Shown: in pieces, positions 1 to 26,841 of the stretch | Layout of the letters: every line of letters starts with the position of its first letter | Numbering within the stretch: position 1 is the stretch's first letter | Source: a virus | Virus record (IMG/VR): IMGVR_UViG_3300017917_004241 | Span: 1-26,841 of that record | Direction: 5' to 3' (one strand) | DNA length: 26,841 nucleotides | Position numbers and translations under genes: made by a program | Notes under the pieces: generated by a model | What the model was told of the DNA's origin: nothing | Databases searched by the model: none | Seen by the model: the letters and a program-made list of their open reading frames with translations, nothing else

Positions 1-576
1 CTTGAGTGTTTGTAAAAACTTCTCAGGGCCACCTTTGCCCGATAAGTGAACATTGATTTTGAAACCATGATCGTGCCAGCTTGAGCCGTAGCCCATCCAT
101 CGCGCCATGTCGGCGTGATATTCAAATTCAAGAATTGATCGCTCAACAATTTCGTCTGCTTCACTTGCAAGTACACAAAATTGCCCCGGATGGAATGATA
201 TCCGAACACCAAGACGACGAGCAGCATCGCCAATCGGCGCAAAAATGCGTTCGCAATGATCTTGAATTTCACGTCGTTGCCACCAATCAATCCACGAGGG
301 TTCTGTATAACCTTGTAGCATTTCGCTGCCCAGACGCACCATGCGTCGCTCGGCGGGCAGTGTACCCACACGCTCTACCATCTTTAGAGCTGCACGAGCA
401 TTGTGGTTCATGATGTCCCACTGACGCTGTTCGGCTTCATCTTTGTGCTCACGCAGCCAGCGCATAGTAGTTGAACGTCCGTTGATGTCACGGTCCACAG
501 CATTGACCTTCATGCCCCCGCACTCAGAGGGGTCATTGAGCCATTTGCAACAAAAGCCAATACGAGGTGTAGTCAT
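1..576 (-). CDS. uvdE: UV DNA damage endonuclease UvdE/UvsE (N-terminal 192 residues, cut by window edge)
   Basis: The first 192 residues are visible and the frame runs off the left edge. UvdE enzymes nick DNA 5' to UV photoproducts and start alternative excision repair; they are metal-dependent TIM-barrel proteins. The visible part has the family pattern: an N-terminal barrel strand (RIGFCCKWLN), a central NHNARAALKM helix region, then VRISFHPGQF at about residues 124-133, whose His is a family metal ligand, followed by FEYHADMARWMG and INVHLSGKGG, the next metal-binding strand. The ATG at 576 has no Shine-Dalgarno (SD) sequence but sits 6 bases after a consensus -10 box (583-588), so the mRNA is probably leaderless. 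Single promoter, no overlap with the gene upstream: it appears to be its own transcription unit. Phage-borne copies would repair UV-damaged phage DNA in sunlit water. Family assignment is confident; the C-terminal half cannot be checked. Confidence 0.87.
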   Translation of the reverse strand, partial: MTTPRIGFCCKWLNDPSECGGMKVNAVDRDINGRSTTMRWLREHKDEAEQRQWDIMNHNARAALKMVERVGTLPAERRMVRLGSEMLQGYTEPSWIDWWQRREIQDHCERIFAPIGDAARRLGVRISFHPGQFCVLASEADEIVERSILEFEYHADMARWMGYGSSWHDHGFKINVHLSGKGGPEKFLQTLK

Positions 577-582
577 GCTGTA

Positions 583-611
583 ATTATACAGCAAAACACA
601 TACATGGTCAA
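583..611 (-). promoter_or_regulatory. sigma-70-type promoter for uvdE (leaderless)
   Basis: On the minus strand TTGACC (611-606), a 17-base spacer and TATAAT (588-583) form a near-perfect sigma-70 promoter. The -35 box overlaps the stop codon of the gene ending at 608. The -10 box ends 6 bases before the uvdE ATG, placing the expected start of transcription on or next to the A of the ATG. The sequence between the -10 and the ATG (TACAGC) resembles ACAGC at the promoter at 20270-20298. Confidence 0.8.
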
Positions 612-1162
612 CTGCGAAACATTTTTAGCACATTGGGCAGTGTGTCTATGGCAAAATTGGGCAGCAATTTGTAAGATTTGTCCACAGGCACAGTTTGGTC
701 CAACGCCACCCATTGAACATTTGGCATGTTCTTGATCAGAGTTCTTATCAAATGGTGATACACATGATGGTTGTGCTTGGCCAAAGTGTCTGCTATTTGC
801 TTTTCTGCTAGATCAAAACCCAGCATGATCACAATGTCGCTTTGTCCGGAGGCCAGATGCAGGCTCACTATTTCGTCCTGCTGAGAAATTTCTTCGGGAA
901 ATTCGCCATGAAAAAGTTGTACGCCGCTGGGCCTGTCCAATTTGGCAAAATCCTTGGCAGCTACATATAGGTTGCACCGATTTTGAAACTGCCGAGTCAC
1001 TAGATCTCGAGCTTTTTCAAAACTGTAGCAGATCACATTGTCGGTTTGGAATGCACGCCAAGTGCGCCAACCACCCCATAGCGGTCCCACGTTTTTGAGT
1101 TCAGCAACATCGGCGGTGGGATCAATGACCGCGGTGTCTGCAATCACCCAGCTGATTCTCAT
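608..1162 (-). CDS. conserved phage protein of unknown function, 184 aa
   Basis: Not recognised by function. It reads as a compact soluble protein with no signal peptide or membrane segment. The start chosen is the ATG at 1162, whose ATGA overlaps the stop of the fibre-like gene upstream (stop at 1159-1161); a longer GTG-started reading to 1204 only adds sequence inside the previous gene. The N-terminus (MRISWVIADT) is followed by a Trp-rich stretch (GPLWGGWRTWRAF, about 27-39). A strand-like segment, SDIVIMLGFDL, lies near residue 110, and NHHVYHHLIRTL is near 130. The alternation of beta-like and helical stretches suggests an alpha/beta fold. Last gene of the operon that starts with the sugar dehydrogenase, and translationally coupled to the fibre-like gene, so a role with that protein (assembly, chaperone or modification) is possible but only an inference. 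Confidence 0.75.
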   Translation of the reverse strand: MRISWVIADTAVIDPTADVAELKNVGPLWGGWRTWRAFQTDNVICYSFEKARDLVTRQFQNRCNLYVAAKDFAKLDRPSGVQLFHGEFPEEISQQDEIVSLHLASGQSDIVIMLGFDLAEKQIADTLAKHNHHVYHHLIRTLIKNMPNVQWVALDQTVPVDKSYKLLPNFAIDTLPNVLKMFRS

Positions 1163-2409
1163 TGAACTGCTCTGATTACTTTCCACTTGAATCCGCCCAG
1201 ACACTGCCAGGCAAACACAGGATTGTCCACAGTGGGGCTGGCATTAAATACCACATCACCTCGGGTGCCCGAATAGTTGGGTACTTCTGTGCCGTGACTG
1301 ATTCGGTGCACTCCTACCTGTAGTTTTTTAACAGCAGTTAAACCTTCTTCATCAATTTCAATGGCTGGCACTTTGTTGATACCGATGGCAAGACCTTGTT
1401 TTCTGGCTGTGCCAAGATAGCCCACTTTGGCTTTGTGTTTGCCTGCAATCAGGGCCACTTCTTCGTCCCACACACTCAGTGCCATCTCTGGTTCTTGAGT
1501 ATTCACGCCCAGACGCTTTTTGCTCACCGTCACTGTGCTGTTTAAATCTACATCACCGGCCACTGTGAGTCCGGTCAAAGTACCAACCTGACGCAGATTG
1601 CTTTGAGCGATAGCAGGAGACAGCTGACCATCTTTCAGCAGAGGTTCTGTACCAATCTTGATGTTGTCAAATGCAATACCTTGTTGACTGATTTGTGCTG
1701 TTACTTGGTCAACCAGGGTTTGGCGCCATTCTGTAGTCAATTGATCCAGTGTTTTTTGACTGATACTTTGAGCCAGTGCATTCCAAGAGTGATTGTCTGT
1801 GTTTATGGAACCCTTGACCACAAGATCTTTCACAGTGATAGAATTTACTGCTGATATGTCTCGAGCTGTAAAATTGTTTTCTACCACAACATTGTCATCC
1901 ATCACTGTCAATTCAACGCCGGTGCTTTGATCCTGTATGCCCGGCAGCAGTTTGACTCTCACAGTTTCTATGTATTGTTTCACGATGGGATTCAAATCAA
2001 CTGCACTCAACAAGCTTGTGGTTTTTCTTGTGACTTGTTGCACAATCAGTTGTTCAATTTTTTCCAACCAGACTTGATCTTGTGTCAGTTCGTTGATGGT
2101 GGTTTCAATCAGTTGTTGTGTTCGGGTATCAATATTTTGCTTGATTAGATCATGATCCACATATTGGCCCAGCCCAGGAATTTGTCCTGTGGCAAAAAGA
2201 TCTTGCACCGACGATTTTACAGCTTCTATCAGTTCGGGCAGCACTTCGCTGTTGGCAAATTTGCCCACAATTCGGTCTTGAACAAATTGCACAGCTCTTT
2301 GTTCCACAGTTTGTAGCCAATCTTCTGTGAGGATGTCAGCAATTTTTGCTGCCACTTCTGTTTCGATTTGCTGTTGCACCAGCTGTTGTAGAGCACGAGT
2401 ATCAAGCAT
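1159..2409 (-). CDS. putative tail-fibre-like virion structural protein, 416 aa
   Basis: The start is the ATG at 2409, preceded by GGAG at good spacing and overlapping the stop of the amidinotransferase gene by 8 bases; a GTG 42 bases upstream lacks such support. The N-terminal ~165 residues are Gln-rich amphipathic helix containing two related units (DWLQTVEQRAVQFVQ near residue 30; VWLEKIEQLIVQQV near 113), as in trimeric fibre shafts. The middle (about 170-220) is short-strand beta sequence (VVVENNFTARDISAVNSITVKDLVVKG, of which the repeat period is visible). From about 290 comes LTVAGDVDLNSTV and then KKRLGVNTQEPEMALSVW, resembling the R-x-G-I-x-T-x-x-P-x-x-x-L-x-V pattern common in phage fibres and adhesins. 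The Trp-containing C-terminus may be a tip domain. Seen: repeats and motif. Inferred: fibre or adhesin role. It could also be a baseplate or whisker protein. Confidence 0.6.
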   Translation of the reverse strand: MLDTRALQQLVQQQIETEVAAKIADILTEDWLQTVEQRAVQFVQDRIVGKFANSEVLPELIEAVKSSVQDLFATGQIPGLGQYVDHDLIKQNIDTRTQQLIETTINELTQDQVWLEKIEQLIVQQVTRKTTSLLSAVDLNPIVKQYIETVRVKLLPGIQDQSTGVELTVMDDNVVVENNFTARDISAVNSITVKDLVVKGSINTDNHSWNALAQSISQKTLDQLTTEWRQTLVDQVTAQISQQGIAFDNIKIGTEPLLKDGQLSPAIAQSNLRQVGTLTGLTVAGDVDLNSTVTVSKKRLGVNTQEPEMALSVWDEEVALIAGKHKAKVGYLGTARKQGLAIGINKVPAIEIDEEGLTAVKKLQVGVHRISHGTEVPNYSGTRGDVVFNASPTVDNPVFAWQCLGGFKWKVIRAVQ

Positions 2410-3319
2410 GTTGTCTCCAAGTATCCAAGGTAACACAGTGAAATCCACCACCTAGAGTGCGACTGTGTCGCAGTTCCATGGGAATCACAGTAAAATTATG
2501 TTGTTCTAATTTGCGTATCAGTTCAGTTTGATACTTATCACAAATCACTGTGGCAGGATCAACAACCAACATGTTGAGTGCTATCCATTTTGATGCGTAG
2601 GGATATTGATAAAAATCTTGAGCTACTACATCTGAAATGTAGATTTTTTCCCAGTCTTTAAACACCCGGGGACAGTTTTGTTCATTGACTCTATCGGCGT
2701 TCAGCAGCACCAGACCTTTTCTCAATGGCACAATGGTAGAATCTATGTGTACTCCGCTGTAAAAATTACACAGCTCAATGTTTACATCGGGGAATTTATC
2801 ACACAGCCATTTGTAGGCAGCACGGTTGCCACTGGCGCTTTCCAAAAACAACATAGCATCATCCAAACGCAATATATTGGCCGCGTCCAATGTGAACCCT
2901 TCGTTTCTGGGCATGTGCAAATAATGCTCGGCTGCGTCCACAGTATCATACAAACACTGTAATTCCATGTCTCTACATGGGTACATCATGGCTGGATCCA
3001 CAATGGTGTTTTTCCAAATCAGCAAACGATCTCGCGGGCAATAATTGTACATGCCGTCGTGAACTTGGAAATTTATAGGATCAGGTCGTATAACATCGAT
3101 TCCGAGTTTGATCAAAGCATTGGCCAAAGCTTCCAGATCTTCGTTGGCTTCGTCGATGATTTTTTGTGGCACTGGGCCCGTCGGTACTGGAGTTTCGTGC
3201 CAGGTAGTTTTTGCACTTTCTAATCGAAACACAGGATCTCTCACAGGCCAGTTGGCATAGCTGGCTGATCCCACAATTACCTGTTTTAATGGATCCCATT
3301 CATTGCGGCTATAGATCAT
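2402..3319 (-). CDS. amidinotransferase family protein (glycine/inosamine-phosphate amidinotransferase-like), 305 aa
   Basis: Members of this family move an amidino group from arginine to an amine acceptor (glycine, or an aminocyclitol phosphate) through a cysteine intermediate. The catalytic triad can be placed: Asp145 in GFTLDAANI, His191 in GVHIDSTIVPL and the nucleophile Cys295 in GGGFHCVTLDT. The N-terminal strand (EWDPLKQVIVG) and the CPRD motif (94-97) are also family features. Length is somewhat shorter than the ~350-420 residues of cellular enzymes, consistent with a compact phage form. The ATG at 3319 has an upstream AGGA and overlaps the preceding stop as ATGA. The acceptor cannot be read from sequence. 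Context (sugar dehydrogenase, oxygenase, fibre) favours modifying a sugar, amino acid or virion protein rather than creatine-type chemistry. Family is sure; substrate unknown. Confidence 0.85.
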   Translation of the reverse strand: MIYSRNEWDPLKQVIVGSASYANWPVRDPVFRLESAKTTWHETPVPTGPVPQKIIDEANEDLEALANALIKLGIDVIRPDPINFQVHDGMYNYCPRDRLLIWKNTIVDPAMMYPCRDMELQCLYDTVDAAEHYLHMPRNEGFTLDAANILRLDDAMLFLESASGNRAAYKWLCDKFPDVNIELCNFYSGVHIDSTIVPLRKGLVLLNADRVNEQNCPRVFKDWEKIYISDVVAQDFYQYPYASKWIALNMLVVDPATVICDKYQTELIRKLEQHNFTVIPMELRHSRTLGGGFHCVTLDTWRQHA

Positions 3320-3834
3320 ACGTGTCCTGTAATTTGCAAGGTATATCGATCTTCAAGACCAATATTTGCCGCCATGTGCGGCACATCATAAACCCATTCC
3401 ACAGTATCCCCGGCGCGCCATCTCACATAGGGTTTACCTCGGACTTCCAAATAGTGTCCGGGCTTCCAGTCTTCTAACAGCAGCAGTGCTCGACGAATAC
3501 TTTGTTCACGACCTTGCAGATCAAAAAGTTCAACGTAACGTTTGTAAAGATCTTGATGTACTGGCATCACTGTGCCTGTGGTCATACGATAAAATGCAAT
3601 GCCTACATCTTTCCAACCTTGTTGTTCATAAATGTCAACAAACTTGTAGGCCCACTTTGGTAGCTGATGTCTCATATCAGCCAGTTCACCACATACCTTG
3701 CTTTGATAACCTTGTTGAAACCATTGCTCTACACTGATTGGATCATTGAATGGTTCATATACATAGGATATGGTTTTGAACTGGTCATCCCAAAAAGGTT
3801 TGATGTGATATTCAATTACCTCGTGTGTTACCAT
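3316..3834 (-). CDS. 2-oxoglutarate/Fe(II) oxygenase-like protein (aspartyl/asparaginyl hydroxylase type), 172 aa
   Basis: The start chosen is the ATG at 3834, overlapping the end of the dehydrogenase gene by 23 bases; a longer reading frame exists upstream but lies wholly inside that gene. The facial triad of this fold can be read: His93 and Asp95 in MPVHQDLYKRY and His153 in VPHMAANIG, followed ten residues later by Arg163 in DRYTLQITG, where these enzymes hold the 2-oxoglutarate carboxylate. GDTVEWVYDVPHMAANI resembles the cupin strands of aspartyl/asparaginyl beta-hydroxylases. Such enzymes hydroxylate a side chain, releasing succinate and CO2. Target unknown; candidates are the fibre-like protein or the product of the amidinotransferase next door. 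The SD is weak, so translation probably relies on coupling. Confidence is good for the fold and moderate for activity. Confidence 0.68.
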   Translation of the reverse strand: MVTHEVIEYHIKPFWDDQFKTISYVYEPFNDPISVEQWFQQGYQSKVCGELADMRHQLPKWAYKFVDIYEQQGWKDVGIAFYRMTTGTVMPVHQDLYKRYVELFDLQGREQSIRRALLLLEDWKPGHYLEVRGKPYVRWRAGDTVEWVYDVPHMAANIGLEDRYTLQITGHV

Positions 3835-5056
3835 AGTGTATGACTTTGCATCCAGCTCGCTCAGTTTCCTTACGGAAAGGGTCCACAATAACTGATCCTG
3901 GTTTGATAACAAAGTAGTCGGGATCAGCTGCTTGTTCACCAGTGTAACCAAATGTGATCTTGCGGTTGTGTGCCATGAGTACCACAGCAGGACCATCAAC
4001 ACTGTCTACACAGTCTGTGCGATCGTCGGCCAGGGGATCCACATACTTGAGACCAGTGTGACCGTGTTTGGCCACATAGTGTCCCACAAGAGTGCTGTAG
4101 CTACCAATGCAATAGGGCACATCTGGTTTGTAAGCCTTGCCATGAATCACAATGGGCAAGCCGCCATGTTCAAGACTGGCGTCAATCAAGAACTTGGCAA
4201 GGTTTTCTGCTTGGATTTCTCTAGCATGCATGATGGTGTCAAACAAGTCATAGCCAATGTCATATTCCTTGGCCAGCCAACGCAGAGCAATGTTGTCTCT
4301 GGGGTGGCAAGCACCTGCATCGCCCATGCCTGCTGTCATGTACTTGGGTCCCATGATACGCATGGTGGAGTTGGCCAATGCGTTTGTGACAACATCAACA
4401 TTGATGTTGCCAATTCTGAGTGCAAAGTCTTGAATCATGTTTACTAGACCAACCTTGGCCGAAATGAATGTGTTGTAGAAGATCTTGATGGCTTCGCATT
4501 CGTCCCAGGTGCCCAGTTCATAGCGTGGATTATTTTCCATCACTGTGTCGTAGAGATCACGAAGTTCACCTGCAACTCCGTTCCACTTGCCATCTTCGGT
4601 GCCAATGATCACCATCTCGGGATTGACCATGTCCCACTTCACACTACCCATGGCAATGAGATATGGATTGTACAAGAATTGGTGTTTTTTGTCCAGCAAG
4701 GGTATAAACTTTTTACGAGTAGTGCCGGGCAGAACAGTTGAAATCAACACAACTTTTTTGGATTCGCGGGCGTACTTGTTGACATTGTTGATGGCATCAA
4801 TCACAGCGTCATGACCAAAGTCTCGCGGCTCCATGTGTGAGCTAGGCACAGATCCGTCGTAACCTTCTGCGTGTGGGGTAGGTACAGCAATGAAGATCCA
4901 CTCACTTTCGTTGACCAGTTCCTCAATGCCGCAAACTTTTACACTGTTGCTGGTTCTAGGGTAAATATCGTAACCACGAACTTCGTGCTTTTGTGCCATG
5001 ACTTCGGCACAATCTAGACCTAATTTTCCGATTCCAACGAATCCAATTTTCTTCAT
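3812..5056 (-). CDS. ugd: UDP-glucose/GDP-mannose dehydrogenase family protein, 414 aa
   Basis: These NAD-dependent enzymes oxidise the C6 hydroxyl of a nucleotide sugar twice to give a uronic acid (UDP-glucuronate, GDP-mannuronate or similar). Seen: N-terminal Rossmann motif GIGKLG at 8-13; STVLPGTTRK at 106-115; ECEAIKIFYNTF at 186-197, the helix carrying catalytic and substrate-binding Lys and Asn; and the nucleophile Cys250 in GDAGACHPRDN, the family's G-x-C-x-P-K/R-D motif. The C-terminal part (HGKAYKPDVPYCIGS) is the NAD-binding-like UDP domain. Full length for the family. The ATG at 5056 has AAAGGA at ideal spacing, and TATAAT lies at 5075-5080 on the same strand without a good -35. 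Its ATG overlaps the ATG of the divergent gene at 5055 by two bases. First gene of a five-gene overlapping operon. The exact sugar is unknown. Confidence 0.88.
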   Translation of the reverse strand: MKKIGFVGIGKLGLDCAEVMAQKHEVRGYDIYPRTSNSVKVCGIEELVNESEWIFIAVPTPHAEGYDGSVPSSHMEPRDFGHDAVIDAINNVNKYARESKKVVLISTVLPGTTRKKFIPLLDKKHQFLYNPYLIAMGSVKWDMVNPEMVIIGTEDGKWNGVAGELRDLYDTVMENNPRYELGTWDECEAIKIFYNTFISAKVGLVNMIQDFALRIGNINVDVVTNALANSTMRIMGPKYMTAGMGDAGACHPRDNIALRWLAKEYDIGYDLFDTIMHAREIQAENLAKFLIDASLEHGGLPIVIHGKAYKPDVPYCIGSYSTLVGHYVAKHGHTGLKYVDPLADDRTDCVDSVDGPAVVLMAHNRKITFGYTGEQAADPDYFVIKPGSVIVDPFRKETERAGCKVIHYGNTRGN

Positions 5057-6329
5057 GAATATTCCTTTAGAAAGATTATACAGCTATCTTGGTAGCCTAA
5101 CAGATGATGATATCATAATTTATCACTGGTATCCGCATGGATCAAAAAAACTGAGCAATCTAGTGGCATTGCATAACAAAAATTTTGAATTGAGTTATCT
5201 AAACACATTGACCACTCCGCATATGTTTTTTCATGATCAGGAACCTCTTGATTATTACATGTATACAAATCAAGATATTCAAGACTTTGTTAGCACTAGA
5301 GCTTACTACGATCGATGGGCAAAAAACAGCGAACATCTGCCGTCCTTGATAGAAACCCATCTAAGATGCTGCACTATTTCACCTACTAACTTTTATGAAA
5401 AAACATTGATCTGTCACTCAGAACAAAACAGTGCTGATTTAGCCGATTACGAACGCAACGGGTTCGTTGGTGTTTATTATTGGAATCATGCGCTGACTGC
5501 TCGTGACTGGTTTAGATTTGCACAACATGATAAAGTATTGCAACCAAAATTGAACAACATCAATCATGATTTTTTAATTTACAATCGAGCATGGTCCGGC
5601 AGCAGAGAATATCGTTTGAAATTCAGTGAATTGTTAGTGGAAAAAAATCTTGTGCCCCACTGTCAAACCAGTTTTTCGGCCATGGACAACGGCCTGTACT
5701 ACGCATATCACCAGTTTCGCAATTCTTCTTTGGCGATTCAAAACAAAAATCTTGAATACCAATTTATAAAAAACACCTCCGAGTCCTTTGCCAGCGGCGA
5801 TTACAACAATAAAGATTACGCAAATTGTGCGTTAGAAGTTGTCTTGGAAACAGTGTTTGACAGCACCAAACACCATTTGACAGAAAAAATATTGCGACCC
5901 ATTGCCTGCCGCAGACCTTTTATTCTTGCGTCAACACAGGGTAGTTTGCAGTACTTACGCAGCTATGGTTTTGAAACTTTTGACGGACTAATAGACGAAA
6001 GTTATGATCTTGAGCAGGATCCACTGTTGAGACTGCATGCAATCACCAATGAAATGCAAAGATTGTGCTCACTGCCAAAAACGAGCAAACAAAAACTTTG
6101 GCAGCAATTGTATGAGATAGCTGAGAGAAACCATGAAAGATTTTTCAGCAGTCAATTTTTTGATCAGGTTGTTGGAGAATACAAAAACAATTTACATACA
6201 GCATTAGAAAAATGCAAACTTCAAATGTCAAAATACTGGTATGACATTGCAATGCAAACTGTGCCGTTGACCTCTGATTTTCACATTGCTAATCAATGGT
6301 ATGAAACACATTCAGGTCGGTTAGGGTGA
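5055..6329 (+). CDS. glycosyltransferase-like phage protein, 424 aa
   Basis: The likely start is the ATG at 5055, sharing two bases with the divergent dehydrogenase ATG; a longer frame to 4998 is antisense to that gene. No SD is seen. The C-terminal half carries HHLTEKILRPIACRRPFIL (about residues 274-292) followed by GSLQYLRSYGFETFDGLIDESYD. This pattern of Glu-Lys, an invariant-looking 'P-I-A-x-x-R-P-F-I' and a Gly-Ser loop resembles the donor-sugar site of GT-B glycosyltransferases such as fucosyltransferase-like families. The N-terminal half (DDDIIIYHWYPHG; MFFHDQEPLDYY) would be the acceptor domain. It appears more AT-rich than its neighbours and is the only plus-strand gene for several kb, both signs of separate acquisition. 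Its 3' end overlaps the convergent gene at 6321 by 9 bases. Next to a nucleotide-sugar dehydrogenase, a sugar-transfer role is reasonable. Family is inferred from pattern only. Confidence 0.5.
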   Translation: MNIPLERLYSYLGSLTDDDIIIYHWYPHGSKKLSNLVALHNKNFELSYLNTLTTPHMFFHDQEPLDYYMYTNQDIQDFVSTRAYYDRWAKNSEHLPSLIETHLRCCTISPTNFYEKTLICHSEQNSADLADYERNGFVGVYYWNHALTARDWFRFAQHDKVLQPKLNNINHDFLIYNRAWSGSREYRLKFSELLVEKNLVPHCQTSFSAMDNGLYYAYHQFRNSSLAIQNKNLEYQFIKNTSESFASGDYNNKDYANCALEVVLETVFDSTKHHLTEKILRPIACRRPFILASTQGSLQYLRSYGFETFDGLIDESYDLEQDPLLRLHAITNEMQRLCSLPKTSKQKLWQQLYEIAERNHERFFSSQFFDQVVGEYKNNLHTALEKCKLQMSKYWYDIAMQTVPLTSDFHIANQWYETHSGRLG

Positions 6330-6680
6330 TTTTTTGATAACACCTGTCCAGTCTGGGCCGGGATCTTGCTGTACAAATATTTCGATTCTACTGTGAAGAT
6401 CATCATAAAATGTGTCAAGTTCATGATTCCAAAAACCCATCAAGTGTTCCAGAGCCTGTAAACAGTAGTTCCAATTCTTTTTTCTATACTCGATCATGAG
6501 ATTTTCATGCAGACTTTTCATGCTGGCAACTCGTGGCATGTCCAGCAGAGGGATGCTTTCTACGGCACAGTAAACAGTCACTGTGTTGGTGGGCGGGCCC
6601 ATATCCACAGTGTCCAATTCTAGAATTGTATATTTTTCGGCCATGGCCTCGGCGTTTGCTGTTCCGAAAATAATGTTCAT
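6321..6680 (-). CDS. conserved phage protein of unknown function, 119 aa
   Basis: Not recognised. The ATG at 6680 has AAGGA 7 bases upstream; an upstream TTG two codons earlier is not needed. The protein opens MNIIFGTANAEAMAEKYTILELDTV, of which residues 12-26 look like a strand, then TNTVTVYCAVESIPLLDMP and a helical C-terminal half (SLHENLMIEYRKKNWNYC, ALEHLMGFWNHELDTFYDDLHSRI). It is soluble with no obvious catalytic motif. It is divergent from the metallophosphoesterase gene at 6706, with only 25 bases between the two starts, and its 3' end runs 9 bases into the plus-strand gene ending at 6329. Confidence 0.7.
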   Translation of the reverse strand: MNIIFGTANAEAMAEKYTILELDTVDMGPPTNTVTVYCAVESIPLLDMPRVASMKSLHENLMIEYRKKNWNYCLQALEHLMGFWNHELDTFYDDLHSRIEIFVQQDPGPDWTGVIKKSP

Positions 6681-6691
6681 GGTCAAATCCT

Positions 6692-6699
6692 TTTAAATA
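6692..6699 (+). promoter_or_regulatory. possible late-type promoter, TTTAAATA
   Basis: TTTAAATA differs at one position from the T4 late consensus TATAAATA and ends 6 bases before the ATG at 6706. There is no SD for that gene, so a start at or near the ATG would give a leaderless mRNA. A -35 box is not seen. The match could be chance in this AT-rich 25-base gap. Confidence 0.3.
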
Positions 6700-6705
6700 T
6701 GTATC

Positions 6706-7494
6706 ATGGAATTCAGCTTTGATTTAATTTCCGACCTGCATGTAGAAACCTGGGATCAATTCAACTGGACTGGGCAACCAACCAGTTCGCACTGTGTTGT
6801 GGCCGGAGATGTAACTCGAGACAGAAAAGTTTTGGGCGAAACGCTCAAACATCTTGGACAATGCTATCAAGGAGTATTTTACATCGACGGCAACGACGAG
6901 CACAGTAACTATGTCAATGACATAGGCAGCAGCTATCGCGATCTGCGTAGATATGTAGACAGGTTCAAAAATGTTGTTTTTATGCAAGACAACGTGGTCA
7001 TCATCAACGGAGTTGCAGTGGTTGCAGTCAATGGTTGGTGGACTTATGACTTTGATCCCAATCTAGACACCGAAGAATCACAACATTGGTATAATCAACG
7101 CTATGGCGGCAATGAAAATACCGGAGATATCATAACCAACATGGCCATATCAGATGCTCAATACCTGCACAACAGCATTGCCAAACTGCAAACACATCGT
7201 GATGTCAAATCAATAGTGATTGTGAGTCATACAGTGCCCACACAGCAGTTGGTGAATCATGACATAGAACTGGTAGACACACATCGTTTCAACATGCTGG
7301 GAAATCCGCATCTCATGCTGTCCCTAGACCAAGACACCGAACACAAGATCAAGACCTGGTGTTTTGGGCACTATCATAGACCTGTGGATCGTGAAATCAA
7401 CGGCATCAGGTATGTCAACAACTGTAGGGGTCGCGGTAACACGCCATGGTGTCAACACGCTTATTTTCCCAAGCGTATCACTGTAACTTATTAG
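6706..7494 (+). CDS. calcineurin-like metallophosphoesterase, 262 aa
   Basis: The full set of di-metal phosphoesterase motifs is present in order: D-x-H (Asp10, His12 in ISDLH), GD (Asp35 in AGDVTRD), G-N-D/H-E (GNDEH, 62-66, where Asp replaces the usual His), a lone His in VSHT (His175) and GHYH (221-224). Such enzymes cleave phosphomonoesters, phosphodiesters or cyclic nucleotides with two metal ions. The length suits a small stand-alone domain. The target is unknown; possibilities are nucleic acid 3' or 5' ends, a nucleotide second messenger or a defence signal. No SD; probably leaderless. The gene is a plus-strand island: it diverges from 6680 and its TAG stop overlaps the stop of clpS. 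The Asp in place of the usual His of GNHE is a substitution seen in part of the superfamily, so activity is likely but specificity is open. Confidence 0.82.
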   Translation: MEFSFDLISDLHVETWDQFNWTGQPTSSHCVVAGDVTRDRKVLGETLKHLGQCYQGVFYIDGNDEHSNYVNDIGSSYRDLRRYVDRFKNVVFMQDNVVIINGVAVVAVNGWWTYDFDPNLDTEESQHWYNQRYGGNENTGDIITNMAISDAQYLHNSIAKLQTHRDVKSIVIVSHTVPTQQLVNHDIELVDTHRFNMLGNPHLMLSLDQDTEHKIKTWCFGHYHRPVDREINGIRYVNNCRGRGNTPWCQHAYFPKRITVTY

Positions 7495-7805
7495 TTTGAG
7501 TCGGGTTCAATCTGAATCTGCAAGGGATAGTTTTGACTGCGAGCACTCACTGTGACTTCCACACCCTTTTGTTCGGCAATTTCATAGGGCAGTACAGCAA
7601 CTGTGGCTTGACCGTTGTCGTGAATGTCCTGTGTGATCTTGAGTGCTGTTTCTGTGGTATAATCAAAAAATTGAATCAAACTGTCCACCACAAACTCCAT
7701 GGTGGTTGTGTTGTCGTTGAGATAGATCACTTTGAACAAAGACGGTTCTTTGGCGGACTCGTTGATTTTAATTTTTGTTTTTGTTGCTGCGTCAGCTTGT
7801 GACAT
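7491..7805 (-). CDS. clpS: ClpS-like adaptor of the Clp protease, 104 aa
   Basis: ClpS binds the N-domain of ClpA and delivers proteins with destabilising N-terminal residues to ClpAP. The protein has a short, charged N-terminal tail (about 20 residues, used to engage ClpA in cellular ClpS) and then the ClpS core: FKVIYLNDNTTTMEFVVDSL, ALKITQDIHDNG, EIAEQK and YPLQIQIEPD. Compared with the E. coli site as I recall it, the binding residues Asn30, Asp31, Thr34, Met36 and His62 are kept. The second acidic residue (E. coli Asp36) is Asn32, and the pocket residue corresponding to Met62 appears to be Thr. The ATG at 7805 has AAGGA at good spacing; a TTG two codons upstream is unlikely. It lies 3' of hsp20 in the same direction with a hairpin between. 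Binding is likely, but recognition may be altered or the protein may act as a decoy. Confidence 0.85.
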   Translation of the reverse strand: MSQADAATKTKIKINESAKEPSLFKVIYLNDNTTTMEFVVDSLIQFFDYTTETALKITQDIHDNGQATVAVLPYEIAEQKGVEVTVSARSQNYPLQIQIEPDSN

Positions 7806-7840
7806 ACTCAATCCTTTTATCCGTTTTAAGTTAAAGAAGT

Positions 7841-7863
7841 CAGTGGGAGCTGGGCCCCCACTG
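7841..7863 (-). terminator. hairpin between hsp20 and clpS
   Basis: CAGTGGG (7841-7847) pairs with CCCACTG (7857-7863) around a 9-base loop, 16 bases after the hsp20 stop. On the minus strand it is followed by a T-rich but interrupted run, so termination would be weak. It may be an attenuator that sets the hsp20:clpS ratio, or an mRNA 3'-end stabiliser. Confidence 0.45.
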
Positions 7864-7879
7864 TATTTACACTATTATA

Positions 7880-8326
7880 TCACTTTGTGTAGGTGATAGC
7901 AATGCTCTTTGGCTTTTTTTCCTCAGGAATAATGCGTTCCAGGCGGATAGACAAAATGCCATTGGTAATGCTGGCACCAGTGACTTCCACATACTCGGCC
8001 AGTGTAAAACTTCTTTCAAAGTCCCGCATGCTGATGCCTTGTACCACATACTCGGCACCAAATTCGTTTTCACGATTGCTGCTGCCTTTGACAGTGAGTA
8101 CATTTTTTTCCAAGTTGATGTCAATTTCGCCTTCAGCAAAACCAGCAACGGCCAGCTGAATAACAAAATTGTTTTCATCAATCTTTAGAATATTGTGTGG
8201 AGGATAGTTTGTAGTTTGTTGCGAAGTAACACGCATGATTTCGTCAAACATGTTGTCGAACCCAATTCCGAACTTGTGCAGTTGGGGGATATCAAAACTA
8301 CGAAGGGTGAGAGTTTTTGTCATCAT
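7880..8326 (-). CDS. hsp20: Hsp20/alpha-crystallin small heat-shock protein (IbpA-like), 148 aa
   Basis: Small heat-shock proteins hold unfolding proteins in an ATP-independent manner until DnaK or Clp machinery refolds them. The alpha-crystallin domain spans about residues 43-140: YPPHNILKIDENNFVIQLAVAGF, DINLEKNVLTVKG, the YVVQGISMRDFERSFTLAEYVEV segment (R/F-E-R-S-F is the family signature) and GASITNGILSIRLERIIPEEKKPKSI, whose last part is the beta-strand and I-x-I/V-like tail used for oligomerisation. The N-terminal arm (FGIGFDNMFDEI) matches IbpA-type proteins. Two adjacent ATGs (8326, 8323) follow AAGGAG; spacing favours 8323. Upstream is a stem-loop (8356-8383) and candidate promoters. 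Phage Hsp20 is common in T4-like cyanophages and is thought to aid virion assembly. Confidence 0.93.
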   Translation of the reverse strand: MMTKTLTLRSFDIPQLHKFGIGFDNMFDEIMRVTSQQTTNYPPHNILKIDENNFVIQLAVAGFAEGEIDINLEKNVLTVKGSSNRENEFGAEYVVQGISMRDFERSFTLAEYVEVTGASITNGILSIRLERIIPEEKKPKSIAITYTK

Positions 8327-8355
8327 AATCTCCTTTTAAAGCAAGTATGACATAT

Positions 8356-8383
8356 AATGTAGCCCGACCATCGGCGCTACATT
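8356..8383 (-). promoter_or_regulatory. bulged stem-loop in the hsp20 5' leader
   Basis: AATGTAGC (8356-8363) pairs with GCTACATT (8376-8383), and CCGA (8364-8367) continues the stem to TCGG (8371-8374) around a CCA loop with one bulged base at 8375: about 12 pairs. It lies after the stop of the gene at 8392 and at the predicted 5' end of the hsp20 mRNA. There is no following T-run on the minus strand, so a 5'-end stabiliser or regulator fits better than a terminator. Confidence 0.6.
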
Positions 8384-8385
8384 GT

Positions 8386-8418
8386 TATTTATTATACACG
8401 ATTCATTGGTTCTATCAA
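8386..8418 (-). promoter_or_regulatory. candidate promoter(s) for hsp20
   Basis: Two overlapping signals. A sigma-70-like pair TTGATA (8418-8413), 16-base spacer, TATAAT (8396-8391); and AATAAATA (8393-8386), matching the late-type NATAAATA motif. The TATAAT covers the stop codon of the gene at 8392. Either would start transcription close to the base of the stem-loop at 8356-8383. Confidence 0.5.
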
Positions 8419-8643
8419 ACGATAATCGAGCAAATAGTTCTGATAACCCTGATCTTTTGGTGCCCAGGTCAGAGCAAAAAAACTATAAGTTGTAGGGTCT
8501 TCGAATGTGACTCGTTTTTTAAATTTGTGAATTTTGGCTTTGTAAGGAATATTGTGTGTCCGGGACCAGTTATCTAGTTCTCGATTCAAATCGTAATCGT
8601 GTATTGCTGGAGAACTGTTGGGCAAAGTAAATTCAATATACAT
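8392..8643 (-). CDS. small phage protein of unknown function, 83 aa
   Basis: Not recognised. The ATG at 8643 has GGA six bases upstream. The sequence begins MYIEFTLPNSS and contains ELDNWSRTHNIPYKAKIHKFKKRVTFEDPTTYSFFALTW, of which the central basic part (KAKIHKFKKRVTFED) looks like two beta strands with a positive loop, followed by an aromatic C-terminal part (YQNYLLDYRLIEP). A small alpha/beta fold is likely, perhaps nucleic-acid-binding given the charge. It lies between hsp20 and bS21, each separated by a stem-loop, so it may be transcribed with bS21. Confidence 0.7.
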   Translation of the reverse strand: MYIEFTLPNSSPAIHDYDLNRELDNWSRTHNIPYKAKIHKFKKRVTFEDPTTYSFFALTWAPKDQGYQNYLLDYRLIEPMNRV

Positions 8644-8658
8644 TTACATTCCATGAAT

Positions 8659-8683
8659 ACAACCAGTTGTTAATAACTGTTGT
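8659..8683 (-). terminator. stem-loop downstream of the bS21 gene
   Basis: ACAAC-C-AGTT (8659-8668) pairs with AACTGTTGT (8675-8683) with one bulged C and a six-base loop. It lies 13 bases after the bS21 stop. There is no T-run, so it is more likely an mRNA 3'-end stabiliser or processing site than an intrinsic terminator. Confidence 0.35.
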
Positions 8684-8695
8684 TGATCAGATTTA

Positions 8696-8917
8696 TCAGT
8701 AAAGTTTTTTAGGCAGTTCTTGATCTGCCATTTTTTTCTTCCAGCGGTTCACAGCCGACGAATGCTTGCGTTTTCTAGTGGTTGTGGGCTTCTCGTAAAA
8801 TTCACGCTCTCTCAGCTCGTCCAACAGCCCCGATTCTGAGATTTTTTTCTTGAACTTACGCAATGCTCTTTCCACATTGTCGTCTTTGACTAGTACTGCT
8901 CGGCCTCTTAACTTCAT
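8696..8917 (-). CDS. rpsU: ribosomal protein bS21 homologue, 73 aa
   Basis: bS21 sits on the 30S platform near the anti-Shine-Dalgarno end of 16S rRNA and helps initiation. The protein has the bS21 layout: an N-terminal strand ([21 protein letters not shown]), the helical region ([24 protein letters not shown]) and an Arg/Lys-rich C-terminus. It matches the usual ~70 residues. An AGGGAGA sequence precedes the ATG at 8917 at good spacing, and AATAAATA (8942-8949) lies 24 bases upstream. bS21 is one of the ribosomal proteins most often carried by phages, where it may compete with the host copy and shift ribosomes to phage mRNAs; that role is inferred. Confidence 0.9.
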
Positions 8918-8940
8918 AGATCTCCCTAAAACTATGTAGT

Positions 8941-10350
8941 TTATTTATTGGCGCTGCTTTGTTTCAGCCGTTGTTGTATTTGTTCAACTTCAGCGTCAGT
9001 CAACAGTTCAGGGTCGTATTCGCCGTTGTTTAGCTTGGAGATCAGGTGATCTATATAAGCAGAGTCATAGCTGTACTGATCGCTGATATTTTTGTCTATT
9101 TCAATCCAGTTTTTGCCATTGAATTTGAACAGTGCGCTGGGCAGTCGATCAACCCGTAAAAAAGTATCGCCTTTGATGGGCTTGTCAGGCCAGGCAGTAC
9201 CAAAACCGCGCATAGTGCCCTGGGGAGGCTCGTTGTCGGCCTGTAAACTCATGTTTTCCCAAGGCAATTTATCTATTTTGCCTTCGCTGTATAACTGGCG
9301 CTGTTTTTTTATGGTTTCACCGGGGTTGGCATTTTTCCAGGCTTTGACTGCTGCCTTTTCGCTGTCTTCTGTGTCATTGGGGTCAGTGTTTGTGGGCACT
9401 GAATCAACAGGTGCAGGATGTTCAATTGGTATGTCAGCCGATTTTGTAAACGACGAAAAAGGCCACAGCGAACTAGACGGAGGCCAAAAACTTCGATAGG
9501 CGGGCTTGGGTGCTGACTCTTGTATCTGTTGAAGTTGTTGTATGGTCAATGCTCCATCGTCGGGTTCGTAGTCAGGCGGCGGGCCTCGAGATTTTTCTCT
9601 CTCCCATTTCATGCTTTCAGTGGCAGCCAGCAATAGCACAATGGCCAAAGGATCAAACACTACCACCAACACAATTATGACCCACCGCACAGCTCGTTCC
9701 AATACATTTACTTCAGGATTGTCGCCATACAGCAAAGCAGCGATGTACTTTATAGGACCAACTTCGGCTTCGACTTTGCGTACTTCGGCAGCAATAGGTG
9801 CCCGTTCCTCATTAAGGCGGGCAATAGTGCTCTGTTCGGTGGCAATTTCTTGAAGTAGTCTAGTGCGTTCTCTGGCCTGAGATCTGCGTATCTGTACCGC
9901 CTTGTCGGCACCCTTTTCGTCTTGACTTCTACCCATAACCTGATCCACAGCCTCATCCAGCTGCCTGAGTGCTTTGCGATTTGCATCTATGTTGTCTTTG
10001 GCCAGTTTAATTTTTTCGTCGTACACAGCAATCTTGGCCTGCACATCGCCGCTGACCAGGCTTTGGTCACTGTGTGCCTTGCTTAGGAATCCAAATATGC
10101 CCATGGATGTAATGGCCATGAGAATGACCACGGCTGGAACCAGATACAGTTTCATGATCAGTCTACACTGGCGCCAGTATTCATGCAGCCACAGAGTTGC
10201 TACCACTTTGCCCAATTCCAATATAGAACCCATTATAATAATGGGAATCACCGCTGCGGCAAAGATTGCGGCCAGGCCTGCAATTGAATAATAGGCAGCA
10301 ATCACCGACAGACTCAGTGCCACTGCCAATGTCACATAACTTAAGAGCAT
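8941..10350 (-). CDS. membrane protein with long coiled coil, 469 aa, unknown function
   Basis: Four hydrophobic segments are seen: about residues 4-24, 26-46, 68-90 and 221-244. Between the third and fourth is a long charged heptad-like helix (about 102-195, rich in K, E, Q and R), so the protein probably has paired membrane anchors joined by a coiled coil. The C-terminal ~220 residues are soluble: Pro-rich ([17 protein letters not shown]), an A-W-K-N-A-N-P-G stretch, and a final domain [15 protein letters not shown]...[22 protein letters not shown]. Similar topology occurs in T4-like environmental phages, as I recall, without known function; a role in the host envelope (superinfection exclusion, lysis timing or virion egress) is possible. 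The ATG at 10350 has no SD and lies 5 bases after AATAAATA. Its own last codons AAT AAA TAA repeat that motif. Confidence 0.75.
8942..8949 (-). promoter_or_regulatory. late-type promoter motif AATAAATA upstream of bS21
   Basis: AATAAATA fits the NATAAATA late motif of T4-like phages. It is made by the last two sense codons and stop of the membrane-protein gene, inside a 12-base GCCAATAAATAA (8941-8952) repeated exactly at 10355-10366. The bS21 ATG is 24 bases further on, leaving a short leader that contains its SD. Confidence 0.45.
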
Positions 10351-10354
10351 AGAT

Positions 10355-10639
10355 TTATTTATTGGCCTCTACGCCAGCAATTATGCTGTGTTTAACACTG
10401 ATCCAAGTAGCAAACTGTGGATCAGGCACACGAAACCAAATACGAATAGGTTTCTTGTGCCAATTATTGTCTAGTTTGCGTTTGGTTTTGGGTTGGCAAC
10501 GCCAGTTGTTGCGACCATAGAGTTCGTTGGCTTCGCGTACTACACGATACCATGCATTGGTTGTGGTTACTTCGATCCAGACTGTGTAAAAGTGCGCATC
10601 GGTAGTTGTTTTTTTAAGCGAATCAAGGGACAATGACAT
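10355..10639 (-). CDS. small basic phage protein of unknown function, 94 aa
   Basis: Not recognised. It is basic and aromatic: FYTVWIEVTTTNAWYRVVRE, then NNWRCQPKTKRKLDNNWHKKPIRIWFRVPD and a C-terminal WISVKHSIIAGVEANK. The mix of strands with a Lys/Arg patch suggests nucleic-acid binding. The ATG at 10639 has no clear SD. It ends 4 bases before the start of the membrane protein gene, and its terminal codons AAT AAA TAA form the AATAAATA motif for that gene. Confidence 0.68.
   Translation of the reverse strand: MSLSLDSLKKTTTDAHFYTVWIEVTTTNAWYRVVREANELYGRNNWRCQPKTKRKLDNNWHKKPIRIWFRVPDPQFATWISVKHSIIAGVEANK
10356..10363 (-). promoter_or_regulatory. late-type promoter motif AATAAATA upstream of the membrane protein gene
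   Basis: This is the second copy of the 12-base GCCAATAAATAA (10355-10366), again covering a gene's last codons and stop. It ends 5 bases before the ATG at 10350, which has no SD. If it is a promoter, the mRNA would begin at or beside the ATG and be leaderless. Confidence 0.45.
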
Positions 10640-10657
10640 ATCAAAGAGGTCACTATT

Positions 10658-10861
10658 TTAATAAACAAAAAGTTCTTTCACTGCATGAACCCCACTTGGC
10701 TTACCCCAACTTCCTGGTTGGTTTTGACTTTCGTCTGGGGCAGTGTCGCACCCGAATGGATTTACTCTGTTAGCCACGGACTGTGCGCCCCAGTCCACAG
10801 TACCATCAATTATGCTACCAATGCGCAAAACTATTTTAGCGTCTTGGCAGCAGATTGTCAA
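10658..10861 (-). CDS. possible small protein with TTG start, 67 aa
   Basis: A TTG at 10861 overlaps the TGA of the preceding gene in the same TTGA arrangement used by the D-amino-acid dehydrogenase gene at 25366, and the frame fills an otherwise empty 220-base stretch of the operon. The product is plausible as a protein (contains DGTVDWGAQSVANRVNPFG and ESQNQPGSWGKPSGV) but has no recognised motif. Against it: there is no SD, the start is TTG, and plus-strand readings also exist here. If rejected, 10640-10857 holds nothing else that I can support. Confidence 0.42.
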   Translation of the reverse strand: MTICCQDAKIVLRIGSIIDGTVDWGAQSVANRVNPFGCDTAPDESQNQPGSWGKPSGVHAVKELFVY

Positions 10862-11268
10862 GCTGGAGAAATTTCAAGTTCCCCAGATGCCCAACATTCG
10901 GTTTCGTAGTTGTACCAACCTTCGCCCTCCCAGGCATCATAACCATCTTCGTCCCAGAGTTCTTCTAGTCGCTCGCGTTCTTCGTCGCTGATGTCTTCTG
11001 GCCAAACAACATCACCATACCATCCATCGTCTAAACTGTCCAGTTCAATGTTTTCTACATTTTCGTCGCAGTAGTCATACATGTTGATGGCATCACCACC
11101 GGGACCTTCAGTTTGCAACAGCACAGGAGGTTTGTCGTCGTTGGTTTCCACGGTCCAAGATCCCCAACGAAATCCAGTGATACGGCGGATGACCATGTCA
11201 CCTTTTTGCCACAGCTCGTGTTCTTCTACCGACTTTTTGTCTACAGTTTTAACGGTCCAATATGTCAT
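10858..11268 (-). CDS. acidic conserved phage protein, 136 aa
   Basis: The start is the ATG at 11268, whose ATGA overlaps the preceding stop; the longer frame to 11379 lies inside the neighbour. The protein opens MTYWTVKTVDKKSVEEHELW, has GFRWGSWTVETND and then a strongly acidic half (MYDYCDENVENIELDSLDDGWYGDVVWPEDISDEERERLEELWDEDGYDAWE is the region, residues about 63-117), ending WASGELEISPA. Similar acidic proteins with a W-T-V-K-T opening and a D-x-D/E-rich C-terminus are common in T4-like phages of cyanobacteria, from memory, and have no assigned function. The acidity and size would suit a DNA mimic, but nothing beyond composition supports that. It probably works with the 313-aa protein upstream, to which it is translationally coupled. 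Confidence 0.76.
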   Translation of the reverse strand: MTYWTVKTVDKKSVEEHELWQKGDMVIRRITGFRWGSWTVETNDDKPPVLLQTEGPGGDAINMYDYCDENVENIELDSLDDGWYGDVVWPEDISDEERERLEELWDEDGYDAWEGEGWYNYETECWASGELEISPA

Positions 11269-12206
11269 TTGTCGAACTCCAAAAAGATTTGATCTAGTTC
11301 CTCGCGCAGGTCTTGCTCGTCGGGATTGTAGGCAATACCTTGCCACAATTTTACTTTGAGTTTTTCGTTTTGATCCCACTCATTGTGCCAAAACTCGCCG
11401 TTCCAAATGGCACGATATTCATAGCCACCTGTAGTTTTGACATTGTAAGAACCTTCTCGCACAGGTTTGATTTTGGCAGGATACCACTCAGTCAATCCGT
11501 ATTTGATGTCGTCCATGTCTCTATAACGTTCGAACCCTTTGTGATCAACGTTGCTGCCTGCAATATAAAAGGCTTGATCAGAACCTTTGCCCGATGTGTC
11601 TCCGCCGTAGTTGTCTAGTTCTATATCATCATATGTGACACCGGTAACAATTTCATTACCATCAAACTCGCACAGATTAAGACAAAGTTTTTCTGGATCA
11701 AACGGAGTACGAAGTTCAATGTCGGCTTCATAGAAGTTACCTTTGTCGCTGCTGTAGCCTAAAAATACCACTGTGCCCTTAGGCTGGCTGTCAATCCATA
11801 CTTCTTCTGTGGTACTGAGCATGACATCGCATCCGTCCAACTCGTTGAGATCGCGCTCGTACACAACATTGCCTTTGTCATCTGTGATTTGCATGGTTCC
11901 CGCCGACTTGTCTACACCATACACATGCCCTATGTTCTCGCATTCGTACCAACTGCCTGGGGCAAATGGCCACATCTCTTCGGGAATATTGTGCTGAGTG
12001 GCATAATCTGAATCCCAAGAAAAATCCGCAACACTGAGTCTGCGACTGCGAAAATAATCGTAAATTTTCCGATCCACTGTGCCCATGGCATATTCACCGC
12101 CATAGCCCCAGATGTTGATCTTGTAGGTACAAGGAGTAAACTTCAAGTGCTCTAGCAATTCTTCATTGGAAATGCCAGTGCTGTGTACAGTTTTGGACTT
12201 GGGCAT
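11265..12206 (-). CDS. conserved phage protein of unknown function, 313 aa
   Basis: Not recognised by function. The ATG at 12206 has AAGGA at good spacing, one base after the stop of the BI-1-like gene. The protein begins MPKSKTVHSTGISNEELLEHL and has a segment IWGYGGEYAMGTVDRKIYDYF near residue 33. After a central strand-rich part, the C-terminus has YRAIWNGEFWHNEWD and KLWQGIAYNPDEQDL with an acidic tail. Large numbers of Trp, Tyr, Asp and Gly and short strands indicate a beta-rich globular protein; no signal or TM segment. It overlaps the next gene by ATGA. Its position between two membrane-protein genes is suggestive but not diagnostic. Confidence 0.75.
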   Translation of the reverse strand: MPKSKTVHSTGISNEELLEHLKFTPCTYKINIWGYGGEYAMGTVDRKIYDYFRSRRLSVADFSWDSDYATQHNIPEEMWPFAPGSWYECENIGHVYGVDKSAGTMQITDDKGNVVYERDLNELDGCDVMLSTTEEVWIDSQPKGTVVFLGYSSDKGNFYEADIELRTPFDPEKLCLNLCEFDGNEIVTGVTYDDIELDNYGGDTSGKGSDQAFYIAGSNVDHKGFERYRDMDDIKYGLTEWYPAKIKPVREGSYNVKTTGGYEYRAIWNGEFWHNEWDQNEKLKVKLWQGIAYNPDEQDLREELDQIFLEFDK

Positions 12207-12207
12207 G

Positions 12208-12891
12208 TTATTCCTTACGGCCGCCGAGCAATTGCAGCAGGCTGATGAACAGATTAATAAAGTTCAAGTACAAGGTCAAGGCACCCATAATTTCCTCTGT
12301 GGTTCCTGCAGAATCTTGGGAGATATTTTCTCTAATCTGTTGTGTGTCGTAGGCAGTGAGACCCAAGAATACCACAATGGCCACAGCCGAGATCAACATT
12401 TGAAATGCCGACGAACCAATGAAGATGTTGACAATACTGGCAATGATAATGGCAATCAGCGCAACAAAACAGTACTTGCCAATGCTGTCAAGATTCTGTT
12501 TGGTAAAGTAACCATACGCACTGAGCACACCGAACAGCACAGCAGCACCCATGAATGCTGTGACAATGCTGCCTAGAGTATAAACTGCAAACAGCATGGC
12601 CATGCTAAGACCCATGAGCGCAGCAAAACCGTGCAACAGACCAAATGCCACTGCTGTGGGCGGCTGCTTGTTCAACACAAACGGGATAGCAAACACTGCT
12701 ACCAAGGGTGCAAAAATCACAACCCATTTCATAACACCAGTGAAAAAGAAGTTTAGCAGCGCAGGGCTAGCAGCAACATTGCCGGCCACAAACATTGACA
12801 TGATCACAGCCAGCATCATTTGAAAATAAACACGCCCCATGGCCTCGTTGATGGCTGGGGCTGTTCGATAAGTTACAGTGGTAGAATACAT
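12208..12891 (-). CDS. Bax inhibitor-1/YccA family membrane protein, 227 aa
   Basis: Multi-pass membrane protein with about seven hydrophobic helices. The C-terminal signature is clear: VFLGLTAYDTQQIRENI followed by LTLYLNFINLFISLLQLLGG, as in bacterial BI-1/YccA proteins (the YDTQ-x-I and LDFINLF-like parts). Another shared feature is the internal repeat of small Gly/Ala-rich helices (AFGLLHGFAALMGLSMAM). In E. coli YccA binds and inhibits the FtsH protease; other members are calcium or pH-sensitive channels. The ATG at 12891 has AGGAG at six bases; the GTG just before it is not needed. It sits at the end of a three-gene run with small unknowns upstream. A phage copy could protect phage or membrane proteins from FtsH during infection; this is an inference. 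Confidence 0.86.
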   Translation of the reverse strand: MYSTTVTYRTAPAINEAMGRVYFQMMLAVIMSMFVAGNVAASPALLNFFFTGVMKWVVIFAPLVAVFAIPFVLNKQPPTAVAFGLLHGFAALMGLSMAMLFAVYTLGSIVTAFMGAAVLFGVLSAYGYFTKQNLDSIGKYCFVALIAIIIASIVNIFIGSSAFQMLISAVAIVVFLGLTAYDTQQIRENISQDSAGTTEEIMGALTLYLNFINLFISLLQLLGGRKE

Positions 12892-12907
12892 CACAGTCTC
12901 CTTTTGA

Positions 12908-13369
12908 TTAAATTAAGTTGGATTCCTTGGTCAATTTACTGACCAACAGGAATTGTTCGTAGGCCTGTTTCACTGTTGGGTTCTTCAACAGTTTGTCGGC
13001 TTCCTGTTGCATGGCACGAATGCCAGCTTGAGCAATGTCTCTGGTACTGCTAAAATTTATGCTAAACATTTCGTCGCCGAACGCAGCCTTCATTTCTTCC
13101 CAGGCCGCACGTTGTCGTTTGGTCAGCGCCGGTTTGACAGGGCTGGCTTGACTTTGTTCGTGAATGGCCTGGCAAATGGCATCTTCGGCTGCACAACCAG
13201 CAGCAATCATTGCAGCATAGTCGGGATCAATGCTGTATCTAAAACTTTGTACCCCGGGTTGGCAAATTACCAAGGATGCGCCCTGCGGAAAGCTGTGCAT
13301 GATTTCAGTGTTGTACTCAGCAACAGGCACATATCTACGTCCAACTTTCTCGTAAAAAACCTTTTTCAC
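12908..13369 (-). CDS. conserved phage protein of unknown function, 153 aa
   Basis: The start is GTG at 13369, sharing its G with the TAG stop of the gene upstream, with AAGGA 9 bases before. The next ATG is at codon 24, so GTG is preferred. The sequence reads VPVAEYNTEIMHSFPQGASLVICQPG, then YSIDPDYAAMIAAGCAAEDAI and a helical C-terminal half (KRQRAAWEEMKAAFGDEMFSINF, SSTRDIAQAGIRAMQQEADKLLKNPTVKQAYEQFLLVSKLT). No catalytic motif is apparent. The N-terminal half is probably beta and the remainder helical. Function unknown. Confidence 0.72.
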   Translation of the reverse strand: MKKVFYEKVGRRYVPVAEYNTEIMHSFPQGASLVICQPGVQSFRYSIDPDYAAMIAAGCAAEDAICQAIHEQSQASPVKPALTKRQRAAWEEMKAAFGDEMFSINFSSTRDIAQAGIRAMQQEADKLLKNPTVKQAYEQFLLVSKLTKESNLI

Positions 13370-13608
13370 TAGTTTTTGTCCTTGAGAGTTTTAAACACCA
13401 TTTCTTTGGCGCGGGCTTCGTCGTCAACGCTTTCTGCTTTTAACATTTTCCTTGACATGTCAAGCATGAAGATAAACAGTTCTTCTTTGCCAATTTCGGT
13501 CCAGTGACTGAAGTCATGATTCATATCGCTGCGATAAAACAATTCGCGCTCTTTCATCATTTCTAGTAGGCCACCGTACAACTGATTTTTCACTGCTGAT
13601 CTGCGCAT
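13369..13608 (-). CDS. small helical phage protein, 79 aa
   Basis: Not recognised. The ATG at 13608 has AAGGTG upstream. It is nearly all helix by composition (VKNQLYGGLLEMMKERELFYRS, KEELFIFMLDMSRKMLKAESVDDEARAKEMVFKTLKD). Its stop overlaps the GTG of the next gene by one base, so the two are translationally coupled and probably act together. Confidence 0.7.
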   Translation of the reverse strand: MRRSAVKNQLYGGLLEMMKERELFYRSDMNHDFSHWTEIGKEELFIFMLDMSRKMLKAESVDDEARAKEMVFKTLKDKN

Positions 13609-13620
13609 AATATTTACACC

Positions 13621-14049
13621 TTATGACAAGTTTTTATTTTGAGCTTGCAGATCAACATTGGTCAGGCCCGCCAATACTTGAAATTTATTCCAGGCATCTT
13701 TGACAGCGGGTTTGTCTTCTAAATCTTCTGAGCACAACACTGTTTCCAGCCAGTGGTAAGGCAGGCGTCGCGCATATGCACCAAACTTGCGGGGCTGATG
13801 CAATTTGCCCTGATGCCATAATTCCTTGCTCACTGTACGAAATTCTTCTTCACTATAATCAGAGTTGCCCCATTCCATGTATGTGTTAAGATAAGAGCCC
13901 TGACTGTAGCCCGCCCAGATGTTGCCCCACTCTGTGTCTACATTGGGATCAAAATCTGTGCGAGCAATGATCACCAATACATCGTCGATGTCTACATGAC
14001 CTTCTACTATGTCGCGCACACAGCGACTAAAACTAAGACCGATTTTCAT
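13621..14049 (-). CDS. conserved phage protein of unknown function, 142 aa
   Basis: The ATG at 14049 directly follows the TAA of the gene upstream. The protein opens MKIGLSFSRCVRDIVEGHVD and contains VLVIIARTDFDP and GNIWAGYSQG; the later part has EEEFRTVSKELWHQGKLHQPRKFGAYARRLPYHWLETVLCSED. I recall similar proteins in many T4-like phages without assigned function. The G-L-S-F/Y-S-R opening and the PRKFGA...HWLET segment are the most distinctive parts. Soluble; no membrane segment. Part of the ligase operon. Confidence 0.72.
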   Translation of the reverse strand: MKIGLSFSRCVRDIVEGHVDIDDVLVIIARTDFDPNVDTEWGNIWAGYSQGSYLNTYMEWGNSDYSEEEFRTVSKELWHQGKLHQPRKFGAYARRLPYHWLETVLCSEDLEDKPAVKDAWNKFQVLAGLTNVDLQAQNKNLS

Positions 14050-14247
14050 TTAATCACCAAAATGTTTGATTACAGTATCCAAAGCTTGAATCAACCTGGT
14101 ATTGTTTGCTACATCTTCAGGATGCAAGTATGCACCTTTTTTGAACTCACTGAGTTCTTTTTTGAGATACTGTCGCTGATGCTTAAGGCAAATCAGTGTT
14201 ATGCGATCTGCTGTTTCAAGATCAATTTCTAACTTGTTTTTGCTCAT
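14050..14247 (-). CDS. small helical phage protein, 65 aa
   Basis: Not recognised. Its ATG overlaps the stop of the DNA ligase gene (ATGA), and it is followed at once by the next ATG. It is mostly helical and charged (DLETADRITLICLKHQRQYLKKELSEFKKG; NNTRLIQALDTVIKHFGD), with heptad-like spacing suggesting a coiled-coil dimer. Coupling to ligase may reflect only compact packing. Confidence 0.7.
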   Translation of the reverse strand: MSKNKLEIDLETADRITLICLKHQRQYLKKELSEFKKGAYLHPEDVANNTRLIQALDTVIKHFGD

Positions 14248-15620
14248 AGTTTGTTTCCGGCTTCAAAATCCCTAAATCGCAAAAAACGCGGAAATCGCAG
14301 ACTATAGCTGCCATCTTGATTCTGCGTCACCGCATCAGCTTGGACTTCAACCAAGTGACCAAGTAGGTCATCCCGGCTCCGCCAATACTCATCGCGATCG
14401 CTATCACTAAGACCGCTGCCAACATTAACACGAATAAGCCGTCCATTGTCTTCTCCTTCACAGATTATAGCACCCAGTCGACCCTCATTGCGACCGGTGC
14501 CTGGTTCAAATCCCACAATAGTCAAATCAACCGAAATAGTGGGTTTCCATTTCATCCAAAAGTCTGACCGTTTGCACTCATAGGGTGCATCCATGCTTTT
14601 GATCATGATGCCTTCAAATCCTTCGGCCACAGCAGCTTCGGCAAAACGATGCATGATGTCGTGACCTTCCGCAGTGTCCAAGTCCACATCCAAGCCGTTC
14701 ATGATGCGCAAACAGTCAGACTCATCTGACAGTATGTTGCGAGCACTTTCTAGCCAATCAATGCGTTTGTGCTGCTGCAGGTTGCAGTGACCTTCTTTGA
14801 ATGCATCCAAGGGAATGATGTCAAAAATGTGATACACCATGCCTGAGGTTTCAGCATCCGATTTGCGATGTGCCTGCTTCATGAGCTTTTGAAAACTTTC
14901 GCCTACAATTTCCCCATCCAGCACAAAATGGCCGCCAGTGCCCCGCCCCCACTGGAACGCCTTGCGCTGATCAAGAATGGCTTCTGCAATCTGCGGGAAG
15001 TTTTCAAACTCTTTGCCGTTGCGACTGTACAGTGTACAAGCACCTCCTGACACCACAGCCAACACACGGACGCCATCTAGCTTGCATTCTAAACGCTTGA
15101 TGCCACGCAATTTCTTGGGTTGATCCGAAGAGTCCTGTGCCAACTGGCAACTGAACACCGGAATCTTCCATTCAGTTTTGCCTAGCACTTTGTTGAGAGT
15201 CTTTTCTGAGATACCGCAGCGCAGGTCTTTGATCAGCACACGCCGTGCAAGATTGTTCCACTCGTCGCTGTCAAATTCTTCAGCACACTCTTGAATGGCA
15301 TCACGTGCACGATGGCCCGAAATGCCTCGGGTGCGCAGGTCTTCCAGCAAGGCCCAAAATCTTGGCCACGGGTTGGATCGATTGGTCAAACCCTCAGTCT
15401 CGGGTACTTGCTTTACATTGAATGTGTAAAAAGGATTGTAGGCCTGATAGCAGTTGAACAAAAAACATTGCGCATCGGTGCTGCCCAGCTTGGCTGCCAT
15501 CAGTGCTTTTTCAATCACCTTCTCTTTGTGAATGCGACTGTCTGAGCTTTCTAGGTCGCGAATCCAGCCTGCGGCCATAACATTCTCATAGCGATCGATA
15601 TCAAAAGTTTTTGCATTCAT
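14244..15620 (-). CDS. 30: ATP-dependent DNA ligase (T4 gp30 type), 458 aa
   Basis: Seals nicks in phage DNA during replication and repair using ATP. Seen in order: an N-terminal helical domain (about 1-160; includes WNNLARRVLIKDLRCGISEKTLNKV, the ligase region before the adenylation domain); motif I ECKLDGVR with nucleophile Lys180; motif III VLDGEIVG at 233-240; motif IIIa around YHIFDIIPL; motif IV EGFEGIMIK at 333-341; motif V FWMKWKPT at 355-361; and the OB-fold domain after that (VGFEPGTGRNEGRLGAI). The length fits T4 ligase-like enzymes (about 490 residues). The ATG at 15620 has a weak SD. The downstream genes are coupled by overlaps. All catalytic residues appear intact. Confidence 0.93.
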   Translation of the reverse strand: MNAKTFDIDRYENVMAAGWIRDLESSDSRIHKEKVIEKALMAAKLGSTDAQCFLFNCYQAYNPFYTFNVKQVPETEGLTNRSNPWPRFWALLEDLRTRGISGHRARDAIQECAEEFDSDEWNNLARRVLIKDLRCGISEKTLNKVLGKTEWKIPVFSCQLAQDSSDQPKKLRGIKRLECKLDGVRVLAVVSGGACTLYSRNGKEFENFPQIAEAILDQRKAFQWGRGTGGHFVLDGEIVGESFQKLMKQAHRKSDAETSGMVYHIFDIIPLDAFKEGHCNLQQHKRIDWLESARNILSDESDCLRIMNGLDVDLDTAEGHDIMHRFAEAAVAEGFEGIMIKSMDAPYECKRSDFWMKWKPTISVDLTIVGFEPGTGRNEGRLGAIICEGEDNGRLIRVNVGSGLSDSDRDEYWRSRDDLLGHLVEVQADAVTQNQDGSYSLRFPRFLRFRDFEAGNKL

Positions 15621-15632
15621 ATATTTAAATTC

Positions 15633-16052
15633 TTACCAGCTGGAGTTATAGAACACTTTAAGTCCGCAGAACAATTCAGTGCGAGCATCAGTGATAAACT
15701 TTAGATCATACTCACGATAGTACTCGTCGTTACCATCGCCAAAGAAGAATCCCCTAGTGGGCGGCAGTCGACCATAGATCACAGCACGTTCCAGTGCGTC
15801 AATATCGTCCCAGGTCAGCTCAAGTTCGATGTTGTTGAATGTTTTGTCGGTTCTTGTATGGTTTCTTTTTAGCCAAAGTTGTTCCATCCAGCCTTGCAGG
15901 TTGGCATGTTTGCGCCAATAGGCCAGCTCTTTGGGTTTGGATACTGATTTAGACTTGTAGTCTTGTCGTTCTGCATCCCACTCGGCTGCTTGATAAAACT
16001 CGTCATATTGCCCGGCACGAATAGCAGCGTAAGCGTATTGATCTAGTCCCAT
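15633..16052 (-). CDS. conserved MGLDQYAYA-type phage protein, 139 aa
   Basis: No known function. It has a distinctive opening MGLDQYAYA, then ELAYWRKHANLQGWMEQLW, FNNIELELTWDDIDALERAVIYGRLPPTRGFFFGDGNDE, and YREYDLKFITDAR. The YWRK, LQGWM and FFFG motifs recur in a family of small phage proteins that I recognise by pattern only. GAGG precedes the ATG at 16052 at good spacing. It is 12 bases upstream of the ligase start and so probably expressed with it. Confidence 0.74.
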   Translation of the reverse strand: MGLDQYAYAAIRAGQYDEFYQAAEWDAERQDYKSKSVSKPKELAYWRKHANLQGWMEQLWLKRNHTRTDKTFNNIELELTWDDIDALERAVIYGRLPPTRGFFFGDGNDEYYREYDLKFITDARTELFCGLKVFYNSSW

Positions 16053-16064
16053 CGATGACCTCAG

Positions 16065-16220
16065 TTATTGACTGTGTTGATGACGATACTCGCGTTTGAG
16101 CCAATACTTGTACTTGGCAAAGTATTCCTGCGGAGTAGCAGTGGGCTCAAAGCCTTGCCAGGCCAAGCATTCTTCAACATGCTCGTACCACTTTTCTTGA
16201 ACCCAGTGCCGGAAAGTCAT
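16065..16220 (-). CDS. small phage protein, 51 aa
   Basis: The start is ATG 16220, with AAGGA six bases upstream; the reading frame is open further upstream but that part lies in the neighbour. Sequence opens MTFRHWVQEKWYEHVEECLAW, and ends EYFAKYKYWLKREYRHQHSQ. The Trp/Lys/Tyr pattern suggests a short helical protein; function unknown. Too short to name. Confidence 0.68.
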   Translation of the reverse strand: MTFRHWVQEKWYEHVEECLAWQGFEPTATPQEYFAKYKYWLKREYRHQHSQ

Positions 16221-16230
16221 AACGCTTCCT

Positions 16231-16410
16231 TTATTGCATGCGAAATTTAGTAGCGAAATAGTTGAAGTAGGCCAGCACAGCATATACCGCAGCCATGACA
16301 AAATCTCCCTCTGCCAAGCTATAATAAGTGGCCGTGCTCAACATGCCCACAAAAAACCAACTGATATTGTCTTGGTATTCAATGCACCAATTGTAAATTT
16401 TTTCCAACAT
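16231..16410 (-). CDS. small membrane protein, 59 aa
   Basis: This gene fills the gap between 16220 and 16426. The ATG at 16410 follows AAGGA at six bases. The product begins MLEKIYNWCIEYQDN, has one strongly hydrophobic stretch (WFFVGMLSTATYY, about 18-30) and another (VMAAVYAVLAYFNYF, about 38-52), and ends ATKFRMQ. This is a two-helix hairpin membrane protein. Its stop and the SD of the next gene are 10 bases apart, as expected in the operon. Function unknown; small hairpin membrane proteins of phages may affect envelope or exclusion functions. Confidence 0.7.
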   Translation of the reverse strand: MLEKIYNWCIEYQDNISWFFVGMLSTATYYSLAEGDFVMAAVYAVLAYFNYFATKFRMQ

Positions 16411-16425
16411 ATGTTTTCCTTTGAA

Positions 16426-16659
16426 TTAAGATGACTGCAAAGATGCACCAAAGTAATCTTTGCTGACATGGCAACGCACAGTGCCTGGTCTGAGAAACCC
16501 ACTGTAGCCTGTGCTGCAGGGGTGCACAAAATAGCTGCCGGGTACAAAGCCATGATGCCGCTGGCAGAACTCTGTGATCTCTTGCCTGGTAGGAGGCTGA
16601 CCATCAAACGCCATGAGTACCACGCCAGTTGATTTGTCCATGCTGCTGTCGAAGATCAT
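16426..16659 (-). CDS. small phage protein of unknown function, 77 aa
   Basis: Not recognised. The ATG at 16659 shares bases with the TAA of the paralogue upstream, and its SD (GGAG) lies in that gene's last codons. The sequence has an N-terminal MIFDSSMDKSTG, VLMAFDGQPPTRQEITEFCQRH and a Gly/Pro/Cys-containing C-terminal half (HGFVPGSYFVHPCSTGYSGFL, RCHVSKDYFG). Three Cys and three His in a small protein could bind metal, but the spacing fits no named motif. Confidence 0.66.
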   Translation of the reverse strand: MIFDSSMDKSTGVVLMAFDGQPPTRQEITEFCQRHHGFVPGSYFVHPCSTGYSGFLRPGTVRCHVSKDYFGASLQSS

Positions 16660-16868
16660 TATTTAACTCCGAAATGTTCTTTAATTTCCTGAGTGGCATT
16701 AACAATTACAGCATGGTTGTTTCTGTGAGCCAAAATAGTCAAACATTCTTGAACAATCAACTCGGCGAGTTTTTTAGTATATTCAGGATGAAACTCACTG
16801 CCTTGGTCAACCATGCTGTCGGCATAGTCTTCTGCCTCATATGCCAGTGCTTGAATTTGTTCGTTCAT
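16659..16868 (-). CDS. HFGV-family small phage protein, paralogue 1, 69 aa
   Basis: One of three related genes (with 16865-17092 and 17328-17588). All begin MN-x-QI-x-x-L-A, have a central KLAELIVQEC / KFAELIVREC / KFAELIVKEC block and end EHFGV plus one or two residues. A helix-rich small protein, function unknown, though this pattern is widespread in T4-like phages. The ATG at 16868 is read from an SD inside the end of the previous gene. Its own end again contains GGAGTT (Gly-Val) that serves as the SD for the next gene. Confidence 0.76.
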   Translation of the reverse strand: MNEQIQALAYEAEDYADSMVDQGSEFHPEYTKKLAELIVQECLTILAHRNNHAVIVNATQEIKEHFGVK

Positions 16869-17092
16869 TCTTCAACTCCGAAATGTTCAGCAATCACATC
16901 ATACATACACCGAGTCTCAGTTTCGGTATTCTCAGCACGATTAGCAATTATAGCACATTCCCGCACAATCAACTCAGCGAACTTCTCCAAGTCTTTTTGA
17001 GTGATATAATAGATAGGTTCTGATTCTAACGCCGAATCATCATCAAATTCTAATCCAGCCTGTTCAGCCAGTGATTGAATTTGTTTGTTCAT
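16865..17092 (-). CDS. HFGV-family small phage protein, paralogue 2, 75 aa
   Basis: Shares the MNKQIQSLA opening, KFAELIVREC core (about residues 37-46) and AEHFGVEE end with its neighbours. The middle section is acidic (FDDDSALESEPIYY) and differs from the other two copies. The ATG at 17092 overlaps the previous stop as ATGA. The codons for Gly-Val-Glu-Glu place GGAG 7 bases before the start of paralogue 1. Divergence in the middle suggests that the copies are not recent duplicates and may have different partners. Confidence 0.76.
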   Translation of the reverse strand: MNKQIQSLAEQAGLEFDDDSALESEPIYYITQKDLEKFAELIVRECAIIANRAENTETETRCMYDVIAEHFGVEE

Positions 17093-17328
17093 TCGTCGTC
17101 GTCCCCGTCACATGTAAGATAAGTCAGTGGATCTTGATCTGGATCCATTTTGCGTCCATTCTTCAAATTAAATGCTACCTTATAGGCCACAATACGAGCA
17201 TAGTATTCAAGAATGTCCGGGGCCAATACATACTCTCCTGTTTTGTGGTCGCAGGGCAAGCCACTTGCGCTTTCCAGGGCCACAGACGGGTTGTATGCGT
17301 ACTCCAATTTCATATCTTCGCGTTTCAC
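17089..17328 (-). CDS. small phage protein, 79 aa, between HFGV paralogues
   Basis: Not recognised. The start is GTG 17328, overlapping the TAG of paralogue 3, with GGAG 7 bases upstream inside that gene; the first ATG (codon 6) has no such SD. Sequence: REDMKLEYAYNPSVALES, HKTGEYVLAPDILEYYARIVAYKVAFNLKNGRK, then an acidic end DQDPLTYLTCDGDDDE. The helical DILEYYARIVAYKVA stretch has the look of the ELIV-EC block of the neighbours but without its key letters, so common origin is uncertain. Confidence 0.68.
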   Translation of the reverse strand: MKREDMKLEYAYNPSVALESASGLPCDHKTGEYVLAPDILEYYARIVAYKVAFNLKNGRKMDPDQDPLTYLTCDGDDDE

Positions 17329-17588
17329 TATTCAACTCCAAAATGTTCTTTAATCATCTGTGCTGCTGTTGACCTACCTTGCAGGCGATATATCGCCATA
17401 TATCCAACGACATTTGTATCGGCATCTTTGAATGCAGCAACCTTCATACATTCTTTCACAATCAACTCGGCGAACTTTGCGTAGGCTGCTTCGCACTCTT
17501 CGGCACTCATGGCTCTGGGATATACAGTATGCCCAAGATCCACATATAGACCTGCGTTGTGGGCCAGTTCTCGAATTTGTCCGTTCAT
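17328..17588 (-). CDS. HFGV-family small phage protein, paralogue 3, 86 aa
   Basis: Third and longest copy: MNGQIRELAHNAG opening, KFAELIVKECMKVAAF core (residues about 38-53) and KEHFGVE end. It carries an extra stretch (HTVYPRAMSAEECEAAYA and VVGYMAIYRLQGRSTAAQM). The ATG at 17588 overlaps the stop of the small membrane protein upstream (ATGA). The terminal GGAGTT again forms the SD for the GTG at 17328. Confidence 0.76.
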   Translation of the reverse strand: MNGQIRELAHNAGLYVDLGHTVYPRAMSAEECEAAYAKFAELIVKECMKVAAFKDADTNVVGYMAIYRLQGRSTAAQMIKEHFGVE

Positions 17589-17725
17589 TTTGTAAATTCT
17601 CTAACCTTGGCAATCACAGGCTCGCACCATTCTACCTTGGGGTTCAGCATTTTGTAGCACACCATGAAGTCACCAATCCAAAAACCCACAAATAAAAACA
17701 AGCTGACAATGATTAATTCTTTCAT
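17585..17725 (-). CDS. small membrane protein, 46 aa
   Basis: The ATG at 17725 is chosen because it lies just after the stop of the gene upstream. The product begins MKELIIVSLFLFVGFWIGDF, a single hydrophobic helix at the N-terminus, followed by a short soluble tail (CYKMLNPKVEWCEPVIAKVREFTK) with two Cys. It could be a signal-anchor peptide facing the periplasm. Function unknown. Stop overlaps the next ATG. Confidence 0.66.
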   Translation of the reverse strand: MKELIIVSLFLFVGFWIGDFMVCYKMLNPKVEWCEPVIAKVREFTK

Positions 17726-17730
17726 GTCAA

Positions 17731-18036
17731 TTACCAGGCGTGATAGATAACCATGTGATCCACATTGGGCACATTGCCTACAGGACGATAAACCTGCTGC
17801 TCGCCGTCCCACTGATCTTGGTCGTACAGTAGATCTTCGGGGCCCACTGCAACAAAACGCACTTCTTTGCCGGTGTGGTGGCTGCGCACAAAAAACTCAC
17901 GGGGCATGCCCATGAATTCACTGGCAAGTTTTAGAACCTTGCGGCTCTTGTCAAACTCGCACAGTTTGAGATCCACTCGCGGAACACTCATGTACTGTCG
18001 AAACAAGGCAGGATTGTTGGCAACGACCTTGTCCAT
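17731..18036 (-). CDS. conserved phage protein of unknown function, 101 aa
   Basis: The start is the ATG at 18036, one base after the previous stop and 8 bases after GGAG; the frame to 18111 would overlap the neighbour and is rejected. Sequence begins MDKVVANNPALFRQYMSVPRVDL, has MGMPREFFVRSHHTGKEVRFVAVGPEDLLYDQDQWDGEQQVY and ends VDHMVIYHAW. The C-terminal half is strand-rich. No catalytic motif can be named. Confidence 0.7.
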   Translation of the reverse strand: MDKVVANNPALFRQYMSVPRVDLKLCEFDKSRKVLKLASEFMGMPREFFVRSHHTGKEVRFVAVGPEDLLYDQDQWDGEQQVYRPVGNVPNVDHMVIYHAW

Positions 18037-18037
18037 G

Positions 18038-18304
18038 TCACATGCTCCAGTAAGTTTCCGAAGCCGGGTTGCAGCACCACGGGGTATCTTCGGCGATTTC
18101 AACATCCTCACCGGTCATTAGACTTTTTACTACTTTCGTTTTAACCGGACCGTACTTGAGTTCGAACCAGGATTCTTCCACAAAGTTGTAGACAAACTTG
18201 CCTGCATTTCGGTTACTGCAGGTCGCACTACGCTTGGCACCTGCCTTGGTCTTGAAATAACGCTTGTCTTGATGCGGGAATTCAGTGTGGAAAACTACGA
18301 ACAT
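18038..18304 (-). CDS. small phage protein, 88 aa, first gene of a new transcription unit
   Basis: Not recognised. The ATG at 18304 has AGGAG six bases upstream and is preceded by a good promoter (18337-18365), giving a leader of about 26 bases. The N-terminal half is basic and aromatic (FHTEFPHQDKRYFKTKAGAKRSATCSNRN), and the C-terminal half has two Cys (DTPWCCNPASETYWSM). Function unknown. It opens the run of small genes that leads down to the ligase. Confidence 0.7.
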   Translation of the reverse strand: MFVVFHTEFPHQDKRYFKTKAGAKRSATCSNRNAGKFVYNFVEESWFELKYGPVKTKVVKSLMTGEDVEIAEDTPWCCNPASETYWSM

Positions 18305-18336
18305 TTCAAGCTCCTGTTTTGTTACGCTATGTCAAT

Positions 18337-18365
18337 ATTGTAGCAAAATGGGAAATTCGGGTCAA
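18337..18365 (-). promoter_or_regulatory. sigma-70-type promoter driving the gene at 18304 and those after it
   Basis: TTGACC (18365-18360), 17-base spacer, TACAAT (18342-18337), with TTTTGC before the -10. It begins just after the T-run of the terminator at 18369-18394, so terminator and promoter form one compact boundary. Unlike the promoter at 20270-20298 it has a leader with an SD. The -35 and the bases just before the -10 match that second copy. Confidence 0.82.
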
Positions 18366-18368
18366 CCG

Positions 18369-18394
18369 AAAAAAAGTAGTACTTGAGTACTACT
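18369..18394 (-). terminator. intrinsic terminator
   Basis: AGTAGTAC (18375-18382) and GTACTACT (18387-18394) form an 8-pair perfect stem with a four-base loop. On the minus strand it is followed by seven T (18375-18369), as in a rho-independent terminator. The stem includes the TAG stop of the small membrane protein gene ending at 18393. Confidence 0.85.
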
Positions 18395-18521
18395 ATTCAG
18401 ATTGTTTAGTACACACAAAGTTGTCGGGGCCGTAGTACAGCCTAAAGTGCCCCACGCCCACAGCGCCCAGCACAGTTAGAGTCAGAATCAATCCGCCAAA
18501 AATGGCCAGCAAAGTTTTCAT
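18393..18521 (-). CDS. small membrane protein, 42 aa
   Basis: Start at ATG 18521, two bases after the preceding stop, with only a weak SD. The product begins MKTLLAIFGGLILTLTVLGAVGVGHF, a single transmembrane segment or uncleaved signal, followed by a short tail RLYYGPDNFVCTKQSE. Function unknown. Last gene of its operon: its stop lies in the terminator stem. Confidence 0.62.
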   Translation of the reverse strand: MKTLLAIFGGLILTLTVLGAVGVGHFRLYYGPDNFVCTKQSE

Positions 18522-18523
18522 GT

Positions 18524-18949
18524 CTAGCTTTTCTGTAGTAGATAATCGGTGGCTGCTGGTCCCAGAGCTTTGAATTCCGCCAGCAGCCGAGTTGCACGAT
18601 ACTTGACCCATTCATCTGCAATGGCTCGAGTTTTGTCGCTGCGCACCACATCAGCAACAAAGCCGTCAATGGTGCCGTAGGTTACTGTGTTGCGAATCCA
18701 AGCCCGATCAACCGCCATGCTCTTGGAGTAGTCAAAACTCCAGGTGTTGTCTTTGTTGTCGATTCGTGCGTTGGGTTCGTGCTTGCGGTCATATGAGTTG
18801 GGGCCGCCCAAGCAACTCAGCACAGTGATTTCGGATCCGTTGACCTGCACTACCACAAAGTAGGGACAAAACATTTCCTGCCAATAGTCCCCGGGCTGTG
18901 GATCCGCCAGAGCCTGTTCGTTGAGATTTTCAATTTCAGTGGTTTTCAT
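18524..18949 (-). CDS. conserved phage protein of unknown function, 141 aa
   Basis: Not recognised. The ATG at 18949 lies 14 bases inside the gene upstream. The sequence has an N-terminal acidic helix (MKTTEIENLNEQALADPQPGDYW), a strand-rich middle (CPYFVVVQVNGSEITVLSCLGG), DRAWIRNTVTYGTIDGFVADVV and a helical C-terminus (EWVKYRATRLLAEFKALG). Soluble. SD is weak, so translation may be coupled. Confidence 0.7.
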   Translation of the reverse strand: MKTTEIENLNEQALADPQPGDYWQEMFCPYFVVVQVNGSEITVLSCLGGPNSYDRKHEPNARIDNKDNTWSFDYSKSMAVDRAWIRNTVTYGTIDGFVADVVRSDKTRAIADEWVKYRATRLLAEFKALGPAATDYLLQKS

Positions 18950-19241
18950 TTTGGGCTAGCTTGTTGATCAAATCCAATTTCTCAATGCACTTCAAACACA
19001 CTGCATTGTATCTAGGGCCGCCTGTGCTGGACACAGCGCCGCCGCAACTGCAACACAGCACAAAGGCCTGCGTGACCAATGTGCCGCGCCGCGGTTCGTA
19101 GATGGGTTCCAGCGTATAACCAATGGGCTCACGATCTTCTGGTGTTTTTGGTACTTCCACAAACAGCGTGGTATTTTCAGGGGGCTGGTCTTGACCTAGC
19201 CAACGTACTGTTCCATTCTCAATCCATCCCGCTGCTTTCAT
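18936..19241 (-). CDS. small zinc-ribbon-like protein, 101 aa
   Basis: The C-terminal third holds four cysteines in two pairs (Cys63-x-x-Cys66 and Cys82-x-x-Cys85; Cys64 is extra), separated by 15 residues: a zinc-ribbon spacing. The N-terminal part is a small beta domain with WIENGTVRWLGQDQPPENTTLFVEV and REPIGYTLEPIYEP. Zinc ribbons of this kind bind nucleic acid or proteins. The ATG at 19241 overlaps the stop of the L12-like gene (ATGA). Confidence 0.7.
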   Translation of the reverse strand: MKAAGWIENGTVRWLGQDQPPENTTLFVEVPKTPEDREPIGYTLEPIYEPRRGTLVTQAFVLCCSCGGAVSSTGGPRYNAVCLKCIEKLDLINKLAQNENH

Positions 19242-19630
19242 GTCCGAAACCCCACTTTACGCAGACCCAGCACAGCACGGTTATAATCATTGGGATTGAT
19301 TAATACTTGCACTGTGGCAGCGGGACCAGAGTACTTGAGTTTGTCATACATGTCTTTGGCTTCTTTGAGCCCAACGCCCGTCCATGTGCGAATTTCTTTG
19401 ATGCAAGCCACAGCGTTGGCCCACTCTTCAATGCCTTTGATAGTGATACGACTGTTGTACTCGCCAGTGATCATGGCCATGAAAATTTGACCTTTGATAT
19501 CAGGATCCAGTGTGCTTGCAATAGTATCCCAAAGCCGCATACCTTCGTCGGCCCCGTAGGCCTCAGTGATGCTGCGCATAAAGTGCATGCCATTGGTAAT
19601 TATTTCGGTTTTGTACAGTTCGGGAATCAT
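19238..19630 (-). CDS. protein with a ribosomal L7/L12 C-terminal-like domain, 130 aa
   Basis: The C-terminal ~60 residues (about 68-128) carry the L7/L12 CTD pattern: a helix ANAVACIKEIRTWTGVGLKEAKDMYDKL, where TG-x-GLKEAKD is the family signature, then a strand (AATVQVLI) and helix (NDYNRAVLGLRKVGF). In ribosomes this domain recruits translation GTPases. The N-terminal half is not the L12 dimerisation domain but a different helical region. So it is a domain fusion or a re-used fold, not a bona fide L12. Overlaps of the ATGA type link it on both sides. Together with bS21 in the window it hints at ribosome-directed functions. It could alternatively be an unrelated protein that kept only the CTD fold. 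Confidence 0.72.
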   Translation of the reverse strand: MIPELYKTEIITNGMHFMRSITEAYGADEGMRLWDTIASTLDPDIKGQIFMAMITGEYNSRITIKGIEEWANAVACIKEIRTWTGVGLKEAKDMYDKLKYSGPAATVQVLINPNDYNRAVLGLRKVGFRT

Positions 19631-19899
19631 TTGAGATCACCCTTGAGAGTGTGCCATAGCTTGGGATCAGTGCCAAGATAGATGTGATACTTTTTGTAGT
19701 TGCGCCAACGGCTCAGTCGATTCACACCCCGTTCTACCCAGTCAAACATGGCTGATCGAAACCAAAATGGATTTAGGATCGCAATCAACAGTGCCAGCAG
19801 CACCGGTACTATAAACACTGCAACAAACATCCAGTGAAATGTCATGGCAGCATAGAAGTTGCCGCCGCCACGTGTTAGTTCGATTTCTTTGGTTGCCAT
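19627..19899 (-). CDS. small membrane protein, 90 aa
   Basis: The ATG at 19899 has AAGGA upstream, and TATAAT lies at 19918-19923 on the same strand without a good -35. One strong hydrophobic segment (FVAVFIVPVLLALLIAIL, about 25-42) is preceded by a short N-terminal tail and followed by a basic C-terminus (RLSRWRNYKKYHIYLG). A single-pass protein with the basic tail probably in the cytoplasm. Function unknown; ATGA-coupled to the L12-like gene. Confidence 0.7.
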   Translation of the reverse strand: MATKEIELTRGGGNFYAAMTFHWMFVAVFIVPVLLALLIAILNPFWFRSAMFDWVERGVNRLSRWRNYKKYHIYLGTDPKLWHTLKGDLK

Positions 19900-19940
19900 G
19901 ATGTTTCCTTTGCTGGCATTATACAACAAAAATGTTTCAA

Positions 19941-20264
19941 TTAATACATGTTCAGAGCAGGTGCGTGAGCACGGATCAGTTCTCGTTCACGGGCATGCGC
20001 AGGACGACGACCACGAACAAATTCCACAATGCCATAGGTGTGAGCGGCCGAACCGTAGTCACGAATGCTGCGGCACAGTGCCCAGTCTTTGTTCTCAGTT
20101 ACAGCTCGGCGAATGTGTTTTTGGATACGAATCTTCAAGGCGCGACGCACAGCCTGACCACACACAGTGATGCCAATGTATTGAGCACCGGTCACAGTGT
20201 TGGTGATACAGTAAACAGCATGCTTGGTATCCTGCCTGCGGCGGCGAGATTTTTTAACTTCCAT
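19941..20264 (-). CDS. small GIY-YIG nuclease-like protein, 107 aa
   Basis: GIY-YIG nucleases cut DNA using a Tyr/Arg/Glu site and one metal ion. The fold's first strands are seen as HAVYCITNTVTGAQYIGIT, giving the VY...YIG pair (17-18 and 29-31), then Arg-rich RRALKIRIQKHIRRA, and Glu93/95 in ARERELIR and Asn105 in APALN, which fit the Glu and the final Asn. A basic N-terminal tail (KKSRRRR) may bind DNA. The start is the ATG at 20264, preceded by no SD but by a -10 box five bases away, so leaderless; the frame to 20303 lies over the promoter. It is a stand-alone single-gene unit, so a homing-type endonuclease or an endogenous repair/recombination nuclease are both possible. Confidence 0.76.
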   Translation of the reverse strand: MEVKKSRRRRQDTKHAVYCITNTVTGAQYIGITVCGQAVRRALKIRIQKHIRRAVTENKDWALCRSIRDYGSAAHTYGIVEFVRGRRPAHARERELIRAHAPALNMY

Positions 20265-20269
20265 GCTGT

Positions 20270-20298
20270 ATTGTAGCAAGAATGAAATTTTTGGTCTA
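20270..20298 (-). promoter_or_regulatory. sigma-70-type promoter for the GIY-YIG gene (leaderless)
   Basis: TAGACC (20298-20293), 17-base spacer, TACAAT (20275-20270), with TTGC before the -10. ACAGC and then the ATG follow directly, so the predicted first transcribed base falls on the start codon. It is very close in sequence to the promoter at 18337-18365 and lies just after the terminator at 20302-20329. Confidence 0.75.
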
Positions 20299-20301
20299 GC
20301 C

Positions 20302-20329
20302 AAAAAAGTAGTACTTTTTTTGTAATACT
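20302..20329 (-). terminator. intrinsic terminator for the virion/nrd operon
   Basis: AGTAGTAC (20307-20314) pairs with GTAATACT (20322-20329) with one internal mismatch and a seven-base loop; on the minus strand six T follow (20307-20302). It lies 5 bases after the stop of the structural gene. The stem and U-run repeat those of the terminator at 18369-18394. Confidence 0.68.
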
Positions 20330-20334
20330 TTGAG

Positions 20335-22263
20335 TTATATTGTTTTTTGGCTCACAGCTTCTGAAACTGTGTATTGCCCCGAGATCAGTGTGGCCTGTGG
20401 TTGTGGTACTACATCGCTGACAATGATGTCTGTTTCCACTCCAACACCTTGCAGTCTAGTCTGGTTCCGTGATTCGCGCATGGTGGAAATAATGGCTTGG
20501 CCACCAAGATTGTTCAAATTGGCCACACTTTCCATGAACCAGGCAGCGCCACCTTCGGCAGTTTCTAGACCATAGCTGGCCAACGAAGTCACTAGACCAT
20601 TGGGCAGTAATCCAGAAGGCAAATCTGCAAAAATTATACCAGCACGACCCAGATTAACAGTTTCCAGAGACAGTTGATTGGCCACATTGCTCCAGGCATT
20701 GTTGGCCACTGTGACTTCACTGCTGTTGGCCACTGCTATGTTGCTGATCAAATTCTGAGCTGCAGGGATCAAACCCTGGTTAAATGCATCGTCGATATCA
20801 TTGTAAAATCCAGCGCCAGGTAAGCCACCTGGGATGGTCACATTACCAAAGCCATCTGTGTAAAGGCCATCTACTGCATTTTGCATCACTGTAAACACAC
20901 CGTTGGTATTGTTGGTCAGAGTGGTTAATGCACCTCCTGAGTACAAGCTGTTAAGCGTGACAGTGGCCACTGCTATGTTGCCTGTCACTGTCCATCCGGC
21001 AGCAGATCCTACCACATCGGCCAACAACAGTGTACCATTGGGACCAGATCCTTCCACATAAGACTGTTTGTAAAAATCAATGATAGACTGCGGCACAGGC
21101 TCTGTGAGCTGATTGATCAGGTTCAGTCCTTTGTTGCTTTCCAATTGTTGAAGCGACAGTGCGAAAGAAGTTTGATTTACATTGAAAATGGCCTTGACCT
21201 GTTGCAGACCAGCCTGTAGTGCTTTGTTGGCCAGAGCTTGATCTTGCGGTATGATTCTTTGCAGTTGCTCGTAGGTGTTTCTCACAATCTGATATCCCTG
21301 CAACTGATACAGCACACTAGCCGGCAATTCAGTTTCAAGTGCAGTGTTCACAGTTCCCTGACTGTTTAAATAAATGCCTCTGAGTCCGTTGTTGGTGGGT
21401 GCAGTCAGTGTAATGAAACTTTTGGGAAACATCTTGACCGGATTCAACAGGTCTGCCAATGTAACTATGTTGGGAGTGGTCACATTTAGCAGACGCAGAA
21501 TCTGAATCAATGTTGCGCCTGTGGTTCTGGTCATTACATCATATACTGCCAGCTGCTGTTCGTCTGTGAGTTGCACTGTGTCAATGTTGTCAATCAAGCT
21601 TTGATTGATGCCCACTGCATTGAGTGCAGAGTTGAATTCAAAACTGCCACGACTTTGTGTGAAAATTTGACGTAACAAAGACTCTGGACTACCAAGGTCT
21701 GCTAGATTATTGAAATCAATCACATTGCCCAGTGCCAATAAGTCATCACTGAAAGCACCAAAGGCCTGCGTTACTTGACTCAAGCTTCCGGTAATAATAT
21801 TGTCTTGGTCACTGAATGTGGCTGCGTAACTGGGACTGCTGGCATTGATCAAACTGTTGATAAGTTGGTTGGTACTAATCACATAGCCTTGTGCAGCACC
21901 AAACACCTGATCAAACTTGCCCAGATCACCGTTGCCCAATATATTGTTGATTTCTGTGGTCACTGCACCCGACAACCCTCCCAGGGGCGTGTTGCCCAGC
22001 GTGGGAATATAGGCCGCCGGTATGGCATTGGTGACCACAGGAAATGTGTTGCTGCTTAAGTTCTGCAGGCTTGTCATTGTGTTGGACATCAACACTGAGT
22101 TGCCTGTGGTTTTGACATTGGCAAATTGAACCACCACTGGTTCATTATTGTAATTGCTTAAGCTGGCAACAACCTGTGTGTTAGCAATGAGTGGAGTACC
22201 ACTGATGTTGCCAAGCAGTCCTGCACCGGCAATGAGGTTGACAGAACTTATGATTCCGGCCAT
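20335..22263 (-). CDS. large virion structural protein, probably baseplate-associated, 642 aa
   Basis: A long Asn/Ala/Leu/Ser-rich protein almost free of Cys. The N-terminus (MAGIISSVNLIAGAGLLGNISG) is followed by repeated N-N/N-x-L-L patterns (LGNTPLGGLSGAVTTEINNILGNG; NAVGINQSLIDNIDTVQL) and helices (LYQLQGYQIVRNTYEQLQRII). The C-terminal part has LISNIAVANSSEVTVANNAWSNVANQL and ends with a compact strand region. No enzyme motif. It is coded right after the PAAR spike-tip gene, an arrangement expected for baseplate or tail proteins. The ATG at 22263 has AGG upstream. Its stop is followed by a terminator. Structural class is inferred from composition and context; the exact role is open. Confidence 0.65.
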   Translation of the reverse strand: MAGIISSVNLIAGAGLLGNISGTPLIANTQVVASLSNYNNEPVVVQFANVKTTGNSVLMSNTMTSLQNLSSNTFPVVTNAIPAAYIPTLGNTPLGGLSGAVTTEINNILGNGDLGKFDQVFGAAQGYVISTNQLINSLINASSPSYAATFSDQDNIITGSLSQVTQAFGAFSDDLLALGNVIDFNNLADLGSPESLLRQIFTQSRGSFEFNSALNAVGINQSLIDNIDTVQLTDEQQLAVYDVMTRTTGATLIQILRLLNVTTPNIVTLADLLNPVKMFPKSFITLTAPTNNGLRGIYLNSQGTVNTALETELPASVLYQLQGYQIVRNTYEQLQRIIPQDQALANKALQAGLQQVKAIFNVNQTSFALSLQQLESNKGLNLINQLTEPVPQSIIDFYKQSYVEGSGPNGTLLLADVVGSAAGWTVTGNIAVATVTLNSLYSGGALTTLTNNTNGVFTVMQNAVDGLYTDGFGNVTIPGGLPGAGFYNDIDDAFNQGLIPAAQNLISNIAVANSSEVTVANNAWSNVANQLSLETVNLGRAGIIFADLPSGLLPNGLVTSLASYGLETAEGGAAWFMESVANLNNLGGQAIISTMRESRNQTRLQGVGVETDIIVSDVVPQPQATLISGQYTVSEAVSQKTI

Positions 22264-22265
22264 GA

Positions 22266-22529
22266 TTAACCTGCCCGGACATTGGCACTGCCGCCTTGTC
22301 TTGAATGTCCACAGGTGTCCTTGTCGCCGGCTCGAATTACTCTGCGACCTTGAACTCGCACTGTACCCGAACCGCCGCCGGTGCTTTGACTAAAATGTTT
22401 GAACGGATGTGCGCTTACCGACAGTCCTTCCACAGCAATAGGAACGCCGTTGACCAGCACATTGGGAATTCCTCCCTTAATTGATCCCCCGGCTGTGTTT
22501 GAATCACCACTGCGTTGCACTGCTGGCAT
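22266..22529 (-). CDS. PAAR-domain baseplate spike tip protein, 87 aa
   Basis: PAAR proteins form the sharp metal-bound tip of contractile tail spikes (T4 gp5.4 and type VI secretion). The sequence has the PAAR layout: PAVQRSGDSNTAGG at the start, VLVNGVPIAVEGLSVSAHPF, a Gly/Ser turn, and VRVQGRRVIRAGDKDTCGHSRQGGSANV, with repeats of short strands. The candidate metal ligands are His41, His45, Cys73 and His75. The length fits a bare tip with no extension. It follows two bases after the stop of the gene at 22532, with GGGA before the ATG. Confident. Confidence 0.88.
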   Translation of the reverse strand: MPAVQRSGDSNTAGGSIKGGIPNVLVNGVPIAVEGLSVSAHPFKHFSQSTGGGSGTVRVQGRRVIRAGDKDTCGHSRQGGSANVRAG

Positions 22530-22531
22530 GT

Positions 22532-22834
22532 TTATCCCATTACAATTTTTTTCTCTGGCACTCTGATGCCAGTAGTTGCTTCAATATACTTCATTTTTAC
22601 AGCATCTTCTGTTTCAGTATACATCGCTATACTGTGAGTATTTATGGTGACAGATTGCCGTGGATCACCGGTGAAAAGACTGGGTACCAGTCCCATGCCC
22701 TGCGGTCCAGGAGCCACACTCACAGGGTCCGTAACATTGATATAATTGCCATTGGTTTCCGACGAATATTTGGCGATCATTTCCTCGCCGCTGTTCAACT
22801 TGAACGTGTAAACTTTTCCTACTTCTAGCATCAT
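22532..22834 (-). CDS. conserved phage protein, possibly Sm-like beta fold, 100 aa
   Basis: Not known by function. The opening VGKVYTFKLNSGEEMIAKY resembles the first strands of Sm/LSm-type barrels (a strand, S/T-GEE loop, strand), followed by VTDPVSVAPGPQGMGLVPSLF, and it ends KMKYIEATTGIRVPEKKIVMG. Similar proteins occur in many T4-like environmental phages, from memory. Two ATGs (22834 and 22831) fit the SD; the first overlaps the glutaredoxin stop as ATGA. It is located between nucleotide metabolism and virion genes, so either role is possible. Confidence 0.7.
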   Translation of the reverse strand: MMLEVGKVYTFKLNSGEEMIAKYSSETNGNYINVTDPVSVAPGPQGMGLVPSLFTGDPRQSVTINTHSIAMYTETEDAVKMKYIEATTGIRVPEKKIVMG

Positions 22835-23061
22835 GCTACCTTTAAAAAATGTTGTTTGAGTTCGGTAAAACCACCAATAAGTTGGCCGTCAAGGAAAATC
22901 TGCGGCACAGTACGTGCATTTGGAACTGCTTCCAACAAGTCTTCTTTGGTAAAGCCGTCACCAATTTTTTTCTCTTCGAACTCAATACCCTGTTGGGTCA
23001 GCAAGGCTTTTGCCTGATCGCAATAGGGGCAGTGATACTTACTCCATACAATAGCTTTCAT
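22831..23061 (-). CDS. grx: glutaredoxin, 76 aa
   Basis: Reduces ribonucleotide reductase and other disulfides using glutathione. Seen: active-site CPYC at Cys11-Cys14 (SKYHCPYCDQAK), the cis-Pro region TVPQIFLDG with Val-Pro at 52-53, and the GGFTELK glutathione-binding turn at 63-69. The length is that of a minimal glutaredoxin. The ATG at 23061 has AAGGA upstream. It lies 12 bases after nrdB, and its role is to feed electrons to NrdA. Confidence 0.92.
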   Translation of the reverse strand: MKAIVWSKYHCPYCDQAKALLTQQGIEFEEKKIGDGFTKEDLLEAVPNARTVPQIFLDGQLIGGFTELKQHFLKVA

Positions 23062-23072
23062 TTTATTTTTCC

Positions 23073-24176
23073 TTATAAGTTTGGTAACTCGTCGTAGTCT
23101 ACATGATCTGTCATTACGCCGATCACATAGTTAGTTGATTCATTTTCTTGCAATGCAGTTTGCTTCTTGCTGGTATTGCTGTGTTTGTTGAACCAAGGAA
23201 TAGGTGTGGTTTTTGGGTGAGATTGATTGTATTTGATCCCAATCTCTTTGAGTGCACCAAATGCAGTGTAGTCCACAAAGTCTTTGAGAATTTGAGCATT
23301 GAGACCAATCACTGGACCTTTGTTAAACAAGTAGTCTGCCCAGGCCTTTTCTTCACGGATAACATCCATGTACATGGCATAGACTTCTTCCTCGCACTCG
23401 GCTTTGACACGAGCAAATCGCGGATCTTCTTTGACAACCTGATTGATCATCCAAGCAGTCCAATCTCGGTGCAAGATTTCATCTTGCAAAATCAAACTAA
23501 TGATGTTGCCGTTGCCAATGAAGATTCTGTTTTCTACCATGGCAAGACTTGTGGCAAAGCTGACCATGAAGCGGAAACCTTCCAATGCATAGCTGGCATG
23601 CAGAGCCAACCAAATTGCTTTGATGTGTTCTTTTTCAGTTACCAGCTCGGGATTTACTTCTTTGAAACTGTTGAGTTTATGCAAAGCATCATAGTAATCT
23701 CCTACAGTGCTGGCCATGTCCACAATTTCTTGAGTGTCATGAATAGTGTTGAACACTTCCTTGGGCACGTTGTAGATGTTACGAATAATGTGACTATAGC
23801 TGCGACTGTGAATGTTGGTTTCAAAGAATGTCCACACATACATCAGTGCTTCCAGTTCAGGAATACCACACACTGGTGTAAAGATTTGGCTGGGTCCGCG
23901 ACCCTGCAAGCTGTCCAAGGCAGTTTGACGCAGCAGGTTGCTGGTAAAAATATGACGCACTGTTTCGGATGCTTCCTTGAAGTCGTTGGCATCCTTGGTC
24001 AACGAAATTTCTTCGGGCACCCAAAAGAAACCACGTTGTTCTTGTTCAAACTTGGCCAGTTTGTTGTACTTGACTTCTTCAAATCGCTGAATGGTCACTG
24101 GACCAGCAGGGTCCAAGAACATCTTGCGTGAGAGATAGTCTGTTTTTGTTGATAGATTATATTGTTTTGAGCTCAT
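23073..24176 (-). CDS. nrdB: ribonucleotide reductase class I beta subunit NrdB, 367 aa
   Basis: Holds the di-iron/tyrosyl radical cofactor of class Ia ribonucleotide reductase, which makes dNTPs for phage DNA. Ligand residues are: Asp88 (LLRQTALDSLQGR), Glu119 and His123 (WTFFETNIHSRSY), Glu199 (YALEGFRF), Glu233 and His236 (LQDEILHRDW), and the radical Tyr127. The spacing from the Glu to the first His is one residue longer than in E. coli NrdB (ETNIH instead of ETIH). The C-terminal tail YDELPNL matches the acidic tail that docks on NrdA. The ATG at 24176 overlaps the stop of the oxidoreductase gene and has AAGGA upstream; a frame to 24233 lies within that gene and is rejected. Confidence 0.94.
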   Translation of the reverse strand: MSSKQYNLSTKTDYLSRKMFLDPAGPVTIQRFEEVKYNKLAKFEQEQRGFFWVPEEISLTKDANDFKEASETVRHIFTSNLLRQTALDSLQGRGPSQIFTPVCGIPELEALMYVWTFFETNIHSRSYSHIIRNIYNVPKEVFNTIHDTQEIVDMASTVGDYYDALHKLNSFKEVNPELVTEKEHIKAIWLALHASYALEGFRFMVSFATSLAMVENRIFIGNGNIISLILQDEILHRDWTAWMINQVVKEDPRFARVKAECEEEVYAMYMDVIREEKAWADYLFNKGPVIGLNAQILKDFVDYTAFGALKEIGIKYNQSHPKTTPIPWFNKHSNTSKKQTALQENESTNYVIGVMTDHVDYDELPNL

Positions 24177-25366
24177 ACCTTTTCCTTGACCAATTTTGCT
24201 AGGTCGCAACCTGTAACCGGCCCCAGTGTCCATCCCAAATGTCCATGACCAGTATTATAAAACACTTTTTGATTTTTTGCACTCTGTTTGATAATGGGCA
24301 TCATGTCCGGAGTCATGGGACGCAGGCATGCCCATTGTGTGTAATCGTGTGTGTTGATTTGGGGGAAGTTGGTGTGCACCCAGGCCAACAACGGTTCGAT
24401 TCTGTTGCGTGTGATGTCGTAGTTTTCGCCAGTGAGTTCAGCGGTACCAGCCACGCGGAATCTATTGCCTAAACTGGATGTGACAATTTTGGCTTGATCA
24501 TCCAGCAAACTCACACGCGGCAGCAATGCAGGATCCACGTTGTTGATGGTAATGCTGTAGCCTTTGATCGGGTAAACATCAATGCTGTCGCCTGCGGTGC
24601 GAGCCAACTCAGTACTACCCACTCCGTTGGCCACTACCACAGCATCGTAAAACTGATCTAGTTCAGCAACATGTTCAATTGGTGTTTCATAACAAAAACG
24701 CACATGGTATTTGCGTTCCAAAATTGTTGCCAGCTGATAACAGAACTTGTGAATATCGCCGGTCCAGTCACTGGCAGTCCATACACCACCAATTACATTT
24801 TTAATATCTCGCAGTGCTGGATCTACATTCTTTACCTGTTTTTCGCTGTGCAACAGATCCCACTCACAACCGTTGTTGAAATAGAGATCGTGTACGGAAA
24901 CGGCATGTTCCCAGTACTCGGGTGTTTTATAAAAATGCAAAATGCCCGACGCAGACTTGTCAAAGTCTGAATCTGCAATATTTTCTTGTGTGCAAATTTC
25001 TTGATACAGGTCTCGACTTTGTACGGCCATGCGAATTGTTTTGGCTGTATTGGCTTTGTGTTTGCCTTGCACAGTGGCCAGCAAAAATTTGACCAACCAA
25101 CGCCACATGGGCCAATCCCAACGCAGTTTTAACAGCAGTGGTGCATCTTTACGCCACAGCCAGCGAGCAGCTCTTTTGATGTTGCTCCAGGTAGTCCAAG
25201 TTTCAGAATTAGAAACTGAGATTTGTCCCCCGTTGGCAAAACTGGTTTTCATGCCTGCGTAACGTTCTGCCTCGTACACAGTGACATGATATCCTTCGCG
25301 AACAAGATAATAAGCGGAGCAAAGACCTGTGATGCCTGCTCCGACTACTGCAATCTTTTTTTTCAA
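24173..25366 (-). CDS. dadA: FAD-dependent D-amino-acid dehydrogenase (DadA)-like oxidoreductase, 397 aa
   Basis: DadA-type enzymes oxidise D-amino acids to keto acids at the membrane, passing electrons to quinones. Seen: N-terminal FAD-binding GAGITG at 9-14 with Glu32 at the end of the second strand (VTVYEAE); FANGGQISVSNSETW near 43-57, a DadA-type segment; DVYPIKGYSITI in the middle; and the C-terminal LRPMTPDMMPII and NTGHGHLGWTLGPVTG of the family. It is somewhat shorter than E. coli DadA (432 residues). The start is TTG at 25366, which overlaps the iscU stop as TTGA and has AGAGGA 7 bases upstream; the FAD motif needs this early start. It is inserted between iscU and nrdB. Substrate could be D-alanine or another amine. 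Confidence 0.82.
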   Translation of the reverse strand: MKKKIAVVGAGITGLCSAYYLVREGYHVTVYEAERYAGMKTSFANGGQISVSNSETWTTWSNIKRAARWLWRKDAPLLLKLRWDWPMWRWLVKFLLATVQGKHKANTAKTIRMAVQSRDLYQEICTQENIADSDFDKSASGILHFYKTPEYWEHAVSVHDLYFNNGCEWDLLHSEKQVKNVDPALRDIKNVIGGVWTASDWTGDIHKFCYQLATILERKYHVRFCYETPIEHVAELDQFYDAVVVANGVGSTELARTAGDSIDVYPIKGYSITINNVDPALLPRVSLLDDQAKIVTSSLGNRFRVAGTAELTGENYDITRNRIEPLLAWVHTNFPQINTHDYTQWACLRPMTPDMMPIIKQSAKNQKVFYNTGHGHLGWTLGPVTGCDLAKLVKEKV

Positions 25367-25749
25367 TGCGCATTCCTCTTTTTGTAATCTTCTACTGCGG
25401 CTTTGATGGCATCTTCAGCAAGAATGCTGCAATGAATTTTCACAGGTGGTAGCGCAAGCTCTTCAGCAATTTCGCTATTCTTGAGGCTCGCTGCTTGGTC
25501 GAGAGTTTTTCCTTTGACCCATTCTGTGACAAGGCTGGAGCTTGCAATTGCCGAGCCGCAGCCGTACGTTTTGAATCGAGCATCTGTAATAATACCTGTA
25601 GCATGATCAACCTTTATTTGTAATTTCATAACGTCACCACAGGCAGGTGCACCCACCATACCAGTACCCACGTCAGGATCACTTTTATCAAATGAACCAA
25701 CGTTACGAGGATTCTCATAGTGATCTATCACTTGTGTAGAATAGGCCAT
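25363..25749 (-). CDS. iscU: iron-sulfur cluster scaffold IscU, 128 aa
   Basis: IscU builds Fe-S clusters on three cysteines. It is full-length (128 residues, as in E. coli) and all ligand positions are kept: Cys37 in APACGD with Asp39, Cys64 in YGCGSAIASSSL, and Cys107 in VKIHCSILAEDAIK; the HscA-binding LPPVK motif is at 100-104. Against my memory of E. coli IscU the similarity is high throughout, for example the N-terminal AYS-x-x-VIDHYENPRNVGSF, so it looks like a recently acquired proteobacterial gene. No other isc genes are visible. The ATG at 25749 has AAGGAG at seven bases, 11 bases after the nrdA stop. It could supply iron to NrdB or take over host Fe-S assembly; this is an inference. 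Confidence 0.93.
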   Translation of the reverse strand: MAYSTQVIDHYENPRNVGSFDKSDPDVGTGMVGAPACGDVMKLQIKVDHATGIITDARFKTYGCGSAIASSSLVTEWVKGKTLDQAASLKNSEIAEELALPPVKIHCSILAEDAIKAAVEDYKKRNAH

Positions 25750-25760
25750 TTGTTAGCTCC

Positions 25761-26841
25761 TTAAAGTTTACATGCTTCGCAATCAGCATCATCAAACTCA
25801 TCTTGCAGCAATGCTGGCGCCAATTCTACCTGATCTTCTTCCACTGACTTGGAACCTTGCTTGTCAATCAAGCTGTAGTACAGTGTCTTGAGACCCCACT
25901 TGTGTGCCTGCATCAAGTTCTTGGCAATCAAGGTTGACGGAACTTTTCTGCCAGGGAAGTGCTTGGGCGAATAGAATGTATTGGTGCTGATACTTTGATC
26001 AATGTAGGCTGCCAACACGGCTGCTGTTTTCAAATAGTCAATGCAGTCGGTTTGTTCCCACATCAGTTGATACTTGTTCTTGAGTTTATGATATTCGGGT
26101 ACAACCTGAGTGAATGAGCCGGCTTTGGATTCCTTGGTCGAAATCAAGCTCATGGGCATCTCAATGCCGTTGGTTGAGTTGATCACAACTGAACTAGATT
26201 CCACAGGTGCCACAGCCATCAGTGTGGCATTGCGAACACCATGTTCTTTCATTTGTTCACGCAGTGGTTCCCAATCCAGTTCAGGAGTAAAATCTGCCAA
26301 CTCGTTGACTCCAGAGGCACGGCGCTCCCAGGGAAACACGCCGCGCCCGTACCAAGTACGATCCGAGTCTTTGCAACGACCTCTTTCCTTGGCCAATTCC
26401 ACTGTGGCTTCGGTTAGATAGTAGGCCTGATGTTCCATCCAGCTTTTTACTTCTGATAATGCATCCTTTTCCCCATAGCGGAATCCGCGTTTGGCATGCC
26501 AGTAAGCAAGGTTAGTAACACCGATGCCAAGTGGCTGAATTTCATCGTTGGAGAGCTTGCTCTGGATCGAGAGGAAGTCTTGGTAGTCCAGTATGTTACA
26601 GAGGCTGCGTTGAAGAATGCGACAAGCACGCCGCATGTCCTCAGGATTCCTGAAGGCACCCCAATTGATTGACCCAAGTGTACAGAGTGCGATACGGCCA
26701 TTATCGTCGTCCAGGCGTTTAAAAGGTTTCGTAGGTAAGAGGATTTCACAGCAAAGGTTTGATTGATAAATGGTGTGATACTCGGGATCAAATGGTCCCT
26801 GGTTCATCACATTGTCCACAAACACTAGATAGATACGACCA
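25761..26841 (-). CDS. nrdA: ribonucleotide reductase class I alpha subunit NrdA (C-terminal 359 residues, cut by window edge)
   Basis: The frame is open to the right edge of the window, reading GRIYLVFVDNV before the visible ATG codons, so the true start is outside. Catalytic residues seen: Asn-Leu-Cys in SNLCCEILLPT (the active-site thiyl Cys region with following Glu), the redox Cys in IALCTLGSINWG, and the radical-transfer tyrosine pair in LKTLYYSLIDKQG. The C-terminal DCEACKL has the Cys pair that is reduced by glutaredoxin or thioredoxin. No intron or intein is visible in this part. It heads the operon with iscU, the oxidoreductase, nrdB and grx. Confidence 0.94.
   Translation of the reverse strand, partial: GRIYLVFVDNVMNQGPFDPEYHTIYQSNLCCEILLPTKPFKRLDDDNGRIALCTLGSINWGAFRNPEDMRRACRILQRSLCNILDYQDFLSIQSKLSNDEIQPLGIGVTNLAYWHAKRGFRYGEKDALSEVKSWMEHQAYYLTEATVELAKERGRCKDSDRTWYGRGVFPWERRASGVNELADFTPELDWEPLREQMKEHGVRNATLMAVAPVESSSVVINSTNGIEMPMSLISTKESKAGSFTQVVPEYHKLKNKYQLMWEQTDCIDYLKTAAVLAAYIDQSISTNTFYSPKHFPGRKVPSTLIAKNLMQAHKWGLKTLYYSLIDKQGSKSVEEDQVELAPALLQDEFDDADCEACKL

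Follow-up and report, generated by a model that had tools for sequence, protein, structure and literature searches.

ClpS and Hsp20 as probable substrate selectors for a phage-encoded Clp protease

In a group of huge phages, the genes for the adaptor protein ClpS and the small heat-shock protein Hsp20 are strictly linked, beyond chance, and we consider it rather probable that the two proteins select the substrates of a Clp protease which the phages themselves encode. The stretch of DNA analyzed here (the window) is a 26,841-nt fragment, positions 1 to 26,841 of IMG/VR record IMGVR_UViG_3300017917_004241. Since the protease fed by ClpS is encoded in relatives of this virus as well, gene content suggests that the virus probably has a protein-degradation machine of its own, beyond host hijack alone. 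An earlier note had proposed phage control of protein quality through ClpS, Hsp20, and a BI-1 family protein; the proposal is supported for ClpS and Hsp20, which are never separated in related huge phages, and fails for BI-1.

Layout of the locus

The family assignments of ClpS, Hsp20, bS21, and BI-1 are borne out by Pfam matches, with all four genes on the minus strand between positions 7491 and 12894. The clpS gene (7491–7811, minus strand) encodes 106 residues, including a 25-residue N-terminal extension; the PF02617 match (E = 1.3e-23) spans profile positions 1–79 of 80, and a ClpS entry in the PDB is matched with E = 5e-16. The hsp20 gene (7880–8326, minus strand) encodes a 148-residue small heat-shock protein (PHROG 432, E = 6e-40), the α-crystallin domain of which aligns to PF00011 over positions 3–102 of 102 (E = 3.5e-19). 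The same strand carries an 83-residue ORF (8392–8643) retained in 32/80 related ClpS loci, the 73-residue ribosomal protein bS21 (8696–8917; PF01165, E = 4.8e-18), and a 469-residue membrane protein (8941–10350) that is a core member of the cassette; the latter two are each found in 74/80 loci. The 469-residue protein has four transmembrane helices, a long coiled-coil hairpin, and a weak likeness to DUF4407; a fold search with it (AlphaFold model, pLDDT 79) against the PDB returned nothing at E < 0.001. Between it and bS21 lies the slot (8918–8940, minus strand) used by clpX in 68 of 76 relatives; the window and its nearest relatives have no clpX there. Upstream of hsp20, a sigma-70-like promoter match (8391–8418, minus strand; TTGATA-16-TATAAT, 11/12) is a pattern match only.

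Convergent with these genes is a metallophosphoesterase gene (6706–7494, plus strand; PHROG 1649, E = 4e-25), present in 80/80 ClpS loci. It marks the end of the block in the window's clade. The protein at 19238–19630, previously described as L12-like, just exceeds the Pfam cut-off (26.1 versus 25.9 bits) with a match that covers 27 residues; the protein was found in one related locus only.

Linkage of ClpS and Hsp20

Hsp20 adjoins ClpS on the same strand in 80/80 related ClpS loci, and in 77 of the 80 the clpS frame opens no more than 65 nt from the hsp20 stop codon. The two genes have an identical distribution, occurring in the same 29 of 39 IMG/VR contigs, and all large contigs with ClpS (29/29) also carry Hsp20. 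A ClpS match in the Acinetobacter "phage" MD-2021a was discarded, as its clpS-clpA pair sits between housekeeping genes in what looks like a bacterial contig.

Linkage of this kind could be an inherited neighborhood in which ClpS, Hsp20, bS21, and the membrane protein were kept, with no joint function, by a young clade or by block recombination; the flanking metallophosphoesterase and g121 are likewise conserved in most ClpS loci. The proteins, however, are 20–55% divergent, and Hsp20-ClpS adjacency is kept in five contigs (G004, G005, G012, G017, and G019) in which BI-1 lies 25–200 kb away. The pairing also recurs in quite different contexts, as bS21-Hsp20-ClpS in PA5oct and as Hsp20-tk-ClpS in Phosso. 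We therefore regard inheritance without joint function as distinctly unlikely.

Docking residues and pocket of ClpS

In E. coli numbering, the window ClpS keeps N34, D35, H66, E79, and K84 and carries the changes D36N, P39T, and M62T. The residues that dock ClpA, E79 and K84, do not vary among the phage ClpS relatives (73/73). In the pocket, N34, D35, and H66 are kept in all 73 and M40 in 62/73, while D36 is replaced by asparagine in 65/73 and M62 by threonine in 73/73. D36 and M62 are present in 28/28 members of the cellular comparison set, in which the D36N and M62T changes are thus absent. The loss of D36 could mean weaker N-degron binding. D36 and E41 disfavor acidic residues following the N-terminal one (2025 preprint, PMC12258705), a limit for ClpS-based N-terminal reagents, and a natural ClpS that lacks the D36 charge is for this reason of practical interest.

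Phage-encoded ClpA, ClpP, and ClpX

Every IMG/VR contig that has ClpS and reaches 199 kb or more (10/10) encodes a ClpA-like ATPase of 746–801 residues and a ClpP-family protein. Among 18 cultured or complete phages, in which the controls were hand-picked, the ClpS-bearing jumbo phages (10/10) likewise have their own ClpA-like ATPase and ClpP, and six that are without ClpS (phiKZ, T4, HTVC008M, A11a, Melnitz, and S-RIM12) have neither. Prevotella phage Lak-A1 encodes ClpP and a 738-residue Clp ATPase without ClpS, and a partial 250-kb contig (G013) encodes ClpA without ClpS or ClpP.

The ClpA proteins of the relatives contain the ClpS-docking domain Clp_N and two AAA+ rings, with a pair of Walker A motifs and an IGF loop of the kind that docks ClpP. 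E28, T81, and R86 are unchanged in 8/8 IMG/VR copies. The Ser-His-Asp triad of ClpP is kept, with the motifs GQ(A/C)SMGS, MIHQ, and (D/E)RD read by eye in the canonical copies, and ClpX has a zinc finger and an IGF-type loop. Neither clpA nor clpP was seen in the window; as this is a 26.8-kb fragment, we infer both for its virus from close relatives, the nearest long one of which (G020, with ClpS and Hsp20 about 80% identical) encodes ClpA and two ClpP-family genes. Because clpS lies tens of kilobases away from clpA and clpP, joint use is argued from co-occurrence and motifs.

The earlier note had host ClpAP as the target. Phage ClpS would then serve as a decoy, or as an adaptor that redirects host ClpAP (or ClpCP) against host proteins, and delivery of targets to host ClpAP is the role proposed for phage ClpS in a 2021 jumbo-phage survey (PMC7824862). 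The conservation of the ClpA contacts E79 and K84 is consistent with this proposal, since host ClpA should on these grounds also accept phage ClpS. Against it stand the presence of ClpA and ClpP in all ClpS phages tested in full and the absence of ClpS from Hsp20 phages without ClpA or ClpP (cyanophage, pelagiphage, Melnitz, and A11a). We judge action through the host protease to be an unlikely explanation; with ClpA and ClpP encoded by the relatives, host ClpAP is probably not the sole target.

Element between hsp20 and clpS

The hsp20-clpS intergenic region holds an element (7841–7879, minus strand) in which a TATAAT immediately behind the hsp20 stop codon is followed by TAAATAC and a 10-bp hairpin (7841–7863) without a U tract, and then by the clpS ribosome-binding site. 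The element was found in 57/65 unique hsp20-clpS intergenic regions, with compensatory changes in the stem. A hairpin with the pattern match was found in 27/27 cases beside hsp20/clpS versus 1/52 elsewhere. The element has a fold z of −3.1, and an Rfam search with it gave no family above threshold. An ordinary intrinsic terminator is disfavored because most copies have no U tract behind the hairpin. The −35 box that precedes clpS shares bases with conserved codons of hsp20, and its conservation is therefore not independent evidence. With a promoter-like box and a 5′ hairpin of its own, clpS may have a dose that is settable apart from that of hsp20.

The BI-1 family protein

The 228-residue BI-1 protein of the window (12208–12894, minus strand; PF01027, E = 4.4e-52) belongs, as previously assigned, to the Bax1-I/BI-1 family; the YccA part of that assignment gives way to YbhL, to which the protein is closer (38% identity and blastp E = 5e-43 for E. 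coli YbhL, versus 30% over 115 residues and E = 3e-13 for YccA). It has the Asp171 of E. coli YbhL and B. subtilis YetJ (TMBIM family) rather than the Glu/Ser of YccA, and differs from them in an asparagine at position 195; among phage BI-1 proteins, Asp171 is present in 67/67 and Asp195 in 63/67. The phage proteins form a distinct branch, with about 37–41% identity to the closest cellular matches obtained, and a genome scan with BI-1 gave only two cellular relatives, both distant.

That BI-1 joins ClpS, Hsp20, and bS21 in a four-part set blocking host ClpAP and FtsH seems to us highly improbable. All four genes do lie inside 5.4 kb in the window, the order in PA5oct is clpX-bS21-hsp20-clpS-...-weak BI-1-ftsH-ligase, and ClpP is found 0.02–4 kb upstream of BI-1 in 27/80 BI-1 loci (in other lineages). 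The co-occurrence that holds for clpS and hsp20, however, does not extend to BI-1, which occurs in 6/80 ClpS loci and is absent from 9 of the 11 long ClpS contigs (present in two); with the distances of 25–200 kb in five large contigs, this led us to reject it as a core member of the cassette. BI-1 is independent of ClpS and Hsp20, an accessory gene. Inhibition of FtsH, suggested previously by analogy to YccA, does not follow from a protein of YbhL type, and no FtsH was found in the 39 IMG/VR contigs; the YccA/FtsH link was rejected on both grounds. The BI-1 match that adjoins phage FtsH in PA5oct is very weak, below the Pfam cut-off, and has key residues missing. Given this match and the proximity of BI-1 to phage ClpP in 27/80 loci, BI-1 may have some link to a protease.

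Discussion

The observed gene content, linkage, conserved residues, and intergenic element suggest a scheme for interaction, substrates, and timing, which we infer as follows. Hsp20 would hold unfolding proteins while phage protein synthesis is heavy. Phage ClpS would dock on the N-domain of phage ClpA, possibly also on that of host ClpA, and switch ClpA-ClpP from ssrA-type substrates to particular N-termini or aggregates; ClpS is known to dock on the ClpA N-domain and to inhibit ssrA degradation (PMC9663308). The altered pocket may shift the choice of N-termini, and the promoter-like box and 5′ hairpin could set the dose of ClpS apart from that of Hsp20. In most relatives, the cassette ClpX might serve this ClpP as an additional unfoldase; the window lineage has no ClpX in its cassette. 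bS21 and the coiled-coil membrane protein would be constant neighbors with separate roles, with the YbhL/YetJ-type BI-1 as an accessory membrane protein.

More tentatively, huge phages might carry a self-contained N-degron pathway, with a private ClpS (D36N/M62T code), ClpA, ClpP, and a promoter-hairpin over clpS, that schedules the degradation of phage or host proteins which the host's own pathway would leave alone. If the proposed explanation is true, large phages, besides borrowing host proteolysis, come with a full degradation machine that is tuned differently, in parallel with the translation parts that they bring, and the question moves from the binding of host ClpA to the targets and timing of the phage protease.

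The phage proteins share with the E. coli ClpS-ClpA-ClpP N-degron system the ClpS fold, N34/D35/H66 and E79/K84, the Clp_N domain and IGF/IGL loop of ClpA, and the catalytic triad of ClpP. In E. coli, clpS adjoins clpA, whereas phage clpS is paired with hsp20; the phage pocket also differs (D36N, P39T/S, and M62T), and the whole set is phage-encoded. The Pseudomonas jumbo phages PA5oct, MIJ3, and Paride (Arenbergviridae) have bS21, Hsp20, and ClpS on one strand in the order of the window, with ClpX beside bS21, ClpA and ClpP elsewhere, and a DNA ligase nearby. Unlike the window, they have FtsH with a weak BI-1 match adjoining, and their hsp20-clpS gap holds an intrinsic-terminator-like hairpin and then a promoter-like site in place of the window's element. 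We know of no bS21-Hsp20-ClpS block described for Agrobacterium phage Atu_ph07 or the RaK2-like phages. ClpS, ClpA, and ClpP are present in these phages, as in the window's relatives, and Atu_ph07 is reported to have seven Clp-family proteins (PMC6102473).

The single parts are already known, and a 2022 report placed Hsp20 and Clp genes close to bS21; what appears to be unreported in the literature searched is the complete phage-owned set, together with the altered pocket and the regulatory element. The available text of that report, on 900 phages with bS21 (Chen et al. 2022, PMC9723584), does not single out ClpS, an adaptor-protease link, or a regulatory element. Within 10 genes of bS21, it lists two families of Clp protease (n = 50 and 47) as well as Hsp20 (n = 127). 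In its main clades, unlike in the cassette of the window, bS21 neighbors capsid genes.

The ClpS–Hsp20 Cassette

The window, a 26,841-base IMG/VR fragment of a large phage, encodes ClpS (7491–7811), Hsp20 (7880–8326), bS21 (8696–8917), and a Bax1-I/BI-1 protein (12208–12894), and Pfam matches confirm that the four are co-located on the minus strand within 7491–12894, as the earlier note had it. Between bS21 and BI-1 lie a 469-residue membrane protein (8941–10350), with four transmembrane helices and a long coiled-coil hairpin, and several ORFs without assigned function; farther along come an ATP-dependent DNA ligase and both ribonucleotide reductase subunits. The membrane protein is kept in the block as consistently as bS21, and a search of solved folds returned no match to it. 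Within 23073–26825, an FAD-dependent oxidoreductase (24173–25366) and IscU/NifU (25363–25749) lie between the genes for the large and the small ribonucleotide reductase subunit. Beyond the block's other end, a UDP-glucose/GDP-mannose dehydrogenase-like gene (3812–5056), 76–81% identical in several relatives, has a possible surface-sugar role.

Loci were sampled from IMG/VR, 80 centred on ClpS and 80 on BI-1, and scanned with profiles of the window proteins. Hsp20 and a convergent metallophosphoesterase are present in all 80 ClpS loci, and bS21 and the membrane protein in 74 each, whereas BI-1 is present in 6. Every Hsp20–ClpS pair in these loci shares a strand, and in 77 of the 80 the ClpS frame starts no more than 65 nt from the hsp20 stop codon. 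Among 39 large contigs, a set that includes contigs picked by BI-1, ClpS and Hsp20 are both found in the same 29 and both missing from the same 10. In the BI-1-picked contigs G004, G005, G012, G017, and G019, ClpS and Hsp20 are adjacent and BI-1 lies 25–200 kb away; BI-1 occurs in just 2 of the 11 contigs that were chosen by ClpS and measure 140 kb or more. Of the co-occurrence proposed in the earlier note, the linkage of ClpS to Hsp20 stands, as a conserved adaptor–chaperone cassette, and that of BI-1 does not.

Gene orders in cultured phages are clpX-bS21-x-x-hsp20-clpS in Pseudomonas phage PA5oct (farther on, a weak BI-1 match by ftsH and DNA ligase), hsp20-tk-clpS in Sinorhizobium phage Phosso (bS21 at a distance of 8 kb), clpX-x-clpS in Salicola phage SCTP-2 (Hsp20 elsewhere), and IF3-clpS-dnaJ in Serratia phage BF (Hsp20 absent). 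Pairing with Hsp20 is thus strict within the window's group and, outside it, recurrent yet not universal.

A Putative Regulatory Element

In most copies, the hsp20 stop codon is followed by TATAAT, 1–5 nt, TAAATAC, a 7–12-bp hairpin, a ribosome-binding site, and clpS; TAAATAC with a stem occurs in 57 of 65 unique intergenic regions. Complete pairing of the stems follows from how they were chosen and is not itself evidence; stem positions vary through compensatory changes, and reshuffling the 3′ letters lowers pairing to 70%. When the viral collection was scanned for TATAAT-N0-4-GTAAATACAG, a hairpin was present, among the matches listed, in 27 of 27 beside hsp20/clpS versus 1 of 52 elsewhere. 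Because most copies of the hairpin lack a U tract, the element is putatively a promoter for clpS, with a 5′ stem-loop. PA5oct differs in having, at the same site, a terminator-like hairpin and then TTGACG-TATAAT, which from its sequence appears to follow the same logic by other means. We found no description of the element in the main texts of open-licence papers.

Phage-Encoded ClpA, ClpX, and ClpP

The Clp D2-small domain was matched in all 22 large phages, in ORFs of about 750 and about 400 residues. The longer is ClpA, with Clp_N, two Walker A motifs, an IGF loop, and ATPase rings 43–51% identical to those of E. coli ClpA. Its N-domain residues E28, T81, and R86, which from ClpA–ClpS structures we take to be the ClpS contact site, with E79 and K84 of ClpS as the matching side, are retained in 8 of 8 IMG/VR copies. 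The shorter, with a zinc finger and an IGF-type loop, is ClpX, and in 68 of 76 loci its gene separates that of the membrane protein from bS21. It is missing from the cassette in the window (8918–8940) and in loci L082, L083, L085, L086, and L158; in the window's nearest relatives without clpX, the flanking genes are just 7–21 nt apart. ClpP is found in 21 of the 22 phages, the canonical copies with Ser/His/Asp motifs. Many of these phages also carry a second, divergent ClpP paralogue (loci L245, L247, and L251) that retains Ser/His/Asp-like positions.

Each of the ten ClpS contigs that reach 199 kb or more has ClpA and a ClpP-family gene, in G026 only the divergent paralogue. In the nearest long relative of the window (G020), whose ClpS and Hsp20 are 80% identical to the window's, ClpA maps to about 127 kb and the ClpP-family genes to about 109 and 199 kb. 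The earlier note had ClpS steering host ClpAP; the best reading of the ClpS–Hsp20 cassette is that it belongs to a Clp protease of the phages' own.

As a control, 18 cultured or complete phages were picked by hand. A Clp ATPase of 719–795 residues and ClpP accompany ClpS in 10 of 10 (RaK2, G17, Atu_ph07, Vibrio 2.275, LR756502, PA5oct, Phosso, SCTP-2, BF, and EJP2, the last counted though below the cut-off). All three proteins are absent from phiKZ, T4, HTVC008M, A11a, Melnitz-3, and S-RIM12, four of which had been picked for having Hsp20. Two phages without ClpS have ClpP, phage G with a ClpX-size ATPase and Lak-A1 with a 738-residue Clp ATPase.

Chen et al. 2022 found that, in many phages, Hsp20 and two families of Clp protease lie no more than ten genes from bS21 (PMC9723584), a 2021 jumbo-phage survey recorded ClpS and suggested that it acts on host ClpAP (PMC7824862), and seven Clp-type proteins were described in Atu_ph07 (PMC6102473). 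In the main texts of open-licence papers, we found neither ClpS, ClpA, and ClpP treated as a single phage-owned system across huge phages nor a report of the altered ClpS pocket described below.

The ClpS Pocket

In 73 phage ClpS relatives, N34, D35, H66, E79, and K84 (E. coli numbering) are invariant. Position 36 is Asn in place of Asp in 65, Met62 is replaced by Thr in all 73, and Pro39 by Thr or Ser in 70. D36, P39, and M62 are invariant in 28 of 28 cellular ClpS proteins, which are the best-scoring copies from the phylum of an alphaproteobacterial genome, a choice that favours canonical ones. Outside the window's group, residue 36 is Asn in PA5oct and SCTP-2 and Ser in BF. The charge of D36, which flanks the pocket, has been proposed to disfavour acidic P2–P5 residues (PMC12258705), and its change in the phage proteins is predicted to relax this bar.

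BI-1 Type and Context

The phage BI-1 proteins fetched, the 80 best matches, are 62–72% identical to the window copy, which matches E. coli YbhL (38% identity, E = 5e-43) more closely than YccA (30% over 115 residues, E = 3e-13). In the numbering of YetJ, a reference sequence whose aligned portion is consistent with a PDB alignment, position 171 is Asp in 67 of 67 phage proteins and Glu in YccA; position 195 is Asp in 63 of 67, Asn in the window, and Ser in YccA. None of the 39 IMG/VR contigs yielded an FtsH match; FtsH has been described in MIJ3 (PMC6892783). Because the window's BI-1 is YbhL-like, not YccA-like, and FtsH was not found in these contigs, the argument for FtsH inhibition fails to transfer, and the proposal that BI-1 is a YccA homologue acting on FtsH is not supported by these comparisons.

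In 27 of the 80 BI-1 loci, phage ClpP lies 0.02–4 kb upstream of BI-1, typically accompanied by DNA ligase. Among the 24 BI-1 loci with 7 kb on either side, 5 have ClpS, 8 have ClpP, and 11 have neither. In locus L011 (about 9.3–10.7 kb), ClpP and BI-1 share a strand, and a gap of only ~22 nt separates the end of the ClpP frame from BI-1. The BI-1 match in PA5oct (L164:7853–10268) is very weak and lacks the key BI-1 residues; it is annotated as FtsH-interacting and directly adjoins a phage FtsH. SCTP-2 encodes a BI-1 family protein, annotated as hypothetical (L177:5583–6254), with Glu/Ser as in YccA, whereas the window copy is YbhL-type.

Follow-up and report, generated by a model that had tools for sequence, protein, structure and literature searches.

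In a 26.8-kb virus record from an uncultured, T4-like phage, analysed over its whole stretch of 26,841 nucleotides (the window), a full-length iscU and a gene for a DadA-like FAD enzyme lie between nrdA and nrdB, the genes for the two subunits of ribonucleotide reductase (RNR). We consider it probable that these two genes are auxiliary metabolic cargo in a variable slot of the RNR operon, rather than parts of a device that activates the reductase. This is the simplest account: genes needed for NrdB maturation would be expected to remain with nrdB, and iscU and dadA do not.

The genes occupy the right end of the window on the minus strand and read, as open reading frames (ORFs), in the order nrdA (partial), iscU, dadA, nrdB, and grx (Table 1). 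Profile matches identify NrdA and NrdB as class Ia-like. Read in the protein sequence, NrdB has the di-iron ligand motifs LDSLQG, FFETNIHSRSYSHI, ALEGFRF, and DEILHRD, as well as the radical tyrosine (IHSRSYSHII). The nrdA stop is separated from the iscU ATG by 11 nt, with AAGGAG preceding the iscU start; the iscU stop overlaps the TTG start of dadA in TTGA, preceded by AAGAGG; and the dadA stop overlaps the nrdB ATG in ATGA, preceded by AAGGAAAAGG. A Shine–Dalgarno-like stretch thus stands ahead of each of the three starts. A first-pass annotation of this DNA had placed a full-length IscU and a DadA-like flavoenzyme between the two RNR genes and proposed tight translational coupling through the TTGA and ATGA overlaps. 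Coordinates, protein families, and junctions bear out both statements; the nrdB start is refined to 24176, the 386-aa ORF from 24233 being only the longest open frame. Given the overlaps with their neighbors, iscU and dadA probably share the RNR message and are translated from it once nucleotide metabolism is turned on. With every frame intact and purifying selection evident in related loci, the arrangement is not due to chance. The exact order nrdA-iscU-dadA-nrdB was absent from all other loci fetched for comparison; relatives have partial versions, either nrdA-iscU-nrdB (L013, L015) or nrdA-dadA-nrdB (L131, L154, and others).

Table 1. Coordinates of the RNR operon genes and of the variable slot in the window.
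Feature	Position	Strand	Evidence and remarks
nrdA, class Ia RNR large subunit, C-terminal 359 residues	25761..26840	-	PF02867 208 bits, PRK09103 333 bits; truncated by the window end
iscU, full-length Fe–S scaffold, 128 aa, ATG start	25363..25749	-	TIGR01999 219 bits
dadA-like FAD enzyme, 397 aa, TTG start	24173..25366	-	PF01266 196 bits; PRK12409 421 bits
nrdB, class Ia RNR small subunit, 367 aa, ATG start	23073..24176	-	PF00268 143 bits, phrog_86 380 bits
Glutaredoxin (grx)	22831..23061	-	PF00462; comes after nrdB in most related loci
nrdA-nrdB gap, variable cargo slot, ~1.6 kb, contains iscU and dadA	24177..25760	-	Comparison of related loci

Elsewhere on the minus strand, the window encodes a ClpS adaptor (PF02617, 7491–7811) adjoining an Hsp20 chaperone (PF00011, 7880–8326), both phage-borne proteostasis genes, and a Bax inhibitor-1 family membrane protein (PF01027, 177 bits, 12208–12894). 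At least three short, similar-looking tandem ORFs that start with MNxQIxxLA (16659–17588) may belong to an expanding small gene family.

The variability of the nrdA-nrdB gap is apparent from 66 related loci that show both genes, drawn from a non-random sample of the 80 nearest nrdB sequences. In 43 of the 66 loci, the gap contains an ORF of ≥150 aa; in other intervals, such an ORF is found in 7 of 64 (nrdB-grx), 9 of 52 (grx to the next gene), 1 of 48 (the interval after), and 0 of 26 (just upstream of nrdA), with the proviso that ORF calling was mechanical and that absence from fragmentary records is weak evidence. The gap is short (≤250 bp) in 16 of 66 loci. Filled gaps carry, among others, isocitrate lyase (PF00463), class II aldolase (PF00596), class IV aminotransferase (PF01063), 2OG-Fe oxygenase, Asp hydroxylase, a Vut_1 transporter, methyltransferases, and homing endonuclease phrog_655, as well as DadA alone and IscU with or without IscA. 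Isocitrate lyase accounts for eight genes in the 66 loci (L108, L111, L138, L158, L162, and others) and had no match in PHROGs. The nearest NrdB relative (L099, 87%) has a single unrelated 105-aa ORF in the gap. In Xanthomonas X1 and Stenotrophomonas Moby, the cultured phages closest to this one, both RNR genes are present and no gene is annotated between them. On the NrdB tree, whose sample also includes loci found via iscU and dadA, the minimum number of changes is 11 for DadA in the gap, 6 for IscU in the gap, and 18 for empty versus filled, counts in which gain and loss are indistinguishable and which rest on many weak branches. The gap would thus be a point of turnover in the RNR transcription unit, with auxiliary genes repeatedly entering, swapping, and vanishing. 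Homing endonucleases, found in the slots of some relatives, are the likely agents of this variability; the family occupies only about 3 of the 66 slots. The mobility of the slot fits endonuclease insertion between nrdA and nrdB in T4 (mobE), U5 (Hef), and T5-like phages (PMC3322345, PMC3326045), and the general finding that homing endonucleases mark exchange boundaries, often near RNR genes (PMC10448857); for the slot itself, exchange by endonucleases is inferred.

IscU clears the curated TIGR01999 cut-off (219.4 vs 192.4 bits), aligns over its full length with bacterial IscU structures (PDB 2l4x and 3lvl), and has the ligands C37, D39, C64, H106, and C107 along with the LPPVK chaperone motif (PACGD, YGCGS, LPPVKIHCS). 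By these sequence features it is a true IscU, predicted to assemble clusters with IscS. The gene evolves under purifying selection, with dN/dS of 0.03–0.08 among pairs with finite dS. In the viral collection, at least about 600 stretches encode a close relative. Matches labeled Acinetobacter phage MD-2021a, which appear to be bacterial, were set aside. Among the matches listed, IscA, an A-type carrier, comes after IscU in 52 loci and superoxide dismutase (SOD) comes before it in 20, both named by us from the protein sequences and the clusters into which they fall. The string SOD-iscU-iscA recurs in viral contigs (L002–L004, L009, L016, L050–L052, and others). In large records picked by nrdB alone (G009–G016), one iscU was found in eight of eight, 5–10 kb from nrdB, upstream and on the same strand. 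The usual place of iscU is 5–11 kb from nrdB, upstream of nrdA, in the order iscU-iscA-...-nrdA where the stretch is visible (L017, L077, L081); an iscU inside the gap is a minority arrangement (L005, L013, L015, L044, L059, L117, L157, and the window). For the source phage, the iscU count covers the window only, which ends inside nrdA, and the usual upstream site lies beyond.

The likeliest clients of IscU would be phage radical-SAM (4Fe–4S) proteins. Radical-SAM matches, up to 17 in a single record, reach a density of 4.6 per 100 kb in records with iscU vs 1.9 in those lacking it (one-sided Mann–Whitney p 0.0095), a rough comparison of fragmentary records, uncorrected for kinship and record choice. 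The 344–355-kb virus records behind L093, L160, L174, L277, and L320 have a class Ia nrdB, iscU, and 6–17 radical-SAM matches; iscU is split into two pieces in the L093 record. IscU most likely builds Fe–S clusters with the host IscS, HscA/HscB, and ferredoxin, mainly for these many phage enzymes.

The flavoenzyme is a DAO-family protein: PF01266 spans residues 4–391 (196 bits), and the GxGxxG FAD dinucleotide fold is present. Among named families, D-amino acid dehydrogenase PRK12409 gives the best match, but the protein scores under both curated DadA cut-offs (PRK12409, 421 vs 494 bits; PRK00711, 306 vs 383 bits), and we therefore label it DadA-like rather than DadA. An identity as MnmC or ThiO was rejected on HMM scores (421 bits for DadA vs 104 for ThiO and 43 for MnmC). 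The AF2 model (pLDDT 81) matches glycine/sarcosine oxidases and related amino-acid oxidases with TM scores of 0.73–0.80, the glycine oxidase match reaching about 0.8 by target length. The segment WACLRPMTPD aligns with the glycine oxidase WAxLRPxT, and R349, invariant in 11 phage sequences, lies in what we take to be the site of the substrate-carboxylate arginine. The protein had no match in PHROGs, and a single-protein search of genome contigs gave no confirmed relative; an alignment-based scan recovered 291 related viral stretches. The phage sequences kept are 56–71% identical to the window protein, and 84 phage proteins separate from 11 cellular ones on the DadA tree. With dN/dS of about 0.05–0.15 among pairs with finite dS, dadA is kept by selection. 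The enzyme may oxidize amino acids, with D-Ala from the host wall as one possible substrate and glycine as another. D-amino acid use, which the first-pass annotation had raised as a second idea, fits the DadA-like assignment, as read from sequence, better than a role at the NrdB di-iron site.

The position of dadA is not fixed. Among full-length phage genes, 17 of 84 lie inside the nrdA-nrdB gap, several of them nearly identical, and 67 lie outside, beside queD/queE, glyA, or thyA, or after grx; the tree requires at least 12 switches of slot position. Across 87 DadA loci, QueD is found within five genes in 38, QueE in 17, GlyA in 8, and ThyA in 5, and IscU in 6, neighbor counts that are approximate because the mechanical ORF caller overlooks some genes, such as the IscU of L084, visible only by tblastn. 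The gene adjoins queD/queE in L086, L087, L092, L279–L281, L297, L324, and others, and isocitrate lyase adjoins DadA in L273 and L303.

The interpretation first given to this arrangement, that IscU (iron or cluster) and the flavoprotein (electron) build or preserve the NrdB di-iron tyrosyl-radical cofactor, is, unlike the gene identities and the coupling, not supported, and we now judge it very unlikely. It draws on the location between nrdA and nrdB, on the overlaps, and on the proximity of IscU to class Ia RNR in most large records, and it has precedents: E. coli nrdAB-yfaE pairs RNR with a 2Fe–2S ferredoxin, and yeast uses the Fe–S/flavin pair Dre2–Tah18. However, maturation genes of such an operon would be conserved with nrdB, whereas the gap content varies: a quarter of related nrdAB pairs have the short gap, others hold isocitrate lyase, aldolase, or aminotransferase, and the nearest relative has neither iscU nor dadA there. 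In the gene-order survey, both genes lie elsewhere in most relatives, iscU usually upstream of nrdA and the majority of DadA genes outside the slot, a result that the first-pass annotation had named as one half of what would overturn its idea. Moreover, the flavoenzyme resembles amino-acid oxidases, with their carboxylate-type arginine motif, and not flavodoxin/NrdI or ferredoxin reductases, and IscU serves as a scaffold and does not carry electrons. A variant takes the repeated arrival of DadA and IscU as a sign of selection, the flavoprotein (with an amino acid as electron donor) and IscU re-reducing or metallating NrdB so that RNR stays active when host ferredoxin is limiting; we give it the lowest probability of the readings weighed here. 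DadA may nevertheless be selected to sit in the slot, given the 17 of 84 full-length cases. Tying only IscU to RNR, for instance through a host YfaE-type ferredoxin or iron homeostasis, with DadA as unrelated cargo, would explain the single iscU near nrdB in all eight nrdB-picked records, and its near-constant presence within 5–11 kb of class Ia RNR could reflect a functional link beyond synteny alone. Many phage iscU genes, however, lie in other strings, such as SOD-iscU-iscA, with no nrd genes in the fetched flank; iscA is the usual partner among the matches listed, and radical-SAM enzymes are ready clients. On balance this tie is quite unlikely.

Other readings concern the DadA-like enzyme. 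The frequency of QueD and QueE among its neighbors would suit action on nucleotides or DNA, as in hypermodification by MnmC1 or other base-modifying DAO-fold enzymes; yet the HMM scores favor DadA, que genes are absent beside the slot copies, and 30 large records gave no match to TGT-family (DpdA-like) proteins, although a divergent DpdA could escape, and weak, partial QueC matches in five only. We hold such a role to be highly improbable. Supply of one-carbon or glyoxylate/glycine metabolism for nucleotide synthesis is unlikely, too: glycine and sarcosine oxidases are the closest folds, and GlyA, ThyA, and isocitrate lyase occur nearby, but the sequence profile is that of DadA, not ThiO, and these gene associations involve a minority of loci. 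Under the preferred reading of auxiliary cargo, the enzyme most likely oxidizes an amino acid (D-Ala, another D-amino acid, or possibly glycine), yielding a keto acid and ammonia, with the electrons passing to the respiratory chain.

The slot would define a place in T4-like genomes where auxiliary metabolic genes are swapped yet kept in the RNR operon, putting very different metabolic genes under one control. The DadA-like clade is phage-specific and common in environmental viruses, and its substrate is directly testable. In the literature searched, we found no description of the RNR-operon slot or of this clade, and no paper connecting phages, auxiliary metabolism, and D-amino acid dehydrogenase; two papers mention dadA along with viral auxiliary genes.

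Comparison with known systems places the arrangement further. Bacterial DadA/PRK12409 shares with the phage protein a full-length DAO-family match and the motifs TGHGxLGWT and LRPMTPD, whereas the phage protein has at most 47% identity to the best cellular relatives recovered, scores under the family cut-off, and falls in a separate phage clade. E. coli nrdAB-yfaE resembles the phage operon in having an Fe–S-related gene with class Ia RNR; YfaE, however, is a ferredoxin that reduces NrdB, whereas the phage IscU is a scaffold whose position is not kept in relatives. In marine T4-like viruses, IscU and A-type-carrier genes have been linked to phage Fe–S enzymes, in genomes that also encode radical-SAM proteins and glutaredoxin (Nishimura et al. 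2017, PMC5332604). These, too, are environmental T4-like phages with an IscU gene, but the available portion of that paper describes no nrdA-nrdB placement, unlike the window, whose iscU lies inside the RNR operon with dadA. The endonucleases of T4, U5, and T5-like phages use the identical intergenic position as an insertion site (PMC3322345, PMC3326045), whereas the inserts here are mostly metabolic genes. Finally, phage class Ia RNR operons in which nrdA and nrdB are sometimes split by other genes have been reported, the inserts appearing in the accessible part of that account as ‘proteins of unknown function’ (PMC3653736); here, the inserts are named and turn over among related loci.
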